The notes under the pieces: generated by a model
What the model was told of the DNA's origin: nothing
Database searches by the model: none
The model's input: the letters and a program-made list of their open reading frames with translations, nothing else
Part shown: piece after piece, positions 1-57,836 of the stretch
How the letters are laid out: each line of letters begins with the position of its first letter
Position numbering within the stretch: the stretch's first letter is position 1
Made by a program: the position numbers and the translations under genes
Origin: an uncultured Burkholderiales bacterium
GTDB lineage: Bacteria; Pseudomonadota; Gammaproteobacteria; Burkholderiales; Burkholderiaceae_C
Direction of reading: 5' to 3'
Length of the DNA stretch: 57,836 nucleotides
Assembly: GCA_937873395.1 (NCBI GenBank)
Contig: CALMYH010000149.1
Span: 1 to 57,836, forward strand

Positions 1-63
1 GGCCTTCTCGACCATCTGCGCGTTGCGGATGCGGGTCAACATGTCGGCGATGGGATCACTCAT
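1..63 (-). CDS. rpsH: 30S ribosomal protein S8, N-terminal fragment
   Basis: Only the first 21 codons are present and the gene runs off the left edge. The peptide opens MSDPIADMLTRIRNAQ, the highly conserved start of S8, which binds helix 21 of 16S rRNA in the small subunit. It lies 24 bp downstream of rpsN on the same strand, the usual spc order. A second ATG two codons upstream (ending at base 69) is an alternative start. In E. coli S8 is the translational repressor of the spc operon; whether that holds here cannot be judged from this fragment. Confidence 0.93.
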   Translation of the reverse strand, partial: MSDPIADMLTRIRNAQMVEKA

Positions 64-87
64 GCTCATGTGGTGTTCTCCTGGGGC

Positions 88-393
88 TTACCAGCTGGCT
101 TTGGTGACGCCGGGGATTTCGCCGGCCATGGCCATCTCGCGCACCTTGCTGCGAGCCAGACCAAACTGGGCGAAGGTGCCACGCGGACGGCCGGTGATCT
201 CGCAGCGGTTGCGCTGGCGGGTCGGGTTGGCGTTGCGGGGCAGCTTCTGCAGGGCCAGACGGGCTGCATCGCGCGCTTCGTCGCTCTGCTTGGCATCGTT
301 GGCGGTCGACTTCAGCTCGTTGTATTTCTTGGCGAACTTGGCGGCGAGTTTCTCGCGCTTGAGTTCACGTTGGAGTAGTGCTTGTTTAGCCAC
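88..393 (-). CDS. rpsN: 30S ribosomal protein S14
   Basis: The gene encodes 101 residues, the normal length for the long, zinc-free S14. The protein opens with [14 protein letters not shown] and contains the conserved C-terminal segment [11 protein letters not shown]. The start is GTG (bases 391-393), giving the family's usual (M)AKQALL beginning. The frame stays open to 447, but that extension would overlap rplE and has no family counterpart. It follows rplE by 8 bp and precedes rpsH. S14 is a late-assembling protein of the small-subunit head. Confidence 0.95.
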
Positions 394-401
394 ACGCCAC
401 C

Positions 402-947
402 TCAGTTCTTGAACGGGAAACGGAAACCAGCCAGCAGAGCCTTGCACTCTTCGTCGCTCTTGGCGGTTGTCGTGATGCTGATGTTGAGGCCACGCAGGGC
501 ATCGACCTTGTCGTACTCGATCTCGGGGAAGATGATCTGTTCCTTGACACCGATGTTGTAGTTGCCACGGCCATCGAAGGACTTGCCCGAGATACCGCGG
601 AAGTCGCGCACGCGCGGCAGGGCCACGGTGACGAAGCGGTCCAGGAATTCATACATGCGGGCGCCACGCAGGGTGACCATGCAGCCGATGGGCTGCTGCT
701 CGCGGATCTTGAAGCCCGCAATGGCCTTCTTGGCCTTGGTCACCACCGGCTTCTGGCCGGCAATCTTGGTCAGGTCGCCGACGGCGTTGTCCATCACCTT
801 CTTGTCGGCCACGGCCTCGCTCACACCCATGTTCAGGGTGATCTTGGTGATGCGGGGCACCTCCATGGGCGACTTGTAGCCGAACTTCTTGGTCAGCTCG
901 GGAGCGACCTTGTCGCGGTAGATTTCTTGAAAGCGTGCCATGGTCAT
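402..947 (-). CDS. rplE: 50S ribosomal protein L5
   Basis: The gene encodes about 180 residues, matching L5 (179 in E. coli). Conserved blocks are visible, including [32 protein letters not shown] and [17 protein letters not shown]5 binds 5S rRNA and the P-site tRNA region of the large subunit. The ATG ending at 947 overlaps the rplX stop in an ATGA arrangement; a second ATG two codons in (ending at 941, giving MARFQEIY) fits the family start equally well. An AAGGTGG sequence just upstream could serve either start. Confidence 0.95.
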
Positions 948-1264
948 GCCACCTTGATTTCTTCGCCACTGGACTTGTAGACGCGCACTTTCTTGCCGTC
1001 GGCCAGCAGCTTGACGCCCACGCGGTCTGCCTTGCCCGTGGCGGCGTTGTAGATCGCCACGTTGGACTGGTGAATGGACATGGTCTTCTCAACGATGCCA
1101 CCGGTCACCCCCTTCATGGGGTTGGGCTTGGCGTGCTTTTTGACGATGTTCACGCCTTCGACCACCAGGCGGCTTTCGTCTGCGCGCTGCAGAACCTTGC
1201 CACGCTTGCCTTTGTCGCGGCCGGCGATCACGATGACTTCGTCACCACTACGAATCTTGTTCAT
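944..1264 (-). CDS. rplX: 50S ribosomal protein L24
   Basis: The protein has 106 residues, typical of L24. The N-terminal KOW motif ([18 protein letters not shown]) is clear at about residues 7-25, followed by the conserved [16 protein letters not shown]24 initiates large-subunit assembly by binding the 5' end of 23S rRNA. The ATG is preceded by GAGGAA as ribosome-binding site. The gene lies 9 bp after rplN and overlaps rplE by 4 bp, indicating translational coupling. Confidence 0.95.
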
Positions 1265-1273
1265 GATGATTCC

Positions 1274-1642
1274 TCAGAGAACCTCGGGTGCCAGGGACAC
1301 GATCTTCATGAACTTCTCGGTACGCAACTCGCGCGTGACCGGGCCGAAGATGCGGGTGCCGATGGGCTCCAGCTTGGCATTGAGCAGCACGGCGGCATTG
1401 CCGTCGAACTTGATGAGAGCGCCATCGGGACGGCGAATGCCCTTGGCGGTGCGCACGACGACGGCGCTGTAGACCTCGCCCCTCTTGACGCGACCACGGG
1501 GCGCAGCTTCCTTGATGGAGACCTTGATGATGTCGCCCACGCTGGCGTAACGGCGCTTGGAACCACCCAGCACCTTGATGCACATCACGGACTTGGCACC
1601 CGTGTTGTCAGCAACATCGAGTCGAGATTGCGTTTGGATCAT
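1274..1642 (-). CDS. rplN: 50S ribosomal protein L14
   Basis: The protein has 122 residues, exactly the family length, and begins [17 protein letters not shown], the canonical L14 start. L14 sits at the subunit interface of the large subunit. It is the first ribosomal gene of this cluster: upstream lies glpD, not rpsQ (S17), so the S10-type block that normally precedes it is elsewhere. A good sigma-70-like promoter is visible about 190 bp upstream. Confidence 0.96.
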
Positions 1643-1805
1643 TTGATTTAAGTCCCAACTTGAATCTTTCCAGCCACCATGGCCGGAAGCGATCAGTCTT
1701 GGGCCCGTCGTTGCTTCGGGCAGGGAGCCAGGCCAGCCGGGACATTGCACCCCGACAACACGGTCTTGGCATCCACCGCCACCGGCTTCGGTGGGCAGAT
1801 AAGCC

Positions 1806-1821
1806 TCGCTTTTTCAAGCGA
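1806..1821 (-). other. GAAA-tetraloop hairpin at start of spc leader
   Basis: On the minus strand TCGCTT-GAAA-AAGCGA forms a perfect 6-bp stem with a GNRA-type loop, placed at or just after the predicted transcription start. It could stabilise the 5' end of the mRNA or belong to an autoregulatory leader. The rest of the 1643-1829 leader shows nothing else I can name. Confidence 0.45.
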
Positions 1822-1829
1822 AGCGACAA

Positions 1830-1858
1830 ATTATGGCACGAAGTAGGTCGATGGTCAA
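1830..1858 (-). promoter_or_regulatory. Predicted sigma-70 promoter of the spc operon
   Basis: On the minus strand TTGACC (1853-1858) and CATAAT (1830-1835) are separated by exactly 17 bp. Transcription would start near 1823 and leave a leader of about 180 nt before rplN. The -35 box contains the TGA stop codon of glpD (1855-1857), so gene end and promoter are fused. Prediction from consensus only. Confidence 0.72.
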
Positions 1859-3453
1859 GCCGCCTGCAAGGCCGGATGGTCCTGGTGCGGCAGATAGCGG
1901 GTGCACAGGTCCAGGAACTCCGCCAGGCCAGGGGATGGACAGCCTTCATCGGTCAGGATGTCGGCCACCTCGGGCGCCATCCGGGCTGCAGCCCGGGCAT
2001 CCAGAAACAGGGCCCGCCAGCGGCGTGCCAGCACGTCCTCGACGGTCATGGCCAGCTCGACCCGCACGGCGTGGCGCACCATGGCTTCGGTCAGCCCCAT
2101 TCCGATTTCATGGTCGGCGCCCGGGCAGGCGAGCACCTGCGGCCATTCCGTGCCGTACAGGTGGGGGCCGGGAGGCTGGTATATCGGCACCGCTGGTTGA
2201 TCGGGCGAAGGAGCCCCGACCAGGGCATGGTCTGCGGTCCAGCAGACGTTGCGCTCAGGCAACAAGCCGTGTTCGAAGCAGCGTCTGAGCACGTCATCGG
2301 CCATCGCCCGGTAGGTGGTCCATTTGCCGCCGGTGACCGTCACCAGGCCTCCGGGGTCAACCACGATGGTGTGCTCGCGCGAGATGACCTGGGTGGCTCC
2401 ATTGCTGGACGGCGGGGCGACCAGCGGACGCAGGCCAACCCAGACGCTGCGGATGTCGTCCAGGGTGACCGGGCGCGCCAGCACGCGGGAGGCTTCGTCC
2501 ATGATGAACCGCAGTTCTTCTTCGTATGGCTCGGGTTCGCGCGGAAGATCTTCGCGCGGGGTGTCGGTGGTGCCCAGGATCAGCTTGCCCAGCCATGGAA
2601 CGGCAAACAGGACCCGTCCGTCCCGGGTCTTGGGCACCAGCAACGCGTGGTTTCCGGGCATGAAGTCCCGGTCGACCACGACATGAACCCCCTGGCTGGG
2701 CCTGACCATCCGGTCCGGCACCTGTTTCGCCGGAGCCGCGTGCCGACGCAGCTCGTCCACCCAGACGCCTGTGGCATTGACCACACAGCGCGCCCGGACC
2801 GCAAAGGATCGAGAAGTCAAGTGATCACTCACTTTGATCTCAAAAGTTGCCGAAGACCCATGGTCCTGCTGTACCCGCTCCACATCGTCCACCGCGATGT
2901 GGTTGAGTACGGTCGCCCCGGCCTGCTCTGCGGTCCGTGCGAGAGCCAGGGCCAGACGTGCATCGTCAAACTGGCCATCCCAGTACTGGACACCACCCTT
3001 GAGACCTCCGGCGGACACGCCCGGGAGCGCGTGCAGGGTGGCCTGGCGGCCGAGGAACTCGGTCGGACCCAGCCCGGCTTTGCCCGCCATCAGGTCATAC
3101 AGCTTGAGCCCGAGCCCGTAGAAGGGCGTCTGCCACCACGCATAGGAGGGCATGACGAAAGGGAGTGGCTGTGCCAGGTGCGGCGCATTGCGCAACACGG
3201 TCGAGCGCTCGGCCAGCGCCTCCCGCACCAGGGCCACGTTGCCCTGGGCAAGGTACCGGACGCCTCCATGCAACAGTTTCGTCGAACGCGAAGAGGTGCC
3301 GCCGGCAAAGTCGTGCGATTCAAAAAGAATGACGGAAAAACCGCGCAGCGCCGCGTCCATGGCCACGCCGAGTCCGGTGGCACCGCCCCCGACGATGGCC
3401 AGGTCATAGACGGTGTCCCGGCTCAGGGATTGAAGCAGTTCTGCGCGTTTCAT
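1855..3453 (-). CDS. glpD: Glycerol-3-phosphate dehydrogenase (FAD, quinone-linked)
   Basis: This enzyme oxidises sn-glycerol-3-phosphate to dihydroxyacetone phosphate at the membrane and passes electrons to quinone. The protein has 532 residues. The FAD dinucleotide-binding motif VGGGATGLGVAMDAALRG is near the N-terminus, followed by FAGGTSSRSTKLLHGGVRYL, typical of GlpD. Later blocks GVHVVVDR and GGKWTTYRAMADD also match the family. The start at MKRAELLQ is chosen because it places the Rossmann motif at the usual distance; the frame opens eight codons further up. It is the last gene of the glycerol operon, 69 bp after glpV, with a strong hairpin in the gap. Confidence 0.95.
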   Translation of the reverse strand: MKRAELLQSLSRDTVYDLAIVGGGATGLGVAMDAALRGFSVILFESHDFAGGTSSRSTKLLHGGVRYLAQGNVALVREALAERSTVLRNAPHLAQPLPFVMPSYAWWQTPFYGLGLKLYDLMAGKAGLGPTEFLGRQATLHALPGVSAGGLKGGVQYWDGQFDDARLALALARTAEQAGATVLNHIAVDDVERVQQDHGSSATFEIKVSDHLTSRSFAVRARCVVNATGVWVDELRRHAAPAKQVPDRMVRPSQGVHVVVDRDFMPGNHALLVPKTRDGRVLFAVPWLGKLILGTTDTPREDLPREPEPYEEELRFIMDEASRVLARPVTLDDIRSVWVGLRPLVAPPSSNGATQVISREHTIVVDPGGLVTVTGGKWTTYRAMADDVLRRCFEHGLLPERNVCWTADHALVGAPSPDQPAVPIYQPPGPHLYGTEWPQVLACPGADHEIGMGLTEAMVRHAVRVELAMTVEDVLARRWRALFLDARAAARMAPEVADILTDEGCPSPGLAEFLDLCTRYLPHQDHPALQAA

Positions 3454-3467
3454 GAAATTTGAGGTGA

Positions 3468-3494
3468 CCGCCCGCACCCGGTGGGTGCAGGCGG
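3468..3494 (-). other. Intercistronic hairpin between glpV and glpD
   Basis: GCACCC (3474-3479) and GGGTGC (3483-3488) form a stem closed by a 3-nt loop. It is extended by CCGCC/GGCGG outside a single C/A mismatch, giving 11 pairs. No T-run follows on the transcribed side, so it looks more like an mRNA-stability or processing element, or a leaky terminator, than a full terminator. Confidence 0.55.
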
Positions 3495-3522
3495 CGATTG
3501 CTACATGCCGTGGTCCGACCGC

Positions 3523-5256
<1,734 letters not shown>

Positions 5257-5276
5257 GTCGTCTCCTCTTTCGGTGT

Positions 5277-5320
5277 GCTTCCCCGGTGGTTCACATGGAA
5301 TGGCTCGGCCCCGGGGAAGC
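5277..5320 (-). other. Hairpin upstream of glpV
   Basis: GCTTCCCCGG (5277-5286) and CCGGGGAAGC (5311-5320) are perfect 10-bp inverted arms with a 24-nt loop, in the glpU-glpV gap. With the hairpin after glpV it brackets the binding-protein cistron, a layout often linked to higher abundance of the receptor message. The function is inferred. Confidence 0.55.
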
Positions 5321-5356
5321 GGGTGGGCCGAATTCACAAGTTGGAGTCAGACGGTG

Positions 5357-5665
5357 TCAGCCCTTGCGCATGAGCACCACCATCCAGACTGCCGCGATGC
5401 CGAAGGCAATCCAGATGCTGGGCTCCTGTTCGAGCGACAGCCACTCGGCGATCCAGCCTGCAAGACCGACAAACGCCAGGTGGATGTAGGCCGAACCGAG
5501 CAGGCCGATGAACAGTCGATCGCCGCGGGTGGTGGACATGGGCAGAAAGCCCTTGCGCTCGATGGTGGGCGACTTGATTTCCCACACCGTCATGCCAATC
5601 AGCATGAGCACGATGCATGTAAAGAAAATGGCCACGGGAGTGGTCCAGACCATCCAGTCAAACAT
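5357..5665 (-). CDS. glpU: Small membrane protein of the glycerol transporter (DUF2160-like)
   Basis: The protein has 102 residues and three hydrophobic segments: about residues 6-28, a central one containing LFIGLLGSAYIHLAFVGLAG, and a C-terminal SIWIAFGIAAVWMVVLM. It matches the DUF2160 type of small integral membrane protein that accompanies glycerol ABC systems; in Rhizobium the gene in this position is called glpU. Its biochemical role is unknown, perhaps an accessory subunit. The ATG overlaps the glpQ stop by one base (TGATG). An in-frame GTG one codon upstream is possible. Confidence 0.75.
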   Translation of the reverse strand: MFDWMVWTTPVAIFFTCIVLMLIGMTVWEIKSPTIERKGFLPMSTTRGDRLFIGLLGSAYIHLAFVGLAGWIAEWLSLEQEPSIWIAFGIAAVWMVVLMRKG

Positions 5666-6477
5666 CACACCCTCCCCATGGCGAAGCCTTTGGCGATGTA
5701 GTGCCGCACGAACCAGATCACGATCGCGCCGGGCACGATGGTGAGCACGCCGGCGGCGGCGAGCGTGGCCCAGTCCATGCCGCTGGCGCTGACTGTTCGG
5801 GTCATGGTGGCGACGATCGGCTTGGCGTTCACGCTGGTCAGTGTGCGGGCCAGCAGCAGCTCCACCCAGCTGAACATGAAGCAGAAGAACGCCGCCACGC
5901 CCACACCGGCCTTGATCAGCGGCAGGAAGATGGTGAAGAAAAAGCGCGGGAAGCTGTAGCCGTCCACGTAGGCGGTTTCATCGATCTCTCGCGGGATGCC
6001 GCTCATAAAGCCTTCGAGGATCCACACCGCCAGCGGCACGTTGAACAGCAGGTGCGCCATGGCCACGGCAATGTGCGTGTCCATCAGTCCCATGGTGGTG
6101 TAGAGCTGGAAGAATGGCAGCAGGAACACGGCCGGCGGCGTCATGCGGTTGGTGAGCAGCCAGAAGAACACGTGCTTGTCGCCCAGGAAGCGGTAGCGCG
6201 AGAACGCATAGGCTGCCGGCAGCGCCACGGTGAGGGAGATCACCGTGTTGATGGCCACATAGATGAGGCTGTTGATGTAGCCGGAGTACCAGGACGGATC
6301 GGTGAAGATGGTCTGGTAGTTGGCCCAGGTGAACTCCTGCGGCCACAGGGTGAACGAGGACAGGATTTCCTGGTTGGTCTTGAAGCTCATGTTGACCATC
6401 CAGTAGATGGGCAGCAGGGCAAAGATCAGATAGGCGATAAGGAACAGCGTCCTCTTCTTGAAACGCCGCTCGTTCAT
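5665..6477 (-). CDS. glpQ: Glycerol ABC transporter permease
   Basis: This inner-membrane permease of the MalG/UgpE type has 270 residues and about six membrane helices. The cytoplasmic EAA loop that contacts the ATPases is visible (EGFMSGIPREIDETAYVDGY). The N-terminus RTLFLIAYLIFALLPIYW is the usual first helix of the second permease of such importers. It lies downstream of glpP across a 72-bp gap that holds a GC-rich repeat, and overlaps glpU by one base. Confidence 0.9.
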   Translation of the reverse strand: MNERRFKKRTLFLIAYLIFALLPIYWMVNMSFKTNQEILSSFTLWPQEFTWANYQTIFTDPSWYSGYINSLIYVAINTVISLTVALPAAYAFSRYRFLGDKHVFFWLLTNRMTPPAVFLLPFFQLYTTMGLMDTHIAVAMAHLLFNVPLAVWILEGFMSGIPREIDETAYVDGYSFPRFFFTIFLPLIKAGVGVAAFFCFMFSWVELLLARTLTSVNAKPIVATMTRTVSASGMDWATLAAAGVLTIVPGAIVIWFVRHYIAKGFAMGRV

Positions 6478-6478
6478 T

Positions 6479-6540
6479 GGACCCCCTTCGCGCGTTCGCG
6501 CTGTCCCCCCACGGGGGAGCGGTTTTTCTTGAGGCGGCTC
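6479..6540 (+). repeat. GC-rich hairpin repeat (divergent copy) between glpP and glpQ
   Basis: The gap contains CCCCC, an inner palindrome CGCGCGTTCGCGC, then CCCCCCACGGGGG and CTTGAGGCGGC. The same modular order (C-run, inner palindrome, C6-nn-G5 hairpin, CTTGGGGCGGC-like end) appears on the reverse strand of the repeats at 41240 and 57147, so I read it as a diverged member. It lies inside an operon and would form a stem in the transcript. Confidence 0.5.
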
Positions 6541-6549
6541 AGCGAAAAA

Positions 6550-8515
<1,966 letters not shown>

Positions 8516-8516
<1 letters not shown>

Positions 8517-9592
8517 CAGGCGACCTTTCCGGGTCGTGCCGGAGCCCGCACCAGCGGGCCAGCGGCGTCAAAGACAAACAGGCTCTCGGGGTTCAGGTAA
8601 AGCGTGATCGGGTCGCCCAAGGGGCAGTCGTGCACGCCGGTGAGCTGGGCCACAAGTTCGCCCACGGCCGTGTGCACATGCACGAACGTGTCGGAACCGG
8701 CAATTTCGGCCAGTTCCACCCGGCCGGGCAAGGAAACATCGCCCGTGCGTGCCTGCACGCGCAAACCGCCGGCACGCACACCCAGGGTGAGTTTGCGCGG
8801 CGCACCGGAGGGCAAGGTCAGTGGCCACATCGCTCCACCGGCGAGCTGCACGCCCCCCTCCGCCACCTCGGCCTGCATCAGGTTCATCGGCGGGTCACTG
8901 AATGCGCGTGCCACGCGGATGCTCTGCGGCGCATGGAATACCTCGGCGGTGGGCCCGTATTGCAGCAGCTCCCCGGCATCCATGACCGCCGTGTAACCAC
9001 CCAGCAGCAGGGCTTCGCCCGGCTCGGTGGTGGCGTAGACCACGGTGGAATCCCCACTGGCAAACAGCTGGGTGAGTTCCTCACGCAATTCTTCGCGCAG
9101 CTTGTAGTCCAGGTTCACCAGAGGCTCGTCGAGCAACATCAGGGGCGCCCGCTTGGCCAGGGCGCGCGCCAGGGCCACACGCTGCTGCTGGCCGCCAGAC
9201 AGTTCGGCCGGCAGGCGATCCAGAAACATCTCGATGTGCAGGCGGGCTGCCAGCTCGCGAACCTTCTGGCCGGTATCGCGATCACCGCGCAAACGCATGG
9301 GCGAGGCGATGTTCTGCGCCACCGTCATGGATGGGTAGTTGACAAACTGCTGGTAGACCATCGCGACATTGCGCTGACGCACAGGCACACGGGTCACGTC
9401 GGCGCCGTCCACCAGCACGCGGCCGGTGCTGGCCACGTCCAGGCCGGCCATGATGCGCATCAGGCTGGTCTTGCCGGCCTGCGTGGCGCCCAGCAGCACC
9501 GTCACGGCACCAGGCACCAGGTTGAGGCTTTGGGGGTAGAGGTGGACGGAAGGCCCAACGGTCTTGCCCACGTGCTCCAGAGAAAGCTGCAT
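8516..9592 (-). CDS. glpS: Glycerol ABC transporter ATPase with altered H-loop
   Basis: Second ATPase of the importer, 358 residues. Walker A GATQAGKT is at 35-42, the signature LSGGQ at 131-135 is canonical and Walker B is LMLLDEP. The switch histidine is replaced: the H-loop reads YATTEP at 186-191, with Thr189 where GlpT has His198. It is the promoter-proximal gene of the transporter operon and is transcribed away from glpR across a shared control region. Confidence 0.9.
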
Positions 9593-9610
9593 TCGAGTCC
9601 CAGGGTGAAG

Positions 9611-9652
9611 AATCGCACATACGAACCGCGGTACCGTTTCGTTTGTGCGATT
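9611..9652. promoter_or_regulatory. Likely GlpR operator: long inverted repeat
   Basis: AATCGCACATACGAA (9611-9625) and TTCGTTTGTGCGATT (9638-9652) are inverted copies matching at 14 of 15 positions, separated by 12 bp. The site lies between the divergent glpS and glpR starts. The half-site TTCGTTTGTG resembles DeoR/GlpR-type half-sites. Assignment to GlpR is by position and family. Confidence 0.7.
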
Positions 9653-9658
9653 TTATTG

Positions 9659-9668
9659 TTCGTTTATG
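9659..9668 (+). promoter_or_regulatory. Additional GlpR-like half-site
   Basis: TTCGTTTATG repeats the half-site of the inverted repeat in direct orientation exactly 21 bp (two helical turns) after the copy at 9638. A further related TTATGTTCGA lies near 9718-9727. The surrounding region is unusually AT-rich for this chromosome, as expected of a divergent promoter. Confidence 0.55.
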
Positions 9669-9752
9669 TTCTTTTTTATTCGGTATTTACCCTGAGTCTG
9701 GCTTTTTTGTTTTCCGTTATGTTCGACCTGTCCCGCTTTCCTTTTCACTCCA

Positions 9753-10535
9753 ATGAACCTGAATCCGCGTCACACGCAGCTGCTTGAAGAGGTGCGCGCC
9801 CGGGGCCCCCAGACCATCGAGGCCCTGGCCGAACGTTTCGGAGTCACCCTGCAGACCGTGCGCCGAGATGTGCAGCGCCTGGCCGAAGCCGGCCTGCTGT
9901 CGCGCTTCCATGGCGGGGTTCGTCTGCCGGTATCCACCACCGAAAACATCGCCTACCGCCAGCGCCAGCGCATGTCCTCGGAGGCGAAAATCCGCATCGC
10001 GCGGGCGGTGGCCCGGCGGGTGCCCAACGGCTGCTCGCTGATCATGAACATCGGCACCACCATCGAGGCCGTGGCCCACGAGTTGCGGCACCACCGCGGA
10101 CTGAGGGTCATCACCAACAACCTGCACATTGCGTCCCTCATGAGCGGCCACCCGGATTGCGAGGTCATCGTGGCCGGCGGTCAGGTGCGCAGCGCAGACC
10201 AGGGCATCGTGGGTGAGGCCACAGTGGACTTCATGCGTCAGTTCAGGGTGGACATCGGACTGATCGGTATCAGCGGCATCGAGGCCGACGGCACGCTGCG
10301 CGACTTCGATTACCGTGAGGTGAAGGTGGCACGCACCATCGTCGAACAGTCGCGCGAGGTGTGGCTGGCGGCCGACCACAGCAAGTTCAACCGTCCAGCC
10401 ATGGTGGAGCTGGCCCGGCTGGACGACATCGACGTGCTTTTCACCGACCTGCCCCCGTCACCCCCGTTCGATGAGCTCATGGCCCAGGGCCATGTGGAAT
10501 GCGTGGTCTGTGGCGACGACCACGACGCCCCCTGA
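9753..10535 (+). CDS. glpR: DeoR-family glycerol regulon repressor
   Basis: The protein has 260 residues. The N-terminal DeoR helix-turn-helix is clear ([20 protein letters not shown], then GLLSRFHGG). It is followed by the sugar-phosphate-sensing domain, with INIGTTIE-like and [14 protein letters not shown] segments and the C-terminal [10 protein letters not shown]. The family binds glycerol-3-phosphate as inducer. Position between glpK and the divergent transporter operon supports the assignment. It precedes glpK by 31 bp and probably shares its transcript. Confidence 0.93.
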
Positions 10536-10566
10536 CCACAACCGCCCCACCCATTCGAGACAAGAG

Positions 10567-12060
10567 ATGACCTACCTGTTGGCCCTGGACCAGGGCACCT
10601 CCAGCTCCCGCAGCATCGTGTTCGACCGCCAGGGTCAGGTGGTGACCATGGCGCAGCGCGAATTTCCTCAGATCTACCCCCAGCCGGGCTGGGTGGAGCA
10701 CAACCCGCAGGACCTGTGGCAGAGCCAGCTGGCCACGGCGCGCCAGGCCCTGAAGCAAGCCGGTCTGCAGGCCGGCCAGATCCACGCCGTGGGCATCACC
10801 AACCAGCGCGAGACCACGCTGGTGTGGAACCGCCAGTCCGGCGAGCCGGTGTACAACGCCATCGTCTGGCAGGACCGACGCGCCGAGGCCACCTGTGCGG
10901 CGCTGCGCGAGCGGGGCCTGACAGACACGGTGCTGCAGAAAACCGGTCTGCGGATCGACGCCTACTTCTCCGGCACCAAGTTGAAGTGGATCCTGGACCA
11001 CGTGCCGGGCGCCCGTGCCCTGGCCGAACGCGGCGAACTGGCCTTCGGCACGGTGGACAGCTGGCTGATCTGGAAACTCACCGGTGGCACGCGCCACGTC
11101 ACCGATGTCAGCAACGCCTCGCGCACCATGCTGTTCAACATTCACTCACGCCTGTGGGACGAGGATCTGCTGGCAGCGCTGGACATCCCGTCCGGCCTGA
11201 TGCCCGAGGTACTGCCATCCAGTGCGCACTTCGGGCAATTGGACGCCGAATGGCTGGGGGCTCCTCTTGAGATTGCCGGGGTGGGTGGTGACCAGCAAAG
11301 TGCCCTGTTCGGTCAGGCCTGCTTCCATGCTGGCATGGCCAAGAACACCTATGGGACCGGCTGCTTCATGCTGATGCACACCGGCGAGCGTTTCCAGGTC
11401 AGCCAGAACGGCCTGATCACCACGGCCGCCGCCCAGCCACCAGGCAAGCCTCAATACGCGCTGGAGGGCAGCGTGTTCATCGGGGGCGCGGTGGTGCAAT
11501 GGTTGCGCGATGGTTTGCGGGCCATCGAATCCAGCAGCGAAGTGCAGGCCCTGGCAGAAAGTGTGCCGGACGCCGGTGGCGTGGTGCTGGTACCCGCGTT
11601 TACCGGCCTGGGTGCACCCTATTGGCAACCCGAAGCGCGCGGCAGCATCACCGGCCTCACCCGGGGCACCACCATGGCCCACATTGCGCGTGCCGCGCTG
11701 GAAAGCATTGCGTTCCAGAGTGCCGCCCTGCTGGATGCGATGAGCCGAGACGCCGTGGCTGCCGGCGGCGTGCCGGTGAGCGAACTGCGGGTGGACGGCG
11801 GCGCCTGCGTGAACGACCTGCTGATGCAGTTCCAGGCCGATCTGCTGGGCATTCCAGTGGTGCGCCCGGCAGTGATCGAAACCACCGCGCTGGGTGCGGC
11901 CTACCTGGCGGGCCTGCATACCGGCCTGTACGCCGGGCTCGACGAGCTGTCGCAGCAATGGAAGGCACAACGCACCTTCCACCCGACGCTCTCCCGCGAG
12001 CGCGCCGCCGAAAAAATGGCGCAATGGGAACGTGCGGTGCGTCAGACGGTGGCGATGTAG
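10567..12060 (+). CDS. glpK: Glycerol kinase
   Basis: This enzyme phosphorylates glycerol to sn-glycerol-3-phosphate with ATP. The protein has 497 residues (E. coli 502). The FGGY-type N-terminus [16 protein letters not shown], the segments [14 protein letters not shown] and [22 protein letters not shown] and the C-terminal [18 protein letters not shown] are all conserved. The ATG is chosen because it gives the standard GlpK start; AAGAG lies just upstream. Substrate comes from the GlpSTPQUV importer and product goes to GlpD. Confidence 0.96.
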
Positions 12061-12084
12061 TCGTCCCGTGGGTTTTCTTCGGGT

Positions 12085-12090
12085 GACAAT
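12085..12090 (+). promoter_or_regulatory. -10-like hexamer for a leaderless proC mRNA
   Basis: GACAAT ends 6 nt before the proC ATG and there is no Shine-Dalgarno sequence. Transcription would then begin at or next to the start codon. Confidence 0.45.
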
Positions 12091-12096
12091 GACGGG

Positions 12097-12924
12097 ATGA
12101 ACACTTTCACCCATCCCACCGTCACCTTCATCGGCGGCGGCAACATGGCCAGCGCCATTGTGGGCGGCCTCATTCGTCAGGGTCATCCCGTCAACGCACT
12201 GCAGGTCATCGAACCCTGGGACGAGCAGCGCGCCAAGCTGGCTCAACAGTTTCCTGGAGTCGCTGTGCTGCCCGCCGCTGGCCCGGCGCTTCACCCTGCT
12301 GACCTGGTGGTGTGGGCGGTCAAGCCGCAGACCTTCAAGGAGGCAGCAACCAGCAGCCAGCCCCATCTGGCAGGCGCGCTGCACCTGAGCGTCGCTGCCG
12401 GCATCACCACCGAAAGCATGGCGGCCTGGCTTCAGACCCAGCGCATCGTGCGCGCCATGCCCAACACCCCGGCCCTGGTGGGGTTGGGGATGAGCGGGCT
12501 GTTCGCCCGCGCAGGTGCCAGCGGGTCCGACCGTGCATTGGTCGAGCAGGTGATCAGAACCACAGGGGACCTGGTGTGGGTGGACAGGGAGCGCGACCTG
12601 GACGCCGTCACCGCCATTTCGGGTTCTGGCCCTGCCTATGTGTTCTATTTTCTGGAAACCATGCGCGACGCCGGGGCCCGCATGGGTTTGCCACCTGAGG
12701 TGGCGCTGAAGCTGGCCGTCGGCACGTTTCTGGGCGCGTCCACGCTGGCACAGCGCTCCGAAGATCCGCCACAGACGCTGCGCGAACGCGTGACGTCCAA
12801 GGGCGGCACCACCTATGCTGCCATCACGTCCATGGACGCCGCTGGCGTCAAGGGGAAGTTCGAGGAAGCCCTGTTTGCTGCGCAAAAGCGCGCGGAAGAG
12901 CTGGGACGCGAATTCGGCGGTTGA
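12097..12924 (+). CDS. proC: Pyrroline-5-carboxylate reductase
   Basis: This enzyme catalyses the last step of proline synthesis, NAD(P)H-dependent reduction of pyrroline-5-carboxylate. The protein has 275 residues. The N-terminal nucleotide-binding motif FIGGGNMASAIVGGL and the signature regions RAMPNTPALVG, AISGSGPAYVFYF and TSKGGTTYAAI are present. The gene converges with ubiA, the two stop codons being one base apart. The opposing enzyme PutA is encoded at the right end of the window but is not linked. Confidence 0.96.
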   Translation: MNTFTHPTVTFIGGGNMASAIVGGLIRQGHPVNALQVIEPWDEQRAKLAQQFPGVAVLPAAGPALHPADLVVWAVKPQTFKEAATSSQPHLAGALHLSVAAGITTESMAAWLQTQRIVRAMPNTPALVGLGMSGLFARAGASGSDRALVEQVIRTTGDLVWVDRERDLDAVTAISGSGPAYVFYFLETMRDAGARMGLPPEVALKLAVGTFLGASTLAQRSEDPPQTLRERVTSKGGTTYAAITSMDAAGVKGKFEEALFAAQKRAEELGREFGG

Positions 12925-12934
12925 GTCAGACCGC
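12917..12934. terminator. Inverted repeat over the proC/ubiA stop codons
   Basis: GCGGT (12917-12921) and ACCGC (12930-12934) flank an 8-nt centre that holds the TGA of proC and the TCA (reverse TGA) of ubiA. No T-run is present. It may act as a short bidirectional terminator. Confidence 0.4.
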
Positions 12935-13852
12935 AAGGCCCAGTGCCACCCCGACAAACACGGTGAAGCCCAGCCAGTGATTGAGGCGGAAGGCCTTGAA
13001 ACAGCCCTCCCGGCTACGGTCCCTGATGAGGGTGAAATGCCAGACCACCTGGACCAGGGCCGCGATGAGCACGATGGCCCAGATCCAGGGATTCACGGCA
13101 CCCCACAGCACGGCCGTCCAGACCGCGAGATACACCAGATAGAACGCGGTGACCGCGGGCACATCGGCCTGGCCCAGCGTGATGGCCGAGGTCTTCATGC
13201 CGATCTTCAGGTCATCATCGCGGTCGACCATGGCGTACTCGGTGTCGTAGGCCAGCACCCAGAACAGATTGCCAACCATCAGAACCCAGGCCTGCCAGGG
13301 AACGCTGTCCCGGACGGCGGCCAGGAACCCGCCTTGCATCAGGCGGCCACTGTTGTGCAGCAGCTCCCAGGGAGCCCCACCCTGCACGGCGGCGTAGGCC
13401 ATGGGAATGCCAAAACTGAAAGCCACTCCCAGCACCGCCTGGGGCATGGACACCACCCGCTTGGCAAACGGGTAAAGCAGCGTCACCAGCAGCGCCACAA
13501 ATGACCAGGCCATGGTCACCAGATTGGTGGTGAGCACCAGCACAAAGGCGGCCACGGCCAGCACGGCACCCACGGCCAGTGCTTCGGCCACACCGATGCG
13601 ACCACTGGTGACCGGGCGCTGTGCAGTGCGCTTGACATGTTGGTCAAAGTCCCGATCGGCCACGTCGTTGACGCAACAACCGGCGCTTCGCATCAGGATG
13701 GTCCCGAGCGTGAAGACCAGCAGCAGGTGCCAGCCGGGAAAACCGTCCGCCGCCAGCCACAGGGCCGCCAGCGTGGGCCAAAGCAACAGCAGCCAGCCAG
13801 CCGGACGGTTCCAGCGGATCAGATCGAGGTACAGGGAGAGGCGTGAAGGCAA
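12926..13852 (-). CDS. ubiA: 4-hydroxybenzoate polyprenyltransferase
   Basis: This membrane enzyme attaches the polyprenyl chain to 4-hydroxybenzoate in ubiquinone synthesis. The protein has about 308 residues and many hydrophobic helices. Both aspartate-rich motifs are present: NDVADRDFD and, further on, YAMVDRDDD. The conserved start region [14 protein letters not shown] is intact, but no ATG lies in frame nearby. I place the start at a TTG (13850-13852); the ATG at 13863-13865 is in another frame. The next in-frame ATG would overlap oxyR. The exact start is uncertain. Confidence 0.85.
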
Positions 13853-13886
13853 GATGCAGACCCCATGGCGTCGCCGCGGCGACCGT

Positions 13887-14846
13887 TCAGGAAAGGCGAT
13901 GCACCCCAGGTAGCTCGCAGGCGTAGATGGCGTTGCGCAGTTCGGCAATGGCTTCATAGCGCGTGAAGCTGCGGCGCCATGCGAGCACCACCCGACGGGT
14001 CGGCGGATCGCCTTCGAAGGGCAGGTAGCGCACAAAGGAGGAGTCGCCGAAATCGGGCACCACCTCGGTCGAACCGTCCAGCGCCGACGCCGGCACGGAC
14101 AGGCGGGGCACCAGGGTCACGCCCATGCCGGCCGCCACCATGTGCTTGATGGTCTCAAGGGAAGACCCCTCGAAGCTCTTGCGGATGCCTTCGGCATCGT
14201 TGGAGAACCGGGCGAACTCGGGGCAAACCTCCAGCACATGGTCACGGAAGCAGTGGCCCGTCCCGAGCAGCAGCATGGTCTCGCGCTTGAGCTGATCGGC
14301 CGTGATGGTGGACTGGCTGGCCAGCGGATGGTGCACCGGCACGGCCGCCAGGAAGGGCTCGTCATAGAGGGGCGCAATCGCCAGGTTGGTGTCCGGAAAC
14401 GGCTCGGCCAGGATCGCGCAGTCGATCTCGCCCAGGCGCAGCTGTTCCAGCAGCTTGGTGGTGAAGTTTTCCTGCAGCATCAGCGGCATCTGCGGCGTGC
14501 GCTCGATGACCTGGCGAACCAGATTGGGCAGCAGGTACGGACCAATGGTGTAGATGACGCCCAGCTTGAGCGGGCCGGCCAGCGGGTCCTTGCCCCGTTT
14601 GGCGATTTCCTTGATGGCGGCGGCCTGCTCCAGCACGGTTTGTGCCTGCCGGACGATTTCCTCACCCAGGGGCGTGACGGCAATCTCGCTGGCGTTGCGC
14701 TCGAAGATCTTGAGCTCCAGCTCCTCTTCCAGTTTTTTGATGGCCACCGACAGGGTGGGCTGGGAAACGAAACAGGCTTCGGCTGCCTTGCCAAAGTGCT
14801 TCTCGCGAGCCACCGCGACGATGTATTTCAGTTCGGTCAGCGTCAT
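13887..14846 (-). CDS. oxyR: Hydrogen-peroxide-sensing LysR regulator OxyR
   Basis: The protein has 319 residues. The N-terminal helix-turn-helix spans [20 protein letters not shown]. The redox cysteines fall at exactly the E. coli positions: Cys199 (GHCFRDH) and Cys208 (LEVCPEF). The block [19 protein letters not shown] also matches OxyR. Oxidation of Cys199-Cys208 to a disulphide activates OxyR as a transcription factor. The start at MTLTELKYI is canonical. Upstream is CAAAAT six bases before ATG and no clear ribosome-binding site. Confidence 0.94.
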
Positions 14847-14852
14847 GGGCCT

Positions 14853-14858
14853 ATTTTG
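14853..14858 (-). promoter_or_regulatory. -10-like hexamer for a leaderless oxyR mRNA
   Basis: On the minus strand CAAAAT ends 6 nt before the oxyR ATG, with no Shine-Dalgarno sequence between. OxyR genes are often autoregulated, and a start-site-proximal promoter would fit that; this is inference. Confidence 0.38.
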
Positions 14859-14971
14859 CGCCAGATGCACCCGCAGACCAAAAGCAGCGCCGCATCGGAT
14901 GCGGCCGTGTCTTCTATACTGACCGGATTCGCCGGGCGCAATGACCTGGCCGACCCCAGACAGGATTGACC

Positions 14972-15504
14972 ATGAACCGACGCTTTTCGACGCTCATCTT
15001 CGCCTGTGCCACCAGCCTGCTGGTGGCACAGGCGGTGGAAGTGACAACAGCGACAACGACAGTGACAGCCCGAGCATTCCGGTGGACGTCACCGACCGCT
15101 ATGAGGGCAGCTGGCTGACCGCCTGCCAGCAGGACTACGACGTCGGCGAAAACCCGGCCTACCCCGACGGCAAGTCGCAGCTCAGCGGCCTGGTCCTTCG
15201 CAAGCTCACCGCGACCACCATGAGCTTCAGCCTCACGACCAACGAATACGAGACGCCGGACTGCAGCGGCACCCGCGTGGCAGCCTTCTTCAGCCGCGGC
15301 GACCTGGTGTTCGACGGTGTCAAGACAGCCAACCGGCGCTCCGTCGACCGGGTCGAGTTCAGGGCCACGACCGGGGTCGATGGCACCATCCGGGACATCC
15401 TGTGGATCGACGGGAACTCGCTCTTCAGGGGCCTGATCGGTACCGAGAGCGCCGACGGCTACCCGTCCCAGCTCAACACCAGCCGCCCCTGGAGCCGCAT
15501 CTGA
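14972..15504 (+). pseudogene. Secreted/lipoprotein-like protein with frameshift after signal peptide
   Basis: The ATG at 14972 follows AGGA and opens a good export signal (MNRRFSTLIFACATSLLVAQ). Its frame then ends after about 50 codons. The rest of the gene is read in the frame one base earlier: GGSDNSDNDSDS, then a folded domain of about 140 residues (RYEGSWLTACQQDYD ... NTSRPWSRI). Inserting one base near 15030 would join the two parts into one exported protein with an acidic Asp/Asn/Ser linker. Either a real inactivating mutation or a sequence error. The domain is not recognised; it has two cysteines (TACQQ, PDCSG) that could pair. Confidence 0.6.
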
Positions 15505-15535
15505 GACTGCCGCCACCATTGCCGGCGGGCATCAG
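15501..15535. terminator. Hairpin between the frameshifted gene and recG
   Basis: CCGCC (15510-15514) pairs with GGCGG (15524-15528), and CTGA/TCAG at the two ends contain both stop codons. No T-run is present on either strand. Confidence 0.4.
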
Positions 15536-17742
15536 GCCTTGAGGTATTCGGCCCGGGTGCCCAGCCAACGGGTCACATGTCGGGCGGCGGCCTCCGGATG
15601 GTGGCGCAGCATATCGGCAGCGGCTTGACGCGCCCACTCGAGCAGGTGGGTGTCGGTGGCCAGGTCGGCGAAGCGCAGCAGGGAAGCACCTGACTGCCGA
15701 GCACCCAGAAACTCCCCAGGCCCGCGGATCTCCAGATCCCGGCGCGCAATCTCGAAGCCGTCATTGGTCTCGGCCATGGCCTTCAGGCGCTCCCGCGCCG
15801 TCTCTCCCAGTCGGCCTCCTTCACTGGGAGCGTACATGAGTACACAGGCCGATGCAGCCGCGCCGCGGCCCACGCGCCCGCGCAGCTGGTGCAGCTGGGA
15901 CAAGCCGAAGCGCTCGGCGTGCTCAATCACCATCAGGGACGCGTTGGGCACGTCCACGCCCACCTCGATCACCGTGGTCGAGACCAGCACCCCCATCTGA
16001 CCTCCACTGAACAAGGCCATAACGGCCTTCTTCTCGGCCACCAGCATGCGCGAGTGAAGCAGGCCGACGATGACGCCTGGAAGCAGCCCGGAGAGCTCGG
16101 CATGGGTGGCGGTCGCGTTGGACAGATCGATCGCCTCGCTCTCCTCGATCAGCGGACAGACCCAGTAGACCTGGCGGCCTTCGGCCACCTGTGCACGGAT
16201 GCGCTCGATCACCTCGTGACGGCGACTGTCGGACACCACCTTGGTCACGATGGGCGTTCTGCCCGGCGGGAGCTCGTCGATGGTCGAGACGTCCAGGTCG
16301 GCGTAGTAGCTCATGGCCAACGTGCGCGGGATCGGCGTTGCGCTCATCATCAACAAATGAGGCTCCCCCCCGTCGCTTGCGCGCTGCGCGTCACCGCTCC
16401 GCCCCTCAACGGGCAAAGCCTGTGGCCCGGCAAAGCCGGTTCCACGGCTTTCTGGACTGAGCTCCCCCTCTTCAAAGGCCGAACCCATTTTGGAGCGCAG
16501 CGCCAGCCTCTGTGCAACGCCAAAGCGGTGCTGTTCGTCGATGATGGCCAGGGCAAGGTTCTTGAACTGCACCTGGTTCTGAATGACCGCGTGCGTGCCC
16601 ACCACCAGCGCGGCCTCACCACTGGCGATGAGTGCCAGCATCTCGTTGCGCTGCTTCTTCTTCTGACTTCCGGTCAGCCAGGCGACACGTTTGCCCAGCG
16701 GTTCCAGCAGGGGCTCCAGCCAGCCGATGAGCTTGGCAAAGTGCTGCTCGGCCAGGATCTCGGTCGGCGCCATCAGGGCGCACTGCCAGCCGCTGTCGAT
16801 GGCGATGGCGGCCGCCAGTGCGGCCACCACCGTCTTGCCCGAGCCCACGTCGCCCTGCAGCAGGCGGTGCATCGGAACCGAGCGTTGCAGGTCACGCGCG
16901 ATTTCCTCGCCTACACGGCGCTGCGCCGCCGTCAAGGCGAACGGCAGTACGGCGAGCAACCGTTCGTGCAGGCCACCGGACAGGGGTTGGAGTGAGGGCG
17001 CGCGCAAGGCGTCGCGCTCAAGCTTGGCCTTCAACTGCGAGAGCTGCTGCGCCAGCAGCTCCTCCGCCTTGAGGCGCTGCCAGGCCGGGTGGCTGTGGTC
17101 TTCGAGCGAGGCCAGCGACACGTCGGGCCCCGGGTGGTGAAGGTACTCCAGCGCCTGGCGCAGCGACATGAGCGGCGCGCGAAGGCCGCGCAAGCTGTCC
17201 TGCAACGACGCCAGCACCGGCGCTGGCAAGGTCTCGCTCAGGTCGGCACGCCTGAGACCGCCCAGCACCGCCTTGCGCAGATAGGCTTGAGGCAGCTGGG
17301 CACTGCTCGGGTAGACCGGCGTCAGCGCCTCGGGCAACTGGCCCCCCGCCGCATGAAAGGCCGGGTGCATCATGGTCTTGCCCAGAAAGCCACCGCGCAA
17401 CTCGCCTCGCACACGGACGCGGGCGCCCACCGCCAAGGTCTTCTGGTGGGAAGGGTAGAAGCTGAAGAAACGCAGGGTGCAGGTGTCGCTGCCATCGTCC
17501 AGGGTCACCAGCAGCTGGCGGCGCGGGCGGTGGGTGATTTCCTGCCGGGTGACGGTGCCCTCCACCTGCACCACCTCGCCGTCTCGCGCGTCGTTCAGGG
17601 TGACGATGCGGGTCTCGTCTTCGTAGCGCAGGGGCAGGTGCAGTGCCAGATCGATGTCGCGCACCAGGCCGAGCTTGTGCATGGCTCTTTGCGGTGCAGA
17701 AAGTTCTTTGCGAGGGGCTGCGGGTGGCGCTGCGGCAGGCAT
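15532..17742 (-). CDS. recG: ATP-dependent DNA helicase RecG with in-frame repeat insertion
   Basis: RecG remodels stalled replication forks and branches Holliday junctions. The protein has 736 residues (E. coli 693). The N-terminal OB-fold wedge domain is followed by superfamily-2 helicase motifs: [39 protein letters not shown] and QLRGRVGRG. Between motifs II and III, 39 residues (16363-16479) have no helicase counterpart and derive from a GC-rich repeat. The start [14 protein letters not shown] is divergent from queA; an in-frame extension to 18303 lies antisense to queA and is rejected. CAGAAT lies 6 nt before the ATG, suggesting a leaderless message. Confidence 0.94.
16363..16479 (-). 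repeat. GC-rich repeat inserted in frame within recG
   Basis: This 117-bp block (39 codons, no stop) separates KMGS from [10 protein letters not shown], which are near-adjacent in other RecG proteins. On the minus strand it contains GGAACCGGCTTTGCCGGGCC, close to GGGACTGGCTTTGCC at 42228-42242. It ends in GACGGGGGGGAGCCT. Its translation is low-complexity (for example [18 protein letters not shown]). I interpret it as a mobile palindromic repeat tolerated in a surface loop. Confidence 0.72.
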
Positions 17743-17748
17743 GGGAGA

Positions 17749-17754
17749 ATTCTG
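17749..17754 (-). promoter_or_regulatory. -10-like hexamer for a leaderless recG mRNA
   Basis: On the minus strand CAGAAT ends 6 nt before the recG ATG and no ribosome-binding site is seen. It lies in the 67-bp divergent gap with queA. Confidence 0.35.
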
Positions 17755-17809
17755 CCTGTATTTCCATCCATACCCACTTGGAACGGGTCCCGTCCGGCCC
17801 TCAAGCAGC

Positions 17810-18916
17810 ATGACTTCTACCGATACCTCCGCGGCGCGCAGCTTCACCGTCGCCGACTTCGATTTCACCCTCCCCGAATCGCTGATCGCCCAGCACCCGG
17901 CCGCCGAACGCAGCGCCTCGCGCCTGCTCGACGGCACCGGCGCGCAGCCGGTGGACCGCATCTTCCGAGAGCTGCCTGGCCTGCTGGAGCCGGGCGACCT
18001 GCTGGTGTTCAACGACACCGAGGTGGTCAAGGCGCGCCACTTTGGCGAGAAAGCCAGCGGCGGCAAGCTGGAGCTGCTGATCGAGCGGGTGCTGATGCCG
18101 CACGAAGCGCTGGACGGCTCCGGGCAGGAGGTCGTGGCCCACATCCGCGTGAGCAAGAAGCCCCAGCCGGGCGGCCTGCTGCACCTGGCCGGGGGGCTCA
18201 GGGGCGGCGGGTTCGACGCGGTGTTCCTGGGCCGCTGGCCCGATGAACAGGGACAGCTGTTCCGCCTGCGGCTCGAAGGACCCGCCGGCGAAGACCCGTA
18301 CACCCTGATGGCGCGCCACGGCCATGTGCCGCTGCCGCCCTACATCACGCATGTCGATGACGCCGAGGACGAGCGGCGCTACCAGACCGTGTTTGCCCGC
18401 GTGCCCGGTGCCGTGGCCGCACCGACCGCGGCGCTGCATTTCGACGAAGGCGTATTGGTGGCGCTGGACACGCGCGGCGTGCAGCGCGCCAGCGTGACGC
18501 TGCACGTGGGGGCGGGCACCTTCGCGCCCATGAAGACCGAGCGCATTGAAGAACACGTGATGCACCATGAGCGCTACGCGATACCTCCTGCGACCGTGCA
18601 GGCTATCACCGACTGCCGCGCGCGGGGCGGTCGCGTGGTGGCCGTGGGTACAACCACCGTGCGCACGCTGGAGAGCTGGGCGCGCAACGGCGAACTGCAC
18701 GGCGACACCGACATCTTCATCACACCGGGCTTCCAGTTCCAGGTGGTGGACGTCCTGATCACCAACTTCCACCTGCCCAAAAGCACGCTGATGATGCTGG
18801 TCAGCGCCTTCGCTGGGTACGAGCACGTGATGGCGCTGTACCGCCACGCGGTGGCGCAGCGTTACCGCTTCTTCAGCTACGGGGATGCGATGCTGCTGGC
18901 GCGCCGCAACGCCTGA
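17810..18916 (+). CDS. queA: S-adenosylmethionine:tRNA ribosyltransferase-isomerase
   Basis: QueA transfers the ribosyl part of SAM to preQ1-tRNA, giving epoxyqueuosine in the anticodon wobble position. The protein has 368 residues. Conserved segments include [39 protein letters not shown]-like [17 protein letters not shown], and [20 protein letters not shown] near the C-terminus. The start is the ATG that gives [19 protein letters not shown]. It is divergent from recG. Its usual partner tgt is 3.6 kb downstream, separated by the Rieske oxygenase cluster. Confidence 0.95.
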
Positions 18917-18926
18917 GTTTCAGGCG
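18910..18926. terminator. Perfect hairpin containing queA and ferredoxin stop codons
   Basis: CGCCTGA (18910-18916) and TCAGGCG (18920-18926) are perfect 7-bp arms with a 3-nt centre. The TGA of queA and the reverse TGA of the Rieske ferredoxin gene form the innermost stem pairs. Likely bidirectional; no T-run. Confidence 0.5.
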
Positions 18927-19234
18927 CCCAGGTCGAGCAGCACCCGCCCACCCTCGACCTTCACCGGCCAGACCTTGATCGGTTTGGTGCAGGGGGCCAG
19001 CGTGGCGTCACCGGTGCGCAGGTCGAAGCGGCCCTGATGGAACGGACACTCGATTTCGTGGCCTTCCACGAAGCCATCACACAGCTTGGCGTTGCCGTGG
19101 GTGCAGAGGTTGTCGGTGGCAAACACCTCGCCATCCACCGAGAACAGGGCGATGTCGCGCCCGCCAGGCGCCACCGCAATGCCCGCACCTTCGAACAGAT
19201 CGGCCTCGGCAGCCACGTCGGTCCAGTTGCTCAT
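18920..19234 (-). CDS. Rieske-type ferredoxin of an aromatic ring hydroxylase
   Basis: The protein has 104 residues, the length of NagAb/AndAb ferredoxins. The Rieske [2Fe-2S] ligands are clear: Cys44 and His46 (CTHGNAKLCDGF), and Cys63 and His66 (CPFHQGRFD). It carries electrons from a reductase to the terminal oxygenase. It is the last gene of the cluster alpha-beta-ferredoxin; no reductase gene follows. The ATG ends at 19234. Substrate is inferred only from the neighbouring oxygenase. Confidence 0.9.
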   Translation of the reverse strand: MSNWTDVAAEADLFEGAGIAVAPGGRDIALFSVDGEVFATDNLCTHGNAKLCDGFVEGHEIECPFHQGRFDLRTGDATLAPCTKPIKVWPVKVEGGRVLLDLGA

Positions 19235-19248
19235 GGGTGCTGTCCTGT

Positions 19249-19731
19249 TCAGATGGGGTAGATGATGGAGTTCGGGATCATTTCGCTGTCGTAGACACAG
19301 AGACGTTGCGCGAACTTCAGCCCGTCGGGTGTACTTGCGACGATATCCAGATAGCGTCCGACGTTGAACACCGTGCTGGGGCCGTCGAGCTTGGTGCGGA
19401 ACACCGCGTAGTTGGCCTCGCAGTGCAGTCGGCCCTGCACGTCGATCTGCCGGACCACCGGCGCGCCCACCACGTGGCGCTGGTAATACGGGTCGTGGAA
19501 CAGGGTTTCCTTGATGCCGTAGACCCGGTCGCGCAGCATGGCCTGGCTGTCGAAGGCCAGGGTCGAGAGCGGGAATCCTCGCTCGTGGTTCTCGCGCGGC
19601 TGCAGCTTGTAGATGCAGTCCGTCGTGAAAAAGGTCGGCCACAGGTCCCAGTCGCCACTGTCTACAGCCAAGGCGTAGTCGCTGTAGAGCGTCTGCAGGG
19701 CCTGGAAAGTCTCGAAGTCGAGCGCGCTCAT
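19249..19731 (-). CDS. Aromatic ring-hydroxylating oxygenase, small (beta) subunit
   Basis: The protein has 160 residues and the cone-shaped SnoaL/NTF2-like fold expected of ring-hydroxylating beta subunits, with [20 protein letters not shown] and [20 protein letters not shown]. Its length matches NagH and AndAd (about 161). Beta subunits mostly stabilise the alpha3beta3 hexamer. The start overlaps the alpha-subunit stop (ATGA), so the two subunits are translationally coupled for equal stoichiometry. Confidence 0.88.
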
Positions 19732-21038
19732 GCGGCACCACCTTCAGGTGCATCAGGCGCTTCCATCACTTTGCGCCAGTACGCGTACATGCCACGGATC
19801 AGTGTCTCGGTCACCATGTGGTCGGTCTCGCCGACCTCGCTCCCGCCCAACTCGGCGAGGGCGCGGTGCTGGGGCTTGCTGTCGAAGGCCTGTTGCGAGA
19901 ACTCGATCACCTCGCCGTCGTCGGCGCTCACGAAGCCCGCCGGCCCGAACAGGTTGGCCTGACGCAGGCGGCGCTGCGTCATCTCGGGCGTGTCGTCCTC
20001 GAAGCCGAAGTGCGTCCACACGAAGTCGAAGGCACCGTGGCCATCGGGCTGGATGTGGCGCGTGCTCACGCTGTTGACCTGCTGCTGGAAGATCACGCTC
20101 GGGAACAGGGTGGTCATCACCGCTGTGGGCATTTGTTCACCGAGTTGCCACCACGGCTCGGGCACGATGTCCAGGAATCGCGGGTCTTCCAGTTGCATGC
20201 CCTCCTTGAAGCTCGACACCTGGGTCACCTGCGCCGCCTGGCCGCCGGCCTGCCCCGTGCTGCCGCGGGTGGAGACCATGGCCGCGTGGCGGTGGTGCGC
20301 GTCCATGCGCAACTCACTCCGGTTGTCGGCGCGCCAGAGCCCGAAGGTCACGAACCAGGTGTGCAGCAGGCCGGGGTGGTAGGGGTCCTTGATGTTCTCC
20401 TGCATCAGCTTCCAGTTGCCCGGGATGCGCTGGCGGTTGTAGCCCAGGAGGGTGAGCTTGCGGCCGTTGAACAGCCGGTCGAAGTAGCGCAGGATGGTCG
20501 GCCCCATGTAGTCTTCGAGCGACTCCACCCCGTGGTCAAACGAGGCAAACACCACTCCGCCACGCACCGCCACCTTCAGCCGGGTCAGGCCATGGTCCTT
20601 GGGGTTGAAGTCGGCCGGCATGCCCCCGTTGACCTTGCCGTCCTGTCGCACCCCGCGACGGAAGGGGACGCCCTGCAGGTCGCCGTTGGGGGCATAGCTC
20701 CATTGGTGGTAGGGGCAGACGAACTCGCTCTGGTTGCCATGGCGCTGGCGGCAGAAGCGCATGCCCCGGTGGGCGCAGACGTTTTCGACCACATGGATCC
20801 GCCCGTCCGCAGCCCGGGTCATGATGACCGAACGCTCACCCACCACGGTGCGCCTGAAATCGCCCGGCTGGGGAATTTCCGCTTCAAGACCCACGTAGCA
20901 CCAGTGACCCCGATAGAAAAACCGGTCGAGCTCGCGCCGATGACGCCCCTCGTCGGTGTAGACGTCGAAGGGGATGCGACTGGTGTCGCCTGCCTCCCAT
21001 CGGAGGGCATCCGGCCCTGAGGAGGAAGTGATGTGCAT
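19728..21038 (-). CDS. Rieske oxygenase, large (alpha) subunit, salicylate/anthranilate type
   Basis: The catalytic subunit has 436 residues. The Rieske centre ligands are Cys88/His90 (CAHRG) and Cys108/His111 (CPYH), in the CxH-x17-CxxH spacing. The mononuclear iron site is [13 protein letters not shown], with Asp218 relaying electrons and His221/His226 as ligands. The following FVTFGLWR resembles NagG (salicylate 5-hydroxylase) and AndAc (anthranilate dioxygenase). The start MHITSS is chosen because GGAG lies 7 nt upstream; the frame opens four codons earlier. The precise substrate cannot be read from sequence. Confidence 0.88.
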
Positions 21039-21147
21039 GAATGTCTCCAATGTCCTGTGCCGATGCCAAACGCCGACCAGCTGGGGCGCATCATGAAACA
21101 GGCGTCAACATCCATCAATAGAATGAGCTCGATAGTCCCTATTCATT

Positions 21148-21157
21148 TCATGCATGA
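21148..21157. promoter_or_regulatory. Palindrome in divergent oxygenase/LysR promoter
   Basis: TCATGCATGA is a perfect 10-bp palindrome just before the LysR start codon. AATGA (21122-21126) and TCATT (21143-21147) form a wider inverted repeat beside it. Divergent LysR regulators commonly bind such sites to control both promoters. The rest of 21039-21163 shows no clear promoter. Confidence 0.4.
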
Positions 21158-21163
21158 GGCAAG

Positions 21164-22099
21164 GTGAAACTCGAAGACATTGATCTCAACCTGCTGATGG
21201 TGTTCGATCGCCTGATGCGGGAGCAAAGGGTCTCCCGGGTGGCCGAGTCTCTAGGCATGAGTCAGCCTGCGGTGAGCCATGCACTGCGCCGGCTGCGGAC
21301 CTTGCTGGACGATGAGTTGTTTCTGCGACAGCCAGCCGGCATGGTGCCCACGCCCTATGCAAGACAGCTTGCCTCGCCTGTCTCCCAGGCACTGCAAGTT
21401 CTGCGATCGGCCTTGCATGTGCGCGCCAGCTTCGATCCCGGGGCCAGCGTCCGCCGCTTCCAGCTGGCCATGTCCGACGTCGGTCAGATGTACTTTCTGC
21501 CCGCATTGATGGCCGAACTGGCTCTGGAAGCGCCGGGCGTCACGGTCCAGGTGACGCCCGTGGCAGATCCCGACCTGCGCGAAGCCATGACCACCGGTCG
21601 CATCGACCTCGCGCTGGGCGCCCTGCCCCGGCTGCAGGCCGGGTTCTACAGGCAGACCCTGTTTCACCAGCGCTACGTGGTTCTGATGCGGGCCGGCCAT
21701 CCGCTGGCCGGTGGCCGGCAGGTCAGCGCCCTCCGGTTTCGACGGGCCACCCATGTGAAAGTGGCCGCCACCGGCACAGGGCACGGCCTGGTGGAAGAGG
21801 CACTGGAGGCCCTCGGGCTGGAACGGCACATCGTGTTGACCGTCCCCCACCATGTGGCCCTGGGCCAGGTGCTGTCCGAAACGGACTTGATCGCCACCGT
21901 GCCCGAGCGATTTGCCGAGAAGGCCTGCCCACCCTTCGGACTGGTGGCGCGCCCCCTGGCGATACCCTTGCCCCGGAGCGAGATTGCCCAGCACTGGCAC
22001 GGCCACCTGCACCGCGACCCGGGCCACCAATGGCTGCGCCAACGCGTGGCCAGGCTGTTCGGACGTCCGTCGGCCATTGAAACCGCCGCACCGGACTGA
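21164..22099 (+). CDS. LysR-family regulator, NahR-like, of the Rieske cluster
   Basis: The protein has 311 residues. The N-terminus EDIDLNLLMVFDRLMREQ, the helix-turn-helix VAESLGMSQPAVSHALRRLR and the following DDELFLRQPAGMVPTPYA strongly resemble the NahR/NodD/LinR branch, whose members respond to salicylate or related aromatics. It is divergent from the oxygenase genes, the usual layout for an activator of the operon. The start is GTG at 21164, preceded by GAGG. Confidence 0.88.
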   Translation: MKLEDIDLNLLMVFDRLMREQRVSRVAESLGMSQPAVSHALRRLRTLLDDELFLRQPAGMVPTPYARQLASPVSQALQVLRSALHVRASFDPGASVRRFQLAMSDVGQMYFLPALMAELALEAPGVTVQVTPVADPDLREAMTTGRIDLALGALPRLQAGFYRQTLFHQRYVVLMRAGHPLAGGRQVSALRFRRATHVKVAATGTGHGLVEEALEALGLERHIVLTVPHHVALGQVLSETDLIATVPERFAEKACPPFGLVARPLAIPLPRSEIAQHWHGHLHRDPGHQWLRQRVARLFGRPSAIETAAPD

Positions 22100-22195
22100 G
22101 CGCCACCGCAGCGGCTTGCCCGTGGCTCGTGGCCGGGGGTTGGGGACGTGATCCTGTAACACCTTGGAACGAACTCATCGGCCACGGGACGCGAA

Positions 22196-22205
22196 GTGGC
22201 GCCAC
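22196..22205. other. Gap between LysR gene and tgt: short palindrome
   Basis: The 401-bp stretch 22100-22500 holds GTGGCGCCAC, a perfect 10-bp palindrome, at 22196-22205, a possible small membrane-protein gene at 22260-22397 and the tgt promoter hexamer. I see no RNA gene or repeat element in it. Confidence 0.3.
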
Positions 22206-22254
22206 AATGCCAACCCAGTCAATGGATGTCATGCAACTGGAAGTGCCGCCGTGA

Positions 22255-23691
<1,437 letters not shown>

Positions 23692-23739
23692 CGCCTGCGT
23701 GCCAGGCGGGCCGGCGGCTGGCCGGTTAAGCTGCGGCCG

Positions 23740-24924
23740 ATGACCTCCCAGGCCACCGTTCCCCGCCATGTCCTGCCGGTGCTGGTGCTGGCCCAGTTCG
23801 CCGGCACCTCGCTCTGGTTCGCGGTCAATGCGGTCATGCCCGACTTGCAGCGCGAACTCGGCTGGCCGACCGCCGCGCTGGGCACGCTGACCTCGGCGCT
23901 GCAGCTGGGCTTCATCCTCGGCACCCTGGTGTTCGCCCTGCTGGCGGTGGCCGACCGGTTTGCACCCCGGCTGGTGTTTCTGGTCTGTGCGCTCGCCGGC
24001 GCCGGCTGCACGGTGATGGCCTGGGCCATGGTCAGGCACTACGAGGCCTTGATGGTCTGGCGTTTCGCCACCGGCTTCTTCCTGGCCGGTATCTACCCGG
24101 TGGGCATGAGGATCGCCGCCCAGTGGTATTCGCGCGGGCTGGGCGCGGCCCTGGGCCTGCTGATCGGCGCCCTGGTCATCGGGTCGGCCAGCGCCCACGC
24201 GCTGCGGGCCATCGGCGACCAGTTGCCGTGGCCGACACTGATGCTGGGTGTGGCCGCGCTGGCCGCCGCCGGCGGGGTGCTGCTGTATGCGACGGTGGGC
24301 GACGCCCCCGGCACGGTGGCGCGTGTCACCACCCTGCAGTGGCGGGCGCTGGCCTCGGTGTGGACCGACCGCAAGGTGCGCAGCTCGGTGCTGGGCTACT
24401 TCGGTCACATGTGGGAGCTCTACACCATGTGGGTGCTGGTGCCCCTGATCCTGGCGACCCGGCTGGAAGGCGCGGCCCTGTCCTGGGCCGCATTCTGGGT
24501 GCTCGGGGCCGGTGCCCTGGGCTGCGCGGTCGGGGGCTGGGTGGCCTTGCGGCGCGGCAGCGCCCGCGTCGCCGGCACCCAGCTGGGCGTCAGTGGACTG
24601 TGCTGCCTGGCGGCGCCGTGGCTGATGCACGCGCCCGACGCCTTCTTCTACACCTGGCTGGTGGTCTGGGGCATCACCGTGGCGGGCGATTCGCCCCAGT
24701 TCTCCACCCTGACGGCCCGCAACGCCCCGCCGCAGGCCGTGGGCAGTGTGCTCACCCTGACCAACAGCATCGGGTTCGGCATTTCCATCGTCAGCATCCT
24801 GCTGTTTGTGTCGCTGGCCGACCGGGTGGCGCTGGGCGCCCTGATTCCCTGGCTGGCCATCGGCCCGGCACTCGGCCTGTGGGCCTTGCGCCCGCTGGTC
24901 CAGGCCGAGCGCCAGCCTGGCTGA
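23740..24924 (+). CDS. Major facilitator superfamily transporter
   Basis: The protein has 394 residues with about twelve hydrophobic helices in two halves, as in single-component MFS exporters. The first helix region is LPVLVLAQFAGTSLWFAVNA. The loop after helix 2 contains ADRFAPR, matching the MFS signature between helices 2 and 3. Substrate is unknown. It follows tgt on the same strand and converges with a zinc-ribbon membrane protein gene. A weak TAAGCT lies 7 nt before ATG, with no ribosome-binding site. Confidence 0.8.
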   Translation: MTSQATVPRHVLPVLVLAQFAGTSLWFAVNAVMPDLQRELGWPTAALGTLTSALQLGFILGTLVFALLAVADRFAPRLVFLVCALAGAGCTVMAWAMVRHYEALMVWRFATGFFLAGIYPVGMRIAAQWYSRGLGAALGLLIGALVIGSASAHALRAIGDQLPWPTLMLGVAALAAAGGVLLYATVGDAPGTVARVTTLQWRALASVWTDRKVRSSVLGYFGHMWELYTMWVLVPLILATRLEGAALSWAAFWVLGAGALGCAVGGWVALRRGSARVAGTQLGVSGLCCLAAPWLMHAPDAFFYTWLVVWGITVAGDSPQFSTLTARNAPPQAVGSVLTLTNSIGFGISIVSILLFVSLADRVALGALIPWLAIGPALGLWALRPLVQAERQPG

Positions 24925-24937
24925 CCGGTCAGCCAGG
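24916..24937. terminator. Perfect 22-bp palindrome over two convergent stop codons
   Basis: The arm CCTGGCTGACC and its exact reverse complement meet at the centre. The TGA of the MFS gene (24922-24924) and the reverse TGA of the opposite gene (24929-24931) sit symmetrically inside. Pairing continues outward to about 16 bp per arm with one bulge (GCCAG/CTGGC). Likely bidirectional terminator; no T-run. Confidence 0.6.
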
Positions 24938-26008
24938 GCTGGCCGGGAGGGCGTCGGCCGGATCACCCTCACCGGGTTTGGCCTCTGCACCGCACGAGAA
25001 GCAGTAGCGGGCAAACGCACTCTTACGCGTGCTGCAGTGGCCACAGCGGTCGAACAGACACAGGCCACAATGCGGGCAGAAATCGGTCTTGCCGTCCTTC
25101 AGGTCCACCGGGCGCTCGCAGCCCGGGCAGACGTTCTTGGTCAGCCGGGCCTGGGCCAGGTCGTAGTCCAGGCCCAGGCGGCGCTGACTGTCGGGCAGGG
25201 CTTCCACCTGCTTCTGCCGTTCCAGGTAGCGCTGCAAGGCGGCTATCGCGTAGCGCCCGCCCACCACCGTCAGCACGATGCCGACGATGTAACGCACGTA
25301 GCCGCCGTAGCTGGGCAGGTAGGGCACCAGCTCCACAAAGAAGGCAAACAGCGCGAAGAAGATGAAACCCCAGACAAACGGCCAGGAAGGTCCTTGGCGG
25401 TGTTTCCTGAACAGCCAGCCAGCCGCCACCAGCAAGGGCAGGGTCAGCGCCAGCCGGTAGCCGAACACCCGCAGTTCCTGCGCCTGCTGTGCGCGACGGA
25501 AGGTGTCTCGCGCCGCATGCTCCAGATCCTGCCATTCGGCCTGGGCCCGGTCCTGGGCCTGCCGGGCATCCAGCGCGGCCTGCTGCTGTCGCTCGACTTC
25601 ACCCAGGGCCTGGCGCTCGGCCTGCCTCAGCCGATCCAGCGCTTCGGTTCGGGCGATCAGCTCGCTGTCCTGTTCGGGCCGCTGCGTGACCTGGCGCGTG
25701 GCCAGCCAATTGGCGAAGGTTTCGCGCTCGGCGCGGTTGCTGGCTTGGGCAGTCTGGTGGCGCAGCTGTGCCTGGTCCAGCGCCACCTGGGCCTCCTGGG
25801 CGTCCCGCCGCGCCTCGTCCAGGGCACGGCGCAGCGCCGGCGTTCGCTGCGGATCCATGAAATCCTCCAGCGACCGGGTCTGCTCCACCCTGGGCAGATC
25901 GCCCACGATGGTGCTGCCCAGCCCGGCCAGGAACCAGGCGAACAACAAGGCCACCAGCCACAGGCCGCGGCGAAACCACTTTTCCGACCAGCGCAAGGAC
26001 TTGCTCAT
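24929..26008 (-). CDS. Membrane protein with coiled coil and C-terminal zinc ribbons
   Basis: The protein has 359 residues and no named family that I recognise. An N-terminal membrane helix (LWLVALLFAWFLAGLG) is followed by a long Glu/Arg/Gln/Ala-rich coiled coil (about residues 50-170). Three more hydrophobic helices follow, then a C-terminal zinc-binding region with four CxxC pairs: CPGC, CPHC, CGHC and CFSC. The start MSKSLRW has GGGGGAG upstream; the frame extends further but would overlap the proQ-like gene. It could be a scaffold or sensor; function unknown. Confidence 0.75.
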   Translation of the reverse strand: MSKSLRWSEKWFRRGLWLVALLFAWFLAGLGSTIVGDLPRVEQTRSLEDFMDPQRTPALRRALDEARRDAQEAQVALDQAQLRHQTAQASNRAERETFANWLATRQVTQRPEQDSELIARTEALDRLRQAERQALGEVERQQQAALDARQAQDRAQAEWQDLEHAARDTFRRAQQAQELRVFGYRLALTLPLLVAAGWLFRKHRQGPSWPFVWGFIFFALFAFFVELVPYLPSYGGYVRYIVGIVLTVVGGRYAIAALQRYLERQKQVEALPDSQRRLGLDYDLAQARLTKNVCPGCERPVDLKDGKTDFCPHCGLCLFDRCGHCSTRKSAFARYCFSCGAEAKPGEGDPADALPASPG

Positions 26009-26135
26009 CGACACTCCCCCCTGTCTTGCCCCAAAGCGCCGATTGTGCCTTTGCCCGGCCCGGTCTGGCCAGACCGTCACCCTCGAAGGCTGGCATGATG
26101 CGAGGCACAAATGCCACCACCCAAACCGTGCAAAC

Positions 26136-26843
26136 ATGAAGCCAGACCAGGCCACAACACCCCAGCACCCCGATGAACACCGCAGGCCGGTGTCGGCTGT
26201 CCGCCAGAAAACAGCCGCACGAAGCGCCGGACCAACGCGCCATCGCCGCCTGCCCTTGCTGGACTGGCTGGCCGAACACCACCCGAACGTGTTCGGGGAT
26301 CCGCCTCGCCCGCTCAAACGCGGCATTTTCGAAGACCTGCTGGCCGCCCATCCGGGCGAACTCGACCCCGAGGCGCTCAAGCCTGCCCTGGCTCAGCACA
26401 CCCGGTCCACCCGCTACCTCTCTGCGGTCGGCGAAGGCCAGAAGCGACGCAACCTCCAGGGGGAGACGGTGGAGTCCCCCACCCCCGAACAGGTGCACCA
26501 CGCCCTTGTCGAGGTGTTTCGCCGTCGCGCCGCGCGCAGTGACGAAGACCTGCGGCCCAGGTTGCGCGAACGCATCGCCCGCGCTTTCGAGGCATCGGGG
26601 CTGGATGCCATGGACTACGCGGCACGCGTGTCCGGCCGGGACGAGGCGATCAACACGCTGACACAGGAGGCGCTGGCCGAGGCCGCGGCGCGGTCGGCAC
26701 GGCATCAGGCCCTGCAACGCGCCTATGCCACCAGCGGGCAGTCGCTGGAAGGGTTTGCCGCCATGTATGGCCTGTCGATCGGCGAGGCCCGGCGGGCGCT
26801 CGGCCAGAAAGGCCAGGAACTCTCCGCACCACCCGGGACGTGA
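26136..26843 (+). CDS. ProQ/FinO-domain RNA-binding protein
   Basis: The protein has 235 residues. A basic N-terminal tail leads into the ProQ/FINO domain (about residues 40-135), with LPLLDWLAEHHPNVFG, PLKRGIFEDLL and HTRSTRYLSAVGEGQKRRNL. The Arg/Tyr/Leu surface that binds sRNA hairpins is recognisable. A helical C-terminal extension (TSGQSLEGFAAMYGLS) follows, unlike the Tudor-like domain of E. coli ProQ. It is expected to bind small RNAs and mRNA 3' ends. No ribosome-binding site is evident. Confidence 0.85.
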   Translation: MKPDQATTPQHPDEHRRPVSAVRQKTAARSAGPTRHRRLPLLDWLAEHHPNVFGDPPRPLKRGIFEDLLAAHPGELDPEALKPALAQHTRSTRYLSAVGEGQKRRNLQGETVESPTPEQVHHALVEVFRRRAARSDEDLRPRLRERIARAFEASGLDAMDYAARVSGRDEAINTLTQEALAEAAARSARHQALQRAYATSGQSLEGFAAMYGLSIGEARRALGQKGQELSAPPGT

Positions 26844-26855
26844 GGTGGCACCTCA
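26841..26855. terminator. Hairpin over the proQ-like/FIST stop codons
   Basis: TGAGGTG (26841-26847) and CACCTCA (26849-26855) are perfect 7-bp arms around one base. They begin and end with the two stop codons. Outer ACCCG/CGGGT can extend the stem with bulges. No T-run. Confidence 0.5.
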
Positions 26856-28151
26856 GTCGGGTGAGCGGGTGAAGACGGTCAGGACACCGGTGTAGCCATA
26901 GAGGTGGTGGTGGGCGATTTCGCCGCCGGCAAAGAAGCCGGCCAGGGGCGCGTCGCCGAGGGCGCGGCGGATGATCTGCAATTCGGCGCTGGGCGCTCCG
27001 AAGTGCGGGCCACCCCGGCCGGAGCAGCTGACATAAACGGCGCCGGCGATGCGTTCGGTCGCGTCGACCGGGGGATCTGGCGTGTTGACGAGCACCCGGG
27101 CGTCACCCATGCTGGCATCATGCAAGCGGGGCTCCAGTTCCTCGCGGATCTCGGCACAGATGCGGACCAGGTCGGCCCGGGCCGCCTGGACGTGGCGTTC
27201 GCACAGGGCCAGGCGGCTGCCCACCGGCACCTCGTCGGCGATGGCCACGCCGTGGCGCGCCGGATCGAGGCCGATGATGTGCCGCACCTGCACCTCGGGG
27301 CCGAACTGACCTCGCTGCTCGCGGGCCGAGGCGCCGGGCAGAATGCCGACCTGTTCCGGCAGGGTCAGTCCGACGAGGGTGCGGCGCAGTCGCTCGATGG
27401 CCTCCTGGGGCCGCTCCAGCGAGATGTCCAGGACATCCAGCACGCGCTCCAGGGCAGGCTGTTCGTCCACCGCCAGCACCAGGTTGCCTTCGGACGCGGT
27501 CACGATGAAGGCCGGTGCCAAGGGCCGCGCGCCCTGGGTGACCCGGGAGACGATGCCCACATCCGGTCCGAAGGCCACGCCACTGAGTCCCCCGTGAAAG
27601 ACCCCGCCGCTGGCGCCCTGCCCGCGCAGATGGCCGGCGCTGCCTGAAGCAAACTGGACACTGGGTCCGCGGCTGGCACTGAGCCCCCCGAACAGATAAC
27701 CGCTCGAGGTCCGGTCTGCAATCTCGGCAATGAGCTCGGCCAGGTCCGGCGTGCGGCCGTCGGCATGGACCAGGGCGGTGTGGGCTTCGAAGCCGTCGCT
27801 GCGGCCCGTGGCCGACAAGGGCGCCACACCACTGAAGACGCGGTAGCTGTGCGGCCCGAGGTCACACAACATGACGCACAACGCAGGCTCGTCGAAATAC
27901 TCGACCCCGCTGGCCGCCACACCGATGCCCACCGTGCCGACCCAGTCGGTCACTTCGCGCAACTCATCGGCAAGATGGCCCAGTATGTCCCGGGCCTCAC
28001 CGGCGTAGTGGTCGGTGATGTAGAGCAGCCCCAGCGAGGGTGATCGGGCGTGACCGGGCAACGCCATCTGGGCCCGCAGCTGGGCCAGGACCAGGGCCGC
28101 GGCCATGCGCCACTGCGGATGGGTGGCGTGTGCACACGGAAAACGCTGCAT
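26853..28151 (-). CDS. FIST-domain protein (FIST-N and FIST-C)
   Basis: The protein has 432 residues. The N-terminal half (WVGTVGIGVAASGVEYFDEP, GYLFGGLSASRG, FHGGLSGVAFG) fits the FIST-N sensory domain. The C-terminal half, with YVSCSGRGGPHFG and FFAGGEIAHHHLYGYTGVL, fits FIST-C. The family is thought to sense small ligands such as amino acids and is usually linked to signalling output; none is fused here. It starts 21 bp after phaM and probably belongs to that operon. Met16 is an alternative start, as there is no ribosome-binding site before 28151. Confidence 0.83.
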   Translation of the reverse strand: MQRFPCAHATHPQWRMAAALVLAQLRAQMALPGHARSPSLGLLYITDHYAGEARDILGHLADELREVTDWVGTVGIGVAASGVEYFDEPALCVMLCDLGPHSYRVFSGVAPLSATGRSDGFEAHTALVHADGRTPDLAELIAEIADRTSSGYLFGGLSASRGPSVQFASGSAGHLRGQGASGGVFHGGLSGVAFGPDVGIVSRVTQGARPLAPAFIVTASEGNLVLAVDEQPALERVLDVLDISLERPQEAIERLRRTLVGLTLPEQVGILPGASAREQRGQFGPEVQVRHIIGLDPARHGVAIADEVPVGSRLALCERHVQAARADLVRICAEIREELEPRLHDASMGDARVLVNTPDPPVDATERIAGAVYVSCSGRGGPHFGAPSAELQIIRRALGDAPLAGFFAGGEIAHHHLYGYTGVLTVFTRSPD

Positions 28152-28172
28152 GAACGGACCCCGGACCGGACT

Positions 28173-29258
28173 TCAGCCGCGGCGACGGGACGGCGCGCGC
28201 GCAGAGGCCTTCTTCGCTGGTGCCTTCTTTGCCACGGCGGGACTGGCCGCGGGCTGGAGGCCGGGGAAGAACGCCGTGGGCAAAGGCCAGTCTCCCGATC
28301 CGAGCGGCCGGCCTGGCACCACCGAACGGGGCGCCTGTTTTTTTGCGGGTACCGGCTTGGGCTCCCCCCTCTTTTTCGGGGCGGCCTTGACCGTGACTTT
28401 CCTGGAGGCGGACGGCACCGGTGCCGTCGTTCTGGCGCCCACCCCCCGGGCCGCGCCGCCCACCGCCCGAGCCGCCGCCTGCCCCATCCCGACCGCAGTG
28501 CCCACGTTGCGGGCGACCGTGTCTGCGGCCTTGCCGGCCACACCGGTGGCGGTCTTGACGGCCTGCTCGGTCAAGCCGCTGGCCATGTGGCGGGTGCCGT
28601 CCAGGGTGGTCTGGCGCGCGGCGTCCTTCAGGGCATTGGCGGCTATGCCCTGGAACTGCTGGGTCAGAGCCCCCCACCAGTGCATCGGATCGACCACACC
28701 GGCCGGGGCGCCTGGCACCGCCGGGGCCGCCGTCTTGCGCGGCCGGGACTTGCGGGCCTTGGTCGCCTTGGCGGGGGCGGGGGGTTTCGCGCCCGCCGCA
28801 GTCGCCCCGTAGGGGCGGGGCGGGGTCTCCAGGCCGGCAAACTTGGCAACCGCGGGCTCCGGTCCGGCGGAGACCGCTTCACCGGCCGGCCGGCCAGTGA
28901 AGCCGGCCACGGTGTCGGCGGCCTTGAGTTTGAGTGCATTGGCCACGTCGCCGAGGCTGAAGTTCATGGTCTGCAAGGTGGCCAGCGTCATTTTCTGGAC
29001 TTCCAGCGCCTGGATGGTGGCGCCCAGGGCCTTGGCGTTCTGGTCCAGCCAGAAATGCACCGCCTTGAGTTCTTCGATGCGCTTTTCAAGGTCTTCCACA
29101 TTGAAGGTGGGCGCGACCCAGTTGCCCAGGTTGGGCAGCTGGGGAATGCTCTTGCCCAAGCCCTGGGCCACACCATCGGCCGCCTGCCCGGCCAGGTTCT
29201 GCAGGAAGTCGAAGCCCGGCACGAACTTGCCGAAACCGCTGCCCGATGTCTCGCTCAT
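28173..29258 (-). CDS. phaM: PHB granule-associated protein PhaM
   Basis: In Ralstonia PhaM activates PHB synthase and links granules to the nucleoid. The protein has 361 residues. The N-terminal PHA-granule region contains NVEDLEKRIEELKAVHFWLD and LGATIQALEVQKMTLATL, typical of PhaM. The middle and C-terminus are low-complexity and basic, with repeated PAKKA-type elements (VAKKAPAKKASARAPSRRRG), the type that binds DNA non-specifically. AGGAG precedes the ATG. It lies between a crotonase-family gene and the FIST gene. Confidence 0.88.
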   Translation of the reverse strand: MSETSGSGFGKFVPGFDFLQNLAGQAADGVAQGLGKSIPQLPNLGNWVAPTFNVEDLEKRIEELKAVHFWLDQNAKALGATIQALEVQKMTLATLQTMNFSLGDVANALKLKAADTVAGFTGRPAGEAVSAGPEPAVAKFAGLETPPRPYGATAAGAKPPAPAKATKARKSRPRKTAAPAVPGAPAGVVDPMHWWGALTQQFQGIAANALKDAARQTTLDGTRHMASGLTEQAVKTATGVAGKAADTVARNVGTAVGMGQAAARAVGGAARGVGARTTAPVPSASRKVTVKAAPKKRGEPKPVPAKKQAPRSVVPGRPLGSGDWPLPTAFFPGLQPAASPAVAKKAPAKKASARAPSRRRG

Positions 29259-29311
29259 GGCCTTCTCCTGGTGATCTGCCTTGGGTGACGCGCCCCGACC
29301 GGGGCACGCCT

Positions 29312-30151
29312 TCAGCCGTCCACACCGTAGCGGGGCGGTCGGCGCTCCCTCAAGGATGCCACACCTTCGCGCACGTCGGGACCTGCAAACCCCATGAATT
29401 CCAGTGCCAGCGAGGTGTCGAAGGCGGGTCCGGCCTGGCGCAGCCAGTTGTTGAGCGAATACTTGGTCCAGCGGATGGCGCTCGTGCTGCCCGCGGCCAG
29501 GCGGTCGGCCACCTCGTAGGCCTTGTCCAGCAGGGCGTCGTCGTCCACCGCGAGCGACACCAGGCCGATGCGCTCGGCCTCCTCGCCGCTGATGGGGTCA
29601 CACAGCATCAGGTAATACTTGGCCTTGGCCAGCCCGCAGAGCAAAGGCCACACGATGGCGGCGTGGTCGCCGGCGGCCACGCCGAGGCGGGTATGCCCGT
29701 CGACAATCTTGGCGCTCTTCGCGGCGATCGAGATGTCGGCCAGGAGGCCGGCCACCAGGCCGGCACCGACGGCCGGGCCGTGCATGGCACTGACGATGGG
29801 CTTGTCGCAGTTGATCACGTTGTAGACCAGGTCGCGCGCCTCTTTCCAGACCCGGGTGCGCACCCCGAAGTCGGTCGCCATGTCCTGCACCAGCGCCAGG
29901 TCACCGCCGCCGGAAAAACCCATGCCGCTGCCGCGAAGCACGGCGACGTTCACCGACTCGTCGCGCCCCACGTCGCGCCAGATCTCCGACAGTTCCCAGT
30001 GCCCCTCATGGCCGGCGGTCGGCAGCTTGCCGTTGCCACCGGGGCCATCGGCGCGCATCCGGATGTCGAGCACACAGGGAATGCCATTGACGGTGGGGCC
30101 GCGGCGGGTGATTTCCAAGGTCTGGTAGCGACTGTAGTCGGGCGAGTTCAT
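29312..30151 (-). CDS. Crotonase-family protein lacking the hydratase glutamates
   Basis: The protein has 279 residues with the crotonase fold. The oxyanion-hole region [13 protein letters not shown] and [20 protein letters not shown] are clear. Where enoyl-CoA hydratases carry their two catalytic glutamates (PEIxLG, and about 20 residues later), this protein has GHTRLG and a tyrosine ([11 protein letters not shown]), so water addition by the standard mechanism is unlikely. It may be another crotonase activity such as an isomerase, decarboxylase or hydrolase. Start MNSPDYS has GAGGAGA upstream. It precedes phaM by 53 bp. Confidence 0.78.
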
Positions 30152-30199
30152 GCGGGTCTCCTCGGGTTGCATCGGGTCGGTCTGTCACCGCCGATTGTG

Positions 30200-30215
30200 C
30201 TTGACATGTGTCAAG
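30200..30215. promoter_or_regulatory. Inverted repeat of two TTGACA boxes
   Basis: CTTGACA (30200-30206) and TGTCAAG (30209-30215) are perfect 7-bp arms around TG. The consensus -35 sequence TTGACA therefore occurs on both strands in the divergent gap between the crotonase and DksA-like genes. Spaced -10 boxes are not convincing, so it may be an operator rather than a double promoter. Confidence 0.45.
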
Positions 30216-30295
30216 CCGTCTCGGCGGCAGCCGGTGCAAGATGATGTCATGCCCGACCCGATGTCGGATTTTCGAGAAATTGCAGGAGAACATCG

Positions 30296-30682
30296 ATGAG
30301 CCAGAACATTTCCGACACCTTTGCCGTCCAGTTGCAGGCCATGCGGGCCGAGGTGCTGGCCCACCTGAGGGCCCAGCGAGGCGGACGCATCGGCCGGGCC
30401 GAGGCTGCCGCCCAGGCTCGGGAAGAGGCCAGTGACGACTGGGCCAAGGCGGACGCCGAGCGCGATCTGGCCTTTGCGCTGGAAGAACGGGAGTCGGCCG
30501 AACTGGTGGCGATCGATGAGGCACTCAAGCGCATCGCCGATGGCAGTTATGGACTGTGCGTGGACTGTGGTGTCTCGATCGCCACGGCCCGGCTGCATGC
30601 GAATCCGACCGCCATGCGTTGCGTCGACTGCCAGGGCCAGCTGGAGAAGGCCGGAGGCGGCATCCAGGCGCCGACGCTCTGA
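30296..30682 (+). CDS. DksA/TraR-type zinc-finger protein
   Basis: The protein has 128 residues. A helical N-terminus leads to the C-terminal C4 zinc finger GSYGLCVDCGVSIATARL with the second pair RCVDCQ. This is the TraR/DksA signature (also seen in YbiI-like proteins). DksA itself has a long coiled coil with acidic tip that enters the RNA polymerase secondary channel; here the helices are shorter (EEASDDWAKADAERD), so it may be a DksA paralogue or regulator. AGGAG precedes the ATG. Confidence 0.83.
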   Translation: MSQNISDTFAVQLQAMRAEVLAHLRAQRGGRIGRAEAAAQAREEASDDWAKADAERDLAFALEERESAELVAIDEALKRIADGSYGLCVDCGVSIATARLHANPTAMRCVDCQGQLEKAGGGIQAPTL

Positions 30683-30761
30683 TCCCGGTGGCCCGCCGGC
30701 TGCCGTGTTCGCGGCCGACGGGGCTTGACCCGCGCGCATACCTGTCCGGGCCGGCTTGGCG

Positions 30762-30767
30762 TATGCT
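30762..30767 (+). promoter_or_regulatory. -10-like hexamer for a leaderless VOC-gene mRNA
   Basis: TATGCT ends 6 nt before the ATG at 30774; no ribosome-binding site is seen. Confidence 0.42.
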
Positions 30768-30773
30768 GCCGGC

Positions 30774-31217
30774 ATGAACGCCAGCAACGAGACCCGGCTG
30801 TCGACCCCCAGCCTTTTCCACCTTGCCATTCACGTGACCGATCTGGATGCGGCCCGACGCTTCTACGGAGGCGTACTGGGTTGTGCGGAGGGGCGCAGCA
30901 CCGACACCTGGGTGGATTTCGACTTTTTCGGCCACCAGCTTTCGCTGCATCTGGGCGAACCCATCCGCACCGCCCGGACCGGACGGGTGGGTGAACACCT
31001 GGTGCCGATGCCACACTTCGGTCTGGTGCTGCTGTTGCCCCAGTGGCAGGCACTGGCTCGCCGCCTGGAAGACGCAGGTATCGAGTTCGTTCTGCGACCA
31101 CAGGTTCGTTTCGCAGGACAGCCAGGAGAGCAGTGGACCATGTTCTTCTGTGACCCGAGTGGCAATCCGCTGGAGGTCAAGGGTTTTGTATCGGTCGAGG
31201 GTGTCTACGCCCACTGA
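30774..31217 (+). CDS. VOC-superfamily protein (glyoxalase/dioxygenase fold)
   Basis: The protein has 147 residues with the paired beta-alpha-beta-beta-beta modules of the vicinal-oxygen-chelate fold: FHLAIHVTDLDAARRFYGGV at the N-terminus and FFCDPSGNPLEVKGF at the C-terminus. Likely metal ligands are the first histidine (FHLAIH), a central histidine (HQLSLHL or MPHFG) and the C-terminal Glu (PLEVK). The reaction is not known. The ATG at 30774 gives the family start; the frame opens six codons earlier. It converges with the FAH hydrolase gene. Confidence 0.8.
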   Translation: MNASNETRLSTPSLFHLAIHVTDLDAARRFYGGVLGCAEGRSTDTWVDFDFFGHQLSLHLGEPIRTARTGRVGEHLVPMPHFGLVLLLPQWQALARRLEDAGIEFVLRPQVRFAGQPGEQWTMFFCDPSGNPLEVKGFVSVEGVYAH

Positions 31218-31278
31218 GCCATGGCTGAGCCCAGGGCATCGTCACGCGTCGCCCTCCGGGCCACGGACAGGCGCGCCT

Positions 31279-32301
31279 TCAAGGTGGCACAGCCGCTTGC
31301 AGTGGGGCAATCCGCTGGTCAATGGCACCGAAGATGCTCTGGCCGTCGCGGCCTTTCATCTCGATCCGTATGCTGTCACCGAAAGCCATGTAGCCGGTGC
31401 TGGGCTTGCCGTCCAGCAAGGTCTCGATGGCCCGCTTCTCGGCAATGCAGGAGTACCCCTTGGGCCACTGCCGGCGACCATCGATCTCCACCGACCGGTT
31501 GCTGACGGTGCCCGAACCGACGATGCTGCCCGCACGCACGTGGCGGGTGCGCGCCATGTGGGCGATGAGTTGCCCGAAATGAAACGTCATCTCCGGCCCG
31601 GCATCGCACATGCCCACCCGCCGGCCGTTCCAGGTGCTTTGCAGCGCCAGGTGAACGCGGCCTCCCTGCCACGCTTCGCCCAGCTCGTCCGGCGTCACCG
31701 CCACCGGACCGAAGGCGGTGGCCGGCTTGCTCTGGAAGAAGCCGAAACCCTTGGCCAGCTCGCCCGGGACCAGGTGGCGCAGGCTGACATCGTTGACCAG
31801 CATCAGAAGACGGATGCCATCCAGTGCCTGCTCGGGTGTGGCCCCCATGGGCACATCGCCCGTGATGACGGCCAGCTCCGCCTCGAAGTCGATGCCCATG
31901 TCCTCACTGGGCACCACCACCGGATCACAAGGCCCCAGCAGATCGTCGCTGCCGCCCTGATACATGAGAGGATCTTCGTAGAAGCTGGCCGGCACCTCGG
32001 CCTGGCGGGCCGCCCGCACCAGTTCCACATGGTTGAGATAGGCCGAGCCGTCGGCCCACTGGTAGGCCCGCGGCAGGGGCGCCATGCACATGGACGGCTC
32101 GAACGGGAACGCGTGGCGAGCCTTGCCCTGGTTCAGGGTGAGGAACAGGTCCTCGAGTTGCGGAGCCAGGAAGTTCCAGTCGTCCAGCACCTGCTGCAGG
32201 CGGTGGGCGATCCCGGTCGCATAATGTGCGGTGGACAGGTCACGCGAGACCACGACCAGCTGGCCGTCGCGCGATCCGTCCTTGTAGGTGGCGAGTTTCA
32301 T
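31279..32301 (-). CDS. Fumarylacetoacetate hydrolase-family protein
   Basis: The protein has 340 residues. The N-terminal part (MKLATYKDGSRDGQLVVVSR) is of the FAA_hydro_N_2 type, followed by the catalytic FAH domain. The metal-binding acidic residues are in GIDFEAELAVI, with a downstream Asp (NDVSLR). The family cleaves carbon-carbon bonds in acylpyruvates such as fumarylacetoacetate or fumarylpyruvate from aromatic ring-cleavage pathways. GGAGA precedes the ATG. A divergent IclR regulator suggests a catabolic role. Substrate is inferred only at family level. Confidence 0.85.
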   Translation of the reverse strand: MKLATYKDGSRDGQLVVVSRDLSTAHYATGIAHRLQQVLDDWNFLAPQLEDLFLTLNQGKARHAFPFEPSMCMAPLPRAYQWADGSAYLNHVELVRAARQAEVPASFYEDPLMYQGGSDDLLGPCDPVVVPSEDMGIDFEAELAVITGDVPMGATPEQALDGIRLLMLVNDVSLRHLVPGELAKGFGFFQSKPATAFGPVAVTPDELGEAWQGGRVHLALQSTWNGRRVGMCDAGPEMTFHFGQLIAHMARTRHVRAGSIVGSGTVSNRSVEIDGRRQWPKGYSCIAEKRAIETLLDGKPSTGYMAFGDSIRIEMKGRDGQSIFGAIDQRIAPLQAAVPP

Positions 32302-32462
32302 GTCTTCTCCTGCTGTCGATCGGTTGTCCCGGGCCAGGCCAGGCCGGACCGGCACGGACGCGCCGCGACGGGACATGACCAAGCCGAACAGACCGCCATT
32401 GATGGCTTTCCGGTGGCAAGTCCGGCACCTCGGGCCGGCAGGGCCCACCCCTCTATTTCACC

Positions 32463-33344
32463 ATGGCCGAAACTTCTGACCCCCGCCCCTTCCTGACCGA
32501 AGCGGAAACAAGCGAGCATCCCGAGGACGACACGCCATCACGGGCCGGCATCCAGTCGGTCGAGGTGGGCTTCGAACTGCTCAAGGCCATGGCCGAGGCC
32601 ACCGGTCCGATGATGCTGCGCGACCTGGCCGCTGCCGCCGGCATGAGCGCCGCCAAAGCCCACCGCTACCTGGTGAGCTTCCAGCGCATGGGCCTGGTGG
32701 CCCAGGACCCGGTGAGCACGCGCTACGACCTGGGTCCGGCCGCGCTGCGCATCGGGCTGGCCAGCCTCAGCCGCATCGACGCGGTGCGGCTGGCGCGCGA
32801 GCGCATCCCGGTCCTGCTGGCCGAAACCGGTCACACCCTGGCGATTGCCGTCTGGGGCAACCACGGCCCGACCATGGTGCACTGGGCCGAAGCCCCGAAA
32901 TCCGCGCCCGTCACCCTTCGCCTGGGCGATGTCATGCCCCTGCTCACGTCGGCCACCGGGCGCTGTTTCGCCGCCTTCATGGGCGTCGAGGGACGAGATG
33001 CCCAGCGGGTGGAGCCCATGATCCGTGAGGAGCTGACCATGATCGCCCAACTGCCCCGCAACGGCATGCCGCTGGAAGACGTCCCCCGCAACCTGCCGGA
33101 AGTGGCCCTGATGCTGGAGGAAACGCGCCGGCGGGGCATGGCGCGCGTGGTGCACAGCATGGTGCCCGGCATCGGCGGATTCTGTGCCCCGGTCTTTGAT
33201 GTCCAGGGCAGGCTGGCACTGGGCCTCGTGGTGCTCGGTTCAGTGGCGACACTGGACACCAGCTGGAACGGGACGCCTGCCACCGCGCTCCTGCGCTGCG
33301 CGCAACGCCTGAGCGCAGATCTGGGTTTTGTCGATCGGCCATGA
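32463..33344 (+). CDS. IclR-family transcriptional regulator
   Basis: The protein has 293 residues. The winged helix (GIQSVEVGFELLKAMAEATG, LAAAAGMSAAKAHRYLVSFQ) is followed by the IclR effector domain, with GHTLAIAVWGNHG, LLTSATGRCFAAF and GFCAPVFDVQGRLALGLVV. IclR proteins often regulate aromatic-acid or glyoxylate catabolism. It is divergent from the FAH hydrolase gene, its likely target. The stop overlaps the DUF3108 start (ATGA). The 160-bp divergent gap shows no operator I can define. Confidence 0.88.
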   Translation: MAETSDPRPFLTEAETSEHPEDDTPSRAGIQSVEVGFELLKAMAEATGPMMLRDLAAAAGMSAAKAHRYLVSFQRMGLVAQDPVSTRYDLGPAALRIGLASLSRIDAVRLARERIPVLLAETGHTLAIAVWGNHGPTMVHWAEAPKSAPVTLRLGDVMPLLTSATGRCFAAFMGVEGRDAQRVEPMIREELTMIAQLPRNGMPLEDVPRNLPEVALMLEETRRRGMARVVHSMVPGIGGFCAPVFDVQGRLALGLVVLGSVATLDTSWNGTPATALLRCAQRLSADLGFVDRP

Positions 33345-34192
33345 GCCAGCGAAGCTGCTCAAGCCTTGGCAGGCGCGTCACGCGCCGGCTGCCGGGGATG
33401 GCACTTGCAGCGGCCCTGATGGGCCCGGGCTGGCCGGGGGTGCAGGCCGGCACGCCGGAGCCGGGGCAAGTCGGTCGGCCTGCTCCGGCCCAAGTCTCGG
33501 TGCCGGACAGACCGGACGCGGTGACGAGCCAACTGCCCGAATGGCGAACCCGTGGTCTGCCTGCCGCCCTGCCACCCGACAGCGCGCGGCTGCTGTATGA
33601 CGTCACGGGCCAGTCAGGGCGGGCCAGATACCAGGCCAGCGGCGCCCTGGTATGGGACCGGCGGGGATCTGCCTACGATGCCCAGATGCGCATCAGCGCC
33701 TTTCTGGTGGGCAGCCGGACACAGCGCAGCAGTGGCCGGCTGGACAGCACCGGACTTCACCCGGACCAATTCGTGGACACCAGCCGCCGCGAACGGGAAG
33801 TCCGCTTCGACAGCGCCTCGGCCCGCATCACCTACTCTGAAAACGCCCGTCAGGACGTCCTTCTGCCGGGCGCCCAGGACCGCCTGAGTGTGCTGCTCCA
33901 GCTGGCCAGCCTGCTCAACGCCCGGCCACCGGTCCAGGGGCAACGCTTCCAGATGCAGGTGGTCGGCGCCTCGGACGCCGAAGCGTGGGAATTCGAGGTG
34001 GTCGGACTCGAACAGCCCACGGTACCCGCCGGGCGGATGCCCGCCTGGCACCTCCAGCGTGTGGCTCGGCACCCCAACGACACCCGGCTTTCCGTCTGGC
34101 TGGCCCCGCAATTGCAGCACCTGCCTGTGCGGCTGAGCCTGCGACACGCGAATGGCGACCAGGTGGAGCAGAGCCTGCGCCGTCACCCCTGA
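33341..34192 (+). CDS. DUF3108-type exported protein
   Basis: The protein has 283 residues with a probable N-terminal signal peptide (RRVTRRLPGMALAAALMGPG). The core (LLYDVTGQSGRARYQASGAL ... AYDAQMRISAFLVGSRTQRS ... ITYSENARQDVLLPGAQDRL) matches the DUF3108 pattern of periplasmic beta-rich proteins common in betaproteobacteria. Function is unknown. The ATG overlaps the iclR stop by four bases, which couples translation, though a functional link is not obvious. Confidence 0.75.
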   Translation: MSQRSCSSLGRRVTRRLPGMALAAALMGPGWPGVQAGTPEPGQVGRPAPAQVSVPDRPDAVTSQLPEWRTRGLPAALPPDSARLLYDVTGQSGRARYQASGALVWDRRGSAYDAQMRISAFLVGSRTQRSSGRLDSTGLHPDQFVDTSRREREVRFDSASARITYSENARQDVLLPGAQDRLSVLLQLASLLNARPPVQGQRFQMQVVGASDAEAWEFEVVGLEQPTVPAGRMPAWHLQRVARHPNDTRLSVWLAPQLQHLPVRLSLRHANGDQVEQSLRRHP

Positions 34193-34207
34193 AATCGGCC
34201 CGTTCAG

Positions 34208-34227
34208 GAACCGCCGGGGCCGGCGGC
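34208..34227 (+). other. GC-rich hairpin after the DUF3108 gene
   Basis: CCGCCG-GGGC-CGGCGG (34211-34226) forms a 6-bp stem with a 4-nt loop 18 bp after the stop codon. No T-run follows, so it is at best a Rho-assisted or weak terminator. Confidence 0.35.
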
Positions 34228-34248
34228 GTCTCAAAAACCGCACGGTTC

Positions 34249-34277
34249 TTGCATTTTTCCGGGGCGATCCCAGATAA
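34249..34277 (+). promoter_or_regulatory. Possible promoter of the DUF3567 gene
   Basis: TTGCAT (34249-34254) and AGATAA (34272-34277) are spaced by 17 bp, about 85 bp before the start codon. A second -10-like ATATAA lies near 34313-34320. Consensus-based only. Confidence 0.4.
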
Positions 34278-34364
34278 AGGGCGTCGGCGCTGCAGAAAGC
34301 GGCGCCTTTGCCGATATAAGGAACATCAGCGTTCAGGTTATTCCCTTTGAAGGACATTTCAGTC

Positions 34365-34649
34365 ATGCACATGCTCTACGACTCGGAATCCTTTGCGGTG
34401 GTCCACATCCTGGCCAATGCCCCGATGGATGGGGATCAGCGCGAACATGACGGCCCCCAGATTCCGAGGCACGGCTTCGAGATCGTGGACAAGCGCTCGG
34501 GCAAGGAGGTCTACCTAGATGGCTCCTGGGCGGAAATGTTCCAGTCCCAGATTCAGGCCTGGCAGCAGAACACCCCGTCACAAGAGGAAGTGGAAGACAC
34601 GCTGGAAGGCTACGCCACCCTGGCGCAAATGCCTGTCGTCATGCACTGA
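34365..34649 (+). CDS. DUF3567 protein
   Basis: The protein has 94 residues and matches the small DUF3567 family found almost only in betaproteobacteria: MHMLYDSESFAVVHI, then GFEIVDKRSGKEVYLDGSWA and a C-terminal PVVMH. Function unknown. The ATG at 34365 is preferred because AAGGA lies 10 nt upstream and it gives the family's MHMLY start; the frame extends six codons up to a TTG. The gene stands alone between a DUF3108 gene and a binding-protein gene. Confidence 0.82.
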   Translation: MHMLYDSESFAVVHILANAPMDGDQREHDGPQIPRHGFEIVDKRSGKEVYLDGSWAEMFQSQIQAWQQNTPSQEEVEDTLEGYATLAQMPVVMH

Positions 34650-34844
34650 CACAGGCGTGATGTAGTTGCCAGACGCGCGGGTTTTCGCACACCCCAGCGA
34701 ACCCAGTCAGACAGCAGGCTGTGCCGGCCGAGATACTCTCCAGGCTTCAAAAAAAACACGGGTGGGGGTATTGCTCGGTGGCTTGGGGACATTGGCGCTC
34801 CCCAGCGGCCACAGAACCTCACCCAGTCATGCCTTGGAGGTTGC

Positions 34845-35984
34845 GTGTCCATCCTGCTTCGTCACATCATCGGTGCCGTGTCGGCGCTGCTTCTGGCCAC
34901 GGCTGCCTCGGCACAGGTGGGCGTGTCCCCCACTCAGATTGTCATCGGTCAGACCCTCACACTGCAAAATGGTCAGAACGCCTACGGTGTGGATGTGACC
35001 GAAGGCGTACAGGCGGCACTCGACCGGGTTAACCGCAGTGGCGGCGTTTTTGGTCGCCGGATCAGCGTGAAGTTGCTCGACGACAACAACCAGGCCGCCC
35101 AGGCTGAAGCCAATGCTCGAAGCCTGATCAACCTCGATAAGGTCTTTCTGGTCTTCGGCTCGATCGAAGGAGGACCATCCATGGCTGTGCTCAAAGCGAC
35201 CACCGAACTTGGCACCCCTTTCTTCGCGCCCATGGCCGGGTCTCCGGGGCTGCGAACGCCCCATCAGCCGCTGGTATTCCCGGTGCGAGCCGAGCACAAG
35301 GCGGAGTTCAGGGCGTTGATGGCACATGCCCGCAGTCTGGGCATGACCCGGGTCGCCTTCTTCCGGTCCGATTCAGAGACGGGCCAGCAACACCTGGCCA
35401 ACGTCCAGCGCCTGGCCCAGGAACTGAACCTGGAGCTGGTGGCCGACCTGGCGTTCAAGTCTGACATCGACGCCGCCGGCATCTCCGCCATGGCGGCGCA
35501 GCTGGCGAACAGCAAGGCCCAGATGGTGTTCAACCATGGCGGCATCGGCACTTACGAGAAACTGATCCGGCGCAGCCGTGAAACAGGTGGTCGCACACAG
35601 TTCTATGCGGTCAATTCCGGGTCCACGCAGCTGGCACAGAGTCTGGGGCCACTGGCCCACGGCATGATCTTTGCCCAGGTCCTGCCCAGCCCTTGGGAGC
35701 GCAAGACTGAGGCATCCCGTGCCTATCAGGAAGCCTACACCCGGTTCAAGCCGGGCAAGGGGTTTTCGTATGGCAGCTTTGAAGGCTACCTGAGTGCCAT
35801 GGCATTGGTGGAGGCTCTGCGGCGTGCCGGGCCTCAACCCACTCGCGACAGCTTTGTGGCCGGTCTACGAAACGTTGTTCTGGACGTGCATGGTCTGCAG
35901 ATCAGCTTTCGCAACGGTGACCACGCTGGCTTGCCTTTGGTGGACCTGGCCATCTACACACGCGACGGCAGATTCATGCACTGA
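34845..35984 (+). CDS. ABC transporter binding protein, branched-chain amino acid type
   Basis: The protein has 379 residues. A signal peptide (IIGAVSALLLATAASAQ) is followed by the family start VGVSPTQIVIGQTLTLQNG and the periplasmic binding protein type 1 fold (VDVTEGVQAALDRVNRSGGV, FGSIEGGPSMAVL). Such LivK-like proteins bind amino acids, aromatics or urea. No permease or ATPase gene is adjacent, so it may serve another transporter or a sensor. The start is GTG with GGAGG seven bases upstream. Confidence 0.85.
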   Translation: MSILLRHIIGAVSALLLATAASAQVGVSPTQIVIGQTLTLQNGQNAYGVDVTEGVQAALDRVNRSGGVFGRRISVKLLDDNNQAAQAEANARSLINLDKVFLVFGSIEGGPSMAVLKATTELGTPFFAPMAGSPGLRTPHQPLVFPVRAEHKAEFRALMAHARSLGMTRVAFFRSDSETGQQHLANVQRLAQELNLELVADLAFKSDIDAAGISAMAAQLANSKAQMVFNHGGIGTYEKLIRRSRETGGRTQFYAVNSGSTQLAQSLGPLAHGMIFAQVLPSPWERKTEASRAYQEAYTRFKPGKGFSYGSFEGYLSAMALVEALRRAGPQPTRDSFVAGLRNVVLDVHGLQISFRNGDHAGLPLVDLAIYTRDGRFMH

Positions 35985-35999
35985 ACCTGAGGCAAACGC

Positions 36000-37085
36000 T
36001 CAATCCAGTGGCCAGCGGCGCTGCAGCCAGGCATACACCGGTTCGGCGAGCACCAGCACAGCGACCAGCCTGCAGACCTGAAACGCGGTCACGACCGGTA
36101 CGCCCAGCTCAAGCACCTTCGCGGTGATGGCCATTTCGGCAATGCCCCCCGGTGATGTGCCCAGCACCAGCGTCGCCCAGGGAAGATCCGTCCACCGGGC
36201 CAGCCCCCACGCAAAAATGGCACACACCAGCATCATGACCCCGGTGGCGGCCGCGACGCTGGCGAGCCAACGCGGCGCCGTGCGCAGGAAGCCAGGCGTG
36301 AACCGCACACCCAGGCTCACGCCGATCACCAGTTGGGCCGCGTTGGTCAGCCACACCGGAATGGCCGACAGCTCGACACCGCTCAAGGTCAACACCATGG
36401 TCACCACCAGCGCCCCCATGAACCAGGGATTGGCCCGCCCGAGCCGCTGCATCAGCAGGGCGCCGGCCAGGGTCCACAGAGCCAACTGGACCAGCCCCAC
36501 CCATTGCACCTCGCGCACCCCGGGCAGGTTGACATCCAGCCCGCGCACACCCCAGGCCTGAATCACAAAAGGAATCGTCACGGTCACCAGCAGCACCCGC
36601 AGGCTGTGGGCCGACGCCACCAGGTCGGTCCGCGCGCCCCGACGCTCGGCGATCAGGGTCATTTCCGACGCGCCGCCGATGGCGCCGGCAAAGTAGGTGG
36701 TCGCACGCCACTGGGCGGCGCCGGGCCCCATCTCCGGCGCCGCATGCCAGCGGTGAAGACAGAAGGAAAAAGCCAGTCCCAGCGCCAGCGCCCAGGCGAT
36801 GCCCAGACCGATCGCCCACCACAGGCTGGCCACCAGCGCACCGACCACCGGCGTGAAATAGAGGCCCAACGCGGTGCCGATCACCCACTGACCGCTGTTG
36901 CGCAAAACGTTGGCGCTCAGCGTGCGTGCCCCGAGCACCGAAGCCAGCGAGGTGGCCAGCAACGGACCGATCATCCAGGGAATGGGGGTGCCGAGCCAGA
37001 CGCAGGCAAGGGCCGCAAACAAGGCCAAGCACAGGGTCAGCAGGCAGCGCCAGAGACGGCGCAGCGAATCGGAAGACGGGGACAT
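36000..37085 (-). CDS. AbrB-family membrane protein
   Basis: The protein has 361 residues with about ten hydrophobic helices arranged as two related halves. Repeated motifs PWMIGPLLATSLASVLGAR and NPWFMGALVVTMVLTLSGV are typical of the family annotated as ammonia monooxygenase/AbrB-like. A GTSPGGIAEMAI motif in the second half and FAGAIGGASEMTLIAERRG in the first mark the duplicated unit. Transport or regulatory function is unproved. The start is the ATG ending at 37085. Confidence 0.8.
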   Translation of the reverse strand: MSPSSDSLRRLWRCLLTLCLALFAALACVWLGTPIPWMIGPLLATSLASVLGARTLSANVLRNSGQWVIGTALGLYFTPVVGALVASLWWAIGLGIAWALALGLAFSFCLHRWHAAPEMGPGAAQWRATTYFAGAIGGASEMTLIAERRGARTDLVASAHSLRVLLVTVTIPFVIQAWGVRGLDVNLPGVREVQWVGLVQLALWTLAGALLMQRLGRANPWFMGALVVTMVLTLSGVELSAIPVWLTNAAQLVIGVSLGVRFTPGFLRTAPRWLASVAAATGVMMLVCAIFAWGLARWTDLPWATLVLGTSPGGIAEMAITAKVLELGVPVVTAFQVCRLVAVLVLAEPVYAWLQRRWPLD

Positions 37086-37151
37086 GGGGAGGGCGTTTGT
37101 GGTGCCGGGGCGCAGCAGACCCCGACACCCAGCTCGGGGATTCAAAAGGCG

Positions 37152-37157
37152 TAGTAT
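37152..37157 (+). promoter_or_regulatory. -10-like hexamer for a leaderless chaN-like mRNA
   Basis: TAGTAT ends 6 nt before the ATG at 37164; there is no ribosome-binding site in the gap. Confidence 0.42.
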
Positions 37158-37163
37158 CGCCAG

Positions 37164-38039
37164 ATGATCCGCTCCTGCGCATGGACTGCCCTGTTGCTGT
37201 CGGCGACCCTGTGGGCTGGCGGCTGTTCGTCCGGCGCAGCGGTGGCCGTGGCCGGTGAGTCATCGGGTGCCCCCCTGGCCCGCTCGCCGTCGCTGGACGC
37301 GTTGCCGCAGCGCCCCCTGTGGTTGCTGGGAGAGCAGCACGATGCCCCCGCCCACCAGAGCCTGCAGGTCGAGGTGGTCGGTACGCTGGCGGGACAGGGC
37401 CGTCTGGCCGCCGTCGTGGTCGAGATGGTCGAAGCCGGTCGCGGCACCGCCGGGCTGGAGCCGGGCGCCGCCGAAACCCGCGTGCGGGCGGCGCTGGATT
37501 GGACCGACGAGCGCAACCTCAGCGGTTGGCCCTGGTCCAGCTACGGACCGATGATCATGGCCGCGGTGCGGGCCGGTGTGCCGGTTCTCGGCGGCAACCT
37601 GCCGCGGTCACGACAACGCGAGGCCATGGCCGACACGGCACTGGACCGGCTGCTCGACGCGGAACAACTGGCGCGCCAGCAGGCCCTGGTGCGCGACGGG
37701 CACTGCGGGCTGCTGCCGGAAGCGCAGATCGCCCCCATGACCCGCATCCAGCTGGCCCGTGACCGCTCACTGGCCGCGGTGGCGGCTGGCGCCGTCCAGA
37801 CGGGCCGGACGGTGCTGCTGGTGGCCGGCAACGAGCATGTGCGCCGTGACCTGGGTGTGCCCCGCCACCTGCCGGCGGACCTGCAGGTCCTGGTGCTGCA
37901 GGCGCGCAGCCGACCGGCCAGCACGGCCGACGCGACGGCCTTCACCGGGCCAGGTCTGCAGGCCGATCACACCTGGCTGACACCACCGCTCCCTGAGCGC
38001 GACTATTGCGCCGAGTTGCGTCAGCGCTTCGGCCGCTGA
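37164..38039 (+). CDS. ChaN-like haem-binding lipoprotein
   Basis: The protein has 291 residues. The N-terminus is a lipoprotein signal ending in LWAGGC (Cys21 as lipid attachment site). The mature domain has the ChaN/Tiki pattern: LGEQHDAPAHQSLQVEVVG, VVVEMVEAGR and LVAGNEHVRRDLGVPRHL. ChaN-like proteins bind haem and contribute to iron acquisition, held on a membrane by the lipid. It is divergent from the AbrB-family gene. Confidence 0.8.
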   Translation: MIRSCAWTALLLSATLWAGGCSSGAAVAVAGESSGAPLARSPSLDALPQRPLWLLGEQHDAPAHQSLQVEVVGTLAGQGRLAAVVVEMVEAGRGTAGLEPGAAETRVRAALDWTDERNLSGWPWSSYGPMIMAAVRAGVPVLGGNLPRSRQREAMADTALDRLLDAEQLARQQALVRDGHCGLLPEAQIAPMTRIQLARDRSLAAVAAGAVQTGRTVLLVAGNEHVRRDLGVPRHLPADLQVLVLQARSRPASTADATAFTGPGLQADHTWLTPPLPERDYCAELRQRFGR

Positions 38040-38047
38040 TGGCAGCC

Positions 38048-38064
38048 CCTGGCGCCACGCCAGG
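38048..38064. terminator. Hairpin between ChaN-like and zinc-ribbon genes
   Basis: CCTGGCG (38048-38054) and CGCCAGG (38058-38064) form a perfect 7-bp stem with a 3-nt loop, between two convergent genes. It is likely bidirectional; no T-run. Confidence 0.5.
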
Positions 38065-38073
38065 CCCAACGCC

Positions 38074-39156
38074 TCACTCGAACTGGAACAACACCACCAG
38101 GACCACCAGGGCCAGCAGCACGGCCAGCCCGATCTTGACCCAGCTCTTGGGATACTCGCCCGCCACCTGGCCGGTGTACCCGTTGACGACTCCCTGAAAA
38201 TCGCGTGCGCCGTAGCGATAGCTCACGAGCCATACCGGCAGCAGGACGTGCTTGAAGGTCTGGTGCTCGAAACGGGCGTCCATGCGCAGGTTGCGGTGGG
38301 TGTCGGCCCGCATGTCCTGCACACACAGGCGTTCCAGCGTCTGCAGCATGCGCTGGCGACCCTGCTCGGCCGCGCCCTTGAGATCCAGCGCATAGCGCTC
38401 CACGGTCCAGCCACTCAGGTAGCCGGCGTCGTAGGGGACGAGTTCGGTGGTGGTCGGAAACGGTTCGATGGCACGAAGCAGACCCGAATGCACACCCCGT
38501 GAGCCACACACCAGCGTGTCGTCGAAATGGAAGGCCACCTGTCCAGCCACGCGACGCCAGCGTACCTGCTGGCGCTTGTCCTTGTCCCGGTAGTAGGTGC
38601 CCGCCTCGGCGGTGTAGCGGGCCGAAGCCTCGGCGTCGAAGGTCCAGTAGGGCAGATAAACCCCGTGCAAGGTGTCGGTGAGCACCCGGCGCTTGAACGC
38701 ATTGGGTGCCCAGAAACGGCTGCCATACCACTGCCGAAGCCGCCCGCGGGCCTGTGCCTCGCTCTGGCTGAACGGCAGCAGGCTCTGGGGACGGATGACG
38801 TCGGTCCCTTCATCGAAGGGCACCAGCGCGGTCGAACCACAGAAGTCGCAGGCCCGCCCCTGCTGTTCGGCGCTGAAAAAGCTGATGGCCTGGCAATGCT
38901 GGCAACGGACCTGACGGCGCTGGGCCTGCCAGCCCCGCTCCTGCGCCGGGACCGAGCGCAAGGCCTGGACCAGGTCGTGCTCGACGATCTCACCCGCCAC
39001 CGCCAGCTCGTGCGGCGACTCGGTGCCGCAATAGGCACACACCAGGGCCTGCTTGCCCGGGTGCCAGCGCGCCTCGCCGCCGCAGGCCGGGCAGGCAAAC
39101 TTCTGCTGGGCGCGGTGCGCGTCAGCGGCGCCCGATGGGGGTTCCGGCGCGTTCAC
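38074..39156 (-). CDS. Zinc-ribbon protein with C-terminal membrane anchor
   Basis: The protein has about 360 residues. Two zinc ribbons lie at the N-terminus: CPACGGEARWHPG with CAYCG, and CQHCQAISFFS with CDFCGS. A beta-rich region follows (LHGVYLPYWTFDAEASARYT), and a single C-terminal helix (IGLAVLLALVVLVVLFQF) anchors it. It lies just downstream of an SPFH gene. The pair recalls the zinc-ribbon and SPFH proteins of the Bacillus YdjGHI/PspA membrane-stress set; that comparison is inference. The start is a GTG, chosen to avoid overlap with the SPFH gene; uncertain. Confidence 0.72.
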   Translation of the reverse strand: MNAPEPPSGAADAHRAQQKFACPACGGEARWHPGKQALVCAYCGTESPHELAVAGEIVEHDLVQALRSVPAQERGWQAQRRQVRCQHCQAISFFSAEQQGRACDFCGSTALVPFDEGTDVIRPQSLLPFSQSEAQARGRLRQWYGSRFWAPNAFKRRVLTDTLHGVYLPYWTFDAEASARYTAEAGTYYRDKDKRQQVRWRRVAGQVAFHFDDTLVCGSRGVHSGLLRAIEPFPTTTELVPYDAGYLSGWTVERYALDLKGAAEQGRQRMLQTLERLCVQDMRADTHRNLRMDARFEHQTFKHVLLPVWLVSYRYGARDFQGVVNGYTGQVAGEYPKSWVKIGLAVLLALVVLVVLFQFE

Positions 39157-39196
39157 GAGGCGGCCGGCCCGACTGACCCGTTCTGCCGCATGGCCC

Positions 39197-40279
39197 TCAT
39201 CCCTGCATGAACTCGTCCAGCGCCGCGCGCGTGATGCGCCACTGGCTGCCAATCCGCCGGCCCTTCAGGTTGCCCGACTCCAGCTCCTGCAGCACGTCCG
39301 CCGGGCTGACCGAGAGGGCCTGCGCGACCTGCTCGGGTGTGAGCAGCTCGGGCAAGGCGGATGCGGTGGCCGGCGGTGCCGCTGTGCCGGGCACAAAACC
39401 CGGCTGGGAAGGGGCCGCGGCGGCGCCCATGCCGGCGCCCGGCTGCAACATGGCCTGCCCCATGGCCAGGCCGGCCGCCAGCTCGGCACCGATGCCGGCC
39501 GCACCGGCCTTGCCTTCGGCCAGCGCGTTGCCCATGTTGTACTTGACGTAGTCGTTGAGGTTGCCGATGGCGGTCATGGCGCCACGTTTGTCGATGGCCT
39601 GCTCCAGCTCCGGCGGCACCGACACGTTTTCCACCACAAAGGCGGTCAGCGCCAGCCCGTACTTCTCACGCATGGCGGCGTTCAGCGGCTCCAGCAGGGC
39701 CTGTCCAAGTTCGCCGTAGCGCGTGGCCACATCCAGCGCCGGCACCTTGGCCATGGCCAGGGTCTCGCTGAAGACGCTGACAATGCGCGAGCGCATCACA
39801 TCGGTGAACTCGTCCAGTCGGAACTGGTGGTCGGTGCCGGCCACTTCCTTGAGGAACAGCGCCGGATCGACCACCTTGAAGTCGTAGGTGCCGAAGGCGC
39901 GCATGCGCACCACACCGAAATCGGCGTCGCGCATCATCACCGGGTTGGCCGTGCCCCATTTGTTGCCCGCAAACACGCGGGTGGTGACGTAATAGACGTC
40001 GGCCTTGAACGGCGTCTGGAACTTGTACTTCCAGCCCAGCAGGTCGCTGAGGATGGGGATGTTCTCGGTCGTCAGCGTGTGGCGGCCCGGCCCCAGGGTG
40101 TCGGCGAACTGCCCCACATAGACGAACTGCGCCACCTGGCTTTCGCGCACGATCAGCTGGGCGTTGTTCTTGATCTGCTTGTCGTCGTCCGGAAACCGGA
40201 ACGACAGCGTGTCGCGCGAGTCATCGACCCATTCGATGACATCGATGAACTGGCGGTTGAGAAAATTCATGATCGCCAT
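39197..40279 (-). CDS. SPFH (stomatin-like) protein with C-terminal excisionase-type HTH
   Basis: The protein has 360 residues. The N-terminal two thirds form an SPFH/Band 7 domain of the YdjI type (VDDSRDTLSFRFPDDDKQIK, LIVRESQVAQFVYVG, FAGNKWGTANPVMMRDADFG). A Gly/Ala-rich linker (about residues 270-305) leads to LLTPEQVAQALSVSPADVLQ and GRRIGSQWRITRAALDEFM, the pattern of an excisionase/MerR-like helix-turn-helix. AGGAGG precedes the ATG. SPFH proteins scaffold membrane microdomains; a DNA-binding-type domain on one is unusual. Confidence 0.8.
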   Translation of the reverse strand: MAIMNFLNRQFIDVIEWVDDSRDTLSFRFPDDDKQIKNNAQLIVRESQVAQFVYVGQFADTLGPGRHTLTTENIPILSDLLGWKYKFQTPFKADVYYVTTRVFAGNKWGTANPVMMRDADFGVVRMRAFGTYDFKVVDPALFLKEVAGTDHQFRLDEFTDVMRSRIVSVFSETLAMAKVPALDVATRYGELGQALLEPLNAAMREKYGLALTAFVVENVSVPPELEQAIDKRGAMTAIGNLNDYVKYNMGNALAEGKAGAAGIGAELAAGLAMGQAMLQPGAGMGAAAAPSQPGFVPGTAAPPATASALPELLTPEQVAQALSVSPADVLQELESGNLKGRRIGSQWRITRAALDEFMQG

Positions 40280-40349
40280 GTCGGCCTCCTTGCCTGGATT
40301 CTTGCGGGCACCCGGACGGGCCCGTTCGCCAAGCATAGCGCCATCCTGC

Positions 40350-40355
40350 GACAAT
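40350..40355 (+). promoter_or_regulatory. -10-like hexamer for a leaderless purU mRNA
   Basis: GACAAT ends 7 nt before the purU ATG within TGCGACAATCGG, the same 12-mer as before tgt. No Shine-Dalgarno sequence is present. Confidence 0.48.
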
Positions 40356-40362
40356 CGGTGCC

Positions 40363-41211
40363 ATGCAGCACACCTACGTCCTGACCCTGTCCTGCCCGGA
40401 CCGACCCGGCATCGTGCACGCCGTCTCGGGCTTCCTGCTCGAACACGGCGGCAACATCGAGGAAGCCGCCCAGTACAACGACCACGACACCGGCCTGTTC
40501 TTCATGCGGGTGCAGTTCACCTGCGCCCAGCTGACCCAGGACGACCTGCGCATCCGGTTGAGGATGTTTGCCGAACCCTTTGGCATGCGGTGGGGCCTGC
40601 ACCCGCTGGCCGAGCCGATGAAGACCGTGATCTTCGTCAGCAAGGAGGGCCATTGCCTGAACGATCTGCTGTTCCGCTGGAAAAGTGGCCTGCTGCGGCT
40701 GGACATCCGCGCCATCGTCAGCAACCACCGGGACTTCTACCAGCTGGCCGCCGGCTACAACGTGCCGTTTCAGCACATTCCGGTGTCGGCCGCAACCAAA
40801 CCGCAGGCCGAGGAGCGGCAGCTGGAGATCATCCGCAACGAAGGTGCCGAGCTGGTGGTGCTCGCGCGCTACATGCAGATCCTGTCGGACCGGCTGTGCC
40901 GTGAACTGTCCGGGAAGGCCATCAACATCCACCACAGCTTCCTGCCCAGCTTCAAGGGCGCCAAGCCCTACTACCAGGCGCACGACCGCGGGGTCAAGCT
41001 GATCGGCGCCACCGCCCATTATGTGACGGCCGACTTGGACGAAGGCCCGATCATCGAACAGGACGTGGCCCGGGTCGACCACACCGACACGGTCGAAGAC
41101 CTGACCGCGGTGGGTCGCGACACCGAGAGCCAGGTGCTGGCCCGGGCGGTGAAATGGCACAGCGAGCACCGCGTGCTGCTCAACGGCCACAAGACCGTCG
41201 TCTTCAAGTGA
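40363..41211 (+). CDS. purU: Formyltetrahydrofolate deformylase
   Basis: PurU hydrolyses 10-formyl-THF to THF and formate, balancing one-carbon pools. The protein has 282 residues. The N-terminal ACT domain (YVLTLSCPDRPGIVHAVSGF) is followed by the formyltransferase-like catalytic domain, with VSNHRDFY, INIHHSFLPSFKGAKPYYQA and GATAHYVTADLDEGPIIEQD, which include the catalytic Asn-His-Asp set. It is divergent from the SPFH gene. Confidence 0.95.
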   Translation: MQHTYVLTLSCPDRPGIVHAVSGFLLEHGGNIEEAAQYNDHDTGLFFMRVQFTCAQLTQDDLRIRLRMFAEPFGMRWGLHPLAEPMKTVIFVSKEGHCLNDLLFRWKSGLLRLDIRAIVSNHRDFYQLAAGYNVPFQHIPVSAATKPQAEERQLEIIRNEGAELVVLARYMQILSDRLCRELSGKAINIHHSFLPSFKGAKPYYQAHDRGVKLIGATAHYVTADLDEGPIIEQDVARVDHTDTVEDLTAVGRDTESQVLARAVKWHSEHRVLLNGHKTVVFK

Positions 41212-41239
41212 TCAAGAGCGCACAGATGATTCAAGCGCC

Positions 41240-41311
41240 GGGCCGCCCCAGGCTTGGATCGCGCCCCCTCGGGGGGCAGCGACCCGCGCAGCGGCGGAGC
41301 GTGGGGGCCAC
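41240..41311 (+). repeat. GC-rich 72-bp repeat, copy upstream of a LysR gene
   Basis: The element starts GGGCCGCCCC, carries a CCCCC-TC-GGGGGG hairpin, then CAGCGACCCGCGCAGCGG, and ends GTGGGGGCCAC. It matches the copy inside putA (57147-57218) almost base for base over the last 45 bp. It runs up to the LysR start codon, so it supplies that gene's whole immediate leader. Confidence 0.75.
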
Positions 41312-42181
41312 ATGACCATCCGCATCCCGCCCATCCAGTGTCTGCTGACCTTCGAGGCGCTGGCGCGCCTGCGCAGCGTGACACAGACGGCGGACGAGTT
41401 GTGTGTGACCCCCAGTGCGGTGAGTCACCGCATCAGGCAACTCGAACAGATCCTGGGCACCAAGCTGTTCGGGCGGGCGGACTTCTCTCTCACCACCGAG
41501 GGCATCGAGTACCTGGCCCATGTGCGTGAAGGCCTGGCCACCCTGCAGAAGTTTCCCAGCCAGAGTGCCTCACCCGGACGGCGCAAGCTGCGGCTGGCCG
41601 TCACGCCGACCTTTGCGCGCTCCATCCTGCTGCCGCGGCTCAAACAGTTTTCCGACGCCTACCCCGAAATCGACCTGACGCTGCAGGTCAGCATCCCCCT
41701 GCTGGACGTGGTGGCCGAAGACGCCGATCTCATGGTCCGCTTCGGGACCGGGCGCTACGCCGATGTGGAACACCTGTGCCTGGTCAAGGACGAGGTCACC
41801 CCCATGGCCTCACCCGGGTTTGCGCGCGAACATGGCCCCTTTGAGACCGCCGCCGACCTGGAAGGCCTGCCGCTGCTGCGCAGCCCCCTGGAGCCCTGGC
41901 GCACCTGGTTCGCGGCCCACAACCTGGACTGGCCGGAACCCGGCGACGGCTCGCAGTTCAACGACATCGGCCTGATGTGCGACGCCGCCGCTGCGGGCAT
42001 GGGCGTGGCCCTGCTGCGGCTGAAACTGGCCGCTCCCTGGCTGGAGAACGGCACCCTGGTGCCGCTCTACCCGCGCCACGTGCCCAGCCCGCACGCCCAT
42101 TACCTGTGCTGGCGCACCGGCACCATGGACCGCTGGGAATGCGCCGCCTTCGCCGAGTGGCTGAAGAAATCCCTGAGCTGA
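41312..42181 (+). CDS. LysR-family regulator, GcvA-like
   Basis: The protein has 289 residues. The start IRIPPIQCLLTFEALARLRS and helix-turn-helix TADELCVTPSAVSHRIRQLE resemble GcvA, the glycine-cleavage regulator subgroup. The effector domain has LRLAVTPTFARSILLPRL. Target genes are unknown: purU, a one-carbon gene, lies upstream on the same strand, and hsp20 lies convergently downstream. The start codon abuts a repeat element and lacks a ribosome-binding site, so its expression may be altered by the insertion. Confidence 0.82.
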   Translation: MTIRIPPIQCLLTFEALARLRSVTQTADELCVTPSAVSHRIRQLEQILGTKLFGRADFSLTTEGIEYLAHVREGLATLQKFPSQSASPGRRKLRLAVTPTFARSILLPRLKQFSDAYPEIDLTLQVSIPLLDVVAEDADLMVRFGTGRYADVEHLCLVKDEVTPMASPGFAREHGPFETAADLEGLPLLRSPLEPWRTWFAAHNLDWPEPGDGSQFNDIGLMCDAAAAGMGVALLRLKLAAPWLENGTLVPLYPRHVPSPHAHYLCWRTGTMDRWECAAFAEWLKKSLS

Positions 42182-42225
42182 ACCATCGCCCACGCCGGAT
42201 CGCCACCCCTTGGTCCAACGCACCG

Positions 42226-42312
42226 CGGGACTGGCTTTGCCAGACCGCAAGTGCGGTCCCCCTCCCGCCAAAGGCGAGAGAGAGGGGGAAGCCGCGTCAG
42301 CGGCGCAGGGGG
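42226..42312 (+). repeat. GC-rich repeat between LysR gene and hsp20
   Basis: The element begins GGGACTGGCTTTGCCAGACC, includes CCCCCTCCCGCC and GAGAGAGGGGGAAGCCG, and ends GCGCAGGGGG. Its first part is the same as the start of the repeat inside recG (reverse orientation there). Its G-run/inner-palindrome/G-run end resembles the 72-bp elements. It fills the convergent gap and may serve as terminator. Confidence 0.6.
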
Positions 42313-42315
42313 TGC

Positions 42316-42744
42316 TTACTCGATGTTCAGGCGCTGCCCTGCCAGCGCCACCTTCTTGGGCAGTGTCAGCGTCAGCACACCGTTCTCGTACTTCGCCTTC
42401 GAGCGCTCGTTGTCGATCTCGGTGGCCAGCTGGAAACTGCGGGCCACCGCACCGTAATAACGCTCGCTGCGCAGCACCTTCTCGTCCTGCGTCTGGGTGT
42501 CCTGCTGCTTGATTTCGGCGCGCAGCGTCACCACGCTGCCTTCCACGGTGACATGGATGTCCTCCTTGGCCACACCCGGCACCTCGGCCACCACGGTGTA
42601 GGCCGACGGGGTTTCCCGCACATCGATCTTGATCTGCGAGGGCGAGGGCAGCGAATCCCCGTGCAGGGGGCGGACATAGAAACCGGGCGCGACATCCTTG
42701 AAGAAATCGTCGAACAAACCGGAGCGGGCGATCAGACTGTTCAT
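42316..42744 (-). CDS. Small heat-shock protein, Hsp20 family
   Basis: The protein has 142 residues. The alpha-crystallin domain (about residues 38-132) contains IKIDVRETPSAYTVVAEVPG, VTLRAEIKQQ and the end motif YENGVLTLTLPK. This ATP-independent chaperone holds unfolding proteins. The C-terminal I-x-I-type anchor is weak (LNIE). AGGAG precedes the ATG, and a heat-shock sigma-factor promoter and a strong leader hairpin lie upstream. Confidence 0.92.
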   Translation of the reverse strand: MNSLIARSGLFDDFFKDVAPGFYVRPLHGDSLPSPSQIKIDVRETPSAYTVVAEVPGVAKEDIHVTVEGSVVTLRAEIKQQDTQTQDEKVLRSERYYGAVARSFQLATEIDNERSKAKYENGVLTLTLPKKVALAGQRLNIE

Positions 42745-42778
42745 GGCGGCATCTCCTGTGCATCGGGTTGAATCATCA

Positions 42779-42799
42779 GGATCGGCTCCGGGCCGATCC
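42779..42799 (-). other. Strong hairpin in the hsp20 5' leader
   Basis: GGATCGGC (42779-42786) and GCCGATCC (42792-42799) form a perfect 8-bp stem with a 5-nt loop. It lies about 35 nt before the start codon. It does not itself cover AGGAG, so a thermosensor role is uncertain; mRNA stability is an alternative. Confidence 0.5.
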
Positions 42800-42807
42800 G
42801 TGAACAG

Positions 42808-42836
42808 TACATGGCGATGGCCCCGGGCATTTCAAG
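42808..42836 (-). promoter_or_regulatory. Predicted sigma-32 (RpoH) promoter of hsp20
   Basis: On the minus strand CTTGAA (42831-42836) and CGCCATGTA (42808-42816) are spaced by 14 bp. This matches the heat-shock consensus CTTGAA-N13-15-CCCCATNTA at 13 of 15 positions. The position upstream of a heat-shock gene supports it. Confidence 0.7.
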
Positions 42837-42913
42837 CCTCGGGGTGTGTCGCAGGTCAAACGTCCTCACACCGGGCTGAAAGATTCTTCAACGCACCAGC
42901 GCCTGCCTTGGCC

Positions 42914-42919
42914 TACACT
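42914..42919 (+). promoter_or_regulatory. -10-like hexamer for a leaderless glcD-like mRNA
   Basis: TACACT ends 7 nt before the ATG at 42927; no ribosome-binding site is present. Confidence 0.42.
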
Positions 42920-42926
42920 GCGCCGG

Positions 42927-44429
42927 ATGAACACCGCCGCCGCCCCGATGGAAGTGACCCGCGCCGAACGCGCCGCCCGGCAAGCCGAGGTGGTGCGCGC
43001 CCTGCAGGCCGTGCTGCCCGCGCACGCCCTGCTCTGGCAAGCCGAAGACACCGTGCCCTACGAGTGCGACGGGCTGACCGCCTACCGCGAACGGCCACTG
43101 GTGGTGGCCCTGCCCGAGAACGAAACCCAGGTGGCGGCTGTGCTGAAGACCTGCCACCGGCTGTCGGTGCCGGTGGTGGCGCGCGGGGCCGGCACCGGCC
43201 TGTCCGGTGGCGCCATGCCGCATGCCCTGGGCGTGACGCTGTCGCTGGCCAAGTTCAACCGCATTCTGTCGGTCGATGCGCGTTCGCGCACCGCCGTTGT
43301 GCAGGCCGGTGTGCGCAACCTGGCCATCAGCGAAGCGGCCTTCCCTTACGGCCTGTACTACGCCCCCGACCCGAGCAGCCAGATCGCCTGCACCATTGGC
43401 GGCAACGTGGCCGAGAATTCGGGCGGCGTGCACTGCCTCAAGTACGGCCTGACGGTGCACAACGTGCTGCAGGTGCGCGGCTTCACCATCGAAGGCGAGC
43501 CAATCAGCTTCGGTGGCACCGCGCTGGACACGCCAGGCCTGGACCTGTTGTCGCTGGTCATCGGCAGCGAAGGCATGCTCGCCGTGGCCACCGAAGTCAC
43601 CGTCAAGCTGGTGCCCAAGCCGCAGCTGGCCCGCTGCATCATGGCCAGCTTCGACGACGTGCGCAAGGCCGGTGACGCGGTGGCGGCGGTGGTCGCGGCC
43701 GGCATCATCCCGGCCGGCCTGGAGATGATGGACAAGCCCATGACCGCCGCGGTGGAAGACTTCGTGCACGCGGGCTACGACCTGAACGCCGAAGCCATCC
43801 TGCTCTGCGAGAGCGATGGTACGCCGGAGGAGGTGGAGGAAGAGATCGGCCGCATGAGCGCGGTGCTGCGCGGCTGTGGCGCCACCGCCATTGCGGTGAG
43901 TCGCGACGAGGCCGAGCGCCTGCGCTTCTGGAGCGGCCGCAAGAACGCGTTTCCCGCCTCGGGCCGCATCAGCCCGGACTACATGTGCATGGATTCGACC
44001 ATCCCGCGCAAGCGTCTGGCCGACATCCTGCTGGCGATCACCGAGATGGAAAAGAAATACGGGCTGCGCTGCGCCAACGTGTTCCACGCCGGCGACGGCA
44101 ACCTGCACCCCCTGATCCTTTTTGATGCCAACGACCCGGACCAGCTGCACCGCTGCGAGCTGTTCGGCGCCGACATCCTGGAAACCAGCGTGGCCATGGG
44201 CGGCACCGTCACCGGAGAGCACGGCGTGGGTGTGGAAAAACTCAACAGTATGTGCGTGCAATTTTCTCCCGAAGAAAACACCCAGATGTTTGCGGTGAAG
44301 AAGGCATTTGACACCAAAGAACTACTGAATCCAGGCAAGGTGATTCCCACCCTGCAACGATGTGCTGAATACGGCAAGATGCTGGTGCGCGGCGGGCGCC
44401 TGGCTTTCCCGGAACTGCCCCGGTTCTAA
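42927..44429 (+). CDS. glcD: FAD-linked oxidase, glycolate oxidase GlcD type
   Basis: The protein has 500 residues. The PCMH-type FAD-binding domain contains VVARGAGTGLSGGAMPHALG and GGNVAENSGGVHCLKYGLT. The C-terminal domain has NVFHAGDGNLHPLILFD and GTVTGEHGVGVEKL, matching GlcD and related lactate/glycolate dehydrogenase subunits. The start MNTAAAPMEV is chosen by family length; the frame opens 27 codons earlier. glcE and glcF are not adjacent downstream, so the enzyme may act as a single subunit or find partners elsewhere. Substrate is inferred. Confidence 0.85.
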   Translation: MNTAAAPMEVTRAERAARQAEVVRALQAVLPAHALLWQAEDTVPYECDGLTAYRERPLVVALPENETQVAAVLKTCHRLSVPVVARGAGTGLSGGAMPHALGVTLSLAKFNRILSVDARSRTAVVQAGVRNLAISEAAFPYGLYYAPDPSSQIACTIGGNVAENSGGVHCLKYGLTVHNVLQVRGFTIEGEPISFGGTALDTPGLDLLSLVIGSEGMLAVATEVTVKLVPKPQLARCIMASFDDVRKAGDAVAAVVAAGIIPAGLEMMDKPMTAAVEDFVHAGYDLNAEAILLCESDGTPEEVEEEIGRMSAVLRGCGATAIAVSRDEAERLRFWSGRKNAFPASGRISPDYMCMDSTIPRKRLADILLAITEMEKKYGLRCANVFHAGDGNLHPLILFDANDPDQLHRCELFGADILETSVAMGGTVTGEHGVGVEKLNSMCVQFSPEENTQMFAVKKAFDTKELLNPGKVIPTLQRCAEYGKMLVRGGRLAFPELPRF

Positions 44430-44466
44430 GGGTCAAATATCACATTGCCTTGACGCCACGCTGGGG

Positions 44467-44472
44467 TAAAGT
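44467..44472 (+). promoter_or_regulatory. Promoter of the PAS kinase gene, possibly leaderless
   Basis: TAAAGT ends 8 nt before the ATG. TTGCCT lies 16 bp upstream of it as a -35 candidate. No Shine-Dalgarno sequence is seen. Confidence 0.42.
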
Positions 44473-44480
44473 GGCAGTTG

Positions 44481-47400
44481 ATGAATGCCGCCCAGACCCA
44501 GCCGCTGCCTGGCAACGCCCGAGAAGATGCGTCGCAAGTGCAGCGCGAGCATGCGCTGCTGGGCGAGATTGAGGCCTTGCGCGCCGAGAACGAGCACCTG
44601 CGGCGCCGTTTGCAGATGCGCCCTGTTGCTTCGCCCGAGCCGGATGCGGAGTGGTCACCTGACCGGCCCCAGATGTTGCCTTCGCACCGCCACATGCTGG
44701 ACCGCGCGGACCATGCCCGACTGGAGTACGAGGCACTCTACGAGGCGCTGGCCAGCGTGTTCCCCACCGGAACTTTCCGTGTGGACAGGGATGGCGTGCT
44801 CACCCATGTCGACGAGCGCCTCTGCCACATCTTCCGACTGGACCGGCACGAATTTCCCGGCTTTGGCTGGCTGCAACGCGTGCACCCCCAGGATCTGGAG
44901 CGCGTGCGCCAGTTCTGGGGACAGGCCGTCGGGCTGAACGAGAGCAGCAGTGTCGAGTTCCGGCTGCTGTTGCCCGACGGGCAGGTCAGCCATGTGATCA
45001 CCCGCAGTGTGCCCCGGTTTGACAGGGAGGGACACCTGGCCAGCCACATCGGCTTTGTCCAGGACGTCACGCATGTGCGCAAGCTGGAAGCCGACCTGCA
45101 GCTCAAGGAAGAGCTGAACCGGCAGATCATCGCCAGCAGCCCTGACTGCACCAAGGTGCTGAACCTGCGCGGCGAGTTGCTGCAGATGACAGCCCAGGGT
45201 TGCCGGCTGGTCGAGGTGGACGATTTCGAGCAGGTGCGGGGTCAGGACTGGTCCAGCTGGTGGCCTGCTGAGGGCGGGGACATGGCCCGAGCGGCCCTGG
45301 CCGCCGCGGCAGCCGGAGAAAGCGGGCGTTTCATTGCCTTCGGACAGACCTTCAAGGGCACCCCCAAATGGTGGGACACGGTGGTCACGCCGATTCGGGA
45401 CAGCCTGGGGAGTGTCTCGCTCCTGCTGGCGGTTTCGCGTGACATCACCGAAGCGTATCGGCAACAGCAGGAGCTGGCGATACTGAACGCCGAACTGGAA
45501 ACCCGGGTACAGACACGCACGGCCGAACTCGACCGTGCCAATGCGGAGTTGCGCGAGACCCTGGAGTCCCAGCGCGAGCTGTACGACGGAGCGCCCTGCG
45601 GCTACCACTCGCTGGACGGGAACGGCACCATCGTCCTGATCAACCAGACCGAAGCCGACTGGCTGGGTTACGCGAAGGACGAACTGCTGGGCCGGCGGCT
45701 GTTCCGGGACTTCGTCCTTCCCGAGTACCGCGAAGCGGGCTGGGAACGGCTGGAAGCCATGAAACAGGGCGAGCCTTCGCCCCCGATGGAGCTGGGCCTG
45801 CGACGCCGCGATGGCAGCGAGTTTCATGTGCTGCTGATCAGCACACCGATCCTGGATGCGCAGGGGCGCTTCGTCCGCACCAACTCGACGGTGATCGACA
45901 TCACCGAGCGCAGGCAGGCCCAGGCCGCGCTTGCGGCCCAAAGCAACTTTGTCCAGCACACCCTGGACAACGTGCCGGTGCAACTGGCGTTCTACGACAA
46001 CGGCCTGGTCTGCCGCTTCGCCAATGCCAGCTACGCCCGCTGGCTGGGATTTTCTCCCGAAGACGTCATCGGCCGCCATCTGAGCGAACTGGCCCGGCCA
46101 CAGGACTACGCCAGCTCATTTGAACGCCTGCAAGCGGCACTGAAGGGCCAACCCCAACGGTTCGAGGGCGAGCGCGTATTCGCCGACGGCCGGACCTTCC
46201 ACGCCAGCATCGAATACACCCCCTACCGGAACAACGGACAGGTGCAAGGCGTTTACATCCAGCTGGTCGACATCACCGAGCGCAAATCCAGCGAATTGCA
46301 GGTGAGGGCCACCAACGAGCGCCTGCAGGAAGCCCTGAGGCAGGCCCAGGCGCTGTACAACGAAGCACCCTGCGGCTACCACTCCATCGACGCCTCGGGC
46401 GTCTATGTGGACATCAACGACACCGAGCTGCGATGGCTGGGCTACCGCCGGGAGCAGGTGATCGGCAAGATGCATGCAAGAGACCTGCTCACGTTCGGCG
46501 ACGGCGAGGCCGTGTACGAGGACCGCATGCGGCGCCTTCAGAGCGACGGTTTTGTCGAACCGGTCGAGTACCGCCTGCGTCGGCAAGACGGCACCGCCAT
46601 CGACGTGCTGCTTTCATCCACCGCGGTGCGCGATGCCCAGGGACGTTTTCTGCGCAGCAACACCACGGTGATCGACATCACCCAGCGGAAGACGGCCGAA
46701 CGCGCCCTGCAGGACAACCAACGTTTCCTGCAGACCATCACCGACCATGTGCCGGGCCTGATCGCCTACATCGACCCGATGCTGCGCTTCCGGTTCGCCA
46801 ACGCCGAACACCAGCGCGTCTATGGCATCGACCCGAAGCGGGCGGTGGGACTGCACCTGAGCGAGTGCGTGCCTCCCGATGTCTGGGGCGACATCGCGCC
46901 GCGCATGCAGCGCGCCCTGGCGGGCGAGCCCCAGCACTTCGAGAGCTGGCGTCGCCGGGTGGATGGTTCGCCGATGTACGTCAGCGCGGCCTATCTGCCC
47001 GACCTGGTGGACGGACGCGTGGTCGGCATCTTCGTGCAGATCATCGACATCACCGAGCGCAAGCGGGTCGAGGAACGCATCAGCGGACTCAACGAAGAGC
47101 TGGAACGCCTGGTCCGCGAGCGATCGGCCGAACTGCTCGAGAGCGAGCAGCGCTTCCGGCTGATGGTCGACAACTTGCGCGAGTACAGCATGTGCTTCCT
47201 CGATGCGGAGGGCCGCATCACCGACTGGACCGACAGCGCCCAGCGCCTGGAAGGCCACACTCCCACCGAGGTGCTGGGCCGGTCGCTGGGCGTGCTCTTG
47301 TCGCCAGGCCATACCGGCCAGGGCATCGAGCAGGCGAACCAGATGCTGCGCCTGGCGGCCTCCAGGGGACAGCATGACTTCATGGGCTGGATGCCCCGCA

Positions 47401-48320
47401 AGGACGGCTCCCGCTACTGGGCCCACTCGGTGCTGATCGCCCTGCGCGACGACGATGGCCGGTTGCTGGGTTTCGCTCGCATCAATCGGGACATGACCGA
47501 TGCCAAGCGCCTGGACGATCTGCTGCACAACATCAACGAGGAGCTGGAAAACCGGGTGTCCGAGCGAACGGAACAACTGCTGGCGGCCAACAAGGACCTG
47601 GAGTCTTTCTCCTACTCGGTCTCGCACGACCTGCGCTCCCCCCTGCGCCACATTTCCAGTTTTGTCAGTCTGCTGGAAGAGCACCTGGAAGACAGGCTCG
47701 ATGAAACCGGCCACAAATACCTGGGCACCATCGCCAATTCGGCGCGCCACATGAGCCAGCTGATCGATGGCCTGCTGGCCTTCTCGCGACTGGGGCGGGC
47801 CGCCATGACAGTCGCTCCGGTCGACTTCGGCCAACTCGTGGCGGCTGTCGTCAACCAGCTCGACCACGATACCCAGGGTCGTGTGGTCGACTGGGTGGTC
47901 CCCGACGACCTGCCGGTGGTGCCGGGTGACGCGCTGCTGCTGCGGGAGGTCTGGGCCAACCTGCTGGGGAACGCCTTCAAGTACACCCGGCCGCGCGAAC
48001 GCAGCCGCATCGAGGTCGGCTGGAGCGTCGACCCGGCGGTGGGCTACACCTTCTTTGTCCGTGACAACGGCGTGGGTTTTGATACAAAATACGCCAGCAA
48101 GCTGTTTGGCGTTTTCCAGCGGCTGCACCGGGCATCGGAGTTTGAAGGCACAGGAATCGGTCTGGCGCTGACGCGGCGGATCCTGGAGCGGCACGGTGGC
48201 AGCATCTGGGCAGAAAGCCATCCCGGAGAAGGCAGCGTCTTTTATTTCTCGTTACCTTTTGAAGGCCTGGAGTCACACGAACTCCTGCGGGATTCGATAC
48301 CCTCCATGCTTGAATCATGA
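44481..48320 (+). CDS. Soluble multi-PAS sensor histidine kinase
   Basis: The protein has 1,279 residues and no membrane helix, so it senses inside the cell. A short coiled coil (EALRAENEHLRRRLQ) is followed by seven PAS-like modules, most ending in a DITERK-type motif. PAS3 and PAS5 share APCGYHSLD/APCGYHSID, indicating internal duplication. The HisKA box is SHDLRSPLRHISSF (His near residue 1,050), followed by N-box NLLGNAFKYT, G1 RDNGVGFD and G2 GTGIGLAL. It resembles bacteriophytochrome-type kinases without the GAF/PHY sensor. The next gene, overlapping by 4 bp, encodes its response regulator. Confidence 0.92.
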   Translation: MNAAQTQPLPGNAREDASQVQREHALLGEIEALRAENEHLRRRLQMRPVASPEPDAEWSPDRPQMLPSHRHMLDRADHARLEYEALYEALASVFPTGTFRVDRDGVLTHVDERLCHIFRLDRHEFPGFGWLQRVHPQDLERVRQFWGQAVGLNESSSVEFRLLLPDGQVSHVITRSVPRFDREGHLASHIGFVQDVTHVRKLEADLQLKEELNRQIIASSPDCTKVLNLRGELLQMTAQGCRLVEVDDFEQVRGQDWSSWWPAEGGDMARAALAAAAAGESGRFIAFGQTFKGTPKWWDTVVTPIRDSLGSVSLLLAVSRDITEAYRQQQELAILNAELETRVQTRTAELDRANAELRETLESQRELYDGAPCGYHSLDGNGTIVLINQTEADWLGYAKDELLGRRLFRDFVLPEYREAGWERLEAMKQGEPSPPMELGLRRRDGSEFHVLLISTPILDAQGRFVRTNSTVIDITERRQAQAALAAQSNFVQHTLDNVPVQLAFYDNGLVCRFANASYARWLGFSPEDVIGRHLSELARPQDYASSFERLQAALKGQPQRFEGERVFADGRTFHASIEYTPYRNNGQVQGVYIQLVDITERKSSELQVRATNERLQEALRQAQALYNEAPCGYHSIDASGVYVDINDTELRWLGYRREQVIGKMHARDLLTFGDGEAVYEDRMRRLQSDGFVEPVEYRLRRQDGTAIDVLLSSTAVRDAQGRFLRSNTTVIDITQRKTAERALQDNQRFLQTITDHVPGLIAYIDPMLRFRFANAEHQRVYGIDPKRAVGLHLSECVPPDVWGDIAPRMQRALAGEPQHFESWRRRVDGSPMYVSAAYLPDLVDGRVVGIFVQIIDITERKRVEERISGLNEELERLVRERSAELLESEQRFRLMVDNLREYSMCFLDAEGRITDWTDSAQRLEGHTPTEVLGRSLGVLLSPGHTGQGIEQANQMLRLAASRGQHDFMGWMPRKDGSRYWAHSVLIALRDDDGRLLGFARINRDMTDAKRLDDLLHNINEELENRVSERTEQLLAANKDLESFSYSVSHDLRSPLRHISSFVSLLEEHLEDRLDETGHKYLGTIANSARHMSQLIDGLLAFSRLGRAAMTVAPVDFGQLVAAVVNQLDHDTQGRVVDWVVPDDLPVVPGDALLLREVWANLLGNAFKYTRPRERSRIEVGWSVDPAVGYTFFVRDNGVGFDTKYASKLFGVFQRLHRASEFEGTGIGLALTRRILERHGGSIWAESHPGEGSVFYFSLPFEGLESHELLRDSIPSMLES

Positions 48321-48802
48321 ACAAAAGCGCTGACACCATTCTTCTGGTCGAGGACAACCCCGACGACGCGGAACTCACCCGCCTGGCACTGGCCCGCCAC
48401 GGACTGGACAACCGGGTGACACACGTCTCGGACGGCATGCAGGCGCTCGACTACCTGTATCGCCGCGACGGCTTCTCGGACCGCCCCGGTGGCAACCCGG
48501 TGCTGGTCCTGCTCGACCTGAAAATGCCTTTGCTGGACGGGATCGGTGTCCTCAGGGAAATCAAGGGCTCCGAGCAACTGCACAACATCCCGGTGGTCGT
48601 GTTGACCTCCTCGACCGAACCGAGCGACCTGCAGCGCGCCTACGATGCCGGCACCAACGCCTACATCGCCAAGCCAACCGAGTTCTCGCAGTTTCTCAAC
48701 GCGATGAAGCACGTTTGCGAGTTCTGGATCAACATCAACCAGACAGCGCCCCAGTCGCCGGGCGCCGGCACACGCACCACCCAGTTCGGCGAGCTGATCT
48801 GA
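48317..48802 (+). CDS. Single-domain response regulator (Rcp1-like)
   Basis: The protein has 161 residues and only a receiver domain. The acidic pocket is in LLVEDNPDDAE, the phospho-acceptor is Asp67 (VLLDLKMP), and the conserved Thr/Ser (VVLTSST) and Lys119 (YIAKP) follow. There is no output domain, as in Rcp1 partners of phytochrome-like kinases. Its start overlaps the kinase stop (ATGA), so the pair is translationally coupled. Phosphorylation would pass on to an unlinked protein or phosphorelay. Confidence 0.92.
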   Translation: MNKSADTILLVEDNPDDAELTRLALARHGLDNRVTHVSDGMQALDYLYRRDGFSDRPGGNPVLVLLDLKMPLLDGIGVLREIKGSEQLHNIPVVVLTSSTEPSDLQRAYDAGTNAYIAKPTEFSQFLNAMKHVCEFWININQTAPQSPGAGTRTTQFGELI

Positions 48803-48817
48803 GCCGGGGCCCGGTCA
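48800..48817. terminator. Palindrome over response-regulator and carboxylase stop codons
   Basis: TGA (48800-48802) and TCA (48815-48817), the two convergent stop codons, flank CCGGG-G-CCCGG. The whole is nearly symmetric. No T-run is seen. Confidence 0.45.
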
Positions 48818-50638
48818 CCAAGGATCGACGAAGCGGCGGGAGGCGAGGGCGGAGGGGTCCGGACAGGCCTGCAGCCCCCTGAGCAACCAGTCGCGCGTTT
48901 CGGCCGGGTCGATCACCGCATCGATTTCGAGGCAGGCGGCCATGCGTTCGGCTGAACCCCCTTCCACATGCTGGCGCAGCAACGCATCGAAGCGGGCCTG
49001 CCTCACAGGTCCTTCGGGCAGGGCTTCCAGTTCCTTGCGGTAGCCCAGGCGAACCGCGCCTTCCAGCCCCATGGCGCCGAACTCGGCCGAGGGCCAGGCG
49101 ATGGTGAACGATGTGGCGTGAAAACCACCGGCGGCCATGCCCATCGCACCGAGCCCGTAGCCCTTGCGCAGCACCACGGTGAACATCGGCACCCGCAACG
49201 CCGCAGCCACCACAAACAGCCGGCTGGCATGCCGCACGTGGGCCCGCGCCTCCGAGTCGGGTCCGACCATGAAACCAGGGGTGTCGACCAGACTGACGAC
49301 CGGCAGCCCGTGGGCGTCGCACAACTGCAGGAAACGCGCCGCCTTGTCGGCAGCGGGTGCATCGATGGCCCCCCCCAGATGCTCGGGGTTGCTGGCCATC
49401 AGACCGACCGGCCGACCATCGATCCGGCCCAGCGCCGTGTGGATGCCGATGCCGAAGCCGCTGCGCAGCATCAGCAGGCTACCGGTGTCCGCCAGACCTT
49501 CCATGGCGCGCCGGCTGTCGTAGCTGCGAACCCGGTTCTCGGGCACCACATCACGCAGCATCCGGGCATCCGGCGCCTGCCCGCCGGCCAGTCGACCCCG
49601 GAAATAGCCCAGGTACTGCCGGGTCACTTTCACCGCAGCCGCTTCGTCAGCGACCAGCACATCGATGACACCGCTGGCCGACTGCACATCGCTGGGTCCC
49701 ACTTCCTCCGGCCGGAAAACGCCCAGGCCACCCCCCTCGATCATGGCCGGCCCACCCAGTCCGATGTTGCTGTTGGCGGTCGCGATGATCACATCGCAAC
49801 AACCCAGCAGGGCGGCGTTGCCGGCAAAACAGCGACCGGCCGCCACACCGACCAGGGGCACCTGGCCCGACAGGCGGGCCATGGCGGCAAATGTCGGCAC
49901 ATGCAATCCGGCCACGATGGGCATGTCGGTGTCCCCCGGACGCCCTCCACCGCCTTCGGCAAACAGCACCACCGGCAATCGCCGTGACAGCGCGATGCCC
50001 AGCAGCCGGTCGGTTTTCTGGTGGTTCCTCGCCCCCTGCGTGCCCGCCAGCACGGTGGCGTCGTAGGCCATGACAACGGTGCGGCTGGCCGCTTCACCCC
50101 ACAGGCACGCGTCGACCGACCCGATGCCGGTGACCATGCCATCGGCCGGCGTCTGGGCGATCAGCTCGGCTTCGCTGCGCCGCCGGCTCTGCGCGGCCAC
50201 GGCCAGCGCCCCATATTCGATGAAACTGCCCTCGTCGCAAAGGTCGGCAACGTTCTCCCGGGCGCTGCGCATGCCGGCCGCATGGCGTCGCGCCATCGCT
50301 TCGGGCCGGGCGGCGTCGAGCGTGCCGGCCCGTCGGGCCAGCAGGCGCTCAAGGTCGGCGCGCGCGGGGACGGGCACGGCCGCCGCCTGCGTCACAGGCG
50401 GCAGCGGTGGCGGCGCGAGCCTGCCCTGCTCCAGCCGGATCAGGACCTGACCGGTCTCGACCTGGTCTCCCTCGGCGGCCAGGCAGGCAGCGATCGTCGC
50501 GTCGGCCGGCGCCCGCAGTTCGTGCTCCATCTTCATGGCTTCCAGAACCAGCAGGACCTGATCCCGACGCACCGATTCACCGGGGCGGACCAGGCACTGC
50601 ACGACCTGGGACTGCATGGGGGCGCGGATTTCTTCCAT
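48815..50638 (-). CDS. Biotin carrier-carboxyltransferase fusion (acyl-CoA carboxylase)
   Basis: The protein has 607 residues. Residues 1-70 form a biotinyl domain with the lipoyl/biotin motif LEAMKMEHE; Lys36 is the expected biotin site. After a Pro/Ala-rich linker follows a propionyl-CoA-carboxylase-type carboxyltransferase with both halves: SFIEYGALAVAAQSRRR and MVTGIGSVD, then VVSLVDTPGFMVGPDSEARA and KGYGLGAMGMAAGG. The biotin carboxylase subunit is not in this window. Start MEEIRAP is preferred: the biotinyl fold begins there and GACAAT lies 5 nt upstream. Acyl-CoA substrate unknown. Confidence 0.82.
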   Translation of the reverse strand: MEEIRAPMQSQVVQCLVRPGESVRRDQVLLVLEAMKMEHELRAPADATIAACLAAEGDQVETGQVLIRLEQGRLAPPPLPPVTQAAAVPVPARADLERLLARRAGTLDAARPEAMARRHAAGMRSARENVADLCDEGSFIEYGALAVAAQSRRRSEAELIAQTPADGMVTGIGSVDACLWGEAASRTVVMAYDATVLAGTQGARNHQKTDRLLGIALSRRLPVVLFAEGGGGRPGDTDMPIVAGLHVPTFAAMARLSGQVPLVGVAAGRCFAGNAALLGCCDVIIATANSNIGLGGPAMIEGGGLGVFRPEEVGPSDVQSASGVIDVLVADEAAAVKVTRQYLGYFRGRLAGGQAPDARMLRDVVPENRVRSYDSRRAMEGLADTGSLLMLRSGFGIGIHTALGRIDGRPVGLMASNPEHLGGAIDAPAADKAARFLQLCDAHGLPVVSLVDTPGFMVGPDSEARAHVRHASRLFVVAAALRVPMFTVVLRKGYGLGAMGMAAGGFHATSFTIAWPSAEFGAMGLEGAVRLGYRKELEALPEGPVRQARFDALLRQHVEGGSAERMAACLEIDAVIDPAETRDWLLRGLQACPDPSALASRRFVDPW

Positions 50639-50643
50639 GCCCG

Positions 50644-50649
50644 ATTGTC
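50644..50649 (-). promoter_or_regulatory. -10-like hexamer for a leaderless carboxylase mRNA
   Basis: On the minus strand GACAAT ends 5 nt before the ATG at 50638, in the context GGGACAATCGGGCATG. There is no ribosome-binding site. It also supports this start over the one 13 codons upstream. Confidence 0.42.
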
Positions 50650-50743
50650 CCGGCCGGGCATGGGCCGATGGCGTCAATCAGGGGACACGGTCAGCTCAGG
50701 CGGAATCGGCGCCCGGGCCGGTCGGGCACCACAAAGGCACGGT

Positions 50744-51106
50744 TCACTGGTACAGGTCGGAATCGGCCCACTCGGACGAAGGACCGGCATGGGCGGCCTC
50801 GGGCACGTTGAGGTTGAGCACAAAAACCACCTCGCCGCCGAAGCGACCGACCCCCAAGGTCTTCATCAGCTGCTGTTCCTGCTCGGGATGCTCCATGCGC
50901 AGGAAGCAGATGGCCTGGCGGGTCCCCTCGTGCATGGCCGTGAGGATGTCCAGCCGGGTGATCCGACCGAACTCGCTGCACAACTGGTGCAGGGCGGACT
51001 TCAGGCTGGAGACATCGCTGTATCCCTTCAGGTCAGCAAGTGCACTCAATGTCGACTCCCGAGGGTGGGACCAGTCGCCGGAGAAACTCCACCGCTGGTC
51101 AGACAT
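50744..51106 (-). CDS. Hypothetical protein, possibly RRM-like
   Basis: The protein has 120 residues of no family I can name with confidence. The central region alternates helices and strands in an RRM-like order: SDVSSLKSALHQLCSEFGRI (helix), TRLDIL (strand), RQAICFLRM (strand), EQEQQLMKTLG (helix), EVVFVLNL (strand). RQAICFLRM is reminiscent of RNP1, but the aromatic residues are few. The acidic C-terminus ends SSEWADSDLY. It is divergent from the GGDEF-EAL gene and stands 105 bp upstream of the carboxylase. Confidence 0.6.
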   Translation of the reverse strand: MSDQRWSFSGDWSHPRESTLSALADLKGYSDVSSLKSALHQLCSEFGRITRLDILTAMHEGTRQAICFLRMEHPEQEQQLMKTLGVGRFGGEVVFVLNLNVPEAAHAGPSSEWADSDLYQ

Positions 51107-51359
51107 GCCGGCGACTCACCGGCCTTGCGACTATCTTATCGCCATCGATACAAAATGTAGCGGCATCTGTTACTTCTTTTTTGGGGAATATGTCACGCAA
51201 TCTCTGCGAAAAATGGGGCTTATGTATTACTTGTGCGACGACACAGGCTTCTGATCTGTTACATCTGTGGGCCCGGTTGCTGCACAGCAGCATAGCTGAT
51301 GCCCCACCCGCGCGCGCATTCGGACAGAAAATACCCGGACCCCAGCCCGCCGACGCCGC
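51107..51359. other. AT-rich divergent control region
   Basis: This 253-bp gap is clearly richer in A and T than its surroundings. The 9-mer ATCTGTTAC occurs twice in direct orientation (51165-51173 and 51254-51262). On the minus strand GATAAGATAG near 51132-51141 could be a -10 for the hypothetical gene. I see no clear promoter for the GGDEF-EAL gene. Confidence 0.4.
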
Positions 51360-53927
51360 ATGAACCTGCCCAGCCACGCCACGTCCCCAACGACACCGGA
51401 AACGGGCGAAGCACTGATGGCCGTCGTCTGCCCTCTTTCGCAAGCTTGCATCGAAACGACCGGGCTGTCCACGCACGAAACAGGGAGCCGGCTGGCCCTG
51501 ATCGAAGAGACGGTGGGTGTGGGCAGTTGGTCGTTCCAGATGCCCGATGGTCCCTTGCGCGTGTCGGCCCAATGCGCCGCAATCCTGGGGTTGCCGACCC
51601 CGCCCATTCTGACCACCCTGGAGAGCCTGGTCAGCTGTTACGCTCCCGAATGGCGTCCCGGCATGCGGCGCCGGCTGGATCGCTGTGGCCAGCAAGGCCT
51701 GGGCTTCGACGAGGAGTTGCAGGTGCTGACCACCGATGCCGGACCGAAATGGGTTCGGGCGGTCGGCGCTGCGGTCAGGGCGCCACAGGGGCACATCGAC
51801 CGCATACAGGGTTTTGTGCAGGACATTTCGGTGCAGAAGCAGGCCCAGCAGGAAACCCTGCGCCTGGCGATGCGCCTGACCACCACACTGGCCAGCATCA
51901 CCGAGGCCTTCGTGACCCTGGACCGGGACGCCCAGTTCACCTATCTGAACCAGGAAAGCGAACGTCTGCTACAGAAAAGCACCGGCGAACTGCTCGGCCA
52001 GCCGATCTGGAACGGGTTCGAGCCGGCGCTGGCACAACGCCTGCAGGCGCAGATGAGCGCAGCCCTCGGAAACAACCGCCGCGTCGAAAGGGAGCACCAT
52101 TTCCCCTCGCTGGGCAAATGGCTGGAGATCCGGGCCTACCCGTACGCCGAAGGGCTGGCGGTCTACTTCCGTGACGTGACCGAGCGCAGGCGATCGCAGG
52201 AGCAGCTGATGCTGCTGGAAACCAGCGTGGCGCGACTCAACGACATCGTCCTGATCGCCGAGATCCGCCATGCCGACGTGCGTGATGCCGCGATTGTCTT
52301 CGTGAACGATGCCTTCGAGCGCCACACCGGCTATGGCCGGGACGAAGTGCTGGGCCAGGCCCCGCAGATGCTGCTCGATCTGGCGCCCGCCCTGGAACGG
52401 TTGCGTGACCTGGGGCCCGAACACGCGGCCCGGCGGCAGGCGCGCACCGAGCTGCTGATGCACCGGAAGAATGCCACCATGTTCTGGGTTGAACTGGAGG
52501 TCGTGGGTGTGCAGACAGACAACGGCGATCTCTCGCACTGGGTGGCGGTCGGTCGCGACATCACCCAGCGCAAGGCCGCCGAGGACATGATCCGGCACAT
52601 GGCGCTGTACGACCCGCTGACCGACCTGCCCAACCGGCAGCTGCTGATCGAGCGCCTTCAGCGGGCTTTGGGCCTGAGTGAACGCAGCGGGCAGCACGGC
52701 GCCCTGATGTTCATCGACCTGGACAACTTCAAGATCCTCAACGACACCCTCGGACACCACGTGGGCGACGAACTGCTGCAAAAGGTCGCCAGACGACTGA
52801 CGCAGAGTGTGCGCAAGACGGACACCGTCGCCCGCCTGGGCGGCGATGAGTTCGTGGTCATGGTGGACGACCTCAGCACCGACCGCTCGGCCGCGGCCTA
52901 CAAGGCCAGGGTACTCGCGGACAAGGTGCTCAACGTGCTGCGCGAGCCTTTCATCATAGACAACCACCAGCACTTCGCCACGCCCAGCATCGGTGTCACA
53001 CCCTTCGTGGGCCTGCGGACCGATGTCACCGAGCTGCTCAAACAGGCCGACCTGGCGATGTACCAGGCCAAGAGCCAGGGGCGCAACACGGTCTGCTTCT
53101 TCGACCCCGCCATGCAGGCAGCGGTCAGTGCCAATGCGACCATCAGCGCCGAACTGCGCACCGGCCTGCAGGAAGAGCAGTTCGTTCTGCACTACCAACC
53201 CCAGGTCGATCGCCAGGGCGTCATCATCGGCGTGGAGGCGCTGATCCGCTGGCGACACCCCCAGAAGGGCCTGGTCGGTCCGGCCGACTTCATCCCGGTC
53301 GCGGAGGACACCGGGATGATTCTTCCGCTGGGGCGCTGGGTGATCGAGACCGCCTGCCGGCAATTGGCCGTCTGGTCCGACTGGCCCCAGACATCCGGCC
53401 TGAGCGTGGCAGTCAACGTCAGCGTGCACCAGTTCAAGCACCCCGACTTCGTCGACACGGTCATCGAGTCGATCCAGCGCCACGGCGTGCGTCCGAACAA
53501 GCTCAAGCTGGAACTGACCGAAAGCCTGCTGGCCGAGCGCATGGAGGTGGCGATACAGAAAATGCACCGCCTCAAGAAGCTGGGCGTGCGGCTGGCATTG
53601 GACGACTTCGGGGTCGGCTACTCCTCGCTGTCCTACCTCAAGCAGCTGCCGCTGGACCAGCTCAAGATCGACAAAGGCTTTGTGGCCGACGTGCTGACCG
53701 ACCCGCACGATGCCGCCATCTCGCGCGCCATCATCGCGCTGGCTCAGAGCCTGAACCTGCAGGTGGTGGCCGAGGGCGTCGAGACCCAGGAGCAGCGCGA
53801 CTTCCTGGCCTACCAGGGCTGCGACCAGTTCCAGGGCTATCTGTTCGCGCCGCCGCTGCCCATCGAGACCCTGGACGGCTTTCTGCGCAATCCGGCCTCG
53901 GGCATGATGGTGCTGACCGACCCGTAG
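51360..53927 (+). CDS. PAS-GGDEF-EAL cyclic-di-GMP enzyme
   Basis: The protein has 855 residues and no membrane helix. Three PAS modules (about residues 45-155, 165-275 and 285-410) precede a GGDEF domain with intact RLGGDEF (near residue 499) and an RKTD inhibition site five residues before it. An EAL domain follows with VEALIRW, VNVSVHQF, LELTESLL, LDDFGVGYSSLSYL, KIDKGFV and AEGVETQEQ, all catalytic positions present. Both synthesis and hydrolysis of c-di-GMP are therefore possible. No ribosome-binding site is seen at the ATG, so the start is provisional. Confidence 0.92.
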   Translation: MNLPSHATSPTTPETGEALMAVVCPLSQACIETTGLSTHETGSRLALIEETVGVGSWSFQMPDGPLRVSAQCAAILGLPTPPILTTLESLVSCYAPEWRPGMRRRLDRCGQQGLGFDEELQVLTTDAGPKWVRAVGAAVRAPQGHIDRIQGFVQDISVQKQAQQETLRLAMRLTTTLASITEAFVTLDRDAQFTYLNQESERLLQKSTGELLGQPIWNGFEPALAQRLQAQMSAALGNNRRVEREHHFPSLGKWLEIRAYPYAEGLAVYFRDVTERRRSQEQLMLLETSVARLNDIVLIAEIRHADVRDAAIVFVNDAFERHTGYGRDEVLGQAPQMLLDLAPALERLRDLGPEHAARRQARTELLMHRKNATMFWVELEVVGVQTDNGDLSHWVAVGRDITQRKAAEDMIRHMALYDPLTDLPNRQLLIERLQRALGLSERSGQHGALMFIDLDNFKILNDTLGHHVGDELLQKVARRLTQSVRKTDTVARLGGDEFVVMVDDLSTDRSAAAYKARVLADKVLNVLREPFIIDNHQHFATPSIGVTPFVGLRTDVTELLKQADLAMYQAKSQGRNTVCFFDPAMQAAVSANATISAELRTGLQEEQFVLHYQPQVDRQGVIIGVEALIRWRHPQKGLVGPADFIPVAEDTGMILPLGRWVIETACRQLAVWSDWPQTSGLSVAVNVSVHQFKHPDFVDTVIESIQRHGVRPNKLKLELTESLLAERMEVAIQKMHRLKKLGVRLALDDFGVGYSSLSYLKQLPLDQLKIDKGFVADVLTDPHDAAISRAIIALAQSLNLQVVAEGVETQEQRDFLAYQGCDQFQGYLFAPPLPIETLDGFLRNPASGMMVLTDP

Positions 53928-53946
53928 GGTGCCTCACACGTTCAGC
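53912..53946. terminator. Nested inverted repeats at GGDEF-EAL/GS junction
   Basis: ACCC-GTA-GGGT (53920-53930) has the TAG stop in and beside its loop. GCTGA (53912-53916) and TCAGC (53942-53946) form an outer pair of arms. Weak stems, no T-run. Confidence 0.33.
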
Positions 53947-55289
53947 AACAGGAAGCGGCGCTCCCAGGGGCTGACGACGTCGAAGTACTCGCTGTACTCG
54001 GCTTCCTTGATGGCGCTGTAGGTCTCGATGAAATGCTCGCCGAAGACCTCGACCAGCGGCTCGCAGGCCATCAGCTTTTCCACCGCCATGTCCAGGTGCC
54101 GGGGCAGCTGGTGCGGCTGCTCGTAGGCACTGCCCACCAGGGGCTCCGAGGGTTTGATGCCCTGCTTCATGCCAAGGTAGCCACAGGCCAGGCTGGCCGC
54201 GACCGCCAGGTAGGGGTTGACATCGACGCCCGCCAGGCGGTTCTCGACCCGGCGCGCCTGCGGTCCCGAGTGGGGCACGCGCAGACCGCAGGTGCGGTTG
54301 TCGTATCCCCAGCTCAGGTTGATGGGCGCCGAGGTGTAGCGGGACAGGCGCCGGTAGGAGTTGACGTAGGGCGCAAAGAAGGCGGTGGCCGCCGGCAGGA
54401 AGGCCTGCAGCCCGCCGATGAAGTGGAAGAAGGCCGGCGTCGGCTCGCCGTCCGCCTGGCTGAAGATGTTGTGGCCGGTGACCCGGTCCACCACACTGTG
54501 GTGCATGTGCATGGCACTGCCGGGCTGGCCCTGCATCGGCTTGGCCATGAAGGTGGCGTACATCTGGTGGCGGATGGCCACCTCGCGGATGGTGCGCTTG
54601 AACAGAAAGGCCTGGTCGGCCAGGTCCAGCGGGTCGCCGTGGTCGAGGTTGATCTCCATCTGGGCCGTGCCCATCTCGTGGATCAGGGTATCGAGCTGGA
54701 TGCCCTGGGCCTCGCACCAGTCGTACATGACATCGAAGATGTCGTCGTACTCGTTGATGGAGTCCAGCGAGAAACTCTGCATGCCGGCTTCGGTGCGGCG
54801 GGTGCGCCCCACGGGCGGCTTGAGCGGAATGTCTTCGTCGGGCTCGACCTGCACCAGGTAGAACTCCATCTCCGGCGCGACCACCGGCTTCCAGCCCTCG
54901 GCCTCGTACAGGCCGATGATGCGGCGGAGCACGTTGCGGGGTGACAGCGGCATTTCACTGCCGTCAAAGCGCCGGCAGTGGTGGATGATCTGCGCGGTGG
55001 GCTCCTTGGCCCAAGGCACCGGACGCAGGGTGCTGGCATCGGGCAGCAGAACCATGTCGCCGTCGGCCACCGAGGTGAAGTCCTTCTCGGGGTAGTCGCC
55101 GGTCACCGTCATGGTCAGTACGGCTTCGGGCAGGCGCAGGCCGACGCGGGGATCGTATTTGTGGCGGGGCACCACCTTGCCCCGGGCCTGGCCCGCCATG
55201 TCGGGGATCAGGCATTCGATTTCGGTGATGCGGTGATCGTCCAGCCATTGCTGGATCTGGCGGGTGGTGTCGTCGGGTGTCTGGACCAT
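53934..55289 (-). CDS. Glutamine synthetase-like ligase (gamma-glutamylpolyamine synthetase type)
   Basis: The protein has 451 residues, the length of PuuA-type enzymes rather than GlnA. The N-terminus IPDMAGQARGKVVPRHKY is typical of that branch. Metal and nucleotide sites are visible in APEMEFYLVQ, GTAQMEINLDHGDPLDLADQ and MHMHHSVVD. The block APINLSWGYDNRTCGLRVPH includes the conserved Arg. The expected reaction joins glutamate to putrescine or another amine using ATP; other puu genes are not nearby, so the substrate is open. It converges with the GGDEF-EAL gene (6 bp). Confidence 0.83.
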   Translation of the reverse strand: MVQTPDDTTRQIQQWLDDHRITEIECLIPDMAGQARGKVVPRHKYDPRVGLRLPEAVLTMTVTGDYPEKDFTSVADGDMVLLPDASTLRPVPWAKEPTAQIIHHCRRFDGSEMPLSPRNVLRRIIGLYEAEGWKPVVAPEMEFYLVQVEPDEDIPLKPPVGRTRRTEAGMQSFSLDSINEYDDIFDVMYDWCEAQGIQLDTLIHEMGTAQMEINLDHGDPLDLADQAFLFKRTIREVAIRHQMYATFMAKPMQGQPGSAMHMHHSVVDRVTGHNIFSQADGEPTPAFFHFIGGLQAFLPAATAFFAPYVNSYRRLSRYTSAPINLSWGYDNRTCGLRVPHSGPQARRVENRLAGVDVNPYLAVAASLACGYLGMKQGIKPSEPLVGSAYEQPHQLPRHLDMAVEKLMACEPLVEVFGEHFIETYSAIKEAEYSEYFDVVSPWERRFLLLNV

Positions 55290-55379
55290 GGGCGCAGGTG
55301 TGCGGTTGTGATCCCCTCACTGTACGCCCGAAGTCCGTGCCGCGCCCGGACCGCTTGCCCGCCCGGGCAGCGGTCCGCT

Positions 55380-57836
55380 TCAGCCCTGGGCGAACAACGC
55401 CACGTTGCCGCCGGCCGCCGTGGTGTTGATGGTCAGGGTCTGCTCGGCGCAGAAGCGCAGCAGGTAGTTCGGTCCGCCCGCCTTGGGGCCGGTGCCGCTC
55501 AGGCCTTCGCCGCCGAAGGGCTGAACACCGACCACGGCGCCGATCATGTTGCGGTTGACGTAGACGTTACCGACCCGCGCTGCGGCGGCCAGTGCCTGGG
55601 CGCGGCTGTCGATGCGGGTCTGGATGCCCAGCGTCAGGCCGTAGCCCAGCGCGTTGATCTGGCGGATCACGTCCATCGGGTCGCCACGCCAGCGCACCAC
55701 CTGCAGCACCGGGCCGAAGATTTCCTGCGTCACATCGTTGATGCTATTCACCTCGAACATCTGCGGCGCGATCAGGTGGGGCATCACTGGCTTTGCCGGC
55801 GTTTCCGGCAGCAAGGCCTTGGCACTGCCGCGTAGCCGCACGATGTGCCGTTGGATGTTCTCGAACGCTTCGGTGTCGATCACCGGGCCGAGGTCCGTCG
55901 CCAACTGCGACGGATCGCCCACCACCAGCTCTTTCGCCGCGCCCTGGATCATCTCGATCACGCCGTCGGCAATGGCTTCGTGCACGCACAGCAGGCGCAG
56001 GGCCGAGCAGCGCTGGCCGGCGCTGCGGAAGGCGCTTTGCAGCACCGCGTCGGCCACCTGTTCCGGCAGGGCCGTGCTGTCGACCAGCATGGAGTTGATG
56101 CCGCCGGTCTCGGCGATCAGGGGCACGATGGGACCGTCCTTGGCCGCCAGCGCGCGCTGGATGATCTTGGCCACCTGGGTCGAGCCGGTGAACACCACGC
56201 CGGCCACGCCGGGCGCTGCGACCAGAGCCGCCCCCACCGTCTCGCCCGGGCCGTGCAGCAGCTGCAGCGCGTCTGGCGGGATGCCGGCCGCGTGCAACAG
56301 CTTCACGGCTTCCAGCGCGACCGCCGGGGTCTGCTCGGCCGGCTTGGCCAGCACCGTGTTGCCGGTGGCCAGCGCCGCCGCCACCTGGCCCATGAAGATG
56401 GCCAGCGGGAAGTTCCAGGGGCTGATGCAGACCCAGGCGCCGCGGCCTTCGAGGCGCAGCGTGTTGCTCTCGCCCGTGGGGCCGGGCAGGGTCTGCGGCG
56501 CCATCCCGCGCTCGGCTTCGTTGGCGTAATAGCGCAGGAAGTCCACCGCCTCGCGCACCTCGGACACGGCGTCGCCCCAGGTCTTGTGCGCCTCCTTCAC
56601 CAGCAGGGCGCCAAAGCGCGGCAGCGCCGTGTCGAGGGCGTCAGCCGCGAAGCGCAGCACCGCCGCGCGCTGCGCCACCGGCGTGTGGTTCCAGGCGCCG
56701 AAGGCGGCGACGGCGCGGGCCACGGCGGCGGTGGCGCCGTCTGCCTGGGCTTCGGCCACCACCGGCACGGTGCAGGCTGCGTGCGCCGCCAGCAGCTCGT
56801 CGCGCTGGGCGATCACCGCCAGGTCACGGCCGCTGCTGTTGGCGCGCGTTGGGCCATACAGATCCGGCGGCAGCGGCAGCGAGCCCGTGGGCTCCAGGCG
56901 CAGCGGCGAGATCAGCAGCTCGTCCATGCCCACCGACTCGTCGGCCAGCTGGTGCACGAAGGACGAGTTGGCGCCGTTCTCCAGCAAGCGGCGCACCAGG
57001 TAGGCCAGCAGGTCGCGGTGCGCGCCCACGGGGGCGTAGACGCGGCAGCTCACCAGCGGGTTCTTCAGCACCTCGCGGTAGATGCCTTCGCCCATGCCGT
57101 GCAGTCTCTGCAATTCGAATTGTGGAACGGCCGGGAACCCGGCGCCGGGCCGCCCCAAGCCGGGTTGTGCCCCCTTGGGGGGCAGCGACCCGCGCAGCGG
57201 TGGAGCGTGGGGGCCCACAGATCGCGATGCGAGTTGAAGAATGGCCGCGATGGTGCCGGCGTTGTGCGTGGCGAACTGCGGAAAGATCGCGTCGGGCGCG
57301 TCCAGCAGCGCCTTGGCGCAGGCCAGGTAGCTCACGTCGGTGTGGTGCTTGTGGGTGAACACCGGGTAGGCCGGCAGACCCTGTTCCTGCGCGCGCTTGA
57401 TCTCGGCGTCCCAGTACGCGCCCTTGACCAGGCGGCACATTAAGCGGATCTTGTATTGCCGGGCCAGCGTCGCGATGTGCGCGATCAGCTCGACCGCGCG
57501 GGTCTGGTAGGCCTGCATGGCCAGGCCCAGGCCCTGCCATTGTGGGCAGTGTTCGGCCACCAGCGCGGCCAGGGCCTCGAACACGTCCAGCGAGAGTTCG
57601 AGCCGATCCACCTCTTCGGCGTCGATCGTCAGGTTCAGGTTGGCCGCCGCCGCCGCGCGGCACAGCGTCCACACGCGCGGCACCAGCTCGTTCATCACGC
57701 GCTCGTGCTGCGCGTCTTCGTAGCGTGGGTGCAGGGCGCTGAGCTTGATCGAAATGCCGTCATTCTGCGCCGGATGGCGCGCCGGGTCGGCGCCCTGGGC
57801 GATGGCGGCGATGGCGTTCTCGTAGCTGGCCTGGTA
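55380..57836 (-). CDS. putA: Bifunctional proline dehydrogenase/P5C dehydrogenase PutA, 5' end missing
   Basis: PutA oxidises proline to glutamate using FAD and then NAD. The 818 codons present start within the PRODH barrel (GISIKLSALHPRYED) and run to the natural stop; the N-terminal part lies outside the window. PRODH landmarks include RLVKGAYWDAEIKRA and LQRLHGMGEG. The P5C dehydrogenase has GNTVLAKPAEQTP, VVFTGSTQVAK, AETGGINSM and the catalytic cysteine in SAGQRCSALR. Within the barrel, 35 codons (57123-57227) are a GC-rich repeat inserted in frame. Confidence 0.94.
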   Translation of the reverse strand, partial: YQASYENAIAAIAQGADPARHPAQNDGISIKLSALHPRYEDAQHERVMNELVPRVWTLCRAAAAANLNLTIDAEEVDRLELSLDVFEALAALVAEHCPQWQGLGLAMQAYQTRAVELIAHIATLARQYKIRLMCRLVKGAYWDAEIKRAQEQGLPAYPVFTHKHHTDVSYLACAKALLDAPDAIFPQFATHNAGTIAAILQLASRSVGPHAPPLRGSLPPKGAQPGLGRPGAGFPAVPQFELQRLHGMGEGIYREVLKNPLVSCRVYAPVGAHRDLLAYLVRRLLENGANSSFVHQLADESVGMDELLISPLRLEPTGSLPLPPDLYGPTRANSSGRDLAVIAQRDELLAAHAACTVPVVAEAQADGATAAVARAVAAFGAWNHTPVAQRAAVLRFAADALDTALPRFGALLVKEAHKTWGDAVSEVREAVDFLRYYANEAERGMAPQTLPGPTGESNTLRLEGRGAWVCISPWNFPLAIFMGQVAAALATGNTVLAKPAEQTPAVALEAVKLLHAAGIPPDALQLLHGPGETVGAALVAAPGVAGVVFTGSTQVAKIIQRALAAKDGPIVPLIAETGGINSMLVDSTALPEQVADAVLQSAFRSAGQRCSALRLLCVHEAIADGVIEMIQGAAKELVVGDPSQLATDLGPVIDTEAFENIQRHIVRLRGSAKALLPETPAKPVMPHLIAPQMFEVNSINDVTQEIFGPVLQVVRWRGDPMDVIRQINALGYGLTLGIQTRIDSRAQALAAAARVGNVYVNRNMIGAVVGVQPFGGEGLSGTGPKAGGPNYLLRFCAEQTLTINTTAAGGNVALFAQG
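57147..57218 (+). repeat. GC-rich 72-bp repeat inserted in frame within putA
   Basis: This copy has the same GGGCCGCCCC start, CCCCC/GGGGGG hairpin, CAGCGACCCGCGCAGCGG and GTGGGGG end as the one at 41240. Read on the putA strand it translates as GPHAPPLRGSLPPKGAQPGL, without a stop. The excess over the usual PutA sequence is about 105 bp (57123-57227), divisible by three. Confidence 0.75.

Follow-up and report, generated by a model that had tools for sequence, protein, structure and literature searches.

The 57,836-nt stretch of DNA analysed here (hereafter, the window) ends within a putA gene that carries, in frame, a copy of a multi-hairpin repeat dispersed through the source genome both inside and between genes. 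We consider it very probable that this repeat was inserted in putA and has been kept since it is in frame, poor in stop codons, and situated in a loop that tolerates it, while insertions that broke the frame or the fold were lost.

An in-frame insert in PutA

The part of putA located in the window (55383..57836, minus strand) encodes the C-terminal 818 residues, is open throughout, and matches the Pfam families Pro_dh and Aldedh. The 5′ part of the gene is found on contig C44, whose start coincides with the window end over 55 identical bases, with the frame carrying on across the junction; the N-terminal part of the protein encoded there contains the Pfam domain Pro_dh-DNA_bdg, and the frame is unbroken on both contigs. 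In the alignment to the solved PutA structure 4q72, residues 4–207 of the query correspond to residues 213–413, and residues 239–816 to residues 414–998. Residues 208–238 (window 57215–57123) are extra relative to 4q72 and fall exactly at the junction 413|414. This insert of 31 codons (57123..57215, minus strand) is situated in the loop between the segments TIAAILQLA and FELQRLHGMGE, and the whole loop equals the commonest form in relatives plus 30 residues.

Most of the insert is a single repeat copy of approximately 78 bp (57139..57216, plus strand, i.e., antisense to putA), scored at 89.5 bits by our covariance model, and the remaining 16 bp (57123–57138) are outside the modelled repeat. 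The sequence-only reading had proposed that an extra segment of PutA coincides with a repeat, that its length is a multiple of three, and that it is open in the putA frame. All three points stand, the frame being open from the window end to 55383, and the proposed length of about 35 codons is corrected by the 4q72 alignment to 30–31. The same putA contains a second copy of the element at an N-terminal site (hereafter, the N-site) beyond the window end.

The repeat in the source genome

An intergenic copy (41232..41310, plus strand; 86.2 bits) is situated between a purU-like and a LysR-like gene (gene names in the window are given by reading). Positions 41235–41309 and 57142–57215 are 89% identical over 75 bp, which confirms the earlier claim of a repeat shared by putA and positions 41240–41311, with a unit of about 78 bp in place of 72 bp. 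The intergenic copy stops 1–2 bp before the ATG of the LysR-like gene, and by reading its GGAG or GGGGG could act as the ribosome-binding sequence of that gene. A weak degenerate copy (6479..6548, minus strand; 41.3 bits) was observed between two permease-like genes.

The repeat is not a pair of copies, as had been supposed: the covariance model (E ≤ 0.001) identified 85 copies, grouped in 64 clusters, in the 3.7-Mb genome, a minimum count, as 150 of 5627 candidates were scored. Two or three copies are present in 18 of the 64 clusters, the tandem spacing being mostly about 81–93 bp. A pattern representing the 3′ half of the repeat, with up to three mismatches allowed, occurs 56 times in the genome vs. 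0 times for the reversed control. A search of the window against Rfam at gathering scores yielded no match.

The consensus derived from the alignment of 40 copies is about 78 bp long and contains 81.7% GC. Stem 1 of the predicted structure shows 43 two-sided covarying cells, compared to 13.6 in shuffled alignments (0 of 500 shuffles as high), and this number drops to 1–11 when the partner is slid out of register. The covariation support is that of stem 1, helix 3 and one pair of helix 4 having been misplaced in the structure and having failed. The two window copies fold no more stably than shuffled sequence does (z about −0.5), and covariation is therefore taken as the structural evidence.

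Repeats of other types are also found in the window. Positions 16367–16456, situated within a recG-like ORF (15532–18303, minus strand), contain a different repeat of approximately 90 bp with an open frame, 82% identical to positions 3756–3846 of contig C44. Of the two independent in-frame insertions initially proposed for the window, the one in putA is upheld, and the other probably represents this different repeat type. A third type (42220–42314), 84% identical to a place downstream of hypD on contig C93, lies immediately beyond a small heat-shock-like gene (42316–42744, minus strand) on its 3′ side.

Placement inside and between genes

Twenty-two clusters are located in frame within 20 genes, and each carrier ORF has a Pfam family, a count that is partly ensured by construction, since such clusters were detected through an open frame. 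Clusters were classified without a gene finder, using Pfam assignment of the carrier ORF and flank codon scores, for which the fetched DNA served as the training set; open frames over copies without a Pfam family were counted as spurious (this was the case for six of nine frames submitted to Pfam). The intragenic clusters are in the sense (15) or antisense (7) orientation relative to the carrier.

Based on Pfam and PDB matches, we take the carriers to be putA (two sites), an M20 peptidase, an AMP-binding synthetase, an OHCU-decarboxylase/M20 fusion, rsmG, trpE, hrpA, metX, cysI, a nitronate monooxygenase, cobO, cobQ (two sites), a topoisomerase III-like gene, xdhA, xdhB, an acyl-CoA dehydrogenase, gcvT, meaB, a uvrD-type helicase, and hypD. 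One Pfam domain spans the element in 15 of the 22 clusters. The other seven are at or between domain borders (the putA N-site, M20 peptidase, AMP-binding synthetase, the fusion, hrpA, the C-terminal site of cobQ, and xdhA), and for three of these, namely, the putA N-site, hrpA, and the cobQ C-site, an empty relative was seen. Two tandem copies are present in five intragenic clusters. In the solved structures, the inserts map to positions 191..194 of HypD, 326..331 of TrpE, and 421..434 of topoisomerase III.

Of the other 42 clusters, 14 are situated at contig ends, 23 separate codirectional genes (one of these clusters is weak), and 5 separate convergent genes, with none between divergent genes. 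No split genes were found among the 23 codirectional clusters, the 14 contig-end clusters being outside this judgement. Pfam was applied to 20 of the 23 codirectional flank pairs: 19 have differing families on the two sides, and one has a family on a single flank. Of the other pairs, two in the window were judged by reading, and xdhB/xdhA belong to different families. The early suggestion that selection filters the insertions agrees with these counts, as all 22 intragenic clusters are in frame (again, partly by construction) and none of the 20 Pfam-checked pairs represents two halves of one gene. With such a filter acting genome-wide, about a third of the clusters would therefore be translated as extensions of ordinary enzymes. 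The sense orientation is more frequent in genes than in codirectional gaps (15/22 vs. 7/22, p = 0.034), a post hoc comparison, tallied by hand with the one weak gap excluded, that carries no weight.

The PutA loop in relatives

We fetched 87 PutA loci, and in 80 of them the loop could be read by pattern. The stretch from FATHN to HGMG comprises 32 residues in 60 of these 80 rows and more than 36 residues in 13. As far as seen, PutA orthologs without the repeat do not carry the same segment. Among the 13 long loops, two (L037, L038) represent a more distant PutA type, and two (L010, L071) come from one genome. The seven rows unreadable by pattern include four short loops (L084, L085, L086, L088), one sequence that stops at the loop (L120), one long loop (L078), and one that is long and shifted (L123). 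The truncated putA on G035:C104 was left out of the comparison.

Long loops hold the repeat, its remnant, other palindromes, or unassigned sequence. The element is in the sense orientation in genome G008, opposite to the antisense copy of the window, and related sense copies are present in two uncultured betaproteobacteria (L076, L091), one of them with an internal in-frame deletion. Genome G010 retains an antisense remnant of the element. A different palindrome occupies the loop in L093 (about 2141–2228; folding z −4.5), and yet another one is found in L078 (about 2161–2181; z −2.1, with 6 of 200 shuffles equally good). The long loops of G018, G022, G004, L089, and L102 belong to the unassigned category. 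In a Brachymonas MAG (L123; coverage 1.6), the element in the loop is followed by a shifted frame; it is either a broken copy, and then evidence against loss of frame-breaking insertions, or an assembly error.

On a PutA tree of 61 rows (67 tried), with the loop left out of the alignment, the 12 long-loop rows require nine changes of loop length (8–10 in bootstraps), and well-supported branches make at least three of them unavoidable; a number as low was obtained in 17 of 500 shuffles. The poorly resolved clade of the window PutA includes G026, G029, G016, H. pseudoflava, and Hydrogenophaga NFH-34, all without the loop insert. Besides the source genome (G000), three of the 69 readable rows have the N-site filled, namely, G029, Hydrogenophaga NFH-34, and Rhodoferax lacus. 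The putA of G014 (L028) contains a scaffold gap with duplicated flanks and resumes exactly at the loop, as if the repeat had upset assembly there.

Other carrier genes in relatives

The trpE site was searched in 40 genomes, 38 of which match: the insert is present only in G000 and G029, 34 genomes are contiguous, and two could not be scored (G018, with halves on two contigs, and G060, with a distant paralog only). Of the 30 trpE loci that were read, 28 are empty. The cysI site is empty in all five matching relatives. The hrpA gene is contiguous at the insert site in G026, G024, G034, and G010; in G029 the alignment passes through the insert, with an element-like match there, and G008 is ambiguous. 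Inserts common to G000 and G029 are therefore those in trpE and the putA N-site, where the sequence was seen, and that in hrpA, by alignment.

The number of in-frame copies in cobQ differs between relatives. The N-loop contains two copies in G000, one in G024 and G010, and none in G026 and G034, and the C-loop contains one copy in G000 and G026, three in G008 (with an 84-bp period), and none in G024 and G034. The three tandem copies of G008 (L269) add about 80 residues to one loop. By reading, the outer stem arms in the coding region of the N-loops of G024 and G010 (L267 and L268) carry matched changes, GATCTTCC/GGAAGATC vs. GATTTTCC/GGAAAATC.

A DNA target preference of the mobilizing machinery could likewise account for the same loops being hit more than once, the PutA, CobQ, and similar loops being insertion hot spots and tolerance secondary. 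Such a preference would fit the filling of two PutA sites and of the CobQ loops in separate lineages. However, the PutA loop holds the element in both orientations plus unrelated palindromes, and hence one target rule hardly explains it; moreover, visual inspection of two sites, the trpE and cysI junctions, revealed no target duplication. We regard this explanation as unlikely, although it deserves some weight.

Reading frames and rates of change

At 81.7% GC, the probability that 78 bp of random sequence contain no stop in a given frame is 0.83, compared to 0.54 at the GC content of the window. Among 40 copies of the element, between 29 and 38 are open in any one of the six frames, about as composition predicts. 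The idea that the composition of the element survives translation is borne out; at that, its stop-free reading is unremarkable, and the in-frame position is what counts. Five of the six reading frames are used, according to the phase of the conserved 3′ block, which is readable in 25 of 27 intragenic copies, and the encoded peptide is not conserved among inserts.

The trpE insert has pN 0.102 and pS 0.123, vs. 0.03 and 0.266 in the trpE flank. At the cobQ C-site, the respective values are 0.141 and 0.166 in the element vs. 0.066 and 0.333 in the flank for G000–G008, and 0.039 and 0.099 vs. 0.04 and 0.294 for G000–G026. At the cobQ N-site, pN is 0.078–0.196 and pS 0.115–0.244 in the element, compared to 0.145–0.200 and 0.341–0.494 in the flank; the cobQ alignment in part pairs different tandem copies. 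Thus, the element pN exceeds the flank pN at trpE and the cobQ C-site (2 of 3 pairs, small counts), with the frame kept. Overall, change in the element is slower than that at flanking synonymous positions in all seven pairs compared, which represent three sites, most strongly in cobQ of G024–G010 (8 of 90 nt in the element vs. flank pS of 0.484).

Pure neglect does not predict this slow change, and the G000–G026 pair, where the element pN is no higher than that of the flank, likewise counts against tolerance as the whole explanation. The slow change of coding copies could result from gene conversion, separate insertions, or a nucleic-acid constraint. In the latter case, the repeat would act as an mRNA hairpin or a protein-binding DNA site, and coding copies would be doubly coded, the structure being kept and the peptide free. 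This is consistent with the covariation of stem 1, with the slow change in all seven pairs, and with the location of intergenic copies in codirectional (23) or convergent (5) but never divergent gaps. On the other hand, the window copies fold like shuffled sequence, and the rate argument, based on three sites with tandem misalignment in cobQ, may reflect conversion or separate insertions. We consider a nucleic-acid role as the explanation of the coding copies rather doubtful.

Selection on the protein itself, with inserted peptides useful for regulation, stability, or partner binding, seems very improbable. Inserts common across species splits (trpE and hrpA in G000/G029, cobQ in G000/G026/G008) and the little peptide change in cobQ of G000–G026 could be cited in its favor, but the inserts are in both orientations in 20 unrelated genes, and nonsynonymous change is unrestrained in the trpE insert and in cobQ of G000–G008. 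Tolerance combined with loss of frame-breaking insertions is a better explanation than a useful peptide, because five of the six frames are used and the peptide is not conserved. An assembly artifact or chimera at the repeat, for which one might invoke the 14 contig-end clusters (among the 42 outside the in-frame intragenic set) and the G014 gap with duplicated flanks beside the PutA loop, has a negligible chance, given that carrier genes run on in frame on either side in 22 clusters and that G029 has three of the same inserts (trpE, the putA N-site, hrpA).

Distribution of the repeat among genomes

The source genome belongs to Hydrogenophaga, a free-living genus, and the repeat was found in all 60 sampled genomes of this genus, with 1 to 79 copies each (E ≤ 1e-5; 79 candidates scored per genome). 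It is also present in 12 of 16 named genomes, e.g., Rhodoferax lacus (61 copies), Ramlibacter WS9 (41), Polaromonas jejuensis (39), H. pseudoflava (36), Achromobacter aloeverae (20), Curvibacter (12), Variovorax (5), and Castellaniella (2). The model search of named genomes yielded no copies in Ideonella, Sphaerotilus, Phyllobacterium, and Marinobacter. The repeat-bearing named genomes presumably belong to the families Comamonadaceae and Alcaligenaceae.

The intragenic load varies a lot, since the cultured H. pseudoflava has only 3 of its 36 copies placed in frame within genes that match a Pfam family; a candidate from this genome (L240) was rejected as an intragenic copy, having a stop at the edge of the element. 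Two plasmid records match the repeat. A copy on the Rhodoferax antarcticus plasmid NZ_CP019241.1 (24217–24296) is situated under a gene annotated as encoding a Fic family protein, and thus plasmid genes may also carry the repeat.

RAYT was considered as the mover, a role that our data do not support. The sole Y1_Tnp match of the source genome is on contig C106, which has no match to the repeat model, and in the 60 genomes its presence (51 genomes) is unrelated to copy number: G016 and G033 have Y1_Tnp with three copies and one copy, respectively, and G002 (99% complete) has 32 copies without it.

Comparison with known repeat families

The Beta-proteobacterial repeat element (BRE), approximately 90 bp long, has been described in Bordetella and Comamonadaceae, with some copies entirely inside coding sequences, and the accessible portion of that account contains neither in-frame analysis nor a case of one protein site hit repeatedly (Hot et al., 2011; PMC3110155). 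Judged by this published description, as far as it is accessible, the Hydrogenophaga repeat probably belongs to the BRE family. Its 78-position model and the spacing of mostly about 81–93 bp agree with the BRE unit of 75–91 bp, and head-to-tail arrays of varying copy number are typical of both (18 of 64 clusters here, and cobQ loops that differ by species). The occurrence in 12 of 16 named genomes agrees with a range covering Comamonadaceae and Alcaligenaceae. The GC content of 81.7% is outside the 63.7–78.9% given for BRE, a range published for Bordetella copies only, and at most 29 BRE copies per genome were reported vs. at least 85 here, the model used here being more sensitive. In the open PubMed Central literature, a body that leaves most subscription papers outside, we found no report of in-frame copies of the Hydrogenophaga repeat and none of repeated occupation of one PutA loop.

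Another well-known case is that of Rickettsia palindromic elements (RPE), reportedly studied by Ogata in 2000 and 2002. According to the available portions of two accounts, these elements are about 150 bp long and each encodes a conserved peptide (PMC10969869; PMC1950309). Both RPE and the Hydrogenophaga repeat are palindromic repeats that occupy intergenic sites and also occur in frame in many unrelated genes (here, 22 clusters in 20 genes). The differences are the host, the RPE unit of about 150 bp, and the conserved RPE peptide, in contrast to the use of five of six frames here.

REPs have also been found within ORFs of several species, where they were proposed to encode flexible linkers or loops and to be tolerated for this reason; in two Xanthomonas species, recB carries an REP at nearly the same position (Di Nocera et al., 2013; PMC3733652, accessible part). 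Like the Hydrogenophaga repeat, these GTAG/CGTC REPs are short palindromes in ORFs of many proteins, including UvrD/REP helicase, with double inserts in one gene, and prefer unidirectional and convergent gaps. Unlike them, the Hydrogenophaga consensus (40 copies, by reading) has no GTAG or CGTC at its end, and the repeat is longer, multi-hairpin, arranged in head-to-tail arrays, and shows no association with RAYT. It also differs from MITEs, as the consensus ends are not complementary (by reading) and no duplication was seen at trpE and cysI.

Implications

Returning to the preferred explanation, i.e., insertion followed by tolerance and loss of disruptive copies, we suggest the following scenario. 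A repeat copy, probably of the BRE family, would have inserted into putA in this lineage and stayed there provided that the net insertion amounted to whole codons. The composition of the element would seldom contain stops, and the insertion site would be a loop tolerating a flexible stretch rich in Gly, Pro, Ser, and Ala. Insertions disrupting the frame or the fold would disappear, and the copies kept might afterwards expand in tandem or erode through in-frame deletion. We infer that the carrier enzymes are functional, that their loops are exposed, and that the observed placement is due mainly to purifying selection and not to target choice. More tentatively, certain loops of housekeeping enzymes in Burkholderiales may serve as recurrent landing pads for palindromes, whose gain, tandem copy change, and decay in frame would provide a general and ongoing way of elongating loops, coding copies possibly being constrained as hairpins with the peptide incidental.

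In-frame palindromes, best known from Rickettsia, are thereby extended to Hydrogenophaga, with 22 clusters in one 3.7-Mb genome. PutA, CobQ, and TrpE, which have zero to three copies in relatives, form a natural series for the study of tolerance to loop insertions. For annotators, lineage-specific loops of about 25 to 80 residues in these bacteria may be repeat DNA and call for caution. More generally, our observations suggest that repeat DNA can persist in genes when it is translated without breaking the protein.
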